A DNA stretch of 64,000 bases. It comes from Henriciella sp. GTDB lineage: Bacteria; Pseudomonadota; Alphaproteobacteria; Caulobacterales; Hyphomonadaceae. This document shows, piece after piece, positions 1-64,000 of this stretch. Position 1 is the first letter of the stretch. Each line of letters starts with the position of its first letter. A model generated the notes under the pieces. That model was not told the DNA's origin, ran no database searches, and saw only the letters and a list, made by a program, of their open reading frames with translations. Location: contig NZ_JAPYPG010000001.1 of NCBI RefSeq assembly GCF_029937755.1, positions 62,001 to 126,000 of the forward strand, given 5' to 3'. A program made the position numbers and the translations under genes.

Positions 1-1470
1 CGGTGGGGTGGTTCCCTCCAGCACGTCCCAGCGCCAGCTGTCGACCGTCAGCGCAAATGGCAGGAAGGCGATCTTGTCCAGTGAGGTGTTGAACAGCAGC
101 GCAATATCCGCCTCCTCGCCCGGGATCTGGTCTTCCGTGATCAGGCCGATCTCTTCGAGATAGACCGGCGTGATCGACAGCGAGACAAAGTCCCCGATAG
201 CCTCATGGAAACCATCATGGGCGCCGTCCTTGTAGAGGTAATCAACATCCCTGTAGGCACGCTGATAGAAGTTGTGACCGAGTTCGTGATGGACGGTGTA
301 GAAGTCCTCGGCATTCACCTCGGTGCACATCTTGATGCGCACATCTTCCTCGTCATCGACATCCCAAGCCGAGGCGTGGCAGACGACTTCACGGTCATCC
401 GGGCGCACGATCATGGACCGCTCCCAGAAGGTCTCCGGTAGCGGCTCAAATCCGAGAGAGGTGAAGAAGGCTTCGCCGGTTTCCACCATCTTGATGGCGT
501 CGTAGTTGGCGTCCTGAAGCTCTTCGGTCAGATCATAGCCTTGTCCCGACAGGTCTTCCGGCGCGACAACCGGATAGATGTTCGCCCAGCTCTGCGACCA
601 CATGTTTCCCAGCAAGTCCGCCCGGATCGGCCCGGTCGCCGGTTGGACCTCATCGCCATACGCCTCATTGAGTTCGGCGCGGACATAGCAGTGCAGCTCT
701 TCATAGAGCGGCGAGACCTGCTCCCAGAGGCGGTCGACTTCAGAGGCCATCTCTTCCGGCGGCATGTCGTATTTCGACAACCACATGGTCTTGAGGTTGT
801 CATAGCCAAGCTCGTTGGCCCCCTCATTGGCGATTTCCACCATCCGAACGTAATCGTCCTTCATCGGCGGCGAGATGGTGCGCCAGCCTTCCCATACGGT
901 TTTCAGCTCTTCCGGGTCACGGCTCGTCTCGATAATCGTGGAAAGCTGGTCGAGATTCAGCTCTTCACCCTCATAGGCGAAGGTGCCGGTGCCATAGGTG
1001 GCTTCTAGACCGGTTGTGATTTCAGACAGTTCCTCGGCCGCGCCTTCCGTCGAGGGGGCCGGGATCGTCACGCCCGACTGCAGGCGCTGCATCTTGCGTG
1101 CAAGATCGGGTGGCAGGTCGACATCCTTGAACTGTTTCGACTCATTGGCGAGCGAAACAGCGAGTTTGGTCGCGCGCGCACCCGCGTCGGCGGCAGCCTT
1201 ATTGGTTTCGTCGGTGATATTGGTGGCCTGCTCCCAGAAAACCGGGGCGACCTCCTTGGACATCTGGCCAAGCTCTTCATCGGCGCGCTTCAGGAAAGCG
1301 CGGGCCTCGGCGACGGTCGGGCCGGCTTCGACGACGTCGCTCATATCTGCATCGGCAGCGGGCGGCGGCGGAGCCTCGGCGGGCGGCAGGTTCTCGTTCT
1401 TGTTGGCACAACCGGCCAGCAGTGCCAGGCCAAGAGCAGTTGCACTTGCGGTGATCAGTCTTTTTTTCAT
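1..1470 (-). CDS. M2 family peptidyl-dipeptidase (ACE-like) lipoprotein, C-terminus cut by window edge
   Basis: Zinc metallopeptidase of the angiotensin-converting-enzyme family (M2), expected to release dipeptides from peptide C-termini in the periplasm or on the outer membrane. The reading frame is open from an ATG at 1470 to the left edge, about 490 codons; the family is usually 580-650 residues, so only the C-terminal part is missing. The N-terminus is a lipoprotein signal (MKKRLITASA then LLAGC at about residues 18-22). The zinc motif HELGH lies at residues 395-399 (274-288), and the third ligand fits Glu423 in HEAIGD, 28 residues after the first His as in ACE. It stands alone, with purL well upstream on the same strand. 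The call is secure; substrate is unknown. Confidence 0.93.
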   Translation of the reverse strand, partial: MKKRLITASATALGLALLAGCANKNENLPPAEAPPPPAADADMSDVVEAGPTVAEARAFLKRADEELGQMSKEVAPVFWEQATNITDETNKAAADAGARATKLAVSLANESKQFKDVDLPPDLARKMQRLQSGVTIPAPSTEGAAEELSEITTGLEATYGTGTFAYEGEELNLDQLSTIIETSRDPEELKTVWEGWRTISPPMKDDYVRMVEIANEGANELGYDNLKTMWLSKYDMPPEEMASEVDRLWEQVSPLYEELHCYVRAELNEAYGDEVQPATGPIRADLLGNMWSQSWANIYPVVAPEDLSGQGYDLTEELQDANYDAIKMVETGEAFFTSLGFEPLPETFWERSMIVRPDDREVVCHASAWDVDDEEDVRIKMCTEVNAEDFYTVHHELGHNFYQRAYRDVDYLYKDGAHDGFHEAIGDFVSLSITPVYLEEIGLITEDQIPGEEADIALLFNTSLDKIAFLPFALTVDSWRWDVLEGTTPP

Positions 1471-1676
1471 CTGGGGACCTCCATGGTGGCCGCAGCCAAG
1501 CGCCAAGACGCCTGAAGGTCAATGCCGGAACGGCCAAATCCGTGCGCAGTGCCGCGATTGTACGCAATCCTGTTTCAACTGAAGCCAAAGAAGAAGGATG
1601 AAATCGCGCTGGCGGCGGCCAGATGAACTGAGAGTTACGGCCGCCAGACCAGCGCGATACCACGAGAGATCGGAGG

Positions 1677-1697
1677 GCGCACATCGACGTTGTGCGC
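1677..1697. promoter_or_regulatory. Inverted repeat, possible operator upstream of the M2 peptidase gene
   Basis: Arms GCGCACA (1677-1683) and TGTGCGC (1691-1697) are perfect 7-bp complements around a 7-bp centre. It lies about 210 bp upstream of the peptidase start. A dimeric repressor site is one reading; a hairpin in a leader RNA is another. No regulator gene is adjacent. Confidence 0.3.
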
Positions 1698-1803
1698 TGG
1701 GGATAATCTCTCTATTCACACCTATACCGTGTGGTTGAAGAATTTCACACCCCAGAAACGAGCGGAATACTTGCTTGAGATTAAGTTAAGGCCGTTTAGC
1801 TGC

Positions 1804-1850
1804 GCCGGCCTTGCTGTCCGGGAGGGAGGGTGCGGGCCAGCAAGTCCGGC
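1804..1850. repeat. GC-rich stem-loop (13-bp arms, one mismatch)
   Basis: GCCGGCCTTGCTG at 1804-1816 pairs with CAGCAAGTCCGGC at 1838-1850 with one C-T mismatch, leaving a 21-nt purine-rich loop. No T-run follows on either strand, so a classical intrinsic terminator is unlikely. It could belong to a structured RNA or act as an RNA-stabilising or Rho-related element after purL. Confidence 0.35.
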
Positions 1851-1974
1851 GAGCCGGTGAGAGAAGACGGGGCGCGGGGGACGTTGCGCGCGTGAGGGCC
1901 GTCCGCTCTCATGGCTCAATACGCCACGCACCGTGAACTGGATCGCCTTGCTACAAAATTTTTGGGATGAGCTT

Positions 1975-4239
1975 CTACTCGCCCGTCATATAACGTGGCA
2001 GCCAGCCTTCGTGCGCGTCGCGGAGAGTAGCGAGACTGATCGATTGCGGCGCTGAGCCGACAAGAACGAAATCGATCGTATCTGACTTGAGTGTACCTAC
2101 CTGCGTGTATTGCAGACCCGTAGACGAGAGCGTCTTGTGGATGCCGTCTGCGTTGGATGGCGGCACCGCGACCACATAGCGATTTTGGTCCTCACCGAAA
2201 AGGTATCCTGCCCGTCCATCTTCCGGACCAAAGACTTCAGCGCCGAGACCCGCAGCCATAGCGATCTCGGCCACGGTACACGCCACACCGCCATCGCTGA
2301 CATCATGTACAGCCTGTAGAAGGCCGCTTTCGACTAGCTTACGTATACCCTCGCCAGTGTGCTTGGCCTCATCAAGATCGACACCTGGGGGCGGGCCGAG
2401 CGCTTCTTCCTTCAGACCCAGCCATTCGCGAGCATAGAGCGAAGCGCCCAGATGCCCGCCATCAGCGCCAATCAAGAATAGAAGGTCGCCCTCCTGCGCC
2501 CCCTTCAGCGTGGCGACCTTCGAGACATCCTCGATCAGGCCCACACCGCCGACCACAGGCGTCGGCGGGATCGCCTTGCCGTCGGTCTCATTGTAGAGGC
2601 TGACATTGCCGGAAACGACCGGGAAGTCGAGCGCGCGGCAGGCCTCGGCCATGCCCTCGATGGCCTTGACGATATAGCCCATTGTGGCGGGCTTTTCGGG
2701 ATTGCCGAAATTGAGGTTGTCCGTGATCGCGATGGGCGTGGCACCGACGGCTGACAGGTTGCGATAGGCTTCCGCCACCACGGCCTTGCCGCCCTCATAG
2801 GGGTCGGCGGCGACATAGTGCGGGTTGCAGTCGGAACAGATGGCCAGCGCCTTGTTGGTGCCGTGAATGCGGACAATGGCCGCGTCACCCATGGACTGCG
2901 AGCTGTCGATCGTGTCACCCATCACATGGCGGTCATACTGCTCCCAGATCCAGCGCTTTGATGCCATATCAGGTGAGGACATGAGCTTCAGCAGCACTTC
3001 GCCATAGTCTTCCGGCTCTGGATATTTCGAAACATCGAAAGGCTGGCGTACCTTCGGCTCGATCCATGGCCGGTCATAATTCGGGGCATCTTCAGCCAGC
3101 GGTGCGACCGGGATGTCGCATACGACCTCGCCAAACTGTTTGAGCACCATATGGCCGCTATCAGTCGTCATGCCGATCACTTCGGCATCAAGGTCGTATT
3201 TCTCGAATATCGCCTTCGCCGTTTCGATCTTGTCGGGATAGAGCACCATGAGCATCCGCTCCTGGCTTTCCGACAGCATGATCTCGTAGGCGGTCATGCC
3301 GGTTTCACGCTGGGGCACCTTGTCGAGGTCCATCTCCACGCCGATGCCTTCGCCATTCTCGCCGCCGCTATCGGCCATCTCGACGGAGGAAGAGGTCAGG
3401 CCCGCTGCACCCATGTCCTGGATCGCCTGGATCGCATCGGTCGCCATCAGTTCGAGGCAGGCTTCAATCAGCAGCTTCTCGGTGAACGGATCGCCCACCT
3501 GGACTGTCGGGCGCTTTTCCTCGTCGCCTTCGGAGAATTCCGCAGACGCCATGGTCGCGCCATGAATGCCGTCGCGCCCGGTCTTTGAGCCGACATAGAA
3601 GATCGGGTTGCCCGGCGTTGCGCCGCGCGCATAGAAAATCTTGTCCTGATCGGCGAGGCCGACGGCCATCGCATTGACGAGGATATTGCCATTATAGCCC
3701 TCATCGAACTGCGTTTCTCCCGCCACCGTCGGTACGCCGACGCAGTTGCCATAGCCGCCAATACCGGAGACCACACCCGCCACGAGGCTGCGGGTCTTCG
3801 GATGGTCCGGGCTACCAAAACGCAGCGCATTCACCAGCGCGATCGGACGCGCGCCCATGGTGAAAACATCGCGCAGGATGCCGCCGACGCCTGTCGCCGC
3901 GCCCTGATATGGCTCAATGTATGATGGGTGGTTGTGACTCTCCATCTTGAAGATGGCCGCCTGTCCGTCACCAATATCGATAACACCTGCATTCTCACCC
4001 GGCCCCTGAATGACCCGGTCATTCTTGGTCGGGAACTTCGAGAGATGCCGGCGCGAGGACTTGTAGGAACAGTGCTCCGACCACATCACGGAATAGATAC
4101 CAAGTTCCACGAGATTGGGCTGACGCTCGAGCCTTGTAACGAGGCGATTCCATTCTTCGGCATTGATGCCGTGGCCGGCAGCATCGGTTTCGGTCTGCTC
4201 GGCCTTCAGATGGGTGAGGATGGCGGATGTGTCTGTCAT
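1975..4239 (-). CDS. purL: Phosphoribosylformylglycinamidine synthase subunit PurL
   Basis: Synthetase subunit of FGAM synthase, which makes formylglycinamidine ribonucleotide from FGAR, ATP and ammonia in de novo purine synthesis. The 754-residue product has the length of the small PurL that works with separate PurQ and PurS, not of the about 1300-residue fused enzyme. Conserved motifs include WSEHCSYK (residues 53-60) and ESHNHPS (100-106) of the N-terminal half and the later HDVSDGGV segment of the second half. The PurQ partner lies on the same strand at 10012-10674, separated by unrelated genes. No purS is seen in the window. The start at 4239 gives the normal family N-terminus. Confidence 0.97.
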
Positions 4240-4368
4240 GCCCGCTCCATAACCGCATGCGCTGCGAGTCGCCAGATTAGATGGTGGAAATTCCTGCTCG
4301 GACTGCTTAAACCGAAACTTGTGAGAGTTTTCGAGTCACACTCCCGGAACGGATTTGGAGGAATTTCC

Positions 4369-4980
4369 ATGCGCCATATTTCATTGAGCCTCGCCGCGCT
4401 GGCGCTGGCGGCCTGCGGCAGCGGCAGCGTCGACCCTGACGCGCGGATGCCCACGCCATACCCCGAAGACAGCGACGGGCCGACCACCTCGATTGAATCA
4501 TCGCAGTGGTCAAACCCGGTCACATCGACCGAAGTGTCTGAAGACGCCATGGACGGCGAATGGACCTCGACCACGATCAGCGGCGACTCCGCTGTCCAGT
4601 TCGCAGACGCTGAAGGCAACAACCAGGTCGCCGTGATCTGTCGTGAAGGCGACGAGGACCAGGCCAACTCCCTTACCCTGCGCCGCTATGTGGCAGAGGA
4701 TATGGATTTCGGTGAAGACTCCTCGATCACGGTCTACACGTCAGCAGGCTCGAAGCAGTATGTGGCATCGTCCGCGCCGGTCGATGTGACGACGTCGCTT
4801 GGTGACTATTTCGCTTCGATGATCGGTTCGGCGCGCGGTGACATCCGCATTATTGTCGACGACGAAATGGTGATCATTCCGTCCGACGAAGCCGTCCGCG
4901 AGCTGGTCGCCAGCTGCCGTCCTGAAATGGAATATCAGGGCCCGCAAACTGACGATGAGAGCGAAGAAGAGTCTGAATAA
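4369..4980 (+). CDS. Putative acidic lipoprotein of unknown function
   Basis: A 203-residue product beginning with a lipoprotein signal, hydrophobic stretch LSLAALALAA followed by Cys at about residue 16 (lipobox LAAC). The ATG at 4369 is preceded by GGAGGA about 8 bp upstream and is preferred over a much longer upstream frame that is antisense to purL. The mature part is rich in Asp, Glu, Ser and Thr, with a run of acidic residues at the C-terminus. I recognise no domain. It is divergently oriented from purL and followed by a strong terminator, so it is probably a single-gene transcript. Likely anchored to the outer membrane on the periplasmic side. Confidence 0.75.
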   Translation: MRHISLSLAALALAACGSGSVDPDARMPTPYPEDSDGPTTSIESSQWSNPVTSTEVSEDAMDGEWTSTTISGDSAVQFADAEGNNQVAVICREGDEDQANSLTLRRYVAEDMDFGEDSSITVYTSAGSKQYVASSAPVDVTTSLGDYFASMIGSARGDIRIIVDDEMVIIPSDEAVRELVASCRPEMEYQGPQTDDESEEESE

Positions 4981-5004
4981 GGACCGCTTCGACCACGCAT
5001 TCGG

Positions 5005-5037
5005 AAGGGCCGGCCTTGATGAGGACCGGCCCTTTTT
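5005..5037 (+). terminator. Intrinsic terminator after the acidic lipoprotein gene
   Basis: AAGGGCCGG and CCGGCCCTT form a GC-rich stem with a loop of about 10-12 nt, directly followed by a run of T (5032-5037). It sits 25 bp after the stop codon at 4980. Confidence 0.85.
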
Positions 5038-5109
5038 CATGCCTCCGCTTGCCTTGCCAGTGCACCTTGAGCACACAGGAAAAGGGCGCAGCCTACGGAG
5101 GCTCATCTG

Positions 5110-6231
5110 ATGCGACGACGCGATGTCCTTACCGGTCTCGGCCTCACGACCTTGAGTGCCTGCACGACGGCAGCGCCCTCTGCACCAGTGCTGCAAGGCT
5201 ATCAGCCACGCCGGACCTATGCGCCGGTTCAATCCTCGATCAGTCGTGTGACCCGAACCGTGGTGGGTCTTCGCCCCTACCGGCCGCAAGGATACCGGCT
5301 GGAAGCAGAAACGCTGGGCGACAAGACCGTCATCCACAATTACGGGCATGGCGGCTGCGGCGTGACCATGAGCTGGGGTACGAGCCAGGTCGCCGCAGAC
5401 CTCGCCACCTCATCCGGCGCCTCCTCCGTCGCGGTACTTGGGGCCGGCGTCATGGGGCTGACGACTGCGCTTATCCTTGCCCGACGGGGACATGACGTCA
5501 CGGTCTATGCCGAGCACCTTCCCCCGCACACAACGTCGAACATTGCTGGTGTCCTGTGGCTTCCCACAGGCTATTTCGACCGGGACGTCGCCACACCAGA
5601 ATTCCTGCGGCGCAACCGCATCCTCATCCGGGCCGCACATCGCGGCTTCCTACCTTACGTCAACCGGCCTGGCTATGGCGTTTACTGGTCGGATCATCAC
5701 GCCCTCTCACGCTGGTCACCGAAGACCTACAACACCCTGCCGGGTGGCGATGACCTTTACCCGGAACTGCAGCGCGCGCATGAGAACACTCTCTTCGGAT
5801 ATGCCTTCATGGAGCGGTTCCGGGCGTTGATCATCGACCCTGACTATTATCTCGATCAGATCATGAAGGATGCGCAGCTCGCCGGTGCGCAATTCATCGG
5901 CGCGACGCTCGGCCCCGAAGATGTCGCCGCCCTTCCCCAGTCCGTCATCGTGAATTGCACAGGGCTGGGCGCACGTGATCTTTTCGGAGACGAGGACCTG
6001 GTGCCCATTCGCGGGCAACTCTCCCACCTTCTGCCACAGCCGGAGATCGACTATTCCTACGTCGCGCCGACCTCGCAGGGCGTGCTCTACATGTTTCCCC
6101 GCCGCACCGGCATCGTGCTCGGCGGCACACATGAAATGGGCGAGGCCAGCCTGGAAGCCGACCCCGCCCAGATCAAACGCATTGTGGAAGGCCATGCCGA
6201 CCTGGCCGGCCGGCTCGACACGACGGCCTGA
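5110..6231 (+). CDS. D-amino-acid-oxidase-like FAD enzyme with permuted domain order, exported
   Basis: FAD-dependent oxidoreductase of the DAO fold, 373 residues. In ordinary D-amino-acid oxidases the FAD-binding GxGxxG motif is at the extreme N-terminus and the GLRP plus NYGHGG motifs are at the C-terminus. Here the order is reversed. VGLRPYRPQ is at residues 52-60 and HNYGHGGCGVT at 76-86, and only then comes the Rossmann strand-loop with GAGVMG at 111-116. The C-terminus ends after the RGQ and LGGTHE segments, just where GLRP would normally follow. The N-terminus MRRRDVLTGLGL followed by LSAC suggests a Tat or lipoprotein signal. An RBS (ACGGAGG) precedes the ATG. D-amino acid or similar amine oxidation is likely; the exact substrate is unknown. 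Confidence 0.85.
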   Translation: MRRRDVLTGLGLTTLSACTTAAPSAPVLQGYQPRRTYAPVQSSISRVTRTVVGLRPYRPQGYRLEAETLGDKTVIHNYGHGGCGVTMSWGTSQVAADLATSSGASSVAVLGAGVMGLTTALILARRGHDVTVYAEHLPPHTTSNIAGVLWLPTGYFDRDVATPEFLRRNRILIRAAHRGFLPYVNRPGYGVYWSDHHALSRWSPKTYNTLPGGDDLYPELQRAHENTLFGYAFMERFRALIIDPDYYLDQIMKDAQLAGAQFIGATLGPEDVAALPQSVIVNCTGLGARDLFGDEDLVPIRGQLSHLLPQPEIDYSYVAPTSQGVLYMFPRRTGIVLGGTHEMGEASLEADPAQIKRIVEGHADLAGRLDTTA

Positions 6232-6241
6232 AGCCGTCGAC

Positions 6242-7489
6242 CTATTCGGCCTCGTTGGCAGCCTGGGCTGCGGTCCATGTCTCGGCCTGCTCGCTAACAA
6301 TGGTCACGAGATTGCCCATGGCAACGTTCATGTCGATCAGGTGAAGCCCCCAGTCGCCAAGCACCTCTCCCTCGACGACCACATCCCCGACAATATCATC
6401 GGCGCGAGGGTCGGCGGTATCGCCATCCACCTGCACAGCAAGATAGGTGTGGGCATCGGTCTCGACGCACTCTGCCGAAAGCATGCCGGGCAAGGCGGCA
6501 TAATCCGTCTCGATGGTTTCCCCTTCGATGAAGGATGTATTGTCGAGCCCGAAGAAGCCCGCTCGCGACAGGCGGGCGTCGAGTTCACCGTCATCGCCTG
6601 AAAGCTCGGCCGGGTTGATACAAAGCGCGCGGCGGCCATCTGGATCGTTAACGCCAAAACGGCTCTCGGCCGGCGGCGGGCTGTCTGCTCTGAAGGAGAC
6701 ATAGGAAATCACGCAGCCGGTCTGTCCCGCCGTCGTGCACGGCTCCAGCGAACCGAGATTGCCCGTCTCTGCATCGCCATAAACCGTGTAGCCAATAGGC
6801 ATGGCTGAAACGACAAGGTCTTCTTCCGTGCTGCCGAGGACATCCTGGCGCAACAGCTGTTCGATCATCCTGGCGCCCTGCGAGTGGCCGATCAGGACGA
6901 CGCCACGACCATTGTTTTCTTTATCCAGATAGGTGTCCCAGGCCGCTTTCACATCGCCATAGGCCAGTTCGGCATCGGCGGTGTACTCGCCGCCCCGCAT
7001 GAGCGACTGCAGATGGGTGAGCGTCACCTGCCGGTACACCGGCGCAAACAGGCGACAGGTCTCGGCAAAAGCACCGAACTGTGTTGCAGCCACACGGTTT
7101 TCTTCGCCACCAGCCTCAAGATCGCTATTCGGCGTCGTGTCGAACGAAATGGTGGGATAGACGTAGAAACAGTCAATGGGCGGGTTCTCCGCAGGCTCGA
7201 AGCTTTTCACTTCCGTCGATCCGTCAGCCTGCACAACCGTGTAAGAAAGATCCTTCTCACAGGCATCGCCCTCCTTGCCGGGATGGCAGAGCCAGTTGGC
7301 CATATCGTTATAATCGGCTGGCTGTGTGGCAGTCTGGTCGGCTGCAGCTTCGCCATCGGCGCCGGACGTCTCATCAGCCTCAGCCGGTGGCGGTGATGCT
7401 GCCTCGACATCACCTGTCTCGTCAGCCGGTTCACCGCAGGCCCCTATGAGCAGGGCGCTCACAAGCGCAGTGACAGAAAGCAATCTCAT
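6242..7489 (-). CDS. DUF3089 family alpha/beta-hydrolase-like lipoprotein
   Basis: A 415-residue exported protein. The N-terminus MRLLSVTALVSALLIGAC is a lipoprotein signal with Cys at residue 18, followed by a low-complexity Asp/Glu/Ala/Pro linker to about residue 60. The body carries DUF3089 hallmarks: DCFYVYPT, the APVYRQ segment, and the nucleophile elbow GHSQG with the likely catalytic Ser at residue 203. The family is predicted to be a lipase- or esterase-like alpha/beta hydrolase but is poorly characterised. Its tail faces the permuted oxidase, with 10 bp between the stops. Function beyond a probable ester hydrolase is not deducible. Confidence 0.85.
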   Translation of the reverse strand: MRLLSVTALVSALLIGACGEPADETGDVEAASPPPAEADETSGADGEAAADQTATQPADYNDMANWLCHPGKEGDACEKDLSYTVVQADGSTEVKSFEPAENPPIDCFYVYPTISFDTTPNSDLEAGGEENRVAATQFGAFAETCRLFAPVYRQVTLTHLQSLMRGGEYTADAELAYGDVKAAWDTYLDKENNGRGVVLIGHSQGARMIEQLLRQDVLGSTEEDLVVSAMPIGYTVYGDAETGNLGSLEPCTTAGQTGCVISYVSFRADSPPPAESRFGVNDPDGRRALCINPAELSGDDGELDARLSRAGFFGLDNTSFIEGETIETDYAALPGMLSAECVETDAHTYLAVQVDGDTADPRADDIVGDVVVEGEVLGDWGLHLIDMNVAMGNLVTIVSEQAETWTAAQAANEAE

Positions 7490-7643
7490 TTCTTTTCCTC
7501 CCCCGTTTTCTGATCGTTGCGTCAGTTAATATCGTTCGCTGCCCGCGTCCAAGTCCTTTTGAAAACCGTGAAATTCAACAGACCGCTTTCAGCAGACTTG
7601 AGCCAAATCCTGATACGAACAGGGCTTGGGAGGAGCTGGTGTC

Positions 7644-8822
7644 ATGATCTCGATACGGACCATAAGGCGCGAAGACGTGAAGGCCGTTAGCCGCCTGGCC
7701 GCAGAGGTCGGGTTCCCGGATCGCAGCGCTGAAGGCTGGCACTGGGCGTTGTTCGGAAATCCGGATCAGTTCGACATTCCGCCCGGCCTGGTCGCCGAGC
7801 GCAAGGGGCACATTGTTTCCATGATCGGCCTGCAGGCGCGCCACTTCCTTGTCCATGGCAAGCCTGCAAATGCCGTATGCGGCCATACTTTCATTTCCGG
7901 GCCTGACGGACGGGGGGCTGGATTCGCCCTGTCACGCCGGGCCCTGCAGTCCTTTGGCGGCGGCATTGCCATCTACACGCTAAACAACAATGAGCTCGCC
8001 GGCGACTTTCATAAGCGGATCGGACTGACAGCCTGGCTCGGCCGGGCCGGTCGCAAGAGGATCGAATGGCCAGTCCACTCAGTTACCATGGCCGCAGGCC
8101 ATGCGCTCACCCGTCTGACCCGAAACGAAGATGTCCATGACTGGCTATCAAAGCGGGAACTGTTCGCCAGGGCCCCGCGCAACCTGACGCCCTTCTTGCC
8201 GAAAGGCGGCTCTGTCATGACGCTCGACCCGAATGACACGGACGATGCCTGGCTGATCGAGGATTTCAGTACAGCCGCGAGCCTCGGCCGCCGCGCCGTG
8301 CCCGCCCGTTCGGCACGAACCTATGCATATCAGATGGCCGACCCGGACGCGCCCGGTCGCATTGCCCTGCTCGGACTGAAAGACGGGGACAGCCTCAACG
8401 GCCTGATCCAGCTTGCCATCACCAAACCCAACGCCTTTGAGCCAGCCCACCTTGAAGTCATCGATATGGAGGTTCGTCCGGACACCGATTCCGCGCTGAT
8501 CGTGCCGGTGCTTGTGCGTGCAGCCAAGAACGTGGCCCGCCGGGCACGACTGTCGCGGTTACGGCTACCCTTTTCGGCCCGTTTTGACGAGGCCTGCTAT
8601 GTCGGTACTGGCCTGCGCTTCACCCGGACCGCCAACTATGACCCGGCCCATGCCGCCTTCGGCGAAGGCGCCGAAGCGCTGGAAGAATACTGGCAACCCT
8701 CCGGCTATGAGGGCGACATGTTCTTCGCCCTGCGCAACCCACCCGCCTCAACGCGCGCCAAGATACGTCCAACGGCGAAGGAGAAACTCCATGGGTCCGC
8801 GTGGAAACACCAGGCGCCATAG
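7644..8822 (+). CDS. GNAT family N-acetyltransferase-like protein
   Basis: A 392-residue cytoplasmic protein. The first about 140 residues resemble a GNAT fold: ISIRTIRREDVKAV at the start, a LVAERKGHIVSMIGLQ strand pair, and a GRGAGFALSRRAL segment in the place of the acetyl-CoA loop. The second half has a further acyltransferase-like pattern I cannot assign. The ATG at 7644 has GGAGGAG 8 bp upstream and is preferred to an in-frame TTG at 7626. Its 3' end overlaps the convergent DUF418 gene by 75 bp. Substrate unknown. Confidence 0.7.
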   Translation: MISIRTIRREDVKAVSRLAAEVGFPDRSAEGWHWALFGNPDQFDIPPGLVAERKGHIVSMIGLQARHFLVHGKPANAVCGHTFISGPDGRGAGFALSRRALQSFGGGIAIYTLNNNELAGDFHKRIGLTAWLGRAGRKRIEWPVHSVTMAAGHALTRLTRNEDVHDWLSKRELFARAPRNLTPFLPKGGSVMTLDPNDTDDAWLIEDFSTAASLGRRAVPARSARTYAYQMADPDAPGRIALLGLKDGDSLNGLIQLAITKPNAFEPAHLEVIDMEVRPDTDSALIVPVLVRAAKNVARRARLSRLRLPFSARFDEACYVGTGLRFTRTANYDPAHAAFGEGAEALEEYWQPSGYEGDMFFALRNPPASTRAKIRPTAKEKLHGSAWKHQAP

Positions 8823-9944
8823 GCTTGAAAGGGCGATCGAGCCGAAGCCGACAATCAGCGCAAGGATGATGGTGCCCACAGCGCTCATCTCGTCGAAGTA
8901 TCCCAGGCCGTAATTGTTGAAGGCCAGCGAGAAGATAAGGCTCTGCAACAGATAGGCTGTCAGTGAAGCGGTGCCGCCACGCGCCAGGAATATCTTGAGC
9001 GCGCCGTCCGGCGTTTCTGCCCACTTCGCGATCAGCCCGAGATAGCCAGCCGTCGAGAATGGGCTGAAAGCGGTGATGAAGATCATGCCCAGCATGGCAC
9101 CGCTGGACATCATTCCGCCGTCGGCATCGACAATGAACCACGCACCGATCGCGCTTCCAAAGATGCCAATCGGCAGGAAGACATGTCGGCATCGCTTCCA
9201 GAATGGCCGCGAGGGATCGGAAATGGACCCCATGCGCACCGCCGCGAGGCCGAACACAAAGAAAGCCATCGCGCCAATGCCCTGCATCAGCATTCCGAAG
9301 GTGATGACGGAACTCCACTCAGTGAAGCGCTGGGCAATGGACTGAACGAAGGTTCCGGCTCCGAATACCTCGCGCGAGGTAACGATCAGCTCGTCATTCG
9401 CTGCGATCTGCTTGCCCATCACCTCAGGCGCCATCGTCATGCCCAGGATGAAGGAACCGGATGCTAAGAGCACAACCAGGATTTGGATCACGTAGAGCCA
9501 GACGGCCCATCGGATCAGCGCCGAGGGCTCCTTGTTACGGAAGACGTAAAGCAGGCAGCCGAGAATGGCGTAGATCACCAGGATGTCGCCCTGAAACAGA
9601 AGCGCGACGTGGAGCAGGCCCAGCACGAGCAAGCCGGTGATACGCCGCCAGTAGCGCCCGGCAAAGCCGACGCCACGCCGCTCGGCGGCCTTCATCTGAT
9701 AGGCAAAGCCGACCCCGAACATGAAAGAAAACAGCGTGTACGACTTCATCAGGAAGAAGGCGTTCACGAGGAAGTACGACCATTTGTCCGCACCGCTCAG
9801 CGCCCCTTCGGCCGAGTAGCCGCCCATCATGGGGTGCGAGAACACCGCGACGTTCACGAGCGCTATACCGATCAGCGCAAAAGCCCGAGCGAGATCGGGA
9901 AAGACTTCCCGGCCCGCTTCGCGGGTTTCCGACAGATATGACAT
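8748..9944 (-). CDS. DUF418 domain integral membrane protein
   Basis: A 398-residue polytopic membrane protein starting MSYLSETREAG. Early segments DLARAFALIGIALVN and FFLMKSYTLFSFMFGVGFAY are typical of DUF418/YeiB proteins, a group of putative transporters or acyltransferase-like membrane proteins. About ten hydrophobic segments run to the C-terminus, where the DUF418 core lies (about residues 230-390). The ATG at 9944 follows GGGAGGGAG; a longer frame starting at 10076 would run into purQ and is rejected. It lies 67 bp downstream of purQ on the same strand and may be cotranscribed. Its end overlaps the GNAT gene in the opposite strand. Confidence 0.85.
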   Translation of the reverse strand: MSYLSETREAGREVFPDLARAFALIGIALVNVAVFSHPMMGGYSAEGALSGADKWSYFLVNAFFLMKSYTLFSFMFGVGFAYQMKAAERRGVGFAGRYWRRITGLLVLGLLHVALLFQGDILVIYAILGCLLYVFRNKEPSALIRWAVWLYVIQILVVLLASGSFILGMTMAPEVMGKQIAANDELIVTSREVFGAGTFVQSIAQRFTEWSSVITFGMLMQGIGAMAFFVFGLAAVRMGSISDPSRPFWKRCRHVFLPIGIFGSAIGAWFIVDADGGMMSSGAMLGMIFITAFSPFSTAGYLGLIAKWAETPDGALKIFLARGGTASLTAYLLQSLIFSLAFNNYGLGYFDEMSAVGTIILALIVGFGSIALSSLWRLVFPRGPMEFLLRRWTYLGAR

Positions 9945-10011
9945 GTGCTCCCTCCCCGAGTCAGGGATGGAAACGTAACCGAGCTTCGGGAATTGGCCTA
10001 GTGAAACGCGT

Positions 10012-10674
10012 TCAGATCGCGGCGAGCAGGCTTTCGAACATGCCGCGGCCATCATCGCCGCCTTCATGGCCGCCAATGGCGCGTTCCGGGTGCGGCATCA
10101 GGCCGAGCACGCGGCCGTTCTCCGACAGGATACCGGCAATGTCGCGGGCCGATCCATTCGGATTGCCCGCATAGCGGAAGGCCACACGGCCCTCACCTTC
10201 CAGCCTGTCGAGCGTATCCTCATCGGCGACGTAATTCCCGTCATGATGTGCGATTGGAACGGTGATCTCACCTTTGCCGGCATAGGCGCTGGTGAATGCG
10301 GAGTTGGAATGCTCGACCTTGAGCGGCTGCGGCTTGCAGACGAAATCCAGGCCTGCATTGCGCAAAAGCGCCCCCGGTAGCAGGCGCGTCTCGGTCAGGA
10401 CCTGGAAACCGTTGCATACCCCAAGCACATAGCCGCCCCGCTCGGCATGCTGCTTGAGTGCGCCAATGACCGGAGAGTTCGCCGCCATGGCACCACAGCG
10501 CAAATAATCGCCATAGGAAAAACCGCCCGGCACCATGACGAGATCGGTCCCCTCGGGGATCTCCCCATCCTTGTGCCATACCATGGCTGGCGCCTGACCC
10601 GTTATGGCTGCGAGGGCCGTCTGGGCGTCGCGATCACAATTCGAACCGGGAAAGACGATGACTGCGCTTTTCAT
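10012..10674 (-). CDS. purQ: Phosphoribosylformylglycinamidine synthase subunit PurQ
   Basis: Class I glutamine amidotransferase subunit of FGAM synthase; it supplies ammonia to PurL. It has 220 residues, normal for PurQ. The nucleophile Cys87 lies in GVCNGFQVL, the oxyanion region in VPGGFSYGD (48-56), and the catalytic His in MPHPERA near the C-terminus. It is on the same strand as purL but 5.8 kb upstream of it, with a divergent entericidin gene on the other side, so the usual purS-purQ-purL order is not kept here. A short palindrome CGCGA-TGT-TCGCG (10713-10725) sits about 40 bp upstream of the start; its role is unknown. Confidence 0.97.
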
Positions 10675-10801
10675 GGCGCTCCATTAGCAGGGAGTCGGGG
10701 CGTTTGGGAACACGCGATGTTCGCGCAAGCTGACCAATTTTTTTGATTGCCAAATCGTACAGTGAGCAGAATATGCGAGCTATCCGAGGAGGAGTTTGGA
10801 T

Positions 10802-10954
10802 ATGAAGAGACTGGTTCTTGTACTGGCGGCCCTGGTCGCCCTTCCGGCGCTCAGCGCCTGCAACACGATTTCCGGCATGGGCAAGGATGTGTCCGCCGCT
10901 GGCGATGTCGTCAGCGACACCGCCGATGAAACGAAGGACGAAATGTCCGACTAG
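10802..10954 (+). CDS. Entericidin A/B family lipoprotein
   Basis: A 50-residue lipoprotein. The signal MKRLVLVLAALVALPALSAC ends with lipobox LSAC at Cys20, followed by NTISGMGKDVSAAGD, the typical entericidin core, and an acidic tail. Entericidins are small outer-membrane lipoproteins first described as stress-linked toxin and antidote peptides; most alphaproteobacterial copies have no proven role. A strong RBS (GAGGAGG) lies just before the ATG. The gene is divergent from purQ and monocistronic, with a GC-rich hairpin just after it. Confidence 0.88.
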   Translation: MKRLVLVLAALVALPALSACNTISGMGKDVSAAGDVVSDTADETKDEMSD

Positions 10955-10962
10955 AAAACGGC

Positions 10963-10989
10963 CCGGGCAGTGGCAGACGCCCTGCCCGG
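10963..10989 (+). terminator. Weak terminator-like hairpin after entericidin
   Basis: CCGGGCAG (10963-10970) pairs perfectly with CTGCCCGG (10982-10989) around an 11-nt loop, 8 bp after the stop codon. No T-run follows, so it may attenuate or stabilise rather than terminate. Confidence 0.4.
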
Positions 10990-11032
10990 CCAATCTGGCC
11001 TCATGCGTCCCGCTCTGGCATAAGGAGCGGCC

Positions 11033-11971
11033 ATGAGCTTTCGCGTATCTGCCTTCTATAAATTCACGCCATTCGAACACCCGGCGGGCATTCGGCACCG
11101 GGTGGAGTCAGCCCTGCGAGCAGCAGGCGCCAAAGGAACAGTCCTCGTCGCTAGCGAGGGCCTCAATGGCACAATCGCCGCCGAAGGCACCGCCCTCGAC
11201 GAGGCGATGGCGGCGTTAACCGCCCTGCCCGGCTGCGCTGACCTCGAGTGGAAGGAAAGTCATGCCGACACCATGCCATTCTGGCGTCTCAAGGTTCGCC
11301 TCAAGCGCGAAATCGTCACCATGGGCATACCGGATACCGATCCGAACCAGCTCGTCGGCACCTATGTCGCCCCGGAAGAGTGGAACACGCTGATCAGCGA
11401 TCCCGATACGGTTCTGATCGATACGCGCAACGATTATGAGTACGCGATTGGCACGTTCGAAGGCGCCATCGATCCGGAGACCGAATCCTTCCGCGAATTT
11501 CCGGACTGGTTCCGTGACTTTCGTGACCGCCTCGAAGAGCAGGGGCGCAAGCCGAAGATCGCCATGTTCTGCACCGGCGGCATCCGCTGCGAAAAAGCGA
11601 CCAGCTTCGTGAAGTCCGAAGGCGTGAACGATGTCTATCACCTCAAGGGCGGCATCCTGAAATACCTCGAAAACGTGCCTGAACCCGAAAGCAAGTGGCG
11701 TGGCGAATGCTTCGTCTTCGACCAGCGTGTCTCTGTGGGCCATGGCCTCGAAATCGGCGAATACGAGCTCTGCCATGGCTGCAAGCGCCCCGTAAGCGAA
11801 GCCGATCGTGCGGATCCGCGTTATGAGGAAGGCATTTCCTGCCCGGCCTGCCATGGTACGCTCACCGAAGAACAGCGGGCCCGCTTTGCCGAACGCCAGA
11901 AACAGGTCGAGCTCGCCCGGCAACGGGGCGTCGCGCATATCGGACGGACCCCGGCCAAGACGGGCAAATGA
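11033..11971 (+). CDS. trhO: tRNA uridine(34) hydroxylase TrhO (rhodanese-like)
   Basis: Oxygen-dependent tRNA U34 hydroxylase of the YceA/TrhO family, acting on wobble uridine in the cytoplasm. The 312-residue product has the family order: an N-terminal domain with GTVLVASEGLNGT (35-47), a rhodanese domain with catalytic Cys180 in FCTGGIRCEKA, and a C-terminal cysteine cluster (CHGCK and CPACHG, about residues 245-285) that may bind metal. The stop overlaps the next gene by 4 bp (ATGA), suggesting translational coupling to a GST-like protein. The call is secure from motifs and length. Confidence 0.95.
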   Translation: MSFRVSAFYKFTPFEHPAGIRHRVESALRAAGAKGTVLVASEGLNGTIAAEGTALDEAMAALTALPGCADLEWKESHADTMPFWRLKVRLKREIVTMGIPDTDPNQLVGTYVAPEEWNTLISDPDTVLIDTRNDYEYAIGTFEGAIDPETESFREFPDWFRDFRDRLEEQGRKPKIAMFCTGGIRCEKATSFVKSEGVNDVYHLKGGILKYLENVPEPESKWRGECFVFDQRVSVGHGLEIGEYELCHGCKRPVSEADRADPRYEEGISCPACHGTLTEEQRARFAERQKQVELARQRGVAHIGRTPAKTGK

Positions 11972-12621
11972 GCCGGCCTGTCCTCTACTCCTTCAGGCGC
12001 TGTCCCTATGCCATGCGCGCCCGGCTCGCCATCGCTTCAGCGGGGCTGGAGTGCCATCTGCGCGAGGTTGTCCTGCGCGACAAACCGGTCGCCATGCTGG
12101 AAGCATCACCGAAGGGGACGGTACCGGTGCTGGTACTTGAGGATGGTCCAGTCATTGACGAAAGCCTCGACGTCATGCTGCACGCCTTGCGCAATCACGA
12201 TCCGGAAAACTGGCTTTCACCAGAAGAAGGGTCTCAAGAAGAAATGCTGGCGCTGATCGCGGACTGCGATGGCGGGTTCAAGCACCATCTCGACCGCTAC
12301 AAGTATGCGACACGCTATGAGGACGCCGATTTCGAGCATCACCGGCGCGAAGGCGCTGCCTTTCTCAAAAAGCTGGACGAGCGGCTGGCGACGCGCGATC
12401 AGCTCTTCGGCACACGCATATCCTTGGCAGATATGGCGATCATGCCCTTCGTGAGGCAATTCGCGAATACCGATCGGGACTGGTTCGATGCCCAGCCCTT
12501 GCCGAACCTGCACCGCTGGCTGCGCGGGCATCTCGAAAGCGTCCGCTTCAAGAGCGTTATGCCGAAATTCCCTCAATGGAAGCCGGGCGATGAGGAGCCG
12601 GTCTTTCCGGCTGCCGCTTAA
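11968..12621 (+). CDS. Glutathione S-transferase family protein
   Basis: A 217-residue cytoplasmic protein with a thioredoxin-fold N-terminal domain (residues 1-80) containing [10 protein letters not shown], Cys12 being the likely thiol site, the cis-Pro segment GTVPVL and the ESLDVM glutathione-binding motif. An all-helical C-terminal domain follows. The Cys in place of Ser or Tyr points to omega- or glutaredoxin-like reductive activity rather than classical conjugation. Its ATG overlaps the trhO stop, so the two are cotranscribed. The 3' end overlaps alaS by 4 bp tail to tail. The substrate is unknown. Confidence 0.88.
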
Positions 12622-15269
12622 CCCGCAAGCGCCTTGCGAACGGCTTCGAGCGCGGCTTCGGCCTTGCTGCCATCCGGACCGCCCGCCTGCGCCATGTCCG
12701 GCCGGCCACCGCCGCCCTTACCACCGACTTCAGCAGCCGCAACGCGAACGAGGTCGACCGCCGATACCTTGTCGATGAGGTCCTCGGTGACACCAACGGC
12801 AACCGCAGCCTTTCCTTCATTGACGCCAATGAACACGGCAATGCCTGAGCCCAGCTTCGCTTTCGCTTCATCCACCAGGCCGCGAAGATCCTTGCCGCCG
12901 ACACCGTCAGCGACGCGCGCGATGAGCTTGTAGCCGCCAATCTCTTCTGGTCCGCTTGGGGCAGACGTTCCGCCGCCGCCCATGGCCAGCTTTCGCTTGG
13001 CATCAGTAAGGTCACGTTCCAGCGTGCGGCGCTCATCATTGAGCTGGGCAACCTTCCGGCCGACATCCTTGAGCGGCACCTTGAGCTGGTCTGCCAGGTC
13101 GAGCGCAACCTGCGCACGCGCCTTCAGGAAGTCGAGTGCTTCAGCGCCTGTTGCTGCCTCGATCCGGCGAACGCCCGCCGAGACACCGCCTTCCGAGGTG
13201 ATCACGAAAGCTGCAATGTCGCCTGTGCGGGCCACGTGCGTTCCGCCGCAGAGCTCGACTGAATAAGGCCGGGCCTCGTCTTCGAGCGGCTGGCCCATGG
13301 AAAGAACGCGGACCTCGTCGCCATACTTCTCGCCAAAGAGCGCGAGGGCTCCGGCTTCGATGGCCTTGTCGGGCGCCATCACTTCGATGCGCGCCTCGTC
13401 ATTCTGGCGGATGACCTCGTTGACCTGGTCCTCAATCGCCTCAAGTTCCGCCGCCGTAACAGGGGCGCCGTGAGAGAAATCGAAGCGCAGCCGGTCTTCC
13501 TCGACGAGCGAGCCTTTCTGTGTGACGTGCGGCCCCAGAACACTCCGGAGGGCAGCGTGCAGGAGATGCGTGGCCGAATGGTTGGCGCGGATGCGCTGGC
13601 GGCGCTGATAGGAGGCCTGCAGTGTGGCCTTGTCACCGAGCGACACCGCACCATCAGTCAGTTCACCAATATGGACATGCAGGTCCCCGGCACGTTTCTG
13701 GACGTCACGAACGATGAAGCGCGCGCCGTTCTCAAAGTGGATTTCACCATGATCCCCGGCCTGGCCGCCGCTTTCGGCGTAAAACGGCGTGCGATCAAAG
13801 ACGAGTTCGCACTCGCCGCCTTCGCAGCGCTCTGTCATTTCACCGTCAGCGATGATCGCCTTCAGGATGCCCCGGTCTTCGGTGCCTGCATAGCCAAGGA
13901 ACTCGGTCGCCCCGGACATGTCTCGCACGCGGAACCAGACGGCTTCGGATGCCTTGTCGCCGGAACCGGACCAGGCCTGACGCGCGGTTTTCTTCTGTTC
14001 GGCCATGGCATCATCAAAGCCCTTCTGGTCGACGCCCATGCCACGGCCGCGCAGGATGTCCTGCGTGAGGTCCAGCGGGAACCCATAGGTGTCGTAGAGC
14101 TTGAAGGCTGTTTCGCCCGGCAATTCGGCGCCTTTGCCCATGCCATCAGTGGCATCCTCCAGCAGGGCGAGGCCGCGTCCAAGTGTCCGCTGGAAGCGGG
14201 CCTCTTCCTGCTCAAGCGAGGCCTCAATGGCCGGCCGCGCGCGATTAAGCTCCGGGTAGGCTTCGCCCATTTCATCCGCCAGCGTCCCGACCAACTTGTA
14301 CATGGCCGGTTCACGCGCGCCGAGAAGATGGCCATGGCGCATTGCCCGGCGCATGATCCGGCGAAGCACATAACCGCGGCCTTCGTTTGAAGGCGTCACG
14401 CCATCGGCGATCAGGAAGGCAGAGGTACGAAGATGGTCTGCGATCACGCGGAAGGAGGCGAGATGATCGCCCTTCGCTTTCACCTTGTAGACGTCCTCCT
14501 CTGCCGCAATCAGATTGAGGAAGAGATCGGTCTCGTAATTGTTATGCTTACCCTGGAGGACGGCAGCCATACGCTCGAGGCCCATACCCGTATCGATGGA
14601 TGGTTTGGGCAGGTTGCTACGCGTTCCGTCGGCATGCTGCTCATACTGCATGAAGACGAGGTTCCAGATCTCGATGAAGCGGTCACCATCCTCGTCCGGA
14701 GATCCGGGTGGGCCGCCCGGCACATCCGGGCCATGATCAAAGAAGATTTCAGAACACGGGCCGCACGGGCCGGTGTCACCCATGGACCAGAAATTATCCG
14801 ACGTCGAAATGCGGATGATGCGGTCATCGGGAAGACCGGCCACCTTTTTCCAGATTGAAGCGGCTTCTTCATCCTCGGAATAGACGGTCACCAGGAGACG
14901 ATCCTTCGCCAGGCCGAAATCCTTCGTGATCAACTGCCAGGCAAAATCGATGGCGTCGTTCTTGAAATAGTCGCCGAACGAAAAATTGCCGAGCATCTCG
15001 AAGAAGGTGTGGTGGCGTGCCGTATAGCCGACATTGTCGAGGTCATTGTGCTTGCCGCCGGCCCGCACGCATTTCTGCGAGCTGGTCGCACGGGGCGCGA
15101 ACGGTGTCTCGGCCCCGGTGAAGATATTCTTGAACGGCACCATGCCGGCGTTGACGAAGAGCAGGGTCGGATCATTGTCCGGCACCAGCGGCGCGGAGGC
15201 CTTGCGCGCATGGCCCTTGCCTTCAAAGAAGGAGAGGAAGGTTTCGCGAAGGTCGTTGACGCTTGTCAT
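12618..15269 (-). CDS. alaS: Alanyl-tRNA synthetase
   Basis: Class II aminoacyl-tRNA synthetase charging tRNA-Ala, 883 residues, full length. It begins [20 protein letters not shown], the standard family start, with the catalytic domain to about residue 450, then the editing domain with the zinc/His motif [11 protein letters not shown] (near residue 570) and CGGTHV (near residue 670), and the C-terminal oligomerisation (C-Ala) domain with a coiled coil and Gly-rich GGGG segments. It lies downstream of recA on the same strand, 153 bp away, an arrangement common in alphaproteobacteria. Confidence 0.98.
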
Positions 15270-15359
15270 CTTTATACCGTCTCTGGCAGTTGCCTGATCA
15301 TAACGGGCGCTGCCGGAAAGCCAGCAAACGCCCGATCCTGCATGCGATATAAAGAGTCA

Positions 15360-15393
15360 CCTGCGGCACGCCAAGCGTCTGGCCCGCCGCAGG
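15360..15393 (-). terminator. Possible terminator or attenuator between recA and alaS
   Basis: CCTGCGGC (15360-15367) and GCCGCAGG (15386-15393) form a perfect 8-bp stem with an 18-nt loop, 30 bp after the recA stop on the minus strand. The minus-strand bases that follow are only modestly T-rich (TGACTCTTTAT), so partial readthrough into alaS is plausible. Confidence 0.45.
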
Positions 15394-15422
15394 CCGTGTT
15401 CAACTGCAATTGGGCGACGAAC

Positions 15423-16523
15423 TCAGCCGGTTTCGGCTTCACCGGCTTCGCCGGCCTCCCCGTCACCATCGTCGCCTTCTTCATTCAGCAGGACATCGGA
15501 AAGAAGGCCCGACTGCTTGCGGATGGCGGCTTCGATCTCGTTGGCGATATCGGGATTGTCCTTCAGGAACTGGCGGGTCTTCTCGCGGCCCTGCCCAATC
15601 CGGTCTTCCTTGTAGGAGTACCAGGACCCGGACTTCTCGACGACTTCACATTTCACGCCGAGGTCAATGAGCTCACCGGTCTTGGAGATACCTTCGCCAT
15701 AGATGATGTCGAACTCAACCTGCCGGAAAGGCGGGGCCACCTTGTTCTTGACAACCTTCACCCGGGTCTGGTTGCCGATCACCTCGTCGCGGTCCTTGAT
15801 CGCGCCGATACGGCGAATGTCGAGACGGACCGAAGAATAGAATTTCAGGGCATTGCCGCCGGTGGTCGTTTCCGGGCTGCCAAACATCACGCCGATCTTC
15901 ATGCGGATCTGGTTGATGAAGATCACCATGCATTTCGACTTGGAGATCGAGCCTGTCAGCTTGCGCAGGGCCTGGCTCATCAGGCGGGCCTGGAGGCCTG
16001 GCAGCTGGTCGCCCATCTCGCCTTCGATCTCGGCACGCGGCGTCAGGGCGGCGACAGAATCGATAACCAGGAGATCAACAGCGCCCGACCGAACAAGCGT
16101 ATCGGCGATCTCCAGCGCCTGTTCGCCGGTATCGGGCTGCGAGACCAGAAGGTCATCCAGATCCACACCGAGCTTGTGCGCATAGCTTGGATCGAGAGCA
16201 TGTTCGGCATCCACGAAAGCGCAGACACCGCCATTCTTCTGGGCTTCGGCCACCGCATGAAGCGACAGCGTCGTCTTGCCCGAGCTTTCCGGACCGAAGA
16301 TTTCGATGATCCGCCCCTTGGGCAGGCCGCCAATGCCAAGCGCGATGTCGAGCCCGAGCGAGCCGGTCGAGACCGCCTCAATGTCGGAGACCTTCTTGTC
16401 GCCGAGCCGCATCACGGACCCCTTGCCGAAGGACCGTTCGATATTCGAGAGCGCCGTTTCGAGTGCTTTCTGCTTGTCCACGCCGGATTCCTTGTCCACG
16501 AGTTGCAATGCGGGTTTGGCCAT
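15423..16523 (-). CDS. recA: Recombinase A
   Basis: ATP-dependent strand-exchange protein for homologous recombination and SOS co-protease activity. The 366-residue product begins [13 protein letters not shown] and carries Walker A GPESSGKT at 77-84, Walker B LLVIDS, and the loop regions typical of RecA. The start at 16523 is chosen because homology begins there; the frame stays open upstream to 16811 but that extension has no RecA similarity. GGAGAC precedes the ATG. LexA-type half sites are found about 80-100 bp upstream, consistent with SOS control. Confidence 0.98.
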
Positions 16524-16602
16524 GAGTCGTCTCCTTAGGTCCATATCTGACCCTGCAATGCAAGGCCGGCGTTTCGTCTGAAGGAGGCGGTGTACCACAA
16601 AT

Positions 16603-16625
16603 GTTCTGCAGAACAAAACAAAAAC
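16603..16625 (-). promoter_or_regulatory. Candidate LexA/SOS operator of recA
   Basis: On the plus strand a perfect palindrome GTTCTGCAGAAC (16603-16614) overlaps GAAC-N7-AAAC (16611-16625), one base away from the alphaproteobacterial LexA direct repeat GAAC-N7-GAAC (GTTC-N7-GTTC). It lies 80-100 bp upstream of the recA start. That recA is SOS-controlled in this group is established; that this exact site is used is inference. Confidence 0.55.
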
Positions 16626-16704
16626 TTCGGGTCTCAGACCACAGCTTGCGGCGGAGCCTGCAACCGGCCTAGACTCGCTGCTGGGCCGAAGGCAAGGATC
16701 AGGC

Positions 16705-17463
16705 ATGAAAGCGCTCGCCATCATACCGATTGTCACCCTTGCAGCTGGCATGATTACCATTTTGCCGGTCCAGGCCCAGGATGCCTCACAGACCGAAACC
16801 CCACCGACCACGCTTCCCTTCGAACCGACCGTGGAGTCGGCGCCGCCGGCGCGGCCGAGTTATCCGGACCGGACGCCGCAGCCTGAGCCTGAACCGCCCG
16901 ACACGCTCTGCACGGCGATCGGCCCGATCGTTCGCGCAGGTGTCGTTGCGAGCCGCTTCGCCATGCTATCGCCCTCGACCGCGCAAGGCGGTGTTATAGG
17001 CATGTTCGAAGCCGGTGAGGGGCTGGGTGAAGTCGGTGCCGAAACCTGTACTGTCGTGATCCCTGCCGCCAACGAAGCGACCGCCGATTCGCCCTACAAT
17101 CAGGTCACCTGCCCGCTCGAAATGGTGCATGGCGACGTCCCCTTCCTCAATGATCTCCGTCAGAGACGCGAGGAAGTGGCCACACGGATCGGAGAATGTC
17201 CGCCCATCTCGCGATGGACGGGCGAAGCGCCACCGGAATCGCCGTTCACAGAAGCCGAGATTGTCGAGGATCATGTGTTCAGCCACCCTGATGTAGCCGT
17301 CGAGATCGTACTGCGTGCGAAACACCGGAAACGTGTGGGCGACTGGCCCCTCGACTATGTCCGCTCGCTTGCGCTGATCTTCCGCACGCCCAATCCCGAC
17401 AGACCCGAACCGGAAGCGGAGCCGGACCCGGGACCGGATGCCTCAGGCGGAACACTTCCCTGA
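16705..17463 (+). CDS. Secreted proline-rich protein of unknown function
   Basis: A 252-residue product with a Sec signal peptide ([17 protein letters not shown] then VQAQ, cleavage near residue 25) and a Pro/Glu-rich linker at residues 27-68. A folded region from about residue 69 carries four Cys (CTAIG, ETCTV, VTCPL, GECPP), and a second Pro/Glu/Asp-rich tail ends the protein. The cysteine pattern suggests disulfides in the periplasm. I cannot assign a family with confidence. It is divergent from recA and has an AAGGA ribosome site. The DUF2093-M23 pair follows 46 bp downstream on the same strand. Confidence 0.7.
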
Positions 17464-17508
17464 TCAGGCCCTCTTCCATTAGCGGGAAATTGCCCCCAGT
17501 ATAAGCGG

Positions 17509-17724
17509 ATGCTGACACGTACCGGAAAGCCCTCAGGCGAGGCAAAGCTTCGCTATCTTGATGCCGATCTCGATGTGATCGAGCCCGGAGACTATGTGAC
17601 CTGCGCGGTCACCGGCCGGAAGATACCGGTTCAGGCCCTGCGCTACTGGAGCGTTGACCTGCAGGAACCCTATTTCGATGCAGCCGCGGCTGCCAGCCGG
17701 ATGGTGCCCGGGAAACAGGGATGA
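17509..17724 (+). CDS. DUF2093 domain protein
   Basis: A 71-residue cytoplasmic protein with the conserved DUF2093 core: AKLRYLDADLDVIEPGDYV, then CAVTGRKIPVQALRYWSVD and a QEPYFDA end. The family is found mainly in alphaproteobacteria and its function is unknown. The single Cys in CAVTG and the GRxIP motif recall a zinc-ribbon-like fragment, but only one Cys is present. The stop overlaps the start of the M23 peptidase gene by 4 bp (ATGA), indicating translational coupling and perhaps a joint role in the envelope. Confidence 0.85.
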   Translation: MLTRTGKPSGEAKLRYLDADLDVIEPGDYVTCAVTGRKIPVQALRYWSVDLQEPYFDAAAAASRMVPGKQG

Positions 17725-18626
17725 TCCTCATGCGCGCGCTGCTCCTGGCGGTCGCTTTCCTTCCGCCTGCCGCACTGCAGACGGCCGCCGACAATCACAC
17801 GCCACAAAGCCTCTCCTGCGCCGGCATCGCCAAGCAGAGCGGCCTGCTGCGCTGCCATGCTGCGCCCGACATGGAGATCGAAGTCTCGGGCCCGGACGGC
17901 GAAACACGTCGCACCGTGAAGACAAACCAGTTCGGTCGCGTGCTGATCGGGCTGCAGCAGAAAGAGCCCTCAAAGTTGCAGCTCACGCCTGTCGACAGCG
18001 TGATCCGACCGATCACCATGACGATTGCGCCGCGACATGACGATTTCCGGCTGATCAAGGGCTTCAATTGCGACAAGGTCGATGCGCGCACCGAGTCCCA
18101 GAAACAGCATGCCGCCGAAAGCTGGGTGAAGAAACAGGAGGCCTTTGCGAGCTTTCATGCCGGCCCCGGCGTGACGCAAGGCTTCATCCGTCCGGTCGAA
18201 GGCCCCGCTTCTTCGCCGTTCGGGCCGACGCGGAAATATGTTGGCACGGGTGCCAATGGCGAGCCCTGCGAGAAGATCTCGGTCCATGAGGGCTACGACT
18301 TTGCCGTCCCCACCGGGACACCGGTCACCGCACCGGCAGGCGGCATGGTGATCCTGGCCGACGAGGATCTCTACTATGAAGGCGGGACCGTCTTCCTCGA
18401 CCATGGCGACGGGCTGGTTTCAGTCTTCCTGCATCTCTCCGACGTCAGCGTGAAAGAGGGCCATGTCATCCCGCAGGGCGAGAAGCTGGGCGAGACCGGC
18501 AATACTGGCCGAACGACAGGCCCGCACCTGCACTGGGCGGTGAAGTGGCGCAATCCGGCCGATGAGGAACGCGAGGGCGACTTCTATATCGACCCTGCCT
18601 TGTTGCTCGATCTCGAACCGCGCTAG
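17721..18626 (+). CDS. M23 family metallopeptidase (LytM type)
   Basis: Zinc endopeptidase likely to cut peptidoglycan cross-links in the periplasm. The 301-residue protein has a signal peptide at the N-terminus. The LytM domain spans about residues 155-290 and keeps the metal and catalytic residues: His189 and Asp193 in HEGYDF, and His269 and His271 in HLHWAVK. All key residues are present, so it should be active. The first 150 residues are an unassigned domain. Translation starts at the ATG overlapping the DUF2093 stop; an internal ATG at 17730 is also possible. Confidence 0.92.
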   Translation: MILMRALLLAVAFLPPAALQTAADNHTPQSLSCAGIAKQSGLLRCHAAPDMEIEVSGPDGETRRTVKTNQFGRVLIGLQQKEPSKLQLTPVDSVIRPITMTIAPRHDDFRLIKGFNCDKVDARTESQKQHAAESWVKKQEAFASFHAGPGVTQGFIRPVEGPASSPFGPTRKYVGTGANGEPCEKISVHEGYDFAVPTGTPVTAPAGGMVILADEDLYYEGGTVFLDHGDGLVSVFLHLSDVSVKEGHVIPQGEKLGETGNTGRTTGPHLHWAVKWRNPADEEREGDFYIDPALLLDLEPR

Positions 18627-18716
18627 GGACGCTGACCGTTTCGCGGCTTGCGCTATCTGCAGGCTGCGGCAAACTCCCCGCAGGCCGGAATGACCGGTCG
18701 AGGGAGGATACCAACA

Positions 18717-19157
18717 ATGAAAACCACTTTTCTGGGGCTGGCTGCCCTGGGCCTTTGTGCATGTGTTGCAGCGCCGGAGGCAGCGACTCCACCGCCTGGC
18801 TCAAACGAAATGCTGCGCTCACCGATCGCGAGCATGCAGGGCCACGAAGTCATCATATCCGACGTCGTCATTCCACCGGGTGCGACAGTGCCCCGCCATT
18901 ACCATCCCGGAGAAGAGTTCCTCTATGTCATCTCCGGCTCAGCCATTCACGTCGAACAGGGCAAGCCGGATCTGGAGCTGGTGGCTGGCGACTCCTATGT
19001 CATCGCGCCGGAAGCCATTCATTCGCCCCGCGGTGGCCCCGATGGCGCGCGCGCCATCGTCTTCCGGGTCCATGTCGAGGGCCAGCCGGAGCGGATTCTG
19101 GTCGATGGGGCCGAAGCACACCATCATGGGGATGACGGCCCCCATCACCATCACTAG
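18717..19157 (+). CDS. Cupin-domain lipoprotein with a histidine-rich tail
   Basis: A 146-residue small cupin. The N-terminus MKTTFLGLAALGLCAC is a lipoprotein signal with Cys14 or Cys16 as the lipid site. The single cupin barrel has the metal motif RHYHPGEE (His61, His63, Glu67), and a second-motif His is likely in EAIHSPRG. The last residues contain seven His (AHHHGDDGPHHHH), which should add a strong metal-binding site. The ATG at 18717 follows GGGAGG; an earlier in-frame start at 18648 lacks a ribosome site and would spoil the signal. The enzymatic role, if any, is unknown. Confidence 0.85.
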   Translation: MKTTFLGLAALGLCACVAAPEAATPPPGSNEMLRSPIASMQGHEVIISDVVIPPGATVPRHYHPGEEFLYVISGSAIHVEQGKPDLELVAGDSYVIAPEAIHSPRGGPDGARAIVFRVHVEGQPERILVDGAEAHHHGDDGPHHHH

Positions 19158-19163
19158 ACGGCT

Positions 19164-20549
19164 CTAGAGCGAGGGAAACGGCTTTGCCGGATCCCGACAA
19201 AGCCCCGCCTTGTCCGCAAGTTCGGCAAAGCGCAATCCTGTCAGGTCTCCAAATTGCGGCGCGAGCGCCTGCACGCCCGTCGGCAGGCCATCGCCGGTCA
19301 TGCCAAGCGGAATAGCGGTCGCCGGCAGACCCGGAAATGTCGCAAGTCCGGCCCAGACGAGCTGGCTGGCATAGCTCACAGACTGGCCATCCAGAATAGC
19401 ATCCGGGGCGCTCCAGATCGCACTTTCGGCATGCGGGAAGGCACTCATGCTGGCCACGGGGGCGAGCACGATGTCGAAATCCTCGAACAAGGAAGCCCAT
19501 TGGCGCTGCAGGTGCATCTGAATGTCCTGAAGCTCGAACCATTTGTGGACATCGATGGGACGGGCTTCCGGCGTTCCCCGCGTAATCACCGTATTGAGCA
19601 TACGCACATAATGTTCATGCATGGCCATGATGTCGGGAAGGCTGTCGCATTCCCTGCCAACATGCGCGCCTGCCTCGTCCAGCGCTTCCGCGAACTTGCG
19701 GATCGGTCCGGAGACATTTTCCGCCACATGCGGCAAGCCCTCAAGCGGAAGGGCCAGCACACGGTAATCTTCCAGCCGCTCATGAAGCGGCGCAGCCAAA
19801 TCCAGCCGCCAGCCGGGATTAATCCCGCCGGCGGTAATCTTCAGCGCTGCCGTCAGGTCTCTGGCATTCCGGGCCAGCGGGCCGGAGACTGCCAGCGGTT
19901 CCTCGACACCATCGGTGCCCGGAAAGTTGTGTCCCTTGAGCGGCACGATGCCATAGGTCGGCTTGTGGCCGTAGACGCCGCAGAAATTGGCTGGCGCGCG
20001 GATCGACCCGCCGATGTCGGAACCATATTCCAGCGGAACCATACCGGCCGCCAGCGCCGCAGCCGACCCACCAGATGAGCCGCCAGGCGTGCGCGTCAGA
20101 TCATGCGGGTTCGAAGTGCGCCCATAGATGGGGTTAAAGCTCTGCCAGTCTGCGAGGGCGACCGGGGCATTGGTCTTACCGAGAATAACGGCGCCAGCGG
20201 CTTTCAACCGCGAAACAATGACAGCGTCTTCGGCGGGACAGTAATCGGCAAACCCCTCGAAGCCCCAGGTGGTCGGCAGGCCGTCAACATTATTGGACTC
20301 CTTCACCGTCATGGCGACCCCCAGCAAAGGCCTGGAGTCCTCGGATGTCCTGTTTTTGTCGATGGCTTTTGCCGCCGACCTGGCGCGCTCGAAATCACGC
20401 ACAACGACAGCGTTGATCTGGTTGTCCAGCCGCTCGATCCGCTCGATGGCCGCATCGCAGACCTCGAGTGCGCTCACCTCACCCGTTCTGACCAGCCTGG
20501 CTGTTTCAAGTGCGCCGGCACTGCGCAAATCGCTAACTGTTTCGGCCAT
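19164..20549 (-). CDS. Amidase signature family amidase
   Basis: Cytoplasmic amidase hydrolysing C-N amide bonds through the Ser-cisSer-Lys triad. The 461-residue protein shows all three: Lys83 in AMTVKESNN, the cis-Ser in [10 protein letters not shown] (about 158-159), and the nucleophile Ser182 in SDIGGSIR. Length and motif order are those of the AS family (GatA-like enzymes, but no gatB or gatC is near). The start at 20549 has GGGGAGGAG upstream; the longer frame from 20585 lacks support. It converges on the cupin gene with a 6-bp gap. Substrate unknown. Confidence 0.92.
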
Positions 20550-20659
20550 TCCCGCTCCTCCCCGTTTATGCCTCCACTTTAGCATACAGCCTGTCGTCGT
20601 GGCGAAACCAATCGCGTGGCCGGACGTATCTTGTCACAGAACTGTCATGCGAGAGGACC

Positions 20660-21175
20660 ATGTCCGACTTCACGCTACAGACAGACACATCGCTTCTGGC
20701 CATCGCGGTCCGGCTCGGCCTCGCCTGCGTGCTTGGCTTTCTCATCGGCTTCGAGCGGGAAATAAAAGACCGCCCGGCCGGTCTGCGTACGCACATGCTG
20801 ACAGCGCTGGCTGCCGCAGCGTTTGCGATCATCGCCATCGAATTCATTGCGATCTATGGCAATGAAGGCAACGGTACCCAGCTCGACCCGATCCGCGTGG
20901 TGGAGGCCGTCACCGCCGGCGTGGCTTTCCTGGCGGCCGGTACGATCATCCAGGCCCGCGGGAAGGTGCAGGGGCTCACAACGGGCGCAGGGATGTGGCT
21001 CGCCGGCGCGATCGGTCTGGCCTGCGGCGCAGGCTTTCTCACCGTCGCGCTGGTCGCCGCCGGCTTTGCCCTTCTTATCCTTGTTCCCATGAAACTCATG
21101 GAAAAGAATGTCTTCCGCGAGGACGAACCGGGCCTGAAAGTGGGCGACGGCAAGGATGAGCACAAGAAGGACTGA
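20660..21175 (+). CDS. MgtC/SapB family membrane protein
   Basis: A 171-residue inner-membrane protein. RLGLACVLGFLIGFERE and the RPAGLRTHMLTAL segment are the MgtC signature, followed by further hydrophobic helices and GLTTGAGMWLAGAIGLACG. MgtC proteins are tied to growth in low magnesium and acid and, in pathogens, to inhibition of the F-type ATPase. The C-terminal ACT-like domain of longer MgtC proteins is absent, so this is the short form. AGAGGA precedes the ATG. It converges on a quinone reductase gene, with stops 5 bp apart. Confidence 0.92.
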   Translation: MSDFTLQTDTSLLAIAVRLGLACVLGFLIGFEREIKDRPAGLRTHMLTALAAAAFAIIAIEFIAIYGNEGNGTQLDPIRVVEAVTAGVAFLAAGTIIQARGKVQGLTTGAGMWLAGAIGLACGAGFLTVALVAAGFALLILVPMKLMEKNVFREDEPGLKVGDGKDEHKKD

Positions 21176-21180
21176 GCCGT

Positions 21181-22152
21181 CTAGGGTTTCAGCAACGTCG
21201 CCCCGACCGTCTTGCCACTTTCAATCGCACGGTGGGCGTCCGCCGCATCCGCCAGGTCGAACGTCTGGCCGACATGCGCCTTGATCGTTCCCGCCCGAAG
21301 GGCCCCGAACAGTGCAGCAGCGCCCTTTTGAAGGCCTTCCTCGGTATTGATAAAATGGAACAGGCCCGGCCGGGTCATGTTGAGCGACCCGCGCTTCGAG
21401 AGTTCGGTCGGCGCAATCGGATCGACCGCGCCAGATGCATTGCCGAAGGTCACATACCAGCCGCGCGGCTTCAGACTGTCGAGCGACGCCTTGGCCGACG
21501 ACTTGCCGACACTGTCATAGGAGACATCCACTCCCTTGCCGCCTGTGAGCGCCCTGGCCCGTCCGGCCACATCCTCATGAGAGAAGATGACATCCGTGGC
21601 CCCCGCCGTCTTCGCCAGCTCGGCCTTCTCTTCACTTGAGGTGACGGCGATCACACGCACGCCAAGCGATGTCGCCCATGGCACGAGCAATGAGCCGACC
21701 CCCCCGACCGGGGCCCAGATCAACGCTGTTTCACCGGGCTCGGGACGATAGACCTCGAAGAGCAGCATCCAGGCGGTCAGGCCTTTCAGGACCACCGCGG
21801 CGCCTTCTTCTTCAGTGATGCCGTCTGGCAGTTTCAGAAGCCGGGAGGCCGGGCCCGTGAAATGGGTCGCATAGGTTCCACCCCCGAGATAGGCGACACG
21901 ATCCCCCGGCGCGATGTTTTCAACGCCCTCGCCAACCGCCTCAACCGTGCCTGCCGCCTCAGATCCGAGTGTGAAAGGCATCTTGACGGGATAGAGGCCG
22001 GAGCGGTGATAAGTGTCGATGAAATTGAGTCCGACAGCGCTCTGCCGGACAAGCGCTTCGCCCGGTCCGGGCTGGCGCGGCTCCATCGAAACCTTGGTTA
22101 AAACGTCCGGTCCGCCGGTCTCGTTAATCTGAATGCAATATGCGTCGCTCAT
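21181..22152 (-). CDS. NADPH:quinone oxidoreductase (zeta-crystallin type MDR)
   Basis: Zinc-independent medium-chain dehydrogenase/reductase, 323 residues, expected to reduce quinones with NADPH in the cytoplasm. The start MSDAYCIQINETGGPDVL and VGLNFIDTYHRSGLYP match the QOR family. The nucleotide-binding turn lies in WAPVGGVGSLLVPWA (about residues 145-160), and the sequence keeps the typical GKGVDVSYDSVG segment. No structural or catalytic zinc ligands are seen. The start at 22152 is the family start; the frame open to 22725 is antisense to rnhB. It is divergent from rnhB with only 27 bp between the likely starts. Confidence 0.92.
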   Translation of the reverse strand: MSDAYCIQINETGGPDVLTKVSMEPRQPGPGEALVRQSAVGLNFIDTYHRSGLYPVKMPFTLGSEAAGTVEAVGEGVENIAPGDRVAYLGGGTYATHFTGPASRLLKLPDGITEEEGAAVVLKGLTAWMLLFEVYRPEPGETALIWAPVGGVGSLLVPWATSLGVRVIAVTSSEEKAELAKTAGATDVIFSHEDVAGRARALTGGKGVDVSYDSVGKSSAKASLDSLKPRGWYVTFGNASGAVDPIAPTELSKRGSLNMTRPGLFHFINTEEGLQKGAAALFGALRAGTIKAHVGQTFDLADAADAHRAIESGKTVGATLLKP

Positions 22153-22179
22153 GGTTAAGGCTCCCGGAATCATGATCTT

Positions 22180-22770
22180 ATGGCAGTGATGAGGAACATA
22201 GGGATGATCTGCGGCATAGACGAGGCCGGACGAGGCCCCTGGGCTGGTCCTGTAACGGCAAGCGCGGTCATTCTTGATCCTGCGCAACCCATTGATGGGC
22301 TTACGGATTCGAAAAAGCTGACCGAAGATCGGCGCGAGGCGCTCTACCCGGAAATCAAGGCCAAGGCGGTCTGCTACGGCATTGGCTGGGCGAGCCCGGA
22401 AGAGATCGACCGGATGAATATCCGCGAGGCAACCTTCCTCGCCATGACGCGCGCCATCGCCATTATGGGGCTCGTGCCCGAGCAAATTCTTGTGGATGGA
22501 AACTGCCTGCCCAAGGCCCTTCCCTGCCCTGCCAGTGCAATTGTGAAGGGGGACCTGACCGAACCCTCCATCTCGGCAGCCTCGGTCCTCGCAAAAGTGG
22601 CTCGCGACCGTGCCATGGTCGACCTTGCCAACCGCTTCCCCGGCTATGGCCTGCGCCGCCACAAGGGCTATGGCACGCCTGAACATGCTCAGGCGCTGGA
22701 AGCTCTCGGGCCGTGCCGCTGCCACCGCATGAGCTTCGCGCCCGTGGCCCGCGCCGCAAAGGCCGCCTGA
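22180..22770 (+). CDS. rnhB: Ribonuclease HII
   Basis: Endonuclease removing RNA from RNA-DNA hybrids, including single ribonucleotides in DNA. The product is 196 residues from the first ATG. The active-site start [14 protein letters not shown] gives Asp14 and Glu15; LTDSKKLTE, the [19 protein letters not shown] core and GYGTPEH are all RNase HII hallmarks. In-frame ATGs at 22180, 22189 and 22204 leave the true start uncertain by a few residues. The very short spacer to the divergent quinone reductase implies overlapping promoters or leaderless transcription. Confidence 0.95.
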
Positions 22771-22771
22771 C

Positions 22772-22876
22772 CTACTCCAGACAGACGTTGACAGGCTCCT
22801 GTGCCTGCGCCATCGGAATCACGGCCGTCGCAATCCCTGTCATGCCAAGCGAGGCGATCAGTCTCTTGATCGTCAT
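22772..22876 (-). CDS. Possible 34-residue secreted micropeptide
   Basis: A short frame starting MTIKRLIASLGMTGIA and ending AQAQEPVNVCLE. It reads as a complete Sec signal peptide with an Ala-x-Ala cleavage site (AQA) followed by only about 8-9 mature residues with one Cys. AGGAGAG lies at good distance before the ATG at 22876. The stop is 2 bp beyond the rnhB stop on the other strand. It could be a genuine small exported peptide, a leader, or the remnant of a longer gene cut by the rnhB end. No homologue is recognised. Confidence 0.4.
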   Translation of the reverse strand: MTIKRLIASLGMTGIATAVIPMAQAQEPVNVCLE

Positions 22877-23116
22877 CCGGTCTCTCCTGAATTCGGGCCA
22901 CCCCGTGCGTCCCTGCCAGACCAGGCGCAGGACTCGTCCCGATCGGGTCAGGGCTCATCGTCTCCTCGGCCGAATTTCGCCCTCCATGGCTTCGGCCAGC
23001 TGCAAGCCTGAGCCGGTGAAGGCCCGGAAAACGCCGCGAATTCAACCGATCATATTAACCTTTCATTAACCATATCAGCCGGACTCTCCGCCGATTGAGG
23101 GAGGAGAGCGTCCACC
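22877..23116. other. Non-coding spacer before the GIY-YIG gene
   Basis: No gene seen. The right part (23040-23080) is AT-rich with TTTCATTAACC-like sequence and is the probable promoter area for the gene starting at 23117. The left part should carry the promoter of the small minus-strand peptide frame. Confidence 0.4.
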
Positions 23117-23551
23117 ATGATCGTCTTCGGAGCCCATCCCTGGTTCGGGGAGTCAGGCAACAAGTACAAGTTCAATGTCACGCTGACGGACAATGGCATC
23201 CCGTCCGGCGGCGGCGTTTATGTATTTGTTCGCCGCCGCTTCGTCTTCTTCCTGGAGCCGCTTTACATCGGGAAGGCGACCAATTTCCGGAATCGTGTGC
23301 TTGGCCATGAGCGCTGGGCGGAAGCCTGGTGGGACCGCGGCGCAACCGAGCGTCATATCCTCAAAGTGCCAAACGCACGGGCCCGGGCACGCATCGAGGA
23401 AGACCTGATACGGCACTATCAGCCCGTCATGAATGACATCCTGATCCCGCGCGGCGTCCACGACGCACCGAATAACAGGCGCCTGGCCAAGGCCTGGCGG
23501 CGCAAGCGTTTCTGGAACAAATTCTGGTGGGGCAAGCCGCACGTCGGCTGA
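23117..23551 (+). CDS. GIY-YIG nuclease-fold protein
   Basis: A 144-residue protein with a divergent GIY-YIG core: GGVYVFVRRR (GVY replacing GIY) about residues 32-41, PLYIGKATNFRNRVLGH (YIG motif, catalytic Arg candidate) about 49-66, and a later EEDLIRHYQP where the metal-binding Glu lies. The tail is very basic and Trp-rich (AWRRKRFWNKFWWGK), suggesting nucleic acid contact. Such stand-alone GIY-YIG proteins are widespread and mostly uncharacterised. GAGGGAGGAG precedes the start. It is followed 88 bp later by an acyl-CoA synthetase, probably unrelated. Confidence 0.78.
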   Translation: MIVFGAHPWFGESGNKYKFNVTLTDNGIPSGGGVYVFVRRRFVFFLEPLYIGKATNFRNRVLGHERWAEAWWDRGATERHILKVPNARARARIEEDLIRHYQPVMNDILIPRGVHDAPNNRRLAKAWRRKRFWNKFWWGKPHVG

Positions 23552-23639
23552 TCTGACCCCCCAACGCCACGTTACCCCTCCCCTGATCGTTTGTTTCTGC
23601 ATACACTGCGCGAAACAGAACATCGGGAGGTAGGCCATC

Positions 23640-25271
23640 ATGGGCGACAGTATCTTCAATCTTGGAGACATGCTCGACGCGGTCGGAGCAAAACTCGGCC
23701 CGGAAGATCCGGCGCTGATCCATGGCGACCGCGTCATTTCCTGGCCGGAGATGACAGCGCGGTCCAACAATGTCGCCCGGGCACTGATGAAACGCGGCAT
23801 TGAAGCCGGCGACAAGGCAGGCTTCTACCTGCGCAATCAGCCTGAATACATGGAAGCCCTGGCCGCCTGCTTCAAAGGCCGGTTCACCCATGTGAATGTC
23901 AATTACCGCTATCTCGACGATGAGCTGAGCTACATCTTCGACAATTCCGACTCGGCCGTCGTCTTCTTCGACCGCGAATTCCGCGACCATGTGGAGCGTG
24001 TGCGCAAGCGCCTGCCCAAGGTGAAGGTCTGGGTGGAGATCGGCGGAGACGGTACCGATACGCCCGATTTCGCTGTGGCCTATGAGGATCTCGCCAGCGA
24101 GGGCGATGGCGCCCCGCTTAACATCGAGCGCTCCGATGATGACCTCATCTTCCTCTATACCGGCGGCACGACGGGCATGCCGAAGGGGGTGATGTGGAGC
24201 CACCGAATCTGGCGAGAATCATCATTGGAATCAATGAAGAAGATCTACGGCTTCGCACCTGAATCCATGGACCAGCACCTGATGCTGGTGGATCAGATGG
24301 GCAAGCTGTCGCGTCAGGTCCCGGCCTGTCCGCTGATGCACGGCACCGGCCTGTTTACCGCCATGGGCGCGATGATTGGTGGCGGCGCAATCGTGACGCT
24401 TGAAAACACGAAGAAATTCGATCCCGTAGAACTCTGGGACACGGTCGACCGGCGCGGCGTCACGGCCATGGCCATCGTCGGGGATGCCTTTGCCAAGCCG
24501 ATGCTTCGCACGCTGGAAGAGAGCCCTGACAAATATGACCTGTCTTCCGTCCAGACCATCACCAGCTCCGGCGTGATGTGGTCGATGGAGGTCAAGCGCG
24601 GCCTGATCGAGCACATGCCCCAGGTCGCGCTGATGGACAGTTTCGGCGCATCCGAAGCGGTCGGTTTCGGCATGTCGGTCACCACAGCCGAAGGCGTGCA
24701 GCAGACGGCGAAATTCGAGCTCGGCGAGAACTGCAAGGTGTTCACCGAAGACCGCAAGGAAGTGAAACCCGGCTCTGGCGAGCCCGGATTCATTGCACGT
24801 GGCGGCGCGGTGCCGCTTGGCTACTACAAGGACCCGGAGAAGACGAAGAGCACGTTCTGGGAAGTCGATGGTGTTCGCTACGCCGTGCCGGGCGACTGGT
24901 GCACGGTCGAGGAAGACGGCACGATCACGCTACTCGGGCGCGGCTCGAACTGCATCAATTCGGCCGGCGAGAAGATCTACCCCGAAGAGGTCGAGGAGGC
25001 GCTGAAGGGCCATCAGGCGGTGCGCGACGCGCTTGTGGTCGGCCTGCCAGACGAGAAGTGGGGCCAGGCGGTAACCGCCGTGGTCGAGCTGAATGACGGC
25101 AAGAGCGTCGATGAAGACACGCTTCGCGCCTTCGTCCAGACGCGTCTGGCGCGCTACAAGGCGCCCAAACGGATCCTGTTCAAGGACAGCCTCGGCCGCG
25201 CGCCAAACGGCAAGGCAGACTACAAATCGATCAAGGCCTACGCCGAAGAGCAGCTGGGTGTGACCGCCTGA
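23640..25271 (+). CDS. AMP-forming acyl-CoA synthetase
   Basis: Adenylate-forming enzyme, 543 residues, activating a carboxylic acid to its CoA thioester. The P-loop-like motif LYTGGTTGMPKG is near residues 172-183, the SFGASEAVGFG region supplies the A5 motif, and the C-terminal KRILFKDSLGRAPNGK holds the catalytic Lys of motif A10. The substrate cannot be fixed from sequence; fatty acid or aromatic acid activation is most likely. An RBS GGGAGG is present. It is followed by a short spacer with tandem repeats. Confidence 0.93.
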   Translation: MGDSIFNLGDMLDAVGAKLGPEDPALIHGDRVISWPEMTARSNNVARALMKRGIEAGDKAGFYLRNQPEYMEALAACFKGRFTHVNVNYRYLDDELSYIFDNSDSAVVFFDREFRDHVERVRKRLPKVKVWVEIGGDGTDTPDFAVAYEDLASEGDGAPLNIERSDDDLIFLYTGGTTGMPKGVMWSHRIWRESSLESMKKIYGFAPESMDQHLMLVDQMGKLSRQVPACPLMHGTGLFTAMGAMIGGGAIVTLENTKKFDPVELWDTVDRRGVTAMAIVGDAFAKPMLRTLEESPDKYDLSSVQTITSSGVMWSMEVKRGLIEHMPQVALMDSFGASEAVGFGMSVTTAEGVQQTAKFELGENCKVFTEDRKEVKPGSGEPGFIARGGAVPLGYYKDPEKTKSTFWEVDGVRYAVPGDWCTVEEDGTITLLGRGSNCINSAGEKIYPEEVEEALKGHQAVRDALVVGLPDEKWGQAVTAVVELNDGKSVDEDTLRAFVQTRLARYKAPKRILFKDSLGRAPNGKADYKSIKAYAEEQLGVTA

Positions 25272-25328
25272 ACGCGGCAAGGATTTCGTCTGTCCGTGGG
25301 AAACCCGGTGATTCCGGGAGTCCGAAAA

Positions 25329-25361
25329 CAGTCCGGTTTCAGTCCGGATTTAGTCCGGTTG
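25329..25361. repeat. Three 11-bp tandem direct repeats
   Basis: Units CAGTCCGGTTT (25329), CAGTCCGGATT (25340) and TAGTCCGGTTG (25351) follow head to tail with exactly 11-bp period, about one helical turn. They lie between the acyl-CoA synthetase and the DUF900-OmpA gene, about 100 bp before the latter's start. A cooperative regulator binding site is one reading, and slipped-strand duplication another. Confidence 0.6.
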
Positions 25362-25461
25362 CCGGGCAAACGACCTGACTGGCCCGGCACTCTCCCACGA
25401 TCTGTCTTGAAATCGCCACGGCGCTCGGCCAATAAACATCCTGTGTCTGAGGGGATGCCGA

Positions 25462-27195
25462 ATGCGCCGTTTCCTGTTCTGGTTTTTGCTGCTGTCGCTT
25501 GTCGGCGGCGCTGTCGCGGGCGTGCTGCTGCTTCTCCAGCCCAGAACGACGCTTCACCACCCGCAATTCGGCAATGACTGCCTCGACCTGCTGACCCCGG
25601 AAACCGAAAACGCCGTCGACTGTGTCCGCGTCTTCTACGGTACCAACCGCGCCGTCCGCTTCGACGGGTCCGGCCCCGGCCCAGCCGAGGAGGTCGACAC
25701 CACAGACGTGGTCTCCGAAGACGCCCAGCAGCTGCATGTCGGGCGCGCCGATGTCTGGCTGCCGAAGCTGATCGAGGAAGGCGGCACGCGTGAGCGTGGC
25801 GAAACCCCATACCTGCAGGGCGACGTACCCGAAGCCCAGGACGAGCTCGTCAAATATGTCTTCCTGACCCGCATCACGAAAGCCGGTCAGGAGCGCTTCC
25901 TGATGGAGCTCGACGATGCGCTGATCGACCAGGGCTCCTACGCTGCCCTGCTCTTCGTGCACGGCTTCAACACGCCGTTCGAGGACGCGCTCATCCGCTC
26001 GGCGCAGCTCTCGGTCGACCTGTCCCGGCGCGAGCTTTTCGATGTCGGTGTGCCGATCCTGTTTTCCTGGCCCTCGGCCGGCAAGGTCTCGCTCGGCGAC
26101 TATCGCGGCGACCAAGACCGCTCCATCGGCGCGGCCCCCTATCTCGAACAGTTCCTCGACCTGATCATCGAGAATGCCGATATCGACCGGATCAACATCG
26201 TCGCCCACTCCATGGGCAACCGCATCCTGACCAAGGCGCTTGAGGATTATGCTGCCGACTATCTCGAGCGCCATGGCGAGCAGGATATCGAGTTCCGGAT
26301 CATCCTCGTGGCTGCCGATGTCGATCGCGAGATTTTCGACAGCGTCACCGGCGTGCTCGACAATCTCAAGGCCAATGTGACGATCTACACCTCGGACGCA
26401 GACCGCGCGCTGCAGGTTTCCGAGATCGTCAATGACGGCAAGCTGCGCCTCGGCGACACCGACACCAACCGGCCCTATATCCGGCTCAACGAATACTATG
26501 AGACGGTGGATGCGACCGGCGTCGCCACCGAGCTGTTCGGGCTCGGCCACAACTACTATTCCGACAATCCCTTCATCCTGGGCGACATGCTCTGCGCCAT
26601 GGCAGAAGCCAATCCCGAAGACCGCGCCCTGGAGCGGCTGCGCTATGCCGACCTAGACGATGGCGACGAATATTACCGCGTCAGCACTGCCGTGGAACCG
26701 GGCTATGACGAGTGTTCCCTCTTCCGCGATGCCTACCCGATCAGCGATGCGAGCCAGGCGCCCGACGAGAGACGGTTCGAGCCGAGCTATGCGCCGCCCC
26801 CACCACCGCAGGCCCCGGTCGAATCCATGCCCGCCCCGCGCGAGATGGCCCCTGCCGAAGAGCCGAGTTTCAACGTCATCCTTTATGTCGAGACCCGGGA
26901 CAGCTTCGATCCGGCCGCGCTCGCCCCGCAATTCATGCCGGCGCTGAATCGGGCACCGGTCGCCACGGTGACCATCCAGGCCCACACCGATACGGTCGGC
27001 ACTGAAGAAGCCAACCAGGCGCGCACTGAAAGCTGGGGTGAGCAGCTAAAGGCCTATATCGTCAATGCCACCGGGCTTGATCCCGAGCAGGTGACGGTCG
27101 AAGCCTATGGCGAAACACGCCCGCTGGTCGCCACCGAGGATGAGGTGGACGAGCCCCGCAACCGCCGCCTCGAACTTGAGATCGAGTATCAGTAG
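25462..27195 (+). CDS. DUF900 alpha/beta hydrolase fused to an OmpA-like domain
   Basis: A 577-residue exported protein. Residues 4-24 form a membrane anchor or uncleaved signal. A DUF900 alpha/beta hydrolase follows, with VFYGTNRAV, LLFVHGFNTPFEDAL, FSWPSAGKV and the nucleophile elbow AHSMGN (Ser250). After a Pro-rich linker (PPPPPQAPVES, about residues 448-460) comes an OmpA-like domain with the peptidoglycan-contact pattern HTDTVGTEEANQART and the terminal NRRLELEIEYQ. This suggests a serine esterase or acyltransferase tethered to the inner membrane and able to contact the cell wall. The substrate is unknown. The partnership of the two domains is unusual to me. Confidence 0.88.
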   Translation: MRRFLFWFLLLSLVGGAVAGVLLLLQPRTTLHHPQFGNDCLDLLTPETENAVDCVRVFYGTNRAVRFDGSGPGPAEEVDTTDVVSEDAQQLHVGRADVWLPKLIEEGGTRERGETPYLQGDVPEAQDELVKYVFLTRITKAGQERFLMELDDALIDQGSYAALLFVHGFNTPFEDALIRSAQLSVDLSRRELFDVGVPILFSWPSAGKVSLGDYRGDQDRSIGAAPYLEQFLDLIIENADIDRINIVAHSMGNRILTKALEDYAADYLERHGEQDIEFRIILVAADVDREIFDSVTGVLDNLKANVTIYTSDADRALQVSEIVNDGKLRLGDTDTNRPYIRLNEYYETVDATGVATELFGLGHNYYSDNPFILGDMLCAMAEANPEDRALERLRYADLDDGDEYYRVSTAVEPGYDECSLFRDAYPISDASQAPDERRFEPSYAPPPPPQAPVESMPAPREMAPAEEPSFNVILYVETRDSFDPAALAPQFMPALNRAPVATVTIQAHTDTVGTEEANQARTESWGEQLKAYIVNATGLDPEQVTVEAYGETRPLVATEDEVDEPRNRRLELEIEYQ

Positions 27196-27210
27196 GCCTC
27201 ATCGGGCGGC

Positions 27211-28038
27211 TTAATGATAAACCAGCTCACCCTCGCCTTTGCCGACCTGGAACGTCTTCGTGACGGTACGATCACCTGAGACGATCTGCAGGGTATATTC
27301 GCCGTCGTCAAAGCCCTCCGGCCAGTGCCAGTAGGTATAGCCGGGCCATGCCTCGTCATGGAAACTGGTCTTGGTGTGGATGTTCCGGCCATTGCGGTAC
27401 CAGTTGCGTGTGAAAGTCTCCCCTTTGGCAACATTATTGAGATCGAAAGTAATCATCAGCGTCTTCAGACCGTCTGGGAATTCGGTCATGGACTGTGTGC
27501 ACCGCTTGGTGTCGGTGGAAAAATGCACCTCGTCGCAAAAGCGGATATTCTCGGCGACCGGAGCCGGGCCGAGCAGCTGGAGAATGACGTAGGTCACACC
27601 GGCGAGACTTATAACGGCAGCAAGCACGGCAAGGGCCGGGCGCCATCGCAGGCGGGCGGGCTGGTTTGTTGTCGCAGCGGGGCTGGCCTGCTGCTCCCGC
27701 CGCCGCTCATCCAGGGCCTTGCGCCGAAGCCGGATGAAGGCGGCGGTCCATCTTTCGCGCTCGAACCTGTCGGATGAGGCCAGGCTGGCAAGCCCCTTCA
27801 GCTTTTCGACCTTCGGGACCGAGGCGCCGCTAAGCCAGCTTTGAATGGAGCGTTTGTCGACATTGATGCCAATCTCGGCCAGGGCCGCCTCGAGGCCGAC
27901 ATCTGTCCACTGACCAGGCACGCCCTTTTCAGAAACCGGCAGGCCAACGCCCGACTGGACGTAATAATGCAGAAGCTCGCGCAGGGAGTCCGCGTCGATC
28001 GGCTCCGCATAGAACATGTTACCGCGCTTTGAAGGCAA
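27211..28038 (-). CDS. Putative single-pass membrane protein with N-terminal HTH-like region
   Basis: A 275-residue protein in three parts. Residues 1-100 look like a helical DNA-binding or regulatory region (ALAEIGINVDKRSIQSWLSG resembles a helix-turn-helix), followed by a basic stretch. A transmembrane helix lies at about 133-155 (LAVLAAVISLAGVTYVILQLL), and the remaining 120 residues form a beta-rich periplasmic domain with two Cys and many aromatic residues. The layout recalls ToxR/CadC- or RodZ-type proteins. A TTG start at 28038 is preferred because AAGGA lies 7 bp before it; an ATG at 28017 has no clear ribosome site. It converges on the DUF900-OmpA gene with a 15-bp gap. Function is inferred only. 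Confidence 0.65.
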   Translation of the reverse strand: MPSKRGNMFYAEPIDADSLRELLHYYVQSGVGLPVSEKGVPGQWTDVGLEAALAEIGINVDKRSIQSWLSGASVPKVEKLKGLASLASSDRFERERWTAAFIRLRRKALDERRREQQASPAATTNQPARLRWRPALAVLAAVISLAGVTYVILQLLGPAPVAENIRFCDEVHFSTDTKRCTQSMTEFPDGLKTLMITFDLNNVAKGETFTRNWYRNGRNIHTKTSFHDEAWPGYTYWHWPEGFDDGEYTLQIVSGDRTVTKTFQVGKGEGELVYH

Positions 28039-28173
28039 AAAATTTTCCTTTTTTAATCAGCATGTTGCGCTTTCACACTTCGGCTGTACTTCGTCCACTC
28101 CCCTTGAAACGCAGCCTCCTGTCGCGAAAAAGTGCGACACGATGTTAACCACTCTAGGTTGGAGCAGGCCCAG

Positions 28174-28554
28174 ATGCCAAGCATTCGCATTTCACCCGTC
28201 CAGGACTCGTCATTCGAGACCATGATGGACGTCCAGCCCATCAATGACAGTGATGCCGACTGCCTGATCGCCATCCGGGCGGTTCTGGAAATGCACGGCA
28301 AGCTCGACCGCTTCGGGGTCGCCCTCCTGCCGTCTGATGTGCCCATGGACGAGCGCGACATTGTTCTGGGCCGGTCAGAAGGGAACACGCCCGAGCTCGA
28401 ACTGAAGCAGGACATCAGGCTCTTGGTGCCCGACAAGACAGCAAGAACAGTCTGGAAACTCAATGAGGCGGGCACAGAAATGCTGAGCTGGTGGCAGACA
28501 TTTCAGCGCCGCCTTCGCCTCAGGCATCCGGATTGGCATCCCGGCGACGATTGA
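28174..28554 (+). CDS. Hypothetical protein
   Basis: A 126-residue soluble protein starting MPSIRISPVQDSSFE. The ATG at 28174 is preceded by GGAG; an in-frame start at 28132 is less likely. There is no signal peptide, membrane segment or recognised motif; two Trp-rich stretches (SWWQTFQ, HPDWHPG) lie at the C-terminus. It is divergent from the membrane HTH protein, so the two share a 135-bp promoter region and might be coregulated. Confidence 0.6.
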   Translation: MPSIRISPVQDSSFETMMDVQPINDSDADCLIAIRAVLEMHGKLDRFGVALLPSDVPMDERDIVLGRSEGNTPELELKQDIRLLVPDKTARTVWKLNEAGTEMLSWWQTFQRRLRLRHPDWHPGDD

Positions 28555-28625
28555 CCCCTCGACCGCGCCGGTGGTGCGGTCCTCCTGATCACAACAAGCC
28601 TCCCGGGGGACGCCCGCGGGGGTAG

Positions 28626-28664
28626 GGGCGGCCCCGTTAGCGGGGGCAGAAGACGGGGCCGCCC
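28626..28664. repeat. Perfect 12-bp GC-rich hairpin upstream of ttcA
   Basis: GGGCGGCCCCGT (28626-28637) pairs perfectly with ACGGGGCCGCCC (28653-28664), loop 15 nt. It sits 72 bp after the previous stop and 82 bp before the ttcA start. No T-run follows on either strand. It may act as a Rho-assisted terminator, an mRNA end stabiliser, or a leader structure of ttcA. Confidence 0.55.
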
Positions 28665-28746
28665 GCCCTGCATCTTGCCTCCTGCCTGGCCCAGCCTGTG
28701 CCGTCGCCTCTGGCCCAGCGAGCCCAGTCTGTGGCAGAAGGCGACC

Positions 28747-29625
28747 ATGGCTGACGACATGATGACAGGGCTAGTCCCGCCGCTCTTTGCCGATGTGCCG
28801 AAGAGCGTGACCTTCAAGAAGCTGCGCAAGCGGATCGTGCGCAACGCGCTGCAGGCAATCGACCAGTTCGGCATGGTCGACCGGTCACGTACCGGCGAAC
28901 CGCCGAAATGGCTCGTCTGCCTGTCAGGCGGCAAGGACAGCTATGGCTTGCTCGCGGCGCTGATCGACCTGAAGTGGCAGGGGGCCCTGCCGGTCGACCT
29001 GATCGCCTGCAATCTCGACCAGGGCCAGCCGGGTTTCCCGAAACATGTCCTGCCGGAATGGCTCGACAAGGTCGGCGTAAAATACCGGATCGAGACGGAA
29101 GACACCTATTCCATCGTGACGGAAAAAGTGCCGGAGGGGCGGACCTTCTGCTCGATGTGCTCGCGCCTGCGCCGGGGCATTCTCTACCGCATCGCGCGCG
29201 AGGAGGGTTGCGAGGCGATCGTGCTCGGCCACCACCGTGACGATGCGCTCGAGACCTTCATGATGAACCTCGTCCATGGCGGCCGGCTCGCCGCGATGCC
29301 GCCCAAGCTGCTCAATGATGCGGGCGACATGTTCGTGCTGCGGCCGCTGATTACCTGCGCCGAAGACGATCTCGCAAAATTCGCCGAGGCGATGGAATTC
29401 CCGATCATCCCCTGCAATCTCTGCGGCTCGCAGGACGGGCTGCAGCGCCAGGCGATGAAGTCGATGCTGGACGAATGGGAAGCGAAGAAGCCGGGCGTAC
29501 GGCAGGTGATGGCGCATGCGCTGGCCACTGTGCGGCCAAGCCACCTGCACGACCCGCGCGTCTTCGACTTTCTCGGTCTCGCACTCGGCGGCGACGGCGA
29601 GGACGATCCGAACGTACCGTTCTAG
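28747..29625 (+). CDS. ttcA: tRNA 2-thiocytidine(32) synthetase TtcA
   Basis: ATP- and Fe-S-dependent enzyme adding sulfur to C32 of certain tRNAs. The 292-residue product has the PP-loop SGGKDS at 60-65 and the cluster cysteines CSMC (Cys135, Cys138) and CNLC (Cys223, Cys226), plus [10 protein letters not shown]. The start MADDMMTGL at 28747 is chosen as the first plausible ATG, with AGAAGGCG upstream; the frame extends further up without similarity. It converges on the TPR gene with 3 bp between the stops. Confidence 0.95.
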
Positions 29626-29628
29626 ACG

Positions 29629-30168
29629 CTACCCCGCCCCGTTCAGGCGTCTCATGCATTCCTCGACGCCAGCCTCGACATGCGCGACTTCATACAGGTC
29701 GCGGGCCTCGCGCCAGTAGTCGACGGCTTCGGCATGCTCATCCAGCGCATCGAGGAGGCGCGCCAGCGGGCGGATGCCATTGGCGAGCGTGCCGGGCGGG
29801 ACGTCGCCAATGTCCCGGTAGAGCTCAAGCGCTTCTTCGTAGTGCGTCTTCGCAAGGCCGAAGCGGCCAAGCTCGACCGTCACATCGCCGAGATGGCGGA
29901 TGACATGCGCGGTCACGAGCGGCGGGACGGCCTCTTCACGGCGGCAAAGATTGGCCGCCTCGACATAAAGCCTCTCGGCTTTTTCGTACTGGCCTTCATC
30001 GCGGTAGCACTGGCCCTTGGCCATCAGTGCGCGCACGAGAAGCTCGGGATCATCCATACCGCGGGCAAGCTCGACGGCATCGGTGGCCATGAGATGGGCA
30101 TCGTCGGGACTGGCATCCCGGCGCGCCGTATAGACCCGGTCCACAAGCGCTCTGACATCCTGTTGCAT
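29629..30168 (-). CDS. Tetratricopeptide-repeat protein
   Basis: A 179-residue soluble protein with helical repeats; clear TPR-like units are ELLVRALMAKGQCYRDEGQY, the unit around RHLGDVTVELGRFGLAKTHYEEAL, and a third near PLARLLDALDEHAEAVDYW. There is no signal peptide, so it is cytoplasmic and probably a protein-binding adaptor. The ATG at 30168 has AGGAG 6 bp upstream. The partner is unknown. It is divergent from the permease at 30290. Confidence 0.75.
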   Translation of the reverse strand: MQQDVRALVDRVYTARRDASPDDAHLMATDAVELARGMDDPELLVRALMAKGQCYRDEGQYEKAERLYVEAANLCRREEAVPPLVTAHVIRHLGDVTVELGRFGLAKTHYEEALELYRDIGDVPPGTLANGIRPLARLLDALDEHAEAVDYWREARDLYEVAHVEAGVEECMRRLNGAG

Positions 30169-30289
30169 GATGGCTCCTGCATAGCAGATTTCCATGACGC
30201 TGGCGACTGAAACCGGGGTAAGGCGCAACCGGAACAAGATACCCCCCCGCCGCATTGCCTTGATACGCTGAAAAACGGGGGAAAGGATC

Positions 30290-31500
<1,211 letters not shown>

Positions 31501-31504
<4 letters not shown>

Positions 31505-31725
31505 ACCTCGTCTTCTGCCCAGCCGAAGACATCCTCGATGCCGACGCCGAAGAGGCGCGAGATGCGGAAGGCGCTTTCGAGCGAGGGCGAGTAACGCCCC
31601 TGCTCGATAGCGATGACGGTCTGGCGGGTCACCCCGATCGCCTTGCCGAGGGCGGCCTGCGACATGCCGCCATGAGCCTCCCTCAGCTCTTTCACGCGAT
31701 TGGTAATGGGCGGGCGTTTGGCCAT
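31501..31725 (-). CDS. Small XRE-family transcriptional regulator
   Basis: A 74-residue protein that is almost entirely one helix-turn-helix domain: MSQAALGKAIGVTRQTVIAIEQ followed by GRYSPSLESAFRISRLFGV and a short GIEDVFGW tail. This is the YozG-like small XRE type that commonly sits beside a small membrane protein. It lies 3 bp downstream of the 140-residue membrane-protein gene and is surely cotranscribed. Three near-identical 16-bp palindromes upstream of that operon are the obvious candidate binding sites, implying autorepression. Confidence 0.93.
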
Positions 31726-31728
31726 GGC

Positions 31729-32151
31729 TCAGACGCCCCGCCGGTACATCACGATGCGGGCGGCATATTCGCCGAACTGGGCCAGCATCAGCGCGCCGAG
31801 CGCCATGTGGAAGAGCAGGTTGCCGTCATAATAAAAGAGGTAGTGGCCGAGCCCTGTGATCACGCCGACGCCCAGAAGCACACCGCTGAACGATCCCGCC
31901 CGGCTGGCAATGATCCGGTCGCGCTCATCCATCGTGTCGTCCGCTTCCGAAGGCTTGGACACCGCCACCGCGATATGGCCGACGATGGACAGGACGATGA
32001 TCGCGACGATGTAGATCACGACCACCGGCAGGACCGGCGGTGCGACGATGCCAAGCTCGGTCGACATGTCCGCCACCGTGCCGAAATAGAAGCCGGCCCC
32101 GGCCAGCAGGACGAGCGCCATCACCCAGGCGGATTTCTCATGGAATGACAT
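31729..32151 (-). CDS. Small four-helix membrane protein, partner of the XRE regulator
   Basis: A 140-residue inner-membrane protein with about four hydrophobic helices (residues 9-27, 38-62, 88-108, 112-130) and a charged cytoplasmic loop containing DDTMDERDRIIASRAG. This DERD-x-I motif with flanking helices is typical of DUF2178-like proteins that pair with small XRE regulators. It is the first gene of the two-gene operon and lies directly behind three operator-like palindromes. It may modulate the regulator or respond to envelope state; this is inference. Confidence 0.8.
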   Translation of the reverse strand: MSFHEKSAWVMALVLLAGAGFYFGTVADMSTELGIVAPPVLPVVVIYIVAIIVLSIVGHIAVAVSKPSEADDTMDERDRIIASRAGSFSGVLLGVGVITGLGHYLFYYDGNLLFHMALGALMLAQFGEYAARIVMYRRGV

Positions 32152-32167
32152 GATCTGTTTTCCCTAT

Positions 32168-32226
32168 GTCAAAAATTTCTGACACAGCAGATAGTCAAAT
32201 ATTTTTGACTGTCAAGAATTTTTGAC
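32168..32226. promoter_or_regulatory. Three palindromic operators upstream of the XRE operon
   Basis: Three 16-bp imperfect palindromes of the form GTCAAAAATTTTTGAC: GTCAAAAATTTCTGAC (32168-32183), GTCAAATATTTTTGAC (32194-32209) and GTCAAGAATTTTTGAC (32211-32226). Starts are 26 and 17 bp apart. They lie 17-75 bp before the start of the membrane-protein gene, in a short very AT-rich island. They most likely bind the XRE regulator. Confidence 0.8.
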
Positions 32227-32254
32227 TTCTTGTCGACCGTTCGCACCAGCGCCT

Positions 32255-32275
32255 TGCCACGGCTTGACCGTGGCA
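32255..32275. repeat. Small perfect hairpin in the 32.2-32.4 kb spacer
   Basis: TGCCACGG (32255-32262) pairs with CCGTGGCA (32268-32275) around CTTGA. The rest of this 170-bp spacer (to 32397) resembles GC-rich dispersed extragenic sequence and holds no gene I can support. No second copy was found in this window. Confidence 0.35.
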
Positions 32276-32397
32276 CCCCTCTCCTGCCCGGCGTCCCGGA
32301 ACCGACGGCTGGAGTTGGACCCTGCGGTCTCCTTCGTCAGGCTCAGGATGCGGGCCGCAGGGAAGCGTGTCCCGAAAAAGCCCAGCCTTCGCTCTGC

Positions 32398-33336
32398 CTA
32401 ACTATCCGCCCCCTGCGCGCCGACGGTTTCCCGGATCCAGTCGGCATAGGCGCTGGTGCGGCTGTAGACGCCGGGGCTTTCGGCGCGTCCGCAGCCGAGC
32501 CCCCAGCTGACGACGCCGACCTGGACATTCTGGCTGAGCGCCGGGCTCCACGCCACCAGCGGCCCGCCACTGTCGCCGTAACAGGAGTCCGCGCCGCCTG
32601 TGCCTGCGCAGAGGGTCGCCTCACCGAGTTCGAAGCCGCCATAGTCGGCTTCGACATCATAATCCTCGATAAGGGTCTCGAGCTGGGCCCGGCAGGCCTG
32701 GGTCTCGACCAGCGGCACATCGGCCTGCTGCAGGCGCAGGCTGGGCGCATAGACAGCCCGGCCACGCGCATTGAGCGCGCCCTGCGTATTGTCGACCTCC
32801 TCGGTGTTGCCATAGCCGGCGACCCGCAGATAGTCGCCCTCAGCGAGCGCCATCTCGTCAACGCCCAGTCCGGCCACAGCCATGGTGGGCCCGTCATAGC
32901 CGTCCTGGATCCTGACCAGCGCAATATCGGCGCCCCGCTCGAAATGGCCGGCGTCATAGTCCGGGTGGACCTTGATCTCGGTGACGGCCCAGGTCCGGAT
33001 GTCCTCATCCTCGGAGAGGTGGGTGCGGTTGGCGGCCACCTTGAGGGGCCCGAGCCGGCGCATCACGCCATCCTCGCCGCGCTGGTACTGGGCTGCCTTG
33101 CCGCTCGGCTCGATGCGCGCGGTATCGACGCAATGGGCGGCGGTGACGAGCCATTCCTTCGTGATCATGGTGCCGCCGCACTCATGCCAGGTGTTGCGGC
33201 CCTGGCTGATCTGCAGCGAGACAATGCCCGGCCAGTCTTCCGCGAAGGCGTCCTCGCCCGCGACGACGCAGCCGCCGAGTGACAGGCTCAGGCCAAGGCC
33301 GGCAACAAGCCCCGTGCGTAGCGTCATTCGTGCCAT
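32398..33336 (-). CDS. Trypsin-like serine protease lipoprotein (S1)
   Basis: A 312-residue exported chymotrypsin-fold protease. The N-terminus MARMTLRTGLVAGLGLSLSLGGC is a lipoprotein signal. The catalytic triad is intact: His in LVTAAHC, Asp in GADIALVRI and Ser in CYGDSGGP; CGGTMITKEW and the last-strand GVYSRTSAYADWI are typical S1 elements. Cysteine pairs for disulfides are present. The ATG at 33336 follows AGGGAGA; the longer upstream frame has no signal. It is divergent from an exported amidohydrolase, suggesting a joint role in extracellular peptide use. Specificity is not deducible. Confidence 0.92.
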   Translation of the reverse strand: MARMTLRTGLVAGLGLSLSLGGCVVAGEDAFAEDWPGIVSLQISQGRNTWHECGGTMITKEWLVTAAHCVDTARIEPSGKAAQYQRGEDGVMRRLGPLKVAANRTHLSEDEDIRTWAVTEIKVHPDYDAGHFERGADIALVRIQDGYDGPTMAVAGLGVDEMALAEGDYLRVAGYGNTEEVDNTQGALNARGRAVYAPSLRLQQADVPLVETQACRAQLETLIEDYDVEADYGGFELGEATLCAGTGGADSCYGDSGGPLVAWSPALSQNVQVGVVSWGLGCGRAESPGVYSRTSAYADWIRETVGAQGADS

Positions 33337-33516
33337 CCCGCGTCTCCCTCTCCATGCTTCACGCCTATCAGGATACCGCTGATGCTGAAAATCACCAGTC
33401 GTGAAGTTTTCGCGGCGGAACACTCGCCAATGGCGTGAGCCGGTGCTTAGGTAACGGCGGAAAGCCCCGGTGACGACCGTGGGCACGACACAACACAAAT
33501 GGGGAGGCTTCGGCTT

Positions 33517-35583
33517 ATGAGAACATTCCTGATCGCAGGTCTGGGCGCTGTCATGCTCAGCGGATACGCAAATGCCCAGGAGACCGAGGGCGCCTCAGAG
33601 AGCGCCGGCATCGAAGGTGTGGTCACACGCGACTACACCGTCCTGGTCAGCGGCACGAAGATCGGCGAGATGGATGTGACGCAGGCCGAGGACACGGTCA
33701 CCGTCGACTATGAATACCGCAACAATGGCCGCGGGCCGACGATGATGGAAACGGTGATCCTCGACGAGGGCGTTCCGGTTCACTGGTCCGTCACCGGGAA
33801 CACCACCTTCGGCAATGCCGTGGACGAGAGTTACTCGCTGGAAGACGGTGGGACGGCCACATGGACAGACTCCACGGGCGAGGGGTCGGCCGAGGTCAAT
33901 GAGCCGACGCTCTATGTCGCCCAGTCCGGCACGCCCTACCAGCTTGCCATCTATGCCAAGGCGCTGCTGGCCGATGAGGACATGACAATGCCGGGCCTGC
34001 CGGCAGGCTCCATGCGGCTGGAAAAGCTCGAGGACTTCACGCTTGGCGAGGGCGAGGACAGCGTGGCGGCGACCTCCTATGCCCTGATCGGCACCGAGCT
34101 CGACCCGACCTATTTCGTGATGGACGGCGAGGAGGAATTCGTCGGCCTGATCTCACCGGAATTCCTGATCGTGCGTGAAGGGCTCGAGGCGCATGACAAG
34201 AGCCTGCGCGAGCGGGCGGTGCGTTACTCAACAGAGCGCTTCGAGGCCCTGCAGGCCGACACCGCCCACAGTTTCGATGCGCCGGTGCGCATCACCAATG
34301 TCCGCATTTTCGATCCCGAAACCATGGCGCTGGGCGAGCCCGCTTCGGTACTGGTCGAGGGCGATAGCATCGTCTCCATCGACGCAGCCGATGCGGCCGG
34401 CGACGGGGAATATGTCATCGACGGACAGGGCGGCACGCTGGTGCCGGGCCTCTCCGACATGCACGGCCATATGGGCCAGGACGATGCAATGCTGAACATC
34501 GCCGCCGGGGTGACCTTTGTCCGCGACATGGGCAATGACAATGAGGTGCTGTCGGAACTGATCTCCAAGATCGACAGTGGCACGCTGGCCGGCCCGCGCA
34601 TCGTCAAGTCGGGCTTCATCGAGGGCAAGAGCCCGTTCAATTCCAATAACGGCATCATCGTCACCAGTCAGGAAGAGGCGAATGACGCGGTGCGCACCTA
34701 TTGCGAGATGGGCGACTTCTTCCAGGTCAAGGTCTACAATTCGATGAAGGGTGAGTGGGTGCCGCAAATGGTCGATCTCGCCCATGAGTGCGGCATGCGG
34801 GTGGCTGGTCACGTCCCGGCTTTCTCGCGGGCCGATACGATGATCAAGGCCGGCTATGATGAGCTGACCCACATCAACCAGGTGATGCTCGGCTGGGTGC
34901 TGGCTTCCGATGAGGACACGCGCACGCTGCTCCGCCTCACCGCGCTTGCCCGCCTGCCGAAGCTCGATCTCGACTCCGAGCCGGTACAGAACACGATCGA
35001 CCTGATGGTCGAGAACGGTGTCGCCATCGACCCGACCTATGCCATTCACGAGGCGCTCCTGCTCTCGCGCAATGGCGAGCTGCGTCCGGGCGTCGAGGAC
35101 TATATCGACCATATGCCGGTCGGCGTGCAGCGCTCGGCCAAGCAGGCCTGGTCGAAGATCGAGACAGAGGAAGACGACCTCGCCTATGCAGGCGCCTTCG
35201 ACCAGATCACCGAAACCCTCTCCATGATGCGGGAGAACGGCATCCTGATCCTGTTCGGCACCGATATGGGCGGATCCTTCAACCTTCACCGCGAGCTGGA
35301 ACTCTACCAGAATATCGGCTTCACGCCGGGCGAGATCCTGAAGCGCTCGACGCTGGACTCGGCAGAATATATCGGCATGGGCGACGAGATCGGCTCCATC
35401 GAGGAAGGCAAGCTCGCCGACTTCTTCCTCGTGCCGGGCAATCCGGTGGAGGATTTGAAGGCGATCAAGACGATCCGCATGGTGATGAAAGACGGCGTCG
35501 CCTACTTCCCGAGCGAGATCTACCCCGCCTTCGGCATCGAACCGTTCACGGACACGCCTGAAATCCAGACGCCGGGAGAATAG
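33517..35583 (+). CDS. Exported metal-dependent amidohydrolase with an extra N-terminal domain
   Basis: A 688-residue protein with a Sec signal (MRTFLIAGLGAVMLSG then ANAQ). Residues about 25-240 form a beta-rich domain with no match I recognise. From about 245 an amidohydrolase barrel follows: the HxH motif His316 and His318 in DMHGHMG, a probable carboxylated Lys in FQVKVYNS, His in VAGHVPA and ELTHINQ, and the catalytic Asp in FGTDMGGS. All metal ligands are present. Substrates are likely peptides, cyclic imides or amides. The ATG at 33517 has GGGGAGG upstream. The next gene starts 2 bp after its stop. Confidence 0.9.
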   Translation: MRTFLIAGLGAVMLSGYANAQETEGASESAGIEGVVTRDYTVLVSGTKIGEMDVTQAEDTVTVDYEYRNNGRGPTMMETVILDEGVPVHWSVTGNTTFGNAVDESYSLEDGGTATWTDSTGEGSAEVNEPTLYVAQSGTPYQLAIYAKALLADEDMTMPGLPAGSMRLEKLEDFTLGEGEDSVAATSYALIGTELDPTYFVMDGEEEFVGLISPEFLIVREGLEAHDKSLRERAVRYSTERFEALQADTAHSFDAPVRITNVRIFDPETMALGEPASVLVEGDSIVSIDAADAAGDGEYVIDGQGGTLVPGLSDMHGHMGQDDAMLNIAAGVTFVRDMGNDNEVLSELISKIDSGTLAGPRIVKSGFIEGKSPFNSNNGIIVTSQEEANDAVRTYCEMGDFFQVKVYNSMKGEWVPQMVDLAHECGMRVAGHVPAFSRADTMIKAGYDELTHINQVMLGWVLASDEDTRTLLRLTALARLPKLDLDSEPVQNTIDLMVENGVAIDPTYAIHEALLLSRNGELRPGVEDYIDHMPVGVQRSAKQAWSKIETEEDDLAYAGAFDQITETLSMMRENGILILFGTDMGGSFNLHRELELYQNIGFTPGEILKRSTLDSAEYIGMGDEIGSIEEGKLADFFLVPGNPVEDLKAIKTIRMVMKDGVAYFPSEIYPAFGIEPFTDTPEIQTPGE

Positions 35584-35585
35584 GT

Positions 35586-36704
35586 ATGGCGGCGCGCTTC
35601 AGCCTGACCGCCCTCGTTGCGGCCCTGGCCGGATTGTCGGCGGGTGCCGAGACGCTGAGTTTCTCGACCCACCCCTTCCTCCTGTTCGACATGGAGGAAC
35701 GCTTAAGCGCAGGTGTCGATCTCGCGGATGCGGATGGTGACGGAGACCTCGATGTCTTTCTCGCCAATGGCCGCCACTGGGCGCAGCCGGACTTCATCTA
35801 CCTGAACCTCGGCAATGCCCGGCTCGTCACCTCCCGCCAGCTCGGCATGGAGAACGGGCCGAGCTATGTCGTGCGGGCCGGTGATCTTGATGGCGACGGC
35901 GATGTCGATGCCGTGACCGTGCGTGACAGTGTGCCTGCACAGGTCTTCCTCAATGATGGCGACGGCCAGTTCACCCTGGCCGGCGAGATTGCCAGCAGTG
36001 ACGGCCCGGCGCGCAATGCCCTGCTCGGGGACTTCAACGGTGATGGCATCCTCGACCTCGTTACCGTGCAGCGCCGCGATGGCGCGCGGCTGTTTGCAGG
36101 CCTCGGCGATGGCAGCTTTGTCGAGCCGGTCACCCTGCCCGGCGGTCTCACCGGGTCGACCGGCGTCTCGAAGGCTGATTTCAATCGCGACGGACGTCTC
36201 GACCTGGTCATCGCCTGCCGCGATGGGGGCCCGAGCTATATCCTGTTCAATCTGGGCTCCGAAGGCTGGGCGGCAGAGGTGCTGCTGAATAGTGAAGGCG
36301 ACCACCGTCAGACCGTGGCGGCCGACTTCAACCGCGACGGCTCACCGGACATCCTGCTCGGCTCAACCGAAGGCGAAATGCACCTCCTGCTTGGCGACGG
36401 CGGCGGCAACTTCACGCCGGGCCTCCCTCTCGGAGACGCTGGCCGCGCCACACAGTCGCTCGCCGCTGCCGATCTCGATGGCGATGGCGACCTCGACATC
36501 ATCGAAGGCGCGAGCGAACAGGCCAACCGCGTTTACCTCAATGATGGCCGCGCCCGCTTCACACCGGTCACGCTGGATGACGAGGAAGAAGACACTTATG
36601 GCGTCGCGACCGGGGACATGGACGGCAATGGCCTGCCCGACATCGTCTTTGCCAATTCCGGTGCGCCGAACGTCGTGATGCTGACCCGGCTCGAAGAGGA
36701 GTAA
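35586..36704 (+). CDS. Secreted FG-GAP/VCBS-repeat protein
   Basis: A 372-residue secreted beta-propeller-type protein. A short signal peptide is followed by seven calcium-binding-like repeats of the pattern D-x-D/N-x-D/N-G-x-x-D, for example DADGDGDLDVFLANG, DLDGDGDVDAVTV, DFNGDGILDLVTV and DMDGNGLPDIVFA. Such repeats build seven-bladed propellers used in adhesion or substrate binding. It is translationally close-coupled to the amidohydrolase (2-bp gap), so the two may act together outside the inner membrane. No catalytic residues are evident. Confidence 0.88.
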   Translation: MAARFSLTALVAALAGLSAGAETLSFSTHPFLLFDMEERLSAGVDLADADGDGDLDVFLANGRHWAQPDFIYLNLGNARLVTSRQLGMENGPSYVVRAGDLDGDGDVDAVTVRDSVPAQVFLNDGDGQFTLAGEIASSDGPARNALLGDFNGDGILDLVTVQRRDGARLFAGLGDGSFVEPVTLPGGLTGSTGVSKADFNRDGRLDLVIACRDGGPSYILFNLGSEGWAAEVLLNSEGDHRQTVAADFNRDGSPDILLGSTEGEMHLLLGDGGGNFTPGLPLGDAGRATQSLAAADLDGDGDLDIIEGASEQANRVYLNDGRARFTPVTLDDEEEDTYGVATGDMDGNGLPDIVFANSGAPNVVMLTRLEEE

Positions 36705-36710
36705 GGCTGC

Positions 36711-37172
36711 GTGTCCGGCACGCTCTGCATCCATGTCGACGCCGATGCCTGCCCGGTGAAGGACGAGATCTACAAGGTCGCGCTGCGCCATGAGGTGCCG
36801 GTCAATGTCGTCGCCAACAGCTTCATGCGCGTGCCGCAGCATAAGCTCCTGACACGCATCACCGTGCCCGAAGGCCCGGATGTCGCCGATGACTGGATCG
36901 CCGAACGCGCCGATGCCGCCTCCATCGTGATCACCTCCGACATCCTGCTCGCCCAGCGCTGTCTTGATGCCGGTGCACGTGTGCTCTCGCCCAAGGGCCA
37001 GGCCTTCACCGAGAACTCGATTGGCCAGCAGGTCGCCACCCGCGCGATCATGGAAGGCCTGCGCTCAACCGGTGAGCAGACAAGCGGCCCGGCCCCGTTC
37101 AAGGCGGCCGACCGGTCGAAATTTCTCTCTGCACTGGAGGTGGAGCTTCAGAAGCTGAAGCGGGCGCGCTGA
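36711..37172 (+). CDS. YaiI/YqxD family (DUF188) protein
   Basis: A 153-residue PIN-like protein of the DUF188 family. IHVDADACPVKDEIYKVA at the start and VITSDILLAQRCL and GQAFTENSIGQ later are family hallmarks; acidic residues could form a nuclease-type metal site, but no activity is established. Translation begins at GTG (36711), 6 bp after the preceding stop, with GAGGAG in the end of that gene as ribosome site. It is probably cotranscribed with the two exported genes upstream. Confidence 0.92.
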   Translation: MSGTLCIHVDADACPVKDEIYKVALRHEVPVNVVANSFMRVPQHKLLTRITVPEGPDVADDWIAERADAASIVITSDILLAQRCLDAGARVLSPKGQAFTENSIGQQVATRAIMEGLRSTGEQTSGPAPFKAADRSKFLSALEVELQKLKRAR

Positions 37173-37176
37173 CGGC

Positions 37177-37809
37177 CTAGCGCTTGCGGGCGACGATGAA
37201 CTCGGCGCTCAGTTTCTTCTCCGGCCTGAACCGCTCCTCCACCTCGAAGCCGGCTTCCTCGATCATCGCGTCGAGGTCCGCGCGCTTCATGAACTTCACG
37301 TGCGGCGCCTTCCCGATCAGCTGGAGGAAGGGAATAATGAAGGGCGCGATAGGCATCGCATCCTTGAGGCAGACCGTACTCTGGATGAAGTGGCCACCCG
37401 GCTTCAGCAGGCTATGGACCTTCTGCATCACTGCCAGCGGATCGCGGCAGAGATGGATGATGTTGAGGCCAAGCACGGTATCGAACCGGCGGCCCTGCGG
37501 ATCGAAACTCTCGATGTCCGTGTGCTCGAAGGTCACATTGGTCACACCTGCCTCTGCAGCGCGCTCGCGTCCGACGGCCAGCATGTTGTCGGCCACGTCG
37601 GTGGCGAGGATATGCTTCACATGCGGCGCATGCAGGATGGCGGTCGAGCCCGTGCCGCAGCCGAATTCGAAGACCTCCGACTCCGGCGTGAAATATTTCC
37701 GCGTGAGCGCCAGCTTCTTCTCATAGGTCTCCTGGTCGGAGATCGGCTGCTTGGAATACTTCTCGGCTATCTTGTCCCAGAAGCGCTGGTCTTTTGCGGT
37801 CGCAGTCAT
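37177..37809 (-). CDS. Class I SAM-dependent methyltransferase
   Basis: A 210-residue methyltransferase. Motif I FEFGCGTGS (47-55), then ILATDVADNMLAVGRERA (motif II) and FDTVLGLNIIHL (motif III/IV) are clear. The substrate is unknown; similar genes are annotated as UbiE- or BioC-like, but the sequence is not specific. The start at 37809 leaves GGAGG at good spacing; neighbouring ATGs at 37812 and 37821 are also in frame. It is downstream of the lldD-like gene, and a perfect inverted repeat lies just before its start. Confidence 0.87.
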   Translation of the reverse strand: MTATAKDQRFWDKIAEKYSKQPISDQETYEKKLALTRKYFTPESEVFEFGCGTGSTAILHAPHVKHILATDVADNMLAVGRERAAEAGVTNVTFEHTDIESFDPQGRRFDTVLGLNIIHLCRDPLAVMQKVHSLLKPGGHFIQSTVCLKDAMPIAPFIIPFLQLIGKAPHVKFMKRADLDAMIEEAGFEVEERFRPEKKLSAEFIVARKR

Positions 37810-37839
37810 CATCCCCTCCATCTCATCGGAAGAAGGGCT

Positions 37840-37858
37840 ATTATCGATTTTCGATAAT
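37840..37858. promoter_or_regulatory. Perfect inverted repeat upstream of the methyltransferase gene
   Basis: ATTATCGA (37840-37847) and TCGATAAT (37851-37858) flank TTT. The site is 31 bp before the methyltransferase start and 12 bp after the end of the preceding gene. It stands out as AT-rich in a GC-rich region and looks like a repressor site for a dimer of ArsR or similar type. No regulator gene is adjacent. Confidence 0.5.
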
Positions 37859-37870
37859 AAAGTAAAGCCG

Positions 37871-39022
37871 CTAGAGGTGCGGCGCGCGCATCAGCTCAGG
37901 GTCGAGTTCCGATATCTTCGTCGCGCCGAGCAGTGCCATGGTGCGGCGAAGCTCTTCTTCCATGATGCTGAGCGCACGGCGCACGCCATCCTCACCACCG
38001 GCGCCGAGGCCATAGAGGAAGGGCCGTCCAAGCGCCACGCCGGTCGCGCCGGCCATGAGCAGCTTGGCAACATGACTGCCCCGGCGCACCCCGCCATCGG
38101 CGATGATATCGGCCCGCCCCCGCACTGCTTCTGAGATTTCCGGCAGCAGGTCGATGGTCGGTACGGATGTGTCGAGCTGGCGCCCGCCATGGTTGGACAC
38201 CCAGACCGCGTCGGCGCCGATATCGATCGCGCGCTTGGCATCCTCACCGCGCGAAATGCCCTTGATGGCGAAACCCGGCCCCCAGGCTTCGCGCATCCAT
38301 TCAACATCATTCCATGTGACCGAGCGCGAGAATTGCTGGTTCACGAAGCCGATAATCCCGGCATCGCTGCCTTCACTGCGCATATGGGTGAAATTGGCAG
38401 GCTTGATCTTCGGACTGCGCATGAGGTCCCACAGCCAGCCGGGACGCCCGAGCACTTGCGAGGCGATTTTCAGGTTCGGCTTCGGCGGCACGGCGAAATG
38501 GTTGCGCGGGTCACGCTCGCGATTGCCCGCCACCGGCAGGTCAACCGTCAGGATGCAGCCGGTAAAGCCTGCTTCCTTGGCACGCTCGAGGAAGTTGCGG
38601 ACAATCTCCTTGTCCTTCCAGACATAGACCTGCACCCATTTCGGGCCGGGATTGGCCTTGGCGATGTCCTCCACCGTCTGCGAAGCAAGCGTCGAGCAGG
38701 CATAGATGACCCCCTGCTTGTAGGCCGCCCTTGCCACGGCGAGTTCACCTTCGGCCGGATGGAAGAGACGGACCGACGCTGTCGGCGAAATGAAGAAGGG
38801 CAGACGGGTATCCTGCCCCATGATGGTGGCGGAAGTATCAATCTCCGAAACATCCCGCAGGGCACGCCAGGTCAGCTCGTAATCGTCATAGCGCGAGACG
38901 GCGCGCTTCAGCGTCACCTCATCATCAGCGCCGCCATCAATATAGTCGAAAACCATGCGCGGCAGCTTTGCCTTCGCCATGGTCCGCAGATCATCGATAT
39001 TGAGCGCGCGGTCCAGTTTCAT
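37871..39022 (-). CDS. lldD: FMN-dependent alpha-hydroxy-acid dehydrogenase (L-lactate dehydrogenase type)
   Basis: A 383-residue FMN enzyme oxidising an L-2-hydroxy acid to the keto acid. The family signature is complete: FISPTA near the N-terminus, LTVDLPVAGNRERD, Lys254 in FAIKGI, and catalytic His278 with Arg281 in SNHGGRQLD, then ADGGVRRG and GRPFLYG for FMN phosphate binding. Length and the MDLxxALNIDDLR-like start fit LldD, but glycolate or other hydroxy acids are possible. It is divergent from a VOC-family gene, with TetR-type inverted repeats between them. Confidence 0.85.
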   Translation of the reverse strand: MKLDRALNIDDLRTMAKAKLPRMVFDYIDGGADDEVTLKRAVSRYDDYELTWRALRDVSEIDTSATIMGQDTRLPFFISPTASVRLFHPAEGELAVARAAYKQGVIYACSTLASQTVEDIAKANPGPKWVQVYVWKDKEIVRNFLERAKEAGFTGCILTVDLPVAGNRERDPRNHFAVPPKPNLKIASQVLGRPGWLWDLMRSPKIKPANFTHMRSEGSDAGIIGFVNQQFSRSVTWNDVEWMREAWGPGFAIKGISRGEDAKRAIDIGADAVWVSNHGGRQLDTSVPTIDLLPEISEAVRGRADIIADGGVRRGSHVAKLLMAGATGVALGRPFLYGLGAGGEDGVRRALSIMEEELRRTMALLGATKISELDPELMRAPHL

Positions 39023-39070
39023 GGCGCGGGCAGCCTCCCCTTATTTTTCTTGTCTGAACGGCATATCGGC

Positions 39071-39116
39071 TTGACTGACGGAGCGTCAATTTTTCTTCTC
39101 TCTGACGCAAGGTCAG
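39071..39116. promoter_or_regulatory. TetR-type inverted repeats in the lldD-VOC divergent region
   Basis: TGACG-GAG-CGTCA (39076-39088, inside a wider TTGAC...GTCAA) and CTGAC-GCAAG-GTCAG (39102-39116) lie in the 105-bp spacer between the divergent genes. The spacing and symmetry suggest two sites for one dimeric repressor controlling both directions. No TetR-like gene is present nearby. Confidence 0.5.
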
Positions 39117-39127
39117 GAGCAAGACAT

Positions 39128-39565
39128 ATGGATATCAGCGGCATGGCGCATGTCATCCTGACGGCGGGCAATTTCAGGGCATCGACGAACTTCTATCGCA
39201 AGCTGCTGCCGGCCATGGGTCTGACCGTGGTCTCCGATACGGACGAGATCTTCTACTGCGTCGGCGCCCGCACCGCGCTCGGTATCCGCAGGCCGGATGC
39301 CGCCTATGTCGATGAGCGCGCCAATCAGTGGCGCGTCGGCCTGCACCACTATTGCTTCCGCGCGAAAGACCGCGAGACCGTGGACGAGGTCCATGCGCTG
39401 CTGCAATCCATCGGCGCGAAGATCATCCACCCGCCGGAGGACGGCCCCTGGGCGCCCGGCTATTACTCCGTCCTGTTCGAGGACCCCGACGGCATACGCG
39501 GCGAGGTGAACCATGTGCCCGGCAAGGGTGTGCTGGCCGAAGGGGCTGAGTTCCGCCCGCAGTAA
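39128..39565 (+). CDS. VOC family (glyoxalase-like) protein
   Basis: A 145-residue vicinal-oxygen-chelate protein: MAHVILTAGNFRASTNFYRKLLPAMGL at the N-terminus, HHYCFRAKDRETVDEVHALL in the second half and FEDPDGIRGEV at the end carry the expected metal His and Glu positions. It is probably a metal-dependent lyase, isomerase or dioxygenase-like enzyme; substrate unknown. GGAGCAAG precedes the ATG at 39128. The neighbouring 2-hydroxy-acid oxidase suggests joint handling of a hydroxy- or ketoaldehyde compound, which is speculation. Confidence 0.88.
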   Translation: MDISGMAHVILTAGNFRASTNFYRKLLPAMGLTVVSDTDEIFYCVGARTALGIRRPDAAYVDERANQWRVGLHHYCFRAKDRETVDEVHALLQSIGAKIIHPPEDGPWAPGYYSVLFEDPDGIRGEVNHVPGKGVLAEGAEFRPQ

Positions 39566-39656
39566 CGGCTCCCCACATTGCCGGAACAGGCCGCAGGATC
39601 CGGCGTTCTTCCTGCTCCAGAGGCGATACCGCCCACCTCTCAGCAGGAGGCACGAG

Positions 39657-39818
39657 ATGACCGACAAGAAGATTAAAGAAAAAACCCCGCAAGACGTCGA
39701 GAAAGACATCCGCCCCGCCGGGCCGAAGGAGATGGAAAACCCGCCTGAGACCTGGGATGAGGTGGATGAAGAATCCGACGAATCCTTCCCGGCGAGCGAT
39801 CCGCCCGCGAACTACTGA
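39657..39818 (+). CDS. Small acidic protein with ESFPASDPP motif
   Basis: A 53-residue, highly charged cytoplasmic protein starting MTDKKIKEKTPQDVEKDI and ending DEESDESFPASDPPANY. The C-terminal SFPASDPP motif recurs in many small proteins of alpha- and gammaproteobacteria of unknown function. CAGGAGG is a strong ribosome site. It is probably intrinsically disordered. Neighbours give no hint. Confidence 0.75.
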   Translation: MTDKKIKEKTPQDVEKDIRPAGPKEMENPPETWDEVDEESDESFPASDPPANY

Positions 39819-39892
39819 TCGCGATTATCCTTGCGCGACGCACCGGGGCGTGCCCCACTGCGCCGGTACACCGCCACATGAAGGGCTATGCC

Positions 39893-40297
39893 ATGAGATA
39901 CGCTGCCTATGCCTGCGCCTTCGCGCTGATACTCACCGCCTGTGGCGACGATCCGGGCGAACCGGTCACCGATACCTCCGGCGGCGCTGGCGAGATGTCG
40001 GCCAGTGAGACGGCGGATGAGATCAACCAGGTCGATGAGACCGAAACCGAGATGGTGGTGGGTGGCCCCTGCACCTATGAGGTCGCCATGCTGGAGGCCC
40101 ATGTCGTGGCCATTGACGGCAACACCGTCGAGATGAACGACAGCGACGCGACGCCCTTCTACATGTCTGTCGAGGATTTCGAGACGGTGCCGGAGGCCGG
40201 CGAGGACTTCACGATCAAACGCGAAGTGATCACCGAAGGCACCTGCACGCCGGAAATCTACACCGTGATCGATGGCGATGTCGGTGGCGTGGAATAG
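39893..40297 (+). CDS. Putative lipoprotein of unknown function
   Basis: A 134-residue exported protein. MRYAAYACAFALILTAC is a lipoprotein signal with Cys17 in lipobox LTAC, followed by an acidic linker rich in Thr, Glu and Asp to about residue 55. The mature domain (CTYEVAMLEAHVVAIDGNTVEMND onward) is a small beta-rich fold with two further Cys. The ATG at 39893 has AAGGG 7 bp upstream; an ATG at 39878 is less favoured. Homologues are not recognised. It converges on mutL with a 3-bp gap. Confidence 0.65.
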   Translation: MRYAAYACAFALILTACGDDPGEPVTDTSGGAGEMSASETADEINQVDETETEMVVGGPCTYEVAMLEAHVVAIDGNTVEMNDSDATPFYMSVEDFETVPEAGEDFTIKREVITEGTCTPEIYTVIDGDVGGVE

Positions 40298-40300
40298 GCG

Positions 40301-42205
40301 CTAGCGCCGCCCGAACAGTTTCTCGATATCGGCGAGTTTCAGCTCGACATAGGTCGGGCGGCCATGGTTGCACTGGCCCGAATAGGGCGTGTCTTCCATC
40401 TGGCGTAAGAGCGCATTCATCTCGTCGGCATTGAGACGGCGCCCGGCGCGCACAGCCCCGCCGCTGCAGGCCATATTGCCCATGACATCCTCGAACCGCT
40501 CTTTCAGGGCGAGACCTTCTTCATACTCGGCGAAATCATCGGCGAGGTCCTTTATCAGGCTTGCTGCATCCATGGTGCCGAACAGGGCCGGTGTCGCGCG
40601 GACGCAGACCGCCCCGGCCCCGAACGCCTCGATCTCCAGCCCCATCTCGGCGAGTTCATCGGCGCGATCCAGCACACGAGAGGCTTCGTCTTCGGCCAGT
40701 TCGACCACTTCCGGGATCAGCAGCGCCTGGCGCTTCACGCCATCGGCGGCCATCTGGGCCTTCATCTGCTCATAGACGAGCCGCTCATGCGCGGCATGCT
40801 GGTCCACGATGACGATGCCGTCCTTCGTCTGGGCGACGACATAGGTGGCGTGCAGCTGCGCGCGGGCGACGCCGAGAGGAAAATCATGGCTGTCCGGGCC
40901 GGGCTCTGCCTCGACGCGGGCGGATGGCGCGTCATAGCGCTGGCTGTCTTCCGCCATGCCCGGCACGGGTGGCGCAGGCTGCCAGTCGGTGTGCTGCGGC
41001 TGTGGCCGCGGCGGCGCGCTGCCATAGGAATCGCGGAACAGGCTTGAGCGGTCCCAGACCGACGGCTGCGGCAGCGGGACCTCTTTCTGGGCCGCCCCCT
41101 CTTCCGTATGCATCTTGCCGAGCGCATAGCCTGCAACCGTCGTACTGGCGCGGTGACCGGCGGCAGCCAGCGTGTGGCGCAGCGAACCAATAATCAGGCC
41201 ACGGACATTCCCGGCGTCGCGGAAACGCACCTCGGTCTTGGCCGGGTGGACGTTCACATCCACCAGCTCCGGATCGCAGTCGACAAACAGCGCCGCCATG
41301 GGGTGGCGGTCACGGGCAAGGAAATCCTGATAGGCCGCGCGGATGACACCCGTCAGCATACGGTCTTTTACGGGACGGCCATTCACGAACAGGAACTGGT
41401 ATTGCGCATTACCGCGATTGAGCGTCGGCAGGCCGGCAAAGCCTGACAGGGTGACGCCGTCGCGCTCGGCCTCGATGGCGAGCGCATTCTCGCGGAATTC
41501 GCGCCCCATGATCGAACCAAGGCGCTCAAGATGGCCTTCCGGGGTCGGACTATGGGCGGCATAGCGGAAGGTCGTGCGGCCATTGCTCTCGAGCGAGAAG
41601 CTGACACCCGCATTGGCCATGGCAAGACGTTTGACGGCATCGGTAACCGCCATGCTCTCGGCGCGCTCGGACTTCATGAATTTCAGCCGCGCCGGTGTCG
41701 CGTGGAAGAGATCACGCACCTCGATACGGGTGCCCGTCTCGCTGCGGCCCGTCCAAGCCGCCGGCTTCGGTCCTTCGATACGGCCCGCCTCCACGAACAC
41801 TTCTGAGGCATCCTCCCCCTCGGCCTTCGAGGTCAGGCTCATGCGCGAGACGCTGGCGATGGAAGGCAATGCTTCGCCGCGAAAGCCCATGGTGTGGATG
41901 TTCAGGAGGTCGATGCGGCCATCCTCGCCCGGTGCGAGCTTGGAGGTCGCATGGCGTTCGAGCGCCATCAGCATGTCAGGCGCACTCATGCCGCAGCCAT
42001 CATCCTCGACGCAGATGCGTTTCAGGCCGCCCTCCTCGATGGAGACCGAGACCGAGCGCGCGCCGGCATCGAGTGCATTTTCCACCAGTTCCTTCACCGC
42101 CGCGGCCGGACGTTCGACCACCTCACCCGCCGCAATACGGTTGACCGCATCGGGGGGAAGCTGGCGGATGACAGGCCGCGCGGAGAGGGGTGCAGAATCA
42201 GGCAT
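40301..42205 (-). CDS. mutL: DNA mismatch repair protein MutL
   Basis: Mismatch-repair ATPase and endonuclease-type coordinator that couples MutS to downstream steps. The 634-residue protein has the GHKL ATPase domain: [24 protein letters not shown] (Asn43), DDGCGM, and [16 protein letters not shown]. After a Pro-rich linker comes the C-terminal dimerisation domain, with DQHAAHERL and the late CxHGRPT-type end ([12 protein letters not shown]). The clear DQHAxxExxxxE pattern of endonuclease-active MutL seems to be present only in part ([13 protein letters not shown]). The start at 42205 gives the normal N-terminus; the frame extends further but without similarity. Confidence 0.97.
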
Positions 42206-42240
42206 GAGCGGGCATTGTATCAGGCCCCGCTTCGTTCTCC

Positions 42241-42272
42241 CAAAGAGAAAGGGCGGCCCGGCAGGCCGCCCT
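42241..42272 (-). terminator. Intrinsic terminator after the M16 peptidase operon
   Basis: AGGGCGGCC (42250-42258) and GGCCGCCCT (42264-42272) form a perfect 9-bp stem with a 5-nt loop; on the minus strand it is followed by TTTCTCTTT. It lies 27 bp downstream of the inactive M16 gene and just before mutL. Confidence 0.8.
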
Positions 42273-42298
42273 CCCATCAATTCACAATGTGCAGCAGC

Positions 42299-43828
42299 CT
42301 AGCCGTGATCCGGGTTCGGCATGGCCTTCGTTTCTTCTTCGTCGTGCTCTTCTTCATCGCCTGCATCATCAAGCGAGATGTTAAGCCCGCCGGGCAGGGT
42401 CGCTGTCTCCTCGATGCCCTCAGGCTCGCCGACCACGACAAAGGTGAACTTCTCCGGCTGGAGGTATTCCGCCGCGATGCGGTTCACATCCTCAAGCGTT
42501 ACGGCTTCGACCAGCGCATTGCGGCGGTCGAAATAATCCACGCCCAGCTCTTCCAGACGCACGCTCATCAGATTGCCCGCAATCTTCGAGTTGCTGTCGA
42601 AGGAAAGCGGATAGGAGCCGGTGAGATAGGCCTTGGCATCCGACAGCTCGGCTTCGGTGATGCCGTTCCCGGCAATGTCGGCCATGTTCGCCTTCACGCC
42701 ATCGATAAACTCGGCCGCGCTCTCATTCTTGGTCTGGCCGCCACCGCCCCAGGTGTTGAGGTGGTCGCCGGTCGAAAGGCCGGTATAGACACCATAGGTC
42801 AGGCCCTTCTCGACGCGCAGATCCTTCATCAGCCGGCTTTCAAAGCCGCCACCGCCGAAGGTGTAGTTCAGCACATAGGCCGGGAAGAAATCGTCATCGT
42901 CGCGCGCAATGCCTGGCGCGGTGAAGGTGACGAGGCTTTGGGGCTGCGGCAGGTCAACGACCAGCGGCGCATCCAGCGGATCATTGAGCGCGACATCCTC
43001 GATCGGCTCGAGATCGGCGCTCTCCGGCAGGCCGGAAAAAGCCTCATCAAGCAGCGGTGCCAGCTCTTCCGGCGACATCGCACCAACCGCTGTCACCAGC
43101 AGGCCGTCCTTGACCATCAGCTGGTTCTTGCGCTCGCGCACAAGCTCCGGCGTGATCGAGGTGATGCTGTCCTCGCTCGTGATGCGCGAGAAGGGGTGGT
43201 CCGGCATCAGGGCAGCGTTCCGCGCCTGGCCGGCCAGCCAGCCCGCACTGGTCTCGCGGGTCTTGATGGAGATGAGTTGCTCGCGCTTGAAACGCTCAAG
43301 CGGATCGCTGTCGAAGCGCGGCTCGTTCAGGGCGAGCGCCACCAGGTCCATTGCCTCTTCGGCATTGTCGCTGAGCATGCTGGTCGAGCAGTAGACCATC
43401 TCGTCGCCAGCCCCGCAGCCGAAGCTCATATTGAGCTCTTCCATACGGGTCGCGAAAGCCAGCGAGTCGAGGTCGCCAGCGCCTTCATTCATGAGATAGC
43501 CGACCGCGTCGGTCAGCCCCTCAAGGCCTTCCGGGTCCGTCGCCTCGCCCTGCTCCCAGGCCGCACGGACCGAAAGGATCGGGATGGAGGGTTCCTCGAC
43601 CAGCCAGACCGAAATGCCGCCCGGCGTGGTGAATTGCTGGATCGTCGCGAAGTCGCCCTCATGGACCTGCACATCCAGGCCTTCCGGCTCAGCAGGCTCT
43701 GTCACCTGGCTGGTTTCAGCCTCTCCGGCGTCGAACGAAGCGTCCGTCGCAGCGGTTGTTTCGCAGGCGGCGAGCAGCAGTGCCGAAGCAGCAGCAGCGC
43801 CGAGAAGCGGTTTCAGGGTGAGTTTCAT
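42299..43828 (-). CDS. M16 peptidase-like lipoprotein lacking the HxxEH motif
   Basis: A 509-residue exported protein of the M16 fold. The signal ends in LLAAC (Cys22), followed by an acidic linker. Where active M16 enzymes have HxxEH, this protein reads GLTDAVGYLMNEGAG (about 104-118), so zinc ligands are missing. It keeps the C-terminal-half signature EKGLTYGVYTGLS with the substrate-binding Arg/Tyr region. It overlaps its active partner by 4 bp (ATGA). Such active plus inactive pairs form heterodimeric zinc peptidases like mitochondrial processing peptidase; here both subunits would sit in the periplasm. Confidence 0.92.
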   Translation of the reverse strand: MKLTLKPLLGAAAASALLLAACETTAATDASFDAGEAETSQVTEPAEPEGLDVQVHEGDFATIQQFTTPGGISVWLVEEPSIPILSVRAAWEQGEATDPEGLEGLTDAVGYLMNEGAGDLDSLAFATRMEELNMSFGCGAGDEMVYCSTSMLSDNAEEAMDLVALALNEPRFDSDPLERFKREQLISIKTRETSAGWLAGQARNAALMPDHPFSRITSEDSITSITPELVRERKNQLMVKDGLLVTAVGAMSPEELAPLLDEAFSGLPESADLEPIEDVALNDPLDAPLVVDLPQPQSLVTFTAPGIARDDDDFFPAYVLNYTFGGGGFESRLMKDLRVEKGLTYGVYTGLSTGDHLNTWGGGGQTKNESAAEFIDGVKANMADIAGNGITEAELSDAKAYLTGSYPLSFDSNSKIAGNLMSVRLEELGVDYFDRRNALVEAVTLEDVNRIAAEYLQPEKFTFVVVGEPEGIEETATLPGGLNISLDDAGDEEEHDEEETKAMPNPDHG

Positions 43829-45198
43829 TGGTCACTCTCCTCATCGGCCGGCAGGAGATGGGCCTCGATATAGTTCTTGTCGTCTGCAAGCACGCGGCGA
43901 AGGGCGTCGATCGCGTCTTCCTTCGTGATCGCGCGAATATCGTCGGGATAGGACATGACGTCCTCGATCGTGCCGCCGACTGCGAGGGTGCGGCCATAGA
44001 GATTGGCCATGCCAGCCTGGCTGTCACGCTGGTAGATAGCGCTGGCGGCCAGCGAATTGCGGGACCGTTCGACTTCCGCGTCGGTGAAGCCGTTCTCCAG
44101 AACGTCATTGACCACGGCCATGTAAGCGGTCTCCAGCTCGTCGAGGCTCACACCTTCAGACGGGGACGCAGAGAGAACCGCGGGCGCGGTATCATGCAGC
44201 GACAGCCACGCGCCGGCAGAGGCTTCCACGGCGATCTTCTGATCCTCGACCAGCGCCTGGTAGAGGCGGCTGGTGCGGCCGCCGCCCAGCACATCGACCG
44301 CGACGTCGAGGGCGTAGGCGAAGTCCTTGTCCTCGCTGTAGGAGGTGGCGAGATACCAGCGCTGCCATTCAGGCTGGCGGACCTTCGGATCGCTATGGGT
44401 GATCAGCTGCGTCTCTTCGAGCGGCTGGACCTCTTCCCATCCGCGCTCGGCAGGCGTGGTGTCTGCGACCTCGATCTGGCCGTAGGTCTGCTGTGCGAGG
44501 TCCAGCACGTCTTCGGGCTCGACATCGCCGGCCACCACGAGGATGGCTTCCGACGGCGTGTACCACTTATTGTAGAAGTCGAGGCCGTCCTGCGGCGTCA
44601 GCGCGGCGACCTCATCCATCTCGCCGATGACGGTGATGTTGTAGGGATGGTCCTGGTAGAGCGCGCTCATCACCTGCTCCTGCAGGATGACGCCGGGATT
44701 GTTGTCGATGCGCTGGCGGCGCTCTTCCTTGACGACGTCGCGCTCGGAAATGAACGGGCCTTCGGGATCATCATTGATGATGAGATCCGTCATCCGCTCG
44801 GCTTCCAGCTCCATCATCCGCTTCAGCTGGTTCTTCTCGACCCGCTCGTAATAGGCGGTGTAGTCCCAGGAGGTGAACGCGTTGAGCTGTCCGCCATTGC
44901 GCTGGACAATGGTGGTGAATTCTTCGGGACCGATATCGTCGGTCTCCTTGAACATGACATGTTCGAAGAGGTGCGCGATGCCGGACTTGCCGGGATCCTC
45001 GTCAACCGCCCCGACCTTGTACCACACCATGTGCGTCACGACCGGTGCGCGGTGATCCTCAATGACAACGACGTCCATGCCATTGTCGAGCTCATAGGTG
45101 GTCGGATGCCATTCGGCTTCCGCCGTATCGGCCATGGCGGGGCCGGCCGACATGGCTAGCGTCGCCAGACCTCCCGCAAGAAATGCTCTCATCTTCAC
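43825..45198 (-). CDS. M16 family zinc peptidase, catalytic subunit
   Basis: A 457-residue periplasmic peptidase. After a Sec signal (MKMRAFLAGGLATLAMSAG then AMA), the inverted zinc motif HLFEH occupies residues 76-80, with the third ligand Glu expected about 75 residues later near ERDVVKEERRQ. The C-terminal half has the AGDVEPEDVL segment typical of the family. It is the partner of the inactive subunit downstream and is followed upstream by bamF, lspA and ileS on the same strand, suggesting an envelope biogenesis or peptide-scavenging role. Confidence 0.95.
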   Translation of the reverse strand: MKMRAFLAGGLATLAMSAGPAMADTAEAEWHPTTYELDNGMDVVVIEDHRAPVVTHMVWYKVGAVDEDPGKSGIAHLFEHVMFKETDDIGPEEFTTIVQRNGGQLNAFTSWDYTAYYERVEKNQLKRMMELEAERMTDLIINDDPEGPFISERDVVKEERRQRIDNNPGVILQEQVMSALYQDHPYNITVIGEMDEVAALTPQDGLDFYNKWYTPSEAILVVAGDVEPEDVLDLAQQTYGQIEVADTTPAERGWEEVQPLEETQLITHSDPKVRQPEWQRWYLATSYSEDKDFAYALDVAVDVLGGGRTSRLYQALVEDQKIAVEASAGAWLSLHDTAPAVLSASPSEGVSLDELETAYMAVVNDVLENGFTDAEVERSRNSLAASAIYQRDSQAGMANLYGRTLAVGGTIEDVMSYPDDIRAITKEDAIDALRRVLADDKNYIEAHLLPADEESDQ

Positions 45199-45242
45199 TC
45201 TCCGGTCTTGAGTCTGGAACCCTGTCTGAATGGCCCGGCCTT

Positions 45243-45722
45243 TTATGTGCCCGGCAGTTTGACCTTGTCGCTACTGCCGCGTGCGATCGTCACCTGTTCG
45301 TCGCCCGTGGCGCTGTCCTCAACGGTCCCGTCACCACGATAAGACAGGATCTGGTTGGCATCGTCGGAGGACTTCCGCACCGTGCCGGCTTCCTCATAAT
45401 CGACAACGGAGCGGATGGTCGGGCTGACAGCGTTCGCGCCGGCGGCAGCGACCAGCGCCTTCTCGGCAGCGCTTGCGTCGGCGCCAATGCTCGTCCCGAA
45501 GGCAGCTGTTGTCGGCGCACGGCTCGTATCGGCTTCGGCTGGCACAGAGGTTCCGGCCGGCGGCGGGCGCAGGCTGTACTCCGGCGGCACCGACAGCGGC
45601 GCCTTGGTGACAACACGGAACTCGTCAGGGCCGGATGCAGTGTTGCCACCGCAACTGGCCACAGCAAGGATCGCCCCCATCGCCGACATCGTCAAAATAG
45701 CTCGTCTCATTGGCGTCCTCAT
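45243..45722 (-). CDS. bamF: BamF-like lipoprotein (DUF3035)
   Basis: A 159-residue lipoprotein whose signal ends in VASC (about Cys24), followed by GPDEFRVVTKAPLSVPPEYSLRPP, the hallmark of DUF3035, the alphaproteobacterial BAM-complex accessory lipoprotein BamF. The rest is low-complexity Ala/Ser with an acidic region. It would sit in the outer membrane facing the periplasm and help assemble beta-barrel proteins. Its place between lspA, which processes lipoproteins, and the M16 pair is the usual alphaproteobacterial order. The naming as BamF is from family knowledge; function here is inferred. Confidence 0.82.
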   Translation of the reverse strand: MRTPMRRAILTMSAMGAILAVASCGGNTASGPDEFRVVTKAPLSVPPEYSLRPPPAGTSVPAEADTSRAPTTAAFGTSIGADASAAEKALVAAAGANAVSPTIRSVVDYEEAGTVRKSSDDANQILSYRGDGTVEDSATGDEQVTIARGSSDKVKLPGT

Positions 45723-45735
45723 CTAATACAGGCTC

Positions 45736-46293
45736 TCAGGCCCCCTGTTTACCTTCGGGGCTCGATCGCGACATTAAAAACTGATCGAGAAACAGCAAGA
45801 CCGCGCCGACAGTTATTGCCGCGTCCGCGATGTTGAAAACCCATGGAAAGCCCACGGGCCAGCTGCCGATATGGGCGCCGAACCAGGGTCCCGAGAAATC
45901 CAGAAAATCGACCACGGCCCCGAAGCGGATCCGGTCGATCAGGTTGCCGATGGCGCCCCCCACGACCAGTGAGAGCGACAGCGCGGTTAACCAGCGCTCC
46001 GCCCGCAACAGCCAGTAGACAAAAGCCACCGCGATCCCGCTCGTCGCCAGAACCAGCACCCAGCGCATCCAGCCGTCCGACTGCAGCGTGCCGAAGCTGA
46101 TGCCGCGATTCCAGAGCATGGAGAGATCGAAGACCGAAGACAGTTCGATCCGCCCGCAGGTCACCGTGACATCAAGGCAGTCGATCGCGTTGAAGGCCGG
46201 TGTCGACAGGACCGCCCATTTCGTGAGCTGGTCGGCGATGACCACAAACGCGATCAGCGCCAGCCAGACGGACCGGTTCCCGGGCCCCACCAT
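45736..46293 (-). CDS. lspA: Lipoprotein signal peptidase (signal peptidase II)
   Basis: Aspartic membrane protease that cuts the signal peptide of prolipoproteins after lipidation. The 185-residue protein has four hydrophobic helices; GGAIGNLIDRIRFGAVVDFLDF and FNIADAAITVGA hold the two catalytic Asp (in VVDFLDF and Asp157). It starts on the last base of the ileS stop, so the two are translationally coupled. Many lipobox proteins in this window are its expected substrates. Confidence 0.96.
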   Translation of the reverse strand: MVGPGNRSVWLALIAFVVIADQLTKWAVLSTPAFNAIDCLDVTVTCGRIELSSVFDLSMLWNRGISFGTLQSDGWMRWVLVLATSGIAVAFVYWLLRAERWLTALSLSLVVGGAIGNLIDRIRFGAVVDFLDFSGPWFGAHIGSWPVGFPWVFNIADAAITVGAVLLFLDQFLMSRSSPEGKQGA

Positions 46294-49235
46294 CAGGCAG
46301 CGCCCCGCAGTTCCCGCACCGCCGCCGCATCGCGCGGCGTGATGTCAGGGAAACCAGCGTCAGCGGTCGCCGGGTCGAAATACTTCCAGCTGCGCGCACA
46401 CTTGATACCGCTTGCCTTGGCCGGAACCACCGAGACCCCCGGTGTATCTTCCAGCCGGTAGGCATCGCCCGGTCCTTCGCCATGGATAAGTTTGGCGCCC
46501 GAGGTGATGAAGATATCGGCCGCGCTCTCGCCCTCGAAGGCATCGATCAGCGCCTTGTCCTCGATATAGACTTCCGGGCTGGCTTCGAGTGAGGCGCCGA
46601 TCCGCTTCTCGCGGCGTTCGACTTCCAGCGCGCCTGTGACCACACGGCGAACCTTGAAGATCTTCTCCCAGCGCTCGGCATGCGCGGCATCGAGCCAGCT
46701 TTCCGGGGTGTCCGGGAAAGTCAGCAGGTGCACGCTGTCGGCGCGATCTGCAAAGTGGCTCATCAGGAAAGCTTCTTCGGTCGTGAACGGCATGATCGGG
46801 GCAAGCCAGGTCACCAGCCGCTCAAGGACGAGGCTCATCACCGTGCGGGCCGACTTGCGGCGAAGCTCCGAGGGCGCGTCACAATAGAGGCTGTCCTTGC
46901 GGATATCGAAATAGATCGCCGACAGGTCCACACCGCAGAAGTTCAGCATGGCCGACATGACGCGCTTGAAGTCGAAAGTCTCATACGACTTGCGCACCAG
47001 TGCATCGCTTTCGGCGAGGCGATGCAGCACCCAGCGTTCGAGCCCCGGCATGTCCTTCGCCTCGACGGCTTCGTCTTCGCTATAGCCCTCCAGCGCGCCG
47101 AGCAGATAGCGCAGCGTGTTGCGCAGGCGGCGATAGCTTTCGGCATTCGTCTTCAGGATATCGTCTGAGATGCGAAGGTCTTCGGTGAAGTCGGAACTCG
47201 CCGTCCAGAGGCGCAGGATCTCGATGCCGAACTGGTTGGCGACCTGTTCGGGCTCGACGGTATTGCCGAGCGACTTCGACATCTTCTTGCCCTCGGAATC
47301 GACGATGAAGCCGTGGGTGACGACATTCTTGTAAGGCGCCATGCCACGCGTCGCGCAGCATTCCAAGAGCGAGGACTGGAACCAGCCACGGTGCTGGTCG
47401 GAGCCTTCGAGATAGACATCCGCCTGGCCGGTGTCTTCTTCTATGACGCCGCGGTCGCGCAGCGTGAAAGCGTGGGTCGTGCCGCTGTCGAACCAGACGT
47501 CGAGCACATCGGTGACTTTCTCCCAGCCTTCGGGATCGGCGATGCCCTCAAGGAATTTGGCCGCATCTGCCGAGAACCAGGCTTCGACGCCTTCGGCGGC
47601 AATCGCATCGAGGATGCGTTTGTTGACTTCGTTCGCCTTGTCCTCATCCAGCGCATAGGTGTGCGGCTGGCCATCCGGGCTGACGAGCAGCGTGATCGCC
47701 ACGCCCCAATTACGCTGGCGCGAGATCAGCCAGTCGGGGCGGTCAGCAACCATACTCGTGATGCGGTTACGCCCCGAGGCCGGGACGAAGCCCGTGCCTT
47801 CCAGCGCCTCAAGCGCCAGGTCGCGCAGCGGCGCAGTGCCGTCAGAGCCCGGCTTGTCCATGGCGATGAACCATTGCGGCGTCGCCCGGCGGATGACCGG
47901 CGCCTTGGAGCGCCAGGAGTGGGCATCGCGGATCATGGTCACGCCGCGCGAGAGGAGATTTCCGGCCTCGGTCAGCAGGCGCATGACCTCCTGATTGGCC
48001 TTGCCTTCCTGCCCGCGCTTCTTGCCGGAGGTGCGGATGATGTCGAGCCCCTGCAGGGCGTCCGGAAGCTCGTCATGTTCGTAGACGCCGTCTTCATTGA
48101 CGATGTCACGGATGTCGGACGCCTTGTGACCGCTCGCGATCCAGACGAGGAAGTCATCCTCGCCATGCGCGGGGGCTGTGTGCACGAAGCCCGTACCGGC
48201 GTCATCGGTGACGTGGTCGCCTGCGAGCATGGGGATGTCGTGCTTGTAGAAGTCTGAGAGTTCGTGGAGCGGATGAGAGAGCGTCCAACCGGTTGGGTCG
48301 ACGTCTGAAACCCGCTTGAAGGACGACACTTTCGCGCTGTCCATGACGGACTGTGCCAAGGCGTCCCCCAAGACATACTTGTCGCCAGCCGCAGCGAAGG
48401 GCGCGAAACCTAATTCTTCTTCGCTCATCACGGTCTCGACCTCGTATAGGCCATAGGAGATCGATTTGTTGAAGCTGACGGCCTGGTTGGCCGGGATGGT
48501 CCACGGCGTGGTCGTCCAGATGACGACCGAGAAGTCTTCGCCCTGGACCGGGAACTTCACCCAGATCACCGGCACCTTGCGGTCGTGGTATTCGACTTCC
48601 GCCTCCGCCAGCGCGGTGCGCTCCACCGGCGACCACATGATCGGCTTGGAGCCGCGCACGAGCCGGCCCGACATCGCCACGCGCAGGAACTCCCGCACGG
48701 TCGCGGCTTCAGACTCGTAATTCATGGTCAGATACGGGTGGTCCCAGTCGCCCTCGACGCCGCAGCGGCGGAAGCCCTGTTTCTGGACCTCGATCCATTT
48801 CTCGGCATAGGCACGGCAGGCGCGGCGGAATTCGTCGCCCGGCACATCGTCCTTGGTGCGGCCCTTGGCGCGGAACTCCTCTTCCACCTTCCACTCGATC
48901 GGCAGGCCATGGCAGTCCCAGCCCGGGATGTAGGAGGCGTCATAGCCGAGCATCTGGTGGCCGCGCACGACAAGGTCCTTGAGGATCTTGTTCATCGCGG
49001 TGCCGAGATGGATCGGCCCGTTCGCATAGGGCGGGCCGTCATGCAGGATGAAGGGCTTGGCGCCGCGCGCCTTCGCGTCTTCGCGCATACGGTCGTAAAG
49101 CCGCATCTCGTCCCAGCGCTCGATCCATTTCGGCTCGGCCTTCGGCAGGCCGCCGCGCATGGGAAATTCGGTTTTCGGCAGGAACAGCGTATCGCGATAG
49201 TCGCTCGCCGTGTCCGTCTTCGTGTCGTCGCTCAT
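46293..49235 (-). CDS. ileS: Isoleucyl-tRNA synthetase
   Basis: Class I aminoacyl-tRNA synthetase for isoleucine, 980 residues. The HIGH-type signature is in GPPYANGPIHLGTAMNKIL (about residues 66-84) and KMSKS in GKKMSKSLGN; the WSPVERTALAEAEVEYHDR region is the editing-domain border. The length fits the bacterial type, although the C-terminal zinc finger seen in E. coli is not evident. The gene opens the ileS-lspA-bamF-M16 minus-strand series, a common alphaproteobacterial order. Confidence 0.97.
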   Translation of the reverse strand: MSDDTKTDTASDYRDTLFLPKTEFPMRGGLPKAEPKWIERWDEMRLYDRMREDAKARGAKPFILHDGPPYANGPIHLGTAMNKILKDLVVRGHQMLGYDASYIPGWDCHGLPIEWKVEEEFRAKGRTKDDVPGDEFRRACRAYAEKWIEVQKQGFRRCGVEGDWDHPYLTMNYESEAATVREFLRVAMSGRLVRGSKPIMWSPVERTALAEAEVEYHDRKVPVIWVKFPVQGEDFSVVIWTTTPWTIPANQAVSFNKSISYGLYEVETVMSEEELGFAPFAAAGDKYVLGDALAQSVMDSAKVSSFKRVSDVDPTGWTLSHPLHELSDFYKHDIPMLAGDHVTDDAGTGFVHTAPAHGEDDFLVWIASGHKASDIRDIVNEDGVYEHDELPDALQGLDIIRTSGKKRGQEGKANQEVMRLLTEAGNLLSRGVTMIRDAHSWRSKAPVIRRATPQWFIAMDKPGSDGTAPLRDLALEALEGTGFVPASGRNRITSMVADRPDWLISRQRNWGVAITLLVSPDGQPHTYALDEDKANEVNKRILDAIAAEGVEAWFSADAAKFLEGIADPEGWEKVTDVLDVWFDSGTTHAFTLRDRGVIEEDTGQADVYLEGSDQHRGWFQSSLLECCATRGMAPYKNVVTHGFIVDSEGKKMSKSLGNTVEPEQVANQFGIEILRLWTASSDFTEDLRISDDILKTNAESYRRLRNTLRYLLGALEGYSEDEAVEAKDMPGLERWVLHRLAESDALVRKSYETFDFKRVMSAMLNFCGVDLSAIYFDIRKDSLYCDAPSELRRKSARTVMSLVLERLVTWLAPIMPFTTEEAFLMSHFADRADSVHLLTFPDTPESWLDAAHAERWEKIFKVRRVVTGALEVERREKRIGASLEASPEVYIEDKALIDAFEGESAADIFITSGAKLIHGEGPGDAYRLEDTPGVSVVPAKASGIKCARSWKYFDPATADAGFPDITPRDAAAVRELRGAA

Positions 49236-49446
49236 GGTGTAATCAGTCTCGAACCAGCAGTGTCTTCTTCAGGCGAAAAGGAAATATCCCGGCTCTGCGT
49301 GACGCCCCCTGTCCGGGGCCGATCATCGCCGAGCCGGGCGGCTAATTCGAATGATGTATTGGGCGGCGCGCATCATCATGGCCGCAGGCTCTAGCAGAGG
49401 GTTCGCCCCCTGTCATCTGCCTGACGGCAAGCCAGCGCAGACCCGC

Positions 49447-49947
49447 CTACTCGCCTGCCTCGGTAAACTCGCCGAACATCTCGATGACGCGTGGTGTGAT
49501 GACGTGGAAGGTGCTCATCTCGAACGTGATGTTCTCTTCCGCCATGCCCTTGTCGAGAATGAGATAACGCTCGACGGCAAGCACGTCTTCCTCATCATCG
49601 TACCAGAGCTTCACCGCAGGGACCTGGGTGTTGAGCTTGTTGACATTGGCTGGCGTGACGGTTGCGTCTGCATTGTAGCGGGAGACAAGTTTGATGCCCT
49701 TGCAGATGCCCGCCTCGCAGGCATTGCCATAGACGAAATAGGTCATGTCCGGCGCCTTGACGCGCAGCAACGGGACGCCTTCCCCGGCATCAAACGTTTC
49801 CTCCACCGTATGGTCCAGCGACTCGGCATACCGGACCAGGTCCGCTTCGGTCACGCTGGTCACAACAGTCGGTTCCTGCGCGGTCGCTGGCGCGCTCATC
49901 AAAGCGACCCCCATCGCCGCAACAGCCGGAATTACTACACGTTTCAT
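49447..49947 (-). CDS. YbjN-domain secreted protein
   Basis: A 166-residue exported protein. The signal is MKRVVIPAVAAMGVALMSA followed by TAQ. The mature part resembles YbjN/type III-chaperone-like folds: VTEADLVRYAESLDH, then the FVYGNACEAGICKGIKL segment with two Cys and a VNKLNTQVPAVKLWYDDEED strand-helix pattern. Periplasmic YbjN proteins are common in alphaproteobacteria but functionally undefined. The ATG at 49947 is preceded by GAGGGGAT. It lies 75 bp upstream of the ribF end and is not clearly linked to it. Confidence 0.75.
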   Translation of the reverse strand: MKRVVIPAVAAMGVALMSAPATAQEPTVVTSVTEADLVRYAESLDHTVEETFDAGEGVPLLRVKAPDMTYFVYGNACEAGICKGIKLVSRYNADATVTPANVNKLNTQVPAVKLWYDDEEDVLAVERYLILDKGMAEENITFEMSTFHVITPRVIEMFGEFTEAGE

Positions 49948-50021
49948 TTGAATCCCCTCTTCGGTTCGCGGGGCAAATTGCTCCGGTCTGCGCCCAAAGT
50001 CACCCCCGCCGCACAAAAAAA

Positions 50022-50948
50022 TCAGGACTTTCCGTCGAGTAGGGCGCGTGCTTCACCCGAGTCCTTCTTCATCTGCTCGACCATCTCGTCGAGCGAGGGG
50101 AAATGAAGCTCGGGACGCAGGAAGTGGTGCAGTTCAACTTCCAGGAAGCGGCCATAGATGTCGCGATCGAAGTCGAAAATGAAGGTTTCCAGCAGCGGGT
50201 CGCGCACACCCGTCGTCGGTGTCCGGCCAAAATTCGCGACACCCGGAAGCCAGTCGCCCTGCCGGTCAATCCGGACCCTGACGGCATACACGCCATGACG
50301 CGGATGGATCAGTTCGCCGAGATGCAGGTTGGCCGTCGGGAAATCGATGGTACGCCCGCGCTGTTCGCCGCGCTCGACGATACCATCGGCAATCCAGGGA
50401 TGGCCAAGCATCTGGGCGGCCTTTTGCGGCTCGCCGGCAATCAGCGCTTCGCGGATGGCGGTGGATGAGGCCTTCGCCGTGCCGTCACCCTCGACCTTGT
50501 CGACCACCGTCACCTCGAAGCCGAGCGACCGGCCGAGCGAGGACAACCGGGCCGCGTCGCCCATACGTCCGCGCCCGAAACGGAAGTCGAACCCTACTGC
50601 GACATGCGCCACGCCCAGCCCGTCAGCCAGGACCTTGCGGCAGAAGTCCTCGTCCGTCATCGAGGCCATATCGCTGTTGAACGGCAGCTCGAAGACGCCC
50701 TTGGCGCCAAGCTCAATCAGGCGGGCATTGCGCCGCGCCGGCCGGTAGATGCGGAAGGGCGGGTCGTTGGGACGGAAATAGGCGCGCGGCGGCGGCTCGA
50801 AGGTCGCAACGCCAAGCGGCATGCCCTCGATCCGGGCAGCATCGATGACCGCGCGGTGGCCGGGGTGAACACCATCGAAATTGCCAAGCGCAACGGAATA
50901 CCCGCGTGAGCTCTGTGGCAGATCGCTATAACCGGCATGGACGGCCAT
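50022..50948 (-). CDS. ribF: Bifunctional riboflavin kinase/FMN adenylyltransferase
   Basis: Makes FMN and then FAD from riboflavin and ATP. The 308-residue protein begins with the adenylyltransferase domain carrying the HxGH-type motif GNFDGVHPGHRAVI (22-35), STAIREALIAG and the linker, then the C-terminal riboflavin kinase domain with GRTIDFPTANL and GVYAVRV. Both domains appear complete. The neighbouring MaoC gene starts 12 bp upstream of this start on the same strand, so they may be cotranscribed. Confidence 0.96.
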   Translation of the reverse strand: MAVHAGYSDLPQSSRGYSVALGNFDGVHPGHRAVIDAARIEGMPLGVATFEPPPRAYFRPNDPPFRIYRPARRNARLIELGAKGVFELPFNSDMASMTDEDFCRKVLADGLGVAHVAVGFDFRFGRGRMGDAARLSSLGRSLGFEVTVVDKVEGDGTAKASSTAIREALIAGEPQKAAQMLGHPWIADGIVERGEQRGRTIDFPTANLHLGELIHPRHGVYAVRVRIDRQGDWLPGVANFGRTPTTGVRDPLLETFIFDFDRDIYGRFLEVELHHFLRPELHFPSLDEMVEQMKKDSGEARALLDGKS

Positions 50949-50959
50949 TTATGGGCCTC

Positions 50960-51391
50960 CTAGTCTTCCCGGCTCGGCACCATCACCTTGGCTTCACCGC
51001 CAACGACGACCTTGTCGCCGACCGAGCAGGTGATCTTCAATGTAATGCGGTTGCCGCGCTCGAACATCTCGGTGATCTCGGCGCGCGCGACGACCGTGCT
51101 GCCGATGAAGACCGGACGGCGGAAGCGCATTTCGAGATGCGTGAAGATGGAGCCAGGCCCGGGAAGGTCATTGCCGAGAATGCCGGAAATGTATGAGGCG
51201 GTCAGCGCGCCATGGGCGATGCGCTGGCCGAACGGCGTCTTCTTGGCATATTCCTCATCCATATGGATCGGATTGTAGTCGCCCGAGACCTTCGCGAAGA
51301 GCTGGACATCCTCTTCGGTGATCGTATGGGACGTCTCGTGCGCCATGCCGACGCTCAATTCCTCGAATTTGTATCCATCCTTGGCACTCAT
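50960..51391 (-). CDS. MaoC family (R)-specific enoyl-CoA hydratase
   Basis: A 143-residue hot-dog-fold hydratase adding water to trans-2-enoyl-CoA. The hydratase-2 motif FAKVSGDYNPIHMDEEYAKKT gives the catalytic Asp38 and His43, and FGQRIAHGALTASYISG follows. This form resembles PhaJ, which feeds (R)-3-hydroxyacyl-CoA into polyhydroxyalkanoate synthesis. No phaC lies in the window, so the role in PHA or fatty acid breakdown is open. The residues needed for activity are present. Confidence 0.9.
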   Translation of the reverse strand: MSAKDGYKFEELSVGMAHETSHTITEEDVQLFAKVSGDYNPIHMDEEYAKKTPFGQRIAHGALTASYISGILGNDLPGPGSIFTHLEMRFRRPVFIGSTVVARAEITEMFERGNRITLKITCSVGDKVVVGGEAKVMVPSRED

Positions 51392-51446
51392 CAGCCAATC
51401 TCCGAATCTAAAAGCCGCAGTCTGTTACAATGACAGCGCAGCGGCG

Positions 51447-52301
51447 TCACCACCTCAAGGCCGGCATCGCGTATTGCGCAGCCGTATCATACTGGTCAAG
51501 CAGGGCCCCAACCTCAGCTTTAAAATTGTCACCATGTTCGGCAAGCCCCGTGCCGACATAAAGCGCGTCGAATCCCTGCTGGGCCGCACCGCGCATGTCG
51601 GTGGCCGGGCTGTCACCGATGCAGAGCACGCGTGACGGCTTCTCGCCGCGGATCTCCGCAGCCCGGCGGATGGCGAGTTCGTAAATCGCCGAATGCGGCT
51701 TGCCCGGATAGATGACGCTGCCGCCCTCTTCCTCATAGATCGCGGCCAGCGCGCCAGCACACCAGACCAGCTCGTCACCGATACGAACCTTGATGTCCGG
51801 ATTGGCGCAGATCATCGGGATGCCACGCTCGACGCCGGTCTTCAGCCGCTCGCGATAATCTTCGGGATGGTCGTTTTCCTGATCACGCACACCAATGCAG
51901 AGCATCGTGTCGGCCTCTTCCGGCTCGACGAAATTCAGGCCGAGCCCCTTGTAGAGGAACTGGTCGCGCTCCCAGCCGGCATCGACACCGAGGCGCCAGA
52001 TCTTCTCATCGCGGCGTTTTGACAGCTCTTCACGGGTCGCATCGCCGGAGGAAACGCAGTCGTCATAACACTCCCGCGGCACGCCGAGCGGTTCGAAATA
52101 GGAGATGACCTGCGCCTTGGGCACCGGCGCATTGGTGATCAGCACGACAGTGCCGCCGCCCTCCCGAAATCTGGTGAGGGCATTGCAGGCGTCATCGAAG
52201 GCATGCCGTCCATTATGGATGACGCCCCAGACGTCACACAGGATGGTGTCGTAATTCTTCGCGATCCCGGCGAGGCCGGAAGGATGCTCGGGTCTGGTCA
52301 T
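51447..52301 (-). CDS. HAD superfamily hydrolase (TIGR01459 type)
   Basis: A 284-residue phosphatase-like protein of the HAD IIA/NagD group. Motif I is ILCDVWGVIHNG (Asp23), motif II LITNAPVPK, and the Mg-binding motif IV CIGDSPATDMRGA is near the end. It has the family's typical length. The substrate is unknown; related proteins act on sugar phosphates or nucleotides. It lies 55 bp from the MaoC gene and 48 bp from the TipF-like gene, all on the same strand. Confidence 0.9.
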   Translation of the reverse strand: MTRPEHPSGLAGIAKNYDTILCDVWGVIHNGRHAFDDACNALTRFREGGGTVVLITNAPVPKAQVISYFEPLGVPRECYDDCVSSGDATREELSKRRDEKIWRLGVDAGWERDQFLYKGLGLNFVEPEEADTMLCIGVRDQENDHPEDYRERLKTGVERGIPMICANPDIKVRIGDELVWCAGALAAIYEEEGGSVIYPGKPHSAIYELAIRRAAEIRGEKPSRVLCIGDSPATDMRGAAQQGFDALYVGTGLAEHGDNFKAEVGALLDQYDTAAQYAMPALRW

Positions 52302-52349
52302 GGCCGCTCAGTACTCAGGCGCACGCAGGCGGTCAAACCTGCTTGCGCA

Positions 52350-53576
52350 TCAGCCGAAGGCACCGAGCTTGGCGATGAACTCAGCCGGCGGGGCCGTCGC
52401 TTCCATCAGCGAGGACTTGATCGGCTTCGGCGCGCCGAAGACATGGCCCTGGCCATAGGGGATGTCGTATTCGAGAATCTCGACGACGCTGACCTCTTCT
52501 TCGAGCTTTTCGGCAATCAGCGTCACGCCGAAGCGGGAGCAGACAGCCGACACTTCATCGCCATCGAGCTGGCGGTGCACATTGGAGACCGGGCGCGGAC
52601 CGTTGGGGTCGCGCAGCTGCTCGATCAGCTCGCCGCCATTCATCTTCACGAAGCGCACACCGGCATCCTGCAGGCGCGGCAGGTCGACCGACAGGTCGCT
52701 GGCATGATCGATGGAGAAGCGGAAACCGAGCGCGGTCAGCTTTTCCATGCCTTCGCGCATTTCGCGGGAGCGATTCTCGAACCGGTCAGCCGGGATTTCG
52801 AAGATCAGCGCGCCCGCAAGGTCGCGATTCTCGCGCATGAATTCGAGGAATTGCGGGAAGAAATACGGGTCGGTCAGCGAGTTTGCGGAGATGTTGCAGA
52901 AGACACCGACGCGGCGGTCACGCTCCGACAGGCGGCGCACGATCTGCACGCAGCGGAAGAGCATCATATTGTCGATCACGCCCATGAGGCGGGCGCGGCG
53001 GGCAGCATCCAGGAACTCGGCCGGAAGGATCAGCGACCCGTCCGGGCGGCGCAGGCGGGTGAAGCCTTCATAGAAGGCCACACGGCGCTGCGGCAGGGAG
53101 ACGATGGGCTGCAGGTGCAGGTCCACCCGGCCATCGTGCAGCGCGTCCTTAACAGTGCGCAGGACCGCATCTTCCTGCGGGCGCACCTCGTTGACGGCAG
53201 TCTCTTCCAGTTTCGTTTCGAAGCTCTTGGAGAGGCGATCGATCAAGCCTTCAAGCTGGCGCATCTCGCTGACCAGCGCGTCGCGGCGTTCGGTGAGCTC
53301 GTGCTTCAGGGTGGATTCGACGCTCTCGGCGCGGGCCTCGACCATATCCATACGCTCACGCGTGTTGACCTGGGCGCGCTCAAGGCGCTCCATCTTCTCG
53401 TCGGTTTCAGCAGATTTGGAGACGTGCGCGATCAGCAGGTGAAGCTGGCCCAGTATGACGGTCAGGACCGCCCCGAGGCCAACGGAAAGCGGAATTCCAA
53501 CACCGGCATAAGTATAAAGGCCAAGGCCCAGCGCTGCACCAAGCGCTACATAGAAGATGAACAGTATACCAATCAT
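52350..53576 (-). CDS. tipF: TipF-like membrane protein with degenerate EAL domain
   Basis: A 408-residue inner-membrane protein. Two hydrophobic helices span residues 2-50, a long coiled coil covers about 55-125, and an EAL-fold domain covers 140-400. The canonical EAL/ExLxR motif reads EGFTRLRR, and FCNISANSLTDPYFFPQFLEF and the VKMNGGEL motif are TipF-like; key catalytic acids of active phosphodiesterases are not all kept. In Caulobacter TipF is a c-di-GMP binding receptor that helps place the flagellum at the new pole. This copy should act likewise, but no flagellar genes are in the window. Confidence 0.75.
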   Translation of the reverse strand: MIGILFIFYVALGAALGLGLYTYAGVGIPLSVGLGAVLTVILGQLHLLIAHVSKSAETDEKMERLERAQVNTRERMDMVEARAESVESTLKHELTERRDALVSEMRQLEGLIDRLSKSFETKLEETAVNEVRPQEDAVLRTVKDALHDGRVDLHLQPIVSLPQRRVAFYEGFTRLRRPDGSLILPAEFLDAARRARLMGVIDNMMLFRCVQIVRRLSERDRRVGVFCNISANSLTDPYFFPQFLEFMRENRDLAGALIFEIPADRFENRSREMREGMEKLTALGFRFSIDHASDLSVDLPRLQDAGVRFVKMNGGELIEQLRDPNGPRPVSNVHRQLDGDEVSAVCSRFGVTLIAEKLEEEVSVVEILEYDIPYGQGHVFGAPKPIKSSLMEATAPPAEFIAKLGAFG

Positions 53577-53650
53577 ATTGTTATCAGCCCCGTCATTCGC
53601 CGAACCTTAACAAATAGCTGCCAAGAGTTAACGAATTCGTAGCTTTAGGC

Positions 53651-53881
53651 CTGATTTGGGGTGGATGCCAATGGTGCGGGCAGTTGCGTCCACAGCGTGT
53701 CCTCGATGACACACATTTAACTGTGGAGACGTTGCGTACGCAGAACACATTTGACTCCACCCCAAACGCCGATAGTGATGACCCAAGACCCGCGCCTGGA
53801 AGTCCGCGGCCTAATTGGCCGGACGGGGGCGTCTCGGGGGAGACCGGGGTTCCGCCACCAGGCGGGACCCCGTTGCTTTTT
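53651..53881 (+). ncRNA. Candidate structured non-coding RNA (rod-like, 6S-like shape)
   Basis: Four nested helices align in order on the plus strand: TTTGGGGTGGA (53655-53665) with TCCACCCCAAA (53756-53766), a perfect 11-bp stem; TGCGT (53685-53689) with ACGCA (53738-53742); CCACAG (53690-53695) with CTGTGG (53721-53726); GTGTC (53697-53701) with GACAC (53708-53712). Internal loops separate them. Further downstream are GTCTC-GGGG-GAGAC (53831-53844) and a terminator ending in a T-run at 53876-53881. A terminator on the plus strand where both flanking genes run minus implies a plus-strand transcript without a gene. Family identity is not established. Confidence 0.45.
53846..53881 (+). terminator. 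Strong intrinsic terminator of a plus-strand transcript
   Basis: GGGGTTCCGCC (53846-53856) pairs with GGCGGGACCCC (53861-53871), 11 bp with one G-U, loop ACCA, followed by GTTGCTTTTT. Neighbouring protein genes are on the minus strand, so it most likely ends the RNA candidate. Confidence 0.8.
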
Positions 53882-54715
53882 CTAGCGTTCGGTTTTCTCA
53901 GCAAAGACAGGCGCTTCCAGCGGCCAGGCATAGTCCGGCCCCGCCGTCTCCGCCTCTGTCACTTCTGTCTCGCCGGCGTCTGATGCAGCCTCTTCCACGG
54001 GCTGCGGAACGGGGCAGCCGACACTCAGGCGATTGGCGGCTTCGACCTCGTATTCGCCATCCCCCACCGCCGTCTCGGCGCCGCAGGGCGTCATGACGAT
54101 CTCGTGCCAGGTCTCATCGAGATCACGATAGCCCACACGGTAGGAGAGCCATGTATTGCGGCCGGGTGCGGCGCGCACTTTCACATCGCCGCTGTCATAG
54201 ACCAGCGTTTCTTCCGTGATGTCATTGGCATGCGACAGCAGCGCCGCGACGAAGCCGCCCGCAGGCGCGCCATCCTCGACAAAACTGATCGCATCGGGCT
54301 GTTCATAAGCCATGTTGAGGCCCTGAACGAGGACCCCGGTCCCCACCGGGCCGGTGAGCGGGAGCGGGTCCAGCCGCCCGGCACGCCAGCCGCGATTGCG
54401 CACTTCATCGACGCCTGCGATGTCTTCGGGATGCACCGAAAACAGGAAAAGCGCTTCGAGGTCTGCCAGGTCCGCCTCATCGGCCTGCTGGCCCGCCCCG
54501 GCCGGCGCCCCGAACATCAGCCGCTTGCCACCGGCAATCAGGACAGCGCAGGGCCGGTCCGTTCCGGCACTACAGGGCAGCAGGACGAGATCACCGGGCG
54601 CGATATCAGGCCGTGTCTCATGCTCTTCCGCGGCAGGTTCAGGCGTGTCCTGCGGTGGCAGGCAGGCGGCCAGCCCCGCGGCACCGAGGAGAAGACCGGC
54701 CAGCGCCTTAGCCAA
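53882..54715 (-). CDS. Lipoprotein with degenerate RNase Z/metallo-beta-lactamase-like fold
   Basis: An exported protein with lipobox LAAC. Its core resembles RNase Z-type beta-lactamase-fold proteins: LFLFSVHPEDIAGVDEVRNRGW corresponds to the metal site THxHxDHxxGL but has lost most metal ligands. Then RLDPLPLTGPVGTGVLVQGLN matches the segment around the GPxG motif, and NMAYEQPDA follows. It probably lacks zinc activity. I place the start at a TTG (54715) giving a clean lipoprotein signal MAKALAGLLLG; another TTG at 54754 is also in frame and overlaps the FAH gene further. The function is unknown. Confidence 0.65.
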   Translation of the reverse strand: MAKALAGLLLGAAGLAACLPPQDTPEPAAEEHETRPDIAPGDLVLLPCSAGTDRPCAVLIAGGKRLMFGAPAGAGQQADEADLADLEALFLFSVHPEDIAGVDEVRNRGWRAGRLDPLPLTGPVGTGVLVQGLNMAYEQPDAISFVEDGAPAGGFVAALLSHANDITEETLVYDSGDVKVRAAPGRNTWLSYRVGYRDLDETWHEIVMTPCGAETAVGDGEYEVEAANRLSVGCPVPQPVEEAASDAGETEVTEAETAGPDYAWPLEAPVFAEKTER

Positions 54716-55562
54716 GACGGGTCGTCTCCGGTTCCTCGATGACGGGATTTTCAAGCGTGCCCACTTTCTCGATCTCGACGCGCACGCGGTCGCCGGCCTT
54801 CAGCCACTTCGGCGGTGTATGCCCCGCCCCCACACCCGCCGGCGTCCCGGTGAAGACCACATCTCCCGGCTCCAGCGTGAAGGCAGCCGTAAGATGGGCG
54901 ATCTGCTCGGCAACGGAAAAGATCATATCCCCGAGCACCGCCTCCTGGCGCAACTCATCGTTGACATAGCCACGGATGGAGAGGCTCGCGAGGTCGCCCA
55001 CCTCATCCGGGGTCACGAGATAAGGCCCGAAGGGCGCATGCGTGTCGAAGCCCTTGCCCATGATCATGGTCGGGCTCGCCTTCTGCCAGTCACGCACAGA
55101 GCAGTCGCACCCGCAGGTGAAGCCGGCCACGATCTCCATCGCCCGGTCTGCCGGGACATGCCTGCCATGCTTTCCGATCACGACGACAAGTTCCGCCTCA
55201 TAATCCAGCTGATCCGAAACCTTCGGAACGTGGATCGCGCCGCCCGGCCCGTTCGCGGCGGTCACCTGCTTGTTGAACCACTTCTGCACCTGCGGAGCAT
55301 CGTTCTTGATGAAGCTCACGCTTTCCGCCACATGCGCGGCGTAGTTGAGCCCGATGCCGAGGATCTTGCCCGGACGGATGACGGGCTGCCGAATGACTAC
55401 ATCTGAGATTGCAATGTGGTCGCCGCTGCCGACTGCTGTTTTTTTCTCCATGCTTTGGGGGAAAGTCCTGCTCAGGCAGCCCGCCGCAACCGGGACGATC
55501 TGTTCATTTTCCAGCAGTCCGCAGTGCAATTGCCCGTCAATCTCGAAATTCAGCCACTTCAT
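54708..55562 (-). CDS. Fumarylacetoacetate hydrolase family protein
   Basis: A 284-residue FAH-superfamily enzyme (hydrolase, decarboxylase or isomerase of diketo acids). LGIGLNYAAHVAE, LDYEAELVVVIGK with acidic metal ligands, GFTCGCDCSVRDWQ, KGFDTHAPFGPYLV and FTGTPAGVG are typical. The substrate cannot be fixed; aromatic or lactate-type degradation products are possible. It overlaps the degenerate RNase Z-like lipoprotein downstream, suggesting translational coupling. It is divergent from the DUF262-DUF1524 gene. Confidence 0.92.
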   Translation of the reverse strand: MKWLNFEIDGQLHCGLLENEQIVPVAAGCLSRTFPQSMEKKTAVGSGDHIAISDVVIRQPVIRPGKILGIGLNYAAHVAESVSFIKNDAPQVQKWFNKQVTAANGPGGAIHVPKVSDQLDYEAELVVVIGKHGRHVPADRAMEIVAGFTCGCDCSVRDWQKASPTMIMGKGFDTHAPFGPYLVTPDEVGDLASLSIRGYVNDELRQEAVLGDMIFSVAEQIAHLTAAFTLEPGDVVFTGTPAGVGAGHTPPKWLKAGDRVRVEIEKVGTLENPVIEEPETTRLG

Positions 55563-55678
55563 CTGTTCGTTGCGCTCCTGTCACACCCCCTGAGATTCAT
55601 CCGAACAAAGAGTGTATTCGGAGGATCAGGGCGGCTAGTGAATGCCTCACACGTCTAGTCAGTCTATTGGGGAATTCA

Positions 55679-57361
55679 ATGGAGTCAGAAACGCCGCGGT
55701 TGGACTCAGGGATCCGGGCGCGTGAATGCAGCCTGGCTGACATCCTTGGCCCGGGCTGCCAGCTCAAGATGCCGCCTTACCAGCGCAGCTACTCCTGGGA
55801 GGAAAACGAAGTCCGCGAGCTTCTGGACGACCTGCAGAACGCAATGGAGACGGGCCGTTTTCATTTCATCGGCGCGATCGTGCTGGTCGGCATGGAGGAT
55901 AACAGCTTCCAGGTCGTCGACGGCCAGCAGCGGCTGACGACCCTCACCATGGTTCTCGCGACCCTGCGGGACCTTGAGAAAGACCCGGCTGAAAAGGCGG
56001 GCATCCAGAGCATGATTGGCGACCCCGACCGGGCCATGCTTGGCGAGGGCGCCATCTGGCGGCTGACCCTGAACGATGTCGACAATCCCTTCTTCCGTGA
56101 GGCCGTCCAGGGCGAGGGATCGACGCTGCGCCGGGACATCGTCGCAACTGACGACACCAATCACGAAGTCATGCAGAAGAACCTCGCCTTCCTGCATGAG
56201 CTTCTGGCTGACATGAGCGAGAAGGCGCGCCGCAACCTCTTCGCCACTATCCGCGACCGCGTGGTGCTTGTGCGGGTCATCGTGCCTGACTGGGATGGCG
56301 GCTACGAAGTCTTCCGCGTGCTCAACACACGCGGCAAAGCGCCCAACAGCCATGACATCGTGAAAACCGAGATTCTCCAGCACGCCAATTTTTCACAGGC
56401 CGAGGCGAGCCGCTATGCCCGTGAATGGCTGGAGCATGAGGCCAAGCTTGGCGGCGGCGGGCTGGACGACCTGCTCAACATCATCCGTCAGCTTTATGGC
56501 CGCAACACGAAGGGCAAGACGGCCAATGTCTTCGCCAAGGTCGTGCTGTCGAAGGTGGATCCCCGCGACTTCGTCGATACGGAGCTGCCGCGCTATGTGG
56601 AAGCCTACAGGGTGGTCATCAAAGGCGATCCGGATTTCGGCCCGCTGACCGAAGCGATAAAGGCCCCGCTGAACCATTTGCGGCTGCTTGACCACCAGCT
56701 CTGGCGCGTGCCGGCGGTTGCCTATCTCTACAAGCATCCCGACGATGGCGAACAGGCGCTGAAATTCTTCCAGATGCTGGAACGGCTGGCCTACGCCATG
56801 ATGCTGCACTTCACCACCGCGAGCGCACGCCAGAAGCGTTATCAGAAGCTCACCCAGCTGATCCAGAATGACAAGCCGCTGTTCGAAAAGGGCAGTCCGC
56901 TTCTGTTCTCGAAGGATGAGGTCAGGAAGGTCCGCGAGCGCATGACGGGACGCTTTGCGACCTTCGGCCAGCGCCGCGCCATGGCGCTACGGACCAATGC
57001 CGCGCTTGAGAATGGCGAGACGATCACGCTGGAGGATGACGCCACGGTGGAGCATGTCCTGCCCCGCTCGGTGCCGGAGGACTCATACTGGCACGCCACC
57101 TGGCCACGCACACAGGTCCAGCGCGAACTCTGCGAGACGCTGGGCAATTTCGTCATCGTGCCGCAGCAGATCAATCATCAGGCCGACCGGCTGGACTTCC
57201 GCGAGAAGAAGCGGATCTTCTTCGAAAGCGGCGCCCGCATCTTCGCGCTCACCGAGGACCTGCGCCATCGCAACACCTGGACACCGGAAGATGTGCGCGC
57301 GCGCACTGAGCAGCTCGTCGATATCCTGATGGATGTCTGGTTCTCGACGCCGGAGGACTAA
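55679..57361 (+). CDS. DUF262-DUF1524 protein (GmrSD-type, single chain)
   Basis: A 560-residue protein joining a DUF262 domain (residues 20-350) with the NTPase-like motif VVDGQQRLTTL (DGQQR at 81-85) and a C-terminal DUF1524 domain with the His-Me nuclease motif ATVEHVLPRS (His459) and LGNFVIVP. PYQRSYSW near the start is the DUF262 entry motif. This is the layout of fused GmrSD enzymes, Type IV restriction factors cutting modified phage DNA. Whether this solitary copy acts in defence is inferred. The ATG at 55679 follows TTGGGGAA; the frame extends upstream without similarity. No other defence gene is adjacent. Confidence 0.9.
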   Translation: MESETPRLDSGIRARECSLADILGPGCQLKMPPYQRSYSWEENEVRELLDDLQNAMETGRFHFIGAIVLVGMEDNSFQVVDGQQRLTTLTMVLATLRDLEKDPAEKAGIQSMIGDPDRAMLGEGAIWRLTLNDVDNPFFREAVQGEGSTLRRDIVATDDTNHEVMQKNLAFLHELLADMSEKARRNLFATIRDRVVLVRVIVPDWDGGYEVFRVLNTRGKAPNSHDIVKTEILQHANFSQAEASRYAREWLEHEAKLGGGGLDDLLNIIRQLYGRNTKGKTANVFAKVVLSKVDPRDFVDTELPRYVEAYRVVIKGDPDFGPLTEAIKAPLNHLRLLDHQLWRVPAVAYLYKHPDDGEQALKFFQMLERLAYAMMLHFTTASARQKRYQKLTQLIQNDKPLFEKGSPLLFSKDEVRKVRERMTGRFATFGQRRAMALRTNAALENGETITLEDDATVEHVLPRSVPEDSYWHATWPRTQVQRELCETLGNFVIVPQQINHQADRLDFREKKRIFFESGARIFALTEDLRHRNTWTPEDVRARTEQLVDILMDVWFSTPED

Positions 57362-57453
57362 TACCGTCCCTGCGCCCTGTCATGGACGGGACGCGCCTTC
57401 CCGGCCGCGGAGGGCCGGATCAGGCAGTAGTCATTGCTGAAAACAGGGCCTGC

Positions 57454-58077
57454 CTAGCTGGCGGCAGCGGCGTCTTCCGCCTCGTCTTCGAGGGCGTAGG
57501 CATCGGCAAGCCTGTCGGCTGTCTTGCGGGCCGTATCAACCGCCGCAGCAAGCTCCTTGAGCGCCGCTTCGGTCTCGTCGAGACCTTCATCGCCACGGCT
57601 TGCCGCAATGCCGGTCGCTTCGGCAAAGCCGCGATAGCTCTTCTGCGCGGTAACGAGCGCCGTTTCGAAATTGATCAGGTCGGTCCGGACGACATCATTC
57701 TCATCCAGAAGCGTGTCGGCGACCGTCTGGACTTCGGAAAAAGCCTGAAGCGTCGAGCGGGCATCATCGGTGATCGTCTCGAAGACGGTCGCAACATCTT
57801 CGTCAGACGCGGCAATGCGTTCGGCATAAGTGCCCGCCTTGCGGCCGGTCTGCTCGGAATTGCCGCTGAAGAGGACGCTGGCGAAATCCATAAGGCTGCG
57901 CGGTTCGCCAACCCAGCCCTGGGCTTCAGCCCGGGTATTGAAAGCTCTCGCCGATTCGGCAAGCGCGGAGCTTTCATCCGATCTTTCGGTCTCTACGATT
58001 GCGTCCGTCGACACCATGGACACAGTCGCACACCCGGTGAGCATGAGTAACGCTGTGCAGGTTAGTGCTTTCATCAT
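57454..58077 (-). CDS. Putative alpha-helical lipoprotein
   Basis: A 207-residue exported protein. MMKALTCTALLMLTGC is a lipoprotein signal with Cys16 in LTGC. The mature part is almost all helix-forming (Ala, Glu, Asp, Leu) with heptad-like patterns from about residue 80 to the end, e.g. ALKELAAAVDTARKTADRLAD, and ends in an acidic Ala-rich tail. It may be a periplasmic coiled-coil scaffold. No family is recognised. It is divergent from the prolyl aminopeptidase gene and converges on the DUF262 gene, with no link evident. Confidence 0.65.
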   Translation of the reverse strand: MMKALTCTALLMLTGCATVSMVSTDAIVETERSDESSALAESARAFNTRAEAQGWVGEPRSLMDFASVLFSGNSEQTGRKAGTYAERIAASDEDVATVFETITDDARSTLQAFSEVQTVADTLLDENDVVRTDLINFETALVTAQKSYRGFAEATGIAASRGDEGLDETEAALKELAAAVDTARKTADRLADAYALEDEAEDAAAAS

Positions 58078-58205
58078 TCGCCGTTGGTTCGCCCCGTTTT
58101 ACTCACCCCACACCTATGAACATTACAGAAATAGGCTAGTAGGTCCAGTGAGTTGATTCATATAGGATCAGCTGAGAATGAAGAGGATGTGAACAAGGTT
58201 ATCGA

Positions 58206-59162
58206 ATGTTGAAGCTATATCCACCAATCGAAGCCCGCCGGTCCGGGCGCCTGCGCGTGTCCGACATCCACGAGATCTACTGGGAGGAATCCGGCAACCC
58301 GGACGGGGTTCCCGTCATCGGACTGCATGGCGGTCCTGGTGGCGGATCCAGCCCGGAAATGCGCCGCTTCTTCGATCCGGAACTCTACCGCATCGTCCTG
58401 CTCGACCAGCGCGGCTGCGGACGCTCCACGCCGCACTCCGAGCTGGAGGGCAATGACACCTGGGCGCTGGTCAGCGATATCGAGGCGGTGCGGGAGCATC
58501 TGGGCATCGACAAGTGGGTGGTCTTCGGCGGCTCTTGGGGCTCGACCCTGTCGCTCTCCTATGCCGTCCAGCATACGGACCGTGTCCATGGCCTGATCCT
58601 GCGCGGCATCTTCCTGATCACCGAGGCCGAGATCCAGTGGTTCTACCAGGATGGCGCCAGCCGCCTCTTCCCGGACGCCTATGACCGCTATGTCGCCCCG
58701 ATCCCGGAAGACGAGCGCGGTGACCTGCTCACCGCCTTCCACAAGCGCCTGACCGGAGATGACCGGAAAGCCCGTATCGAGGCCGCCAAGGCCTGGGCCT
58801 GCTGGGAAGGCGAGACCATCTCCATCCAGGGCCCGTCCTCACGCCCGGCCCGGTTCGAGGAAGACAGCTTCGCCGATGCCTTTGCCCGCATCGAGTGCCA
58901 CTACTTCGTCAACAAGGGCTTCTTCCCGGAAGATGGCTGGCTGCTCAAGCAGGCGAAGGAAAAGCTGCAGGGCATTCCCGGCATCATCGTGCATGGGCGC
59001 TATGACGTGGTGACACCGCTCGCGACCGCTTGGGCGCTGACCAAGGCCTGGCCTGCCGCAGAGCTGCACATCGTGCCCGATGCCGGTCATTCCAGCCTCG
59101 ACTCCAGCATTGTCGACCAGCTGATCCGCGCCACGCGTACCTTCGGCAAGCTTTTCAGCTAA
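58206..59162 (+). CDS. pip: Prolyl aminopeptidase
   Basis: Alpha/beta-hydrolase releasing N-terminal proline from peptides (S33), 318 residues. The oxyanion motif HGGPGGGSS (41-49), GGSWGSTLS with nucleophile Ser110, and the catalytic Asp in HGRYDVVTP and His in DAGHSSLD are present; LLDQRGCGRSTPH is typical of proline iminopeptidases. There is no signal peptide, so it is cytoplasmic. Together with the exported peptidases of the window it fits peptide-based nutrition. Confidence 0.94.
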   Translation: MLKLYPPIEARRSGRLRVSDIHEIYWEESGNPDGVPVIGLHGGPGGGSSPEMRRFFDPELYRIVLLDQRGCGRSTPHSELEGNDTWALVSDIEAVREHLGIDKWVVFGGSWGSTLSLSYAVQHTDRVHGLILRGIFLITEAEIQWFYQDGASRLFPDAYDRYVAPIPEDERGDLLTAFHKRLTGDDRKARIEAAKAWACWEGETISIQGPSSRPARFEEDSFADAFARIECHYFVNKGFFPEDGWLLKQAKEKLQGIPGIIVHGRYDVVTPLATAWALTKAWPAAELHIVPDAGHSSLDSSIVDQLIRATRTFGKLFS

Positions 59163-59256
59163 ACCGCCCAACCCGTGATTGTCCAAACGATCAAGGGTTG
59201 AGCTTTCACCCTGAGCAAGATATGTAATATCATATCATAGAATCAGGGAGTGTCGC

Positions 59257-59688
59257 ATGAAGCCGTTGATCGTTCTGGGTGTGGCCGCTGTCACCGGACT
59301 GGGGGCGCAGGCCTCGCCCTGCACCGCAAGCCATTTCACGGATGAGCATGGAAAGACATATTTGAGCGCGGAGACAGCCCTTCTTGAAGACGAGGCCCCT
59401 GGCCGTGCCGTCGGCATTCTTGACACTCTTCAGGCCTCCAACCTCAATTGCTATGAAGCCTTGGCCGCCCATCGCATGAAAGCCGCCGCCCTGGTCGAAC
59501 TGAAGGACTTCGAGGCGGCCATTGGGGAACTCAAAATCGTGCTGGAGCATCCGCTCCTGTCCACTGAAGAGAAAGCCCGCGAAGCCTACAATATCGGGCA
59601 GCTCTATGGAGTCCTTGGCGATCAGGAGGCTGCGGCGCCTTATCTGGAAATGAGCGAGACGCTGAAGGCCGGCGCCGAAGAGGACTGA
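59257..59688 (+). CDS. Small secreted TPR-like protein
   Basis: A 143-residue exported protein with a Sec signal (MKPLIVLGVAAVTGLGAQA) and three Cys. The mature part is helical with about two TPR-like units (AAHRMKAAALVELKDFEAAI and REAYNIGQLYGVLGDQEAA). AGGGAG is the ribosome site. It is followed 46 bp later by a secreted TonB C-terminal-domain protein on the same strand, and both may form one unit. Similar pairs occur in alphaproteobacteria. Partner unknown. Confidence 0.7.
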   Translation: MKPLIVLGVAAVTGLGAQASPCTASHFTDEHGKTYLSAETALLEDEAPGRAVGILDTLQASNLNCYEALAAHRMKAAALVELKDFEAAIGELKIVLEHPLLSTEEKAREAYNIGQLYGVLGDQEAAAPYLEMSETLKAGAEED

Positions 59689-59734
59689 CCGCCTTGAGCG
59701 GGATGCGTCAACAGGCATCAAAACGGAGCTCAAG

Positions 59735-60085
59735 ATGCGCTTGCTAGCCGTCTCTGTGCTGATTTTCCTCGAAGTCGGCGCTGCCGCTGCACAGTCCGGT
59801 AGTCCCGCTCCCGCGTCCGATCGTGATGCCCAGCCGGAAAACTACCCACACCCCGTTTACCCGGCCGAAGCCGTGAGAAACGGCCTCAGTGGCAAATGTA
59901 ACGTCATCTTGGACGTGACAGCGGATGGCGAGCCTTTCAATGTGAAGGCTGATTGCACCGATCCGGTCTTTGCAGAAAGCGCCACTGAGGCGATGAAACA
60001 GGTAACTTTCCCACCCAAACTGGTTGAGGGGCAGTCAGTCTCACGAACGGGCGTCGTCTACCCGATCGAGTACCGGTACGAGTAG
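59735..60085 (+). CDS. Secreted TonB C-terminal-domain protein
   Basis: A 116-residue protein with a short signal peptide (MRLLAVSVLIFLEVGAAAAQ) and a TonB-type C-terminal domain: PHPVYPAEAVRNGLSGKCNVILDVTADGEP followed by FAESATEAMKQVTFPPK, the YPxxA and strand pattern of TonB. It lacks the cytoplasmic and long Pro-rich regions of an energy-transducing TonB, and ends soon after the domain. It is probably periplasmic. A binding or competitor role for TonB boxes is conceivable but unproven. Confidence 0.75.
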   Translation: MRLLAVSVLIFLEVGAAAAQSGSPAPASDRDAQPENYPHPVYPAEAVRNGLSGKCNVILDVTADGEPFNVKADCTDPVFAESATEAMKQVTFPPKLVEGQSVSRTGVVYPIEYRYE

Positions 60086-60123
60086 GCAAGGCAAGGGGCC
60101 GGACGCGCTGGCACCCCTTCCAC

Positions 60124-61539
60124 CTACTCCGCCGGCAGGGCGTTGTTCGGGCCGAGGATGGCGGTCATGAAGCCCGGCAGCTGGACGTTGTACTGCTGCT
60201 GGATCTTGTCGAAGAAGCCGAAGAACAGGACGAAGCCGAGGAAGGCCGGAACGAACCAGCGCATCAGGAAGCGCCAGACATTCATGATCGTGCCCTCACC
60301 GATCTCGGTGGTCATCATCTCACGTGACAGGATCCAGCCGGCAAAGATCACCGCCAGCAGACCGCCGAGCGGCAGCAGGAGATTGCCTGTCACGAAATCC
60401 ATGAAGTCGAGATATTCCGGCCCGAAGACGTAGGCCGCGCCGACGAGGAACAGGATGGTCCCCATGCCCGTTGCCGCCCCGAGACGGGTTACGCCCTGAC
60501 GTTCCTCGAGCCAGGACACCGACACCTCAAGCAGCGAGATGGACGAGGTGAAGGCCGCAAAGAGGGCCAGGCCGAAGAACACGATCGCCATGAACGCGCC
60601 GCCCGGAATTGAGCCAAAGGCTACCGGCATGGAAACAAAGAACAGGCTCGGCCCGCCGGCCGGGTCGAGGCCGGCTGCGAAGACAACCGGGAAGATCGCG
60701 AAGCCTGCGATGAGGGCCACCAGCGTGTCCGAGCCGGCGATCAGGCCGGAGGATCTGGGAATATCGGTCTGGCGCGAGAGGTAAGCGCCATAGGTGATCA
60801 TCAGGCCCACCCCGATGCCGATGGAAAAGAAGGCCTGTCCGATCGCTTCCAGGAAGGTGTTGAAGCCGACATCCTCCCATTTCGGCGTCAGCAGGAACTC
60901 CGCTGCGGCTGCGCTGTCACCGGTCGTGAGGGCAAAGCCGACCACAACGACAAGCATGATGAAGAAGGCTGGCATCAGAATGGTGGCGGCCCGCTCGATA
61001 CCGCCCTTCACGCCGCGGCCGACAACGAAAATGTTCGCGATGATGAAGATGCCGAGCAGCAACAGCATGTACCATTTGGACACCAGCGGGTGCTCGCCCT
61101 GACCGATCGTATTGTTGAAATTGGCCCCGGAGGACGCTGCGTCCATGCCGGTAAAAGCCCCGCCGAACGCCTGGAAGGTGAAAGCCATCAGCCAGGCAGA
61201 GATCACCATGTAGAAACTCAGGATGAAGGTCGCCGTCAACGTACCGACCCAGCCCACAATGCCCCAGTTGAGGGACTTGCCTTCAGCGCGGGCCAGCGAC
61301 TGGACGCCCTCGATCGCCGACATGCCCGACTTCCGGCCCATCGAATATTCCGCCATCAGGAGCGGAAGACCGACGAAAGCGACCGAGAGCAGGTAGATAA
61401 TGATGAACGCCCCACCGCCATTCTCACCCGCGGTGTAGGGAAAGCGCCAGAAATTGCCGAGGCCCACCGAAGAGCCCACGGCGGCCATGATGAAGCCGAA
61501 CTTAGAGCCCCAGGTCTCAGTCTTGCGGCCAATTTCCAT
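60124..61539 (-). CDS. Sodium-dependent transporter of the NSS/SNF family
   Basis: A 471-residue inner-membrane symporter taking up an amino acid or amine with sodium. The N-terminal first helix GFIMAAVGSSVGLGNFWRFPY carries the unwound sodium site, TAGENGGGAFIIIYLL follows, and about eleven to twelve helices are predicted in all, as in LeuT. The substrate is unknown. It stands as a single gene between the TonB-like gene (convergent, 38 bp) and the rodA gene (81 bp, same strand). Confidence 0.94.
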   Translation of the reverse strand: MEIGRKTETWGSKFGFIMAAVGSSVGLGNFWRFPYTAGENGGGAFIIIYLLSVAFVGLPLLMAEYSMGRKSGMSAIEGVQSLARAEGKSLNWGIVGWVGTLTATFILSFYMVISAWLMAFTFQAFGGAFTGMDAASSGANFNNTIGQGEHPLVSKWYMLLLLGIFIIANIFVVGRGVKGGIERAATILMPAFFIMLVVVVGFALTTGDSAAAAEFLLTPKWEDVGFNTFLEAIGQAFFSIGIGVGLMITYGAYLSRQTDIPRSSGLIAGSDTLVALIAGFAIFPVVFAAGLDPAGGPSLFFVSMPVAFGSIPGGAFMAIVFFGLALFAAFTSSISLLEVSVSWLEERQGVTRLGAATGMGTILFLVGAAYVFGPEYLDFMDFVTGNLLLPLGGLLAVIFAGWILSREMMTTEIGEGTIMNVWRFLMRWFVPAFLGFVLFFGFFDKIQQQYNVQLPGFMTAILGPNNALPAE

Positions 61540-61620
61540 ATTTCGCTCCCCAGATGGAATGATTTTCGCGGGACAGTAGCTTTCGCGGGATAAAGGTCAA
61601 CGTGCGCGCCGACATCGAGG

Positions 61621-62793
61621 TCAAATCACCCCCTGCCCGCCCAGCCGCTCGTCGCGGCCGAGGTGCACAGACATGATGATGCCGAAACACGCCATCGTCG
61701 TAAACATCACGGTTCCGCCATAGGAGACAAGCGGCAGCGGCACGCCGACCACCGGCACAAGGCCGAGCACCATCGCGACATTGAACAGGATGAAGAAACC
61801 GACCGTCGCCACGCACCCGGCTGCGGCAAACCGGCCGAACAGGCTGGCGGAAGTGCGGGCGATGACCAGCCCCCAGACGAGAATGATCCCCCACAGGACA
61901 AGAAGCCCCGTCGCACCAAGGAAGCCGAACTCCTCGGCGATCACCGTCAGGATGAAGTCGGTATGCTGTTCGGGGATGTAGTCGAGCTGCGCCTGGATGC
62001 CTTCCATGAAGCCCCGGCCCTGCCAGCCGCCAGACCCGATGGCGATCTTCGCCTGCTCGATCTGGTAGCCATCATCGAGCGCATTGACCGCCTGTCCCGT
62101 CAGCTGGGCGAGGAAGGTGTCGACACGCTCACGCTGATAATCCTCAAGCACGAACTGGTAGATCGGCCAGACACTGATCAGCCCGGTCACGAATACCGCC
62201 GCGATGACGCGGTAATAGAGTCCGGCCAGATAGATGAGCACGCCGCCAGACGCGAACAGGGCAAGCGTAGTGCCGAAGTCCGGCTGCTTGAAGATCAGCG
62301 CGGCCGGGACGACGATCAACAGGAGCGGCGGCAGGTGGATGAAGAACCGCCCGCCCGCATTCGGCAGGTTGTTATGGTAGTAGCGGGCCAGCGCCAGCGT
62401 CAGGGCGAGTTTCATGAACTCCGACGGCTGGACATTGATCGGCCCGAGCGGCAGCCAGCGCTGCGCCCCGCCGCCGGATACCCCGAACATCTCCACCCCG
62501 ACCAGCATCGCCAGCGTGATGAAATAGGCCGGCCATGCGGCTTGCAGCCAGATCTTTATCGGCACCAGCGCGATGACGAACATCAGGGCCAGCGAGATCA
62601 TGAACCGGACAGCATGGCGGGCCGGAAGGCCGGCTTCAGCCGGGTTTGTATAGGTCGAACTGTAAAGCGCTGCGGTCCCGATCAGGGCCATGCTGATCAG
62701 CATCAGGATCAGCCCCCAGGGTAGAGCGCCAAGCGTCCCGGCGAGCGTTCGGTCCTCGAACCGCATGCTTGACGCCCGCGCAGCCCTTGCCAT
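61621..62793 (-). CDS. rodA: Rod shape-determining peptidoglycan polymerase RodA
   Basis: SEDS-family glycosyltransferase polymerising lipid II during cell elongation. The 390-residue protein has about ten transmembrane helices and the SEDS motifs QPSEFMKLAL, KQPDFGTTL and QAQLDYIPEQHTDFILTVIAEEFGF, with VGVPLPLVSYGG near the end. It shares a 1-bp overlap with mrdA upstream, so the pair is translated together and forms the elongasome core with PBP2. Confidence 0.97.
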   Translation of the reverse strand: MARAARASSMRFEDRTLAGTLGALPWGLILMLISMALIGTAALYSSTYTNPAEAGLPARHAVRFMISLALMFVIALVPIKIWLQAAWPAYFITLAMLVGVEMFGVSGGGAQRWLPLGPINVQPSEFMKLALTLALARYYHNNLPNAGGRFFIHLPPLLLIVVPAALIFKQPDFGTTLALFASGGVLIYLAGLYYRVIAAVFVTGLISVWPIYQFVLEDYQRERVDTFLAQLTGQAVNALDDGYQIEQAKIAIGSGGWQGRGFMEGIQAQLDYIPEQHTDFILTVIAEEFGFLGATGLLVLWGIILVWGLVIARTSASLFGRFAAAGCVATVGFFILFNVAMVLGLVPVVGVPLPLVSYGGTVMFTTMACFGIIMSVHLGRDERLGGQGVI

Positions 62794-64000
62794 CAGGGCG
62801 CACCCTTGGTGGTGATGATGGATGGAACGCTGGCCGTCTGCCAGCGTGCTGCCCGGCGCGAGTCGCGGCGGATGGCGGTGGCCATGATATCGCGTGCAAC
62901 AGGCGCCGCCGCACTCGACCCGCCCTCGCCGTGCTCAACAACCACAGCAGCCGCATATTTCGGATCATCGGCAGGCGCATAGCAGACGAAGAGCGCATGG
63001 TCGCGCAGCCGGCGGTCCAGCTGATCACCCTTGAGCACGCCCGTGCGCCGCTCTTCCTCACTGATGCGGCGCACCTGCGCGGTGCCCGTCTTGCCTGCCA
63101 GCCGCGGGCCGCCAAGGCCGAGGTCGCCGGCCCGCCAGGCGGTGCCGCCCGCTTCCGACGTGACGCCGTACATGCCGGCCTTCATCCGGTCCATCATCTC
63201 CGGATCGAGCGGTTCGGCGCCCTTGATCGGTTTGTCAGGGCGAGGCCCTTCGCCGATGATATAGGGCTCGATCAGCTTCCCACGCGCAGCAATCCGCGCA
63301 GACATCAGGGCGAGTTGTAGCGGGCTCGTCGAGAGATAGCCCTGTCCGATGCCGTAATTGAGCGTTTCGCCTTCATACCATGGCTCGCCGAGCGTCCGGC
63401 GCTTCCACGCATCGTCCGGCACCGTGCCTGAGCGCCCGCCTGTCATCCCGAGATCCCAGGTCTGGCCGAAGCCGAACTTGCGGGACACCTCGGCAATCTT
63501 CTCGACGCCCACACGGCGCGCGATTTCGTAGAAGTAGACGTCGCAACTGCCCTTGATCGCCCAGTGCATGTTCACCGAGCCATGGCCGCCGCGTTTCCAG
63601 CAGTGCCATGTGCGGTTGCCGAACCGGTAATACCGGTTGCAGTGGACACGCATATTGGGGTCGATACCGGCTTCCAGCGCTGCCGTCGCCACCACCATCT
63701 TGTAGGTCGAGCCGGGCGGATAGGTGCCGTCATAAGCCTTGTGATAAAGCGGCGAACGGTCATTCTCCCGCAGCGCATTATAGTCTTCGTACGAAATGCC
63801 GTTCACGAAATCATTCGGATCGAAGGCAGGCGTCGAGACGAAAGCGAGGATCGCGCCGGTCTCGATGTCGAGAACGACAGCCGCCCCGCTCTCTTCCCCG
63901 AACCGGTCGATGGCCGCACGTTGCAGCTCGGCATCGATGGTGAGGCCGATATCCTTGCCCGGTGTCGGGGCGAGGTCGTCACTGTCCAGTTCGCGGATGA
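62793..64000 (-). CDS. mrdA: Penicillin-binding protein 2, N-terminus beyond the window edge
   Basis: Class B transpeptidase cross-linking peptidoglycan in elongation, partner of RodA. The frame runs open from the right edge to the stop at 62793, about 402 codons, so the N-terminal anchor and pedestal domain are missing. The transpeptidase motifs are present: SxxK in PPGSTYKMV, SxN-like SCD in KGSCDVYFYE, and KTG in LAGKTGTAQVR. AAVVLDIETGAILAFVSTP near the truncated end is the standard start of the domain. The gene is probably complete outside the window. Confidence 0.95.
   Translation of the reverse strand, partial: IRELDSDDLAPTPGKDIGLTIDAELQRAAIDRFGEESGAAVVLDIETGAILAFVSTPAFDPNDFVNGISYEDYNALRENDRSPLYHKAYDGTYPPGSTYKMVVATAALEAGIDPNMRVHCNRYYRFGNRTWHCWKRGGHGSVNMHWAIKGSCDVYFYEIARRVGVEKIAEVSRKFGFGQTWDLGMTGGRSGTVPDDAWKRRTLGEPWYEGETLNYGIGQGYLSTSPLQLALMSARIAARGKLIEPYIIGEGPRPDKPIKGAEPLDPEMMDRMKAGMYGVTSEAGGTAWRAGDLGLGGPRLAGKTGTAQVRRISEEERRTGVLKGDQLDRRLRDHALFVCYAPADDPKYAAAVVVEHGEGGSSAAAPVARDIMATAIRRDSRRAARWQTASVPSIITTKGAP

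Follow-up and report, generated by a model that had tools for sequence, protein, structure and literature searches.

A D-amino-acid-oxidase-like protein of Henriciella sp. with a reversed block order shared by relatives in several bacterial phyla and a putative export signal

The gene at 5110-6231 on the plus strand of the window (the 64,000-nucleotide stretch of Henriciella sp. DNA analyzed here, from a genome of 3.78 Mb) encodes a protein in which the two blocks of the D-amino-acid oxidase (DAO) family occur in reversed order: the block that is normally C-terminal precedes the part that normally begins with the FAD-binding motif. This order is conserved among relatives, a single branch separates it from the canonical order in phylogenetic trees, and the protein is predicted with confidence to have a DAO-like fold. 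The permuted DAO is a family distributed across several phyla and not a local oddity. Our main reading, to which we assign a probability of roughly 0.75, is that the protein is a natural circular permutant of the D-amino-acid/D-aspartate oxidase fold that would bind FAD, be exported by the Tat system, be anchored by a lipid on Cys18 and oxidize D-amino acids or amines in the periplasm, with either O2 or the respiratory chain as electron acceptor. The gene and its parts are as follows.

5097..5101 (+): GGAGG, a ribosome-binding-type sequence 8 nt ahead of the ATG (direct sequence reading)
5110..6231 (+): permuted DAO gene, 373 aa plus stop, ATG start, intact frame (ORF list)
5110..5160 (+): residues 1-17, putative twin-arginine signal peptide with RRR, a hydrophobic stretch and L-S-A (sequence; RR counts in relatives)
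5161..5163 (+): Cys18 in the lipobox LSAC, where the mature protein would begin with a lipid-modified residue (sequence; lipobox-like strings in relatives)
5164..5238 (+): residues 19-43, variable tether from anchor to fold (low pLDDT at residues 1-27; highest dN at residues 1-43)
5239..5415 (+): residues 44-102, the block found at the C-terminus of canonical DAO, with GLRPYRP, HNYGHGG and the last helix (PDB alignments)
5272..5274 (+): Arg55 (conserved across permuted and canonical representatives)
5404..5424 (+): residues 99-105, new join of the former C-terminal helix to the former first strand (model; block-gap counts)
5425..6210 (+): residues 106-367, N-terminal part in canonical DAO, comprising the FAD-binding start (GAGVMG, 111-116) together with the remaining DAO core (6rkf alignment; Pfam DAO match at 107-360)
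6088..6090 (+): Tyr327, in LYMFPR (alignment to 8hy5; residue counts per clade)

The first-pass annotation of this DNA had placed GLRP at residues 53-56, NYGHGG at 77-82 and GAGVMG at 111-116 within one continuous frame preceded by a ribosome-binding site, and direct reading of the sequence bore out all of these positions as well as the frame. Specifically, the FAD-binding GxGxxG motif is GAGVMG, directly after a predicted strand at 106-110, while GLRPYR (53-58) and YGHGGCG (78-84) correspond to the signatures GxRPxR and YGHGGxG. PMC9844085 gives these two signatures for bacterial D-amino-acid oxidases (DAAOs) and reports that some glycine oxidases carry both too. The score against the glycine oxidase ThiO model TIGR02352 (56.5 bits) is below the NCBIfam equivalog cut-off of 250.8. 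Between the DAO gene and the gene directly upstream, which encodes a small lipoprotein-like protein (4375-4980, plus strand) with no Pfam match at E-values up to 0.001, an inverted repeat followed by T's was noted by eye at 5005-5037 (AAGGGCCGG ... CCGGCCCTT); the terminator scan did not list this repeat, whose 12-nt loop exceeds the limits of the scan. The repeat suggests that the DAO gene may have its own transcription. A sigma-70 promoter scan of 4900-6300 found no promoter, and no RNA genes were found in a search across the window.

In canonical DAOs the FAD motif comes first and GxRPxR and YGHGGxG come last; in the window protein this order is reversed. Following phmmer comparison with human D-aspartate oxidase (DASPO; 6rkf), residues 103-359 of the window protein aligned with residues 11-264 (68.6 bits) and residues 49-100 with residues 281-335 (32.3 bits). 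As the E-values of these blocks are 3.9e-18 and 4.2e-7, respectively, the two-block match is not due to chance. The moved block was similarly aligned with 8hy5 (46-98 to 297-352) and 7ct4 (47-98 to 320-371). Two separate stretches were obtained by phmmer for all 17 DAAO/DASPO sequences from the PDB, and their order was reversed in all three of the alignments shown. A family profile of 25 members gave two stretches in 16 of these 17 sequences and one stretch in 1c0i, and the one alignment shown from this search was again in reversed order. The best stretch spanned both blocks in none of the 32 PDB sequences listed for this profile at E-values up to 1e-5, and therefore no permuted member was found among solved structures. 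The Pfam DAO model (PF01266) matches the window protein with 117.2 bits against a curated cut-off of 27.9, likewise in two stretches, the best of which relates residues 107-360 to profile positions 2-291 of 353. It had also been claimed that the chain ends at the point where GLRP would normally follow, and this agrees with the human DASPO alignment, in which the two blocks are separated only by residues 265-280.

A rotation scan was performed with a profile built solely from 22 canonical-order relatives, moving the start of each sequence in steps of 3, on 65 permuted representatives with less than 80% mutual identity. The score of the window protein rose from 163.9 bits as encoded to 238.4 bits when it was rotated to start near residue 105, close to the FAD motif. 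A gain of more than 15 bits was observed for 64 of the 65 permuted representatives and for none of the 22 canonical controls, which were scored with leave-one-out profiles. The sole permuted protein without such a gain was that of Acetobacter locus L055 (50.4 to 51.0 bits).

The first-pass annotation proposed a search for homologues with the same order, and such homologues were found in many independent genomes. Within the same family as the window genome, 55 of 105 genomes contained a match at E-values up to 1e-20; each match extended from query residue 35 or earlier to residue 332 or later, and therefore each has the permuted order. The class search gave matches in 17 of 385 genomes, 14 of them through both blocks, with the remainder comprising one divergent permuted protein (L074), one canonical protein (L075) and one fragment (L076). 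L074 (minus-strand ORF, 425 aa) is a very divergent member from a genome of 1.9 Mb that belongs to the class of the window genome; its N-terminus is Sec-like and lacks RR. In the phylum search, all matches ran through both blocks (18 of 349 genomes, some of which overlap with those of the earlier searches). In the phylum of an acidobacterial genome (G801), 25 of 199 genomes matched (16 permuted, eight canonical and one unsorted), and in the phylum of a chloroflexotal genome (G802), 13 of 201 matched (one permuted, 11 canonical and one unsorted), the one permuted protein being that of G802 itself, the metagenome-assembled genome from which it was found. The acidobacterial genomes of L042 (G801) and L098 (G848) carry five and four long permuted copies, respectively, a local expansion. 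The window genome itself gave one further weak match, L002, which is ThiO-like by eye, and no second full-length relative was found there with the window protein as query.

When 152 stretches (151 loci and the window stretch) were sorted by segment profiles, 96 distinct permuted ORFs, 24 canonical ORFs and eight unsorted hits were obtained; several stretches cover the same gene, and the canonical total counts one gene twice (L135 and L141, one of them an end-cut copy). The gap between the two block matches was 2-16 residues in 94 of the 96 permuted ORFs. Longer joins were observed in L112 and L104, with gaps of 42 and 21 residues between profile matches. The permuted order occurs in records named for six phyla, some of them represented by single metagenome-assembled genomes. 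These records include Henriciella, Hyphomonas, Acetobacter, several Acidobacteriota, Gammaproteobacteria, Candidatus Eremiobacterota, Chloroflexota, Longimicrobiales and Nonomuraea (Actinomycetota). As the Eremiobacterota, Chloroflexota and Gemmatimonadota are each represented by one metagenome-assembled genome, contamination is possible for these members; the Actinomycetota are represented by one isolate record.

For phylogenetic analysis, the blocks were put in the usual order and aligned separately. In a careful tree built from 64 permuted and 21 canonical sequences, from which L074, L121 and the ThiO-like outgroup were omitted owing to very long branches, one branch divides the two orders with support of 100/100 and is present in 100% of 200 bootstrap trees. 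The same split was recovered with support of 93 in a quick tree of 65 permuted and 22 canonical rows plus the ThiO-like outgroup. The mean identity between the permuted and canonical sets is 29%. The permuted side consists of three clades: I (38 representatives, including the window protein), II (22) and III (5), and clade III is separated from I and II with support of 100/99 in the careful tree without L074. The root is fixed by neither tree; if it is placed on the canonical side, then one permutation suffices. A single origin of the permutation, preceding its spread to different phyla, is probable.

A possible route to the new order, although one that we consider less likely than not, is fission of a canonical gene followed by re-fusion of its parts in reverse, rather than tandem duplication and trimming. 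The intermediate of the latter route would be a tandem duplicate that has a GxRPxR block at each end; none of the 96 permuted ORFs carries the C-terminal block twice, which favours fission, as does a Mesorhizobium locus in which the two parts are separate ORFs. The break at this locus is just past the FAD motif, however, away from the junction of the blocks, and it looks like a later frameshift. In this species, Mesorhizobium onobrychidis (L095:2926-3989), the permuted DAO breaks immediately behind the FAD motif into two ORFs that overlap; the gene may be truly split, or the break may reflect a frameshift or a sequencing error.

An AlphaFold2 model of the window protein, based on a 25-row alignment, has a pLDDT of 86.2 and a pTM of 0.85, with pLDDT below 50 at residues 1-27 and 371-373. 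The former C-terminal part forms strands at 47-57, 63-69 and 72-78 and a helix at 84-101, and the former start forms a strand at 106-110 and a helix at 114-125. When the model was compared with the PDB using Foldseek, the best 33 matches were DAAO/DASPO structures (four of these rows, for 4qfd and 4qfc, counted as human DAAO on incomplete titles), with target-normalized TM-scores of 0.54-0.69 over 277-300 columns. Foldseek alignment is sequential, and the moved block lies outside these superpositions on the crystal structures. The DAO fold is thus that of a predicted model compared by sequential alignment, and completion of the active site by the moved block is suggested by the confidence of the model together with residue conservation. 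A clade II member from Acetobacter was modelled similarly (pLDDT 80.0, pTM 0.81), and its top 33 PDB matches were again DAAO/DASPO. A search of a viral structure library with E-values up to 0.001 gave five matches, none named DAAO, with TM-scores by query length of at most 0.44. The structure prediction and comparison with canonical DAO that had been proposed as a check yielded a confident single-fold model whose best PDB matches are DAAO/DASPO.

Arg55, which we take to be the equivalent of the substrate-carboxylate Arg283 of DAAO, is Arg in all 65 permuted and all 22 canonical representatives. Glycines G111, G113 and G116 of the FAD motif are likewise invariant across the 65 permuted representatives. 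Tyr327 aligns with Tyr228 of DAAO. This position is Tyr in 29/38 members of clade I, 2/22 of clade II, 5/5 of clade III and 20/22 canonical representatives; as Tyr is found in only two members of clade II, the substrate may differ in this clade. According to PMC9844085, the Tyr equivalent to Tyr228 is not conserved across all DAAOs. When the window gene was compared with five relatives, dN/dS was 0.08-0.22 in both blocks in nine of ten comparisons, with dS near saturation and the tenth comparison giving no dS estimate. Residues 1-43 had the highest dN of the three parts of the protein in all five comparisons.

These data bear on two further explanations. That the order reflects misassembly of the window genome, or a gene there that is an inactive relic, is scarcely credible: no evidence in support of this was found, the frame is intact, dN/dS is well below 1, and misassembly is ruled out by the same order in many independent genomes. 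The first-pass annotation had already argued against an assembly error from the continuous frame, the ribosome-binding site and the export signal. That the fold is kept by a protein with a binding or scaffold role and no catalysis is improbable; the invariant Arg55 and FAD glycines argue against it. A true circular permutation, as first proposed, is supported by the reversed blocks, the rotation scan with its controls, the order in distant relatives, the low dN/dS and the confident single-fold model.

An export signal had also been predicted. The N-terminus of the window protein (MRRRDVLTGLGLTTLSAC) resembles that of a twin-arginine lipoprotein, with a twin arginine, a hydrophobic stretch and a lipobox cysteine recognized by eye and with simple patterns common to relatives. 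RR occurs within 75 residues before the first block in 38/38 clade I, 21/22 clade II and 2/5 clade III representatives, with the RR of L065 (clade II) and L094 (clade III, upstream of the annotated start) appearing by eye to be due to chance. A lipobox-like string follows RR in 25/38 clade I and 12/22 clade II representatives. No clear export signal was seen by eye in the 24 canonical N-termini. This correlation between export and permutation comes from a biased sample read with simple patterns and by eye. Because clade III mostly lacks an export signal, export cannot account for the permutation in every member, and judging from the N-termini of this clade, the permutation can exist without export. 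Permutation has moved the N-terminus from beside the FAD strand to a former loop, a position that suits an N-terminal export signal and tether. Another protein with the DAO fold, 3dme, which was among the Foldseek matches, is titled 'conserved exported protein'.

The genes surrounding the DAO gene in the window offer no hint of a pathway. The next gene (6242-7489, minus strand) encodes a DUF3089 protein and the gene at 1975-4239 (minus strand) encodes AIR-synthase-type domains of PurL (PurL by reading), and no redox neighbour was found for the window gene, which lacks a thiamine-diphosphate, FAD-oxidoreductase or cytochrome-type neighbour. A conserved operon was considered as a clue to function and rejected, as clustering of neighbours from the window and 28 loci gave only weak repeats. 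Pfam/NCBIfam scans covered 104 of 161 listed neighbour proteins (the other 57 being long proteins, members of the window family and some others), and the most frequent Pfam family among them was Peptidase_S15 (5/104). The survey took 58 loci as input, ten of which (L166, L177, L184, L185, L190, L040, L153, L094, L095 and L091) are missing because simple gene picks gave no core-block match.

Other members of the family have neighbours that point to a different electron acceptor. In the Acetobacteraceae, the gene directly after the permuted one is annotated as cytochrome c or encodes a CxxCH haem motif in all five named loci looked at (Acetobacter L055, L057, L058 and L059 and Kozakia L152), and both followers that were scanned (L055 and L152) had a Pfam cytochrome match. 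The c-type cytochrome genes L055:5245-5796 and L152:4233-4661 have the layout of a periplasmic dehydrogenase gene with its electron acceptor. ORFs with CxxCH also follow the permuted gene in three gammaproteobacterial loci (L041, L043 and L046) and one acidobacterial locus (L122), whereas no such ORF follows any of the 24 canonical ones. This hints that the protein may be a dehydrogenase in lineages with cytochrome-like follower genes. In a broader form of this explanation, the permuted fold is real but the enzyme acts in the periplasm as a dehydrogenase whose electrons go to a c-type cytochrome or a quinone rather than to O2, and its substrates may be other amines or amino-acid derivatives. 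We regard this as possible, though less likely than not. It draws on the cytochrome-like followers and on the position of Tyr327, which is mostly not Tyr in clade II. Against it, the window gene has no redox neighbour, only eight plausible CxxCH neighbours were found among the 96 permuted ORFs, a ninth match (L052) is by eye another kind of protein, and the one gammaproteobacterial follower scanned (L041) had no Pfam match.

A different arrangement was observed on three rhizobial plasmids (Rhizobium L094:1521-5747, Bradyrhizobium L153:2363-6690 and Mesorhizobium L095:2926-5788), where a permuted DAO without an export signal is followed by a thiamine-diphosphate enzyme gene. An FAD-binding oxidoreductase gene precedes the permuted DAO in Rhizobium and Bradyrhizobium; on the Mesorhizobium plasmid, where the permuted gene is split, this gene is absent from the stretch seen. 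Domains were scanned in the Bradyrhizobium locus only, and they are of the berberine-bridge and thiamine-diphosphate types. Of the three rhizobial proteins, the trees include that of Rhizobium, in clade III. These genes form a possible small operon.

For the window protein, the most likely and simplest reading of the sequence is that of an exported FAD enzyme that would oxidize D-amino acids, whose sources could include the medium and the turnover of peptidoglycan. In the natural permutant proposed here, the former C-terminal block (the GxRPxR strands, the NYGHGG flavin loop and the last helix) would have become linked, through a join of only a few residues, to what was the first FAD strand, with new chain ends opened in the stretch formerly ahead of GxRP. 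The protein would then fold with FAD into a DAO-type core, be exported in the folded state by the Tat system and be anchored by a lipid on Cys18. In the periplasm it would oxidize D-amino acids or related amines, and the reduced FAD would be reoxidized either by O2, with formation of H2O2, or by the respiratory chain. A bolder and rather doubtful proposal is that the DAAO fold was permuted a single time, long ago, and gave rise to a large and so far undescribed family of periplasmic amine/D-amino-acid dehydrogenases that are exported and anchored by a lipid. In this view the moved N-terminus made export and tethering possible, and electrons from extracytoplasmic D-amino acids would pass to c-type cytochromes or quinones.

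A whole flavoenzyme fold that is permuted in nature, under purifying selection and in several phyla would be a clean natural experiment on folding, and the family may illustrate how relocating the N-terminus gives an old enzyme access to another compartment of the cell. Its members are matched by the Pfam DAO model only in two pieces, and public plasmid records, where they annotate the permuted gene at all, list it as 'FAD-dependent oxidoreductase'. In agreement with the initial statement that no family with this order had been described, searches of the open-access literature found no description of a permuted D-amino-acid/D-aspartate oxidase or flavoenzyme of this kind, nor of a DAAO with a twin-arginine signal in the periplasm.

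Several known systems can be compared with the window protein. Human D-aspartate oxidase (6rkf) and D-amino-acid oxidases (8hy5, 7ct4 and 2du8) have the same FAD motif, GxRPxR, YGHG loop, substrate-side Tyr and core fold, but their block order is opposite to that of the window protein, which also starts with a putative export signal. The nearest usual-order sequences found are canonical bacterial relatives such as L075, L092, L093 and L128; these have no clear export signal by eye and lie on the opposite side of the tree branch. The bacterial DAAOs of PMC9844085 have both signatures in common with the window protein, and a rearranged order is not reported in the available part of that paper, the main text of which does not contain the stem 'permut'. 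The circularly permuted FMN-bind1 proteins described in PMC11334425 are likewise bacterial extracytosolic flavoproteins that have been permuted in nature; however, they involve another domain, which is covalently flavinylated, whereas the permutation in the window protein is of the DAO fold.
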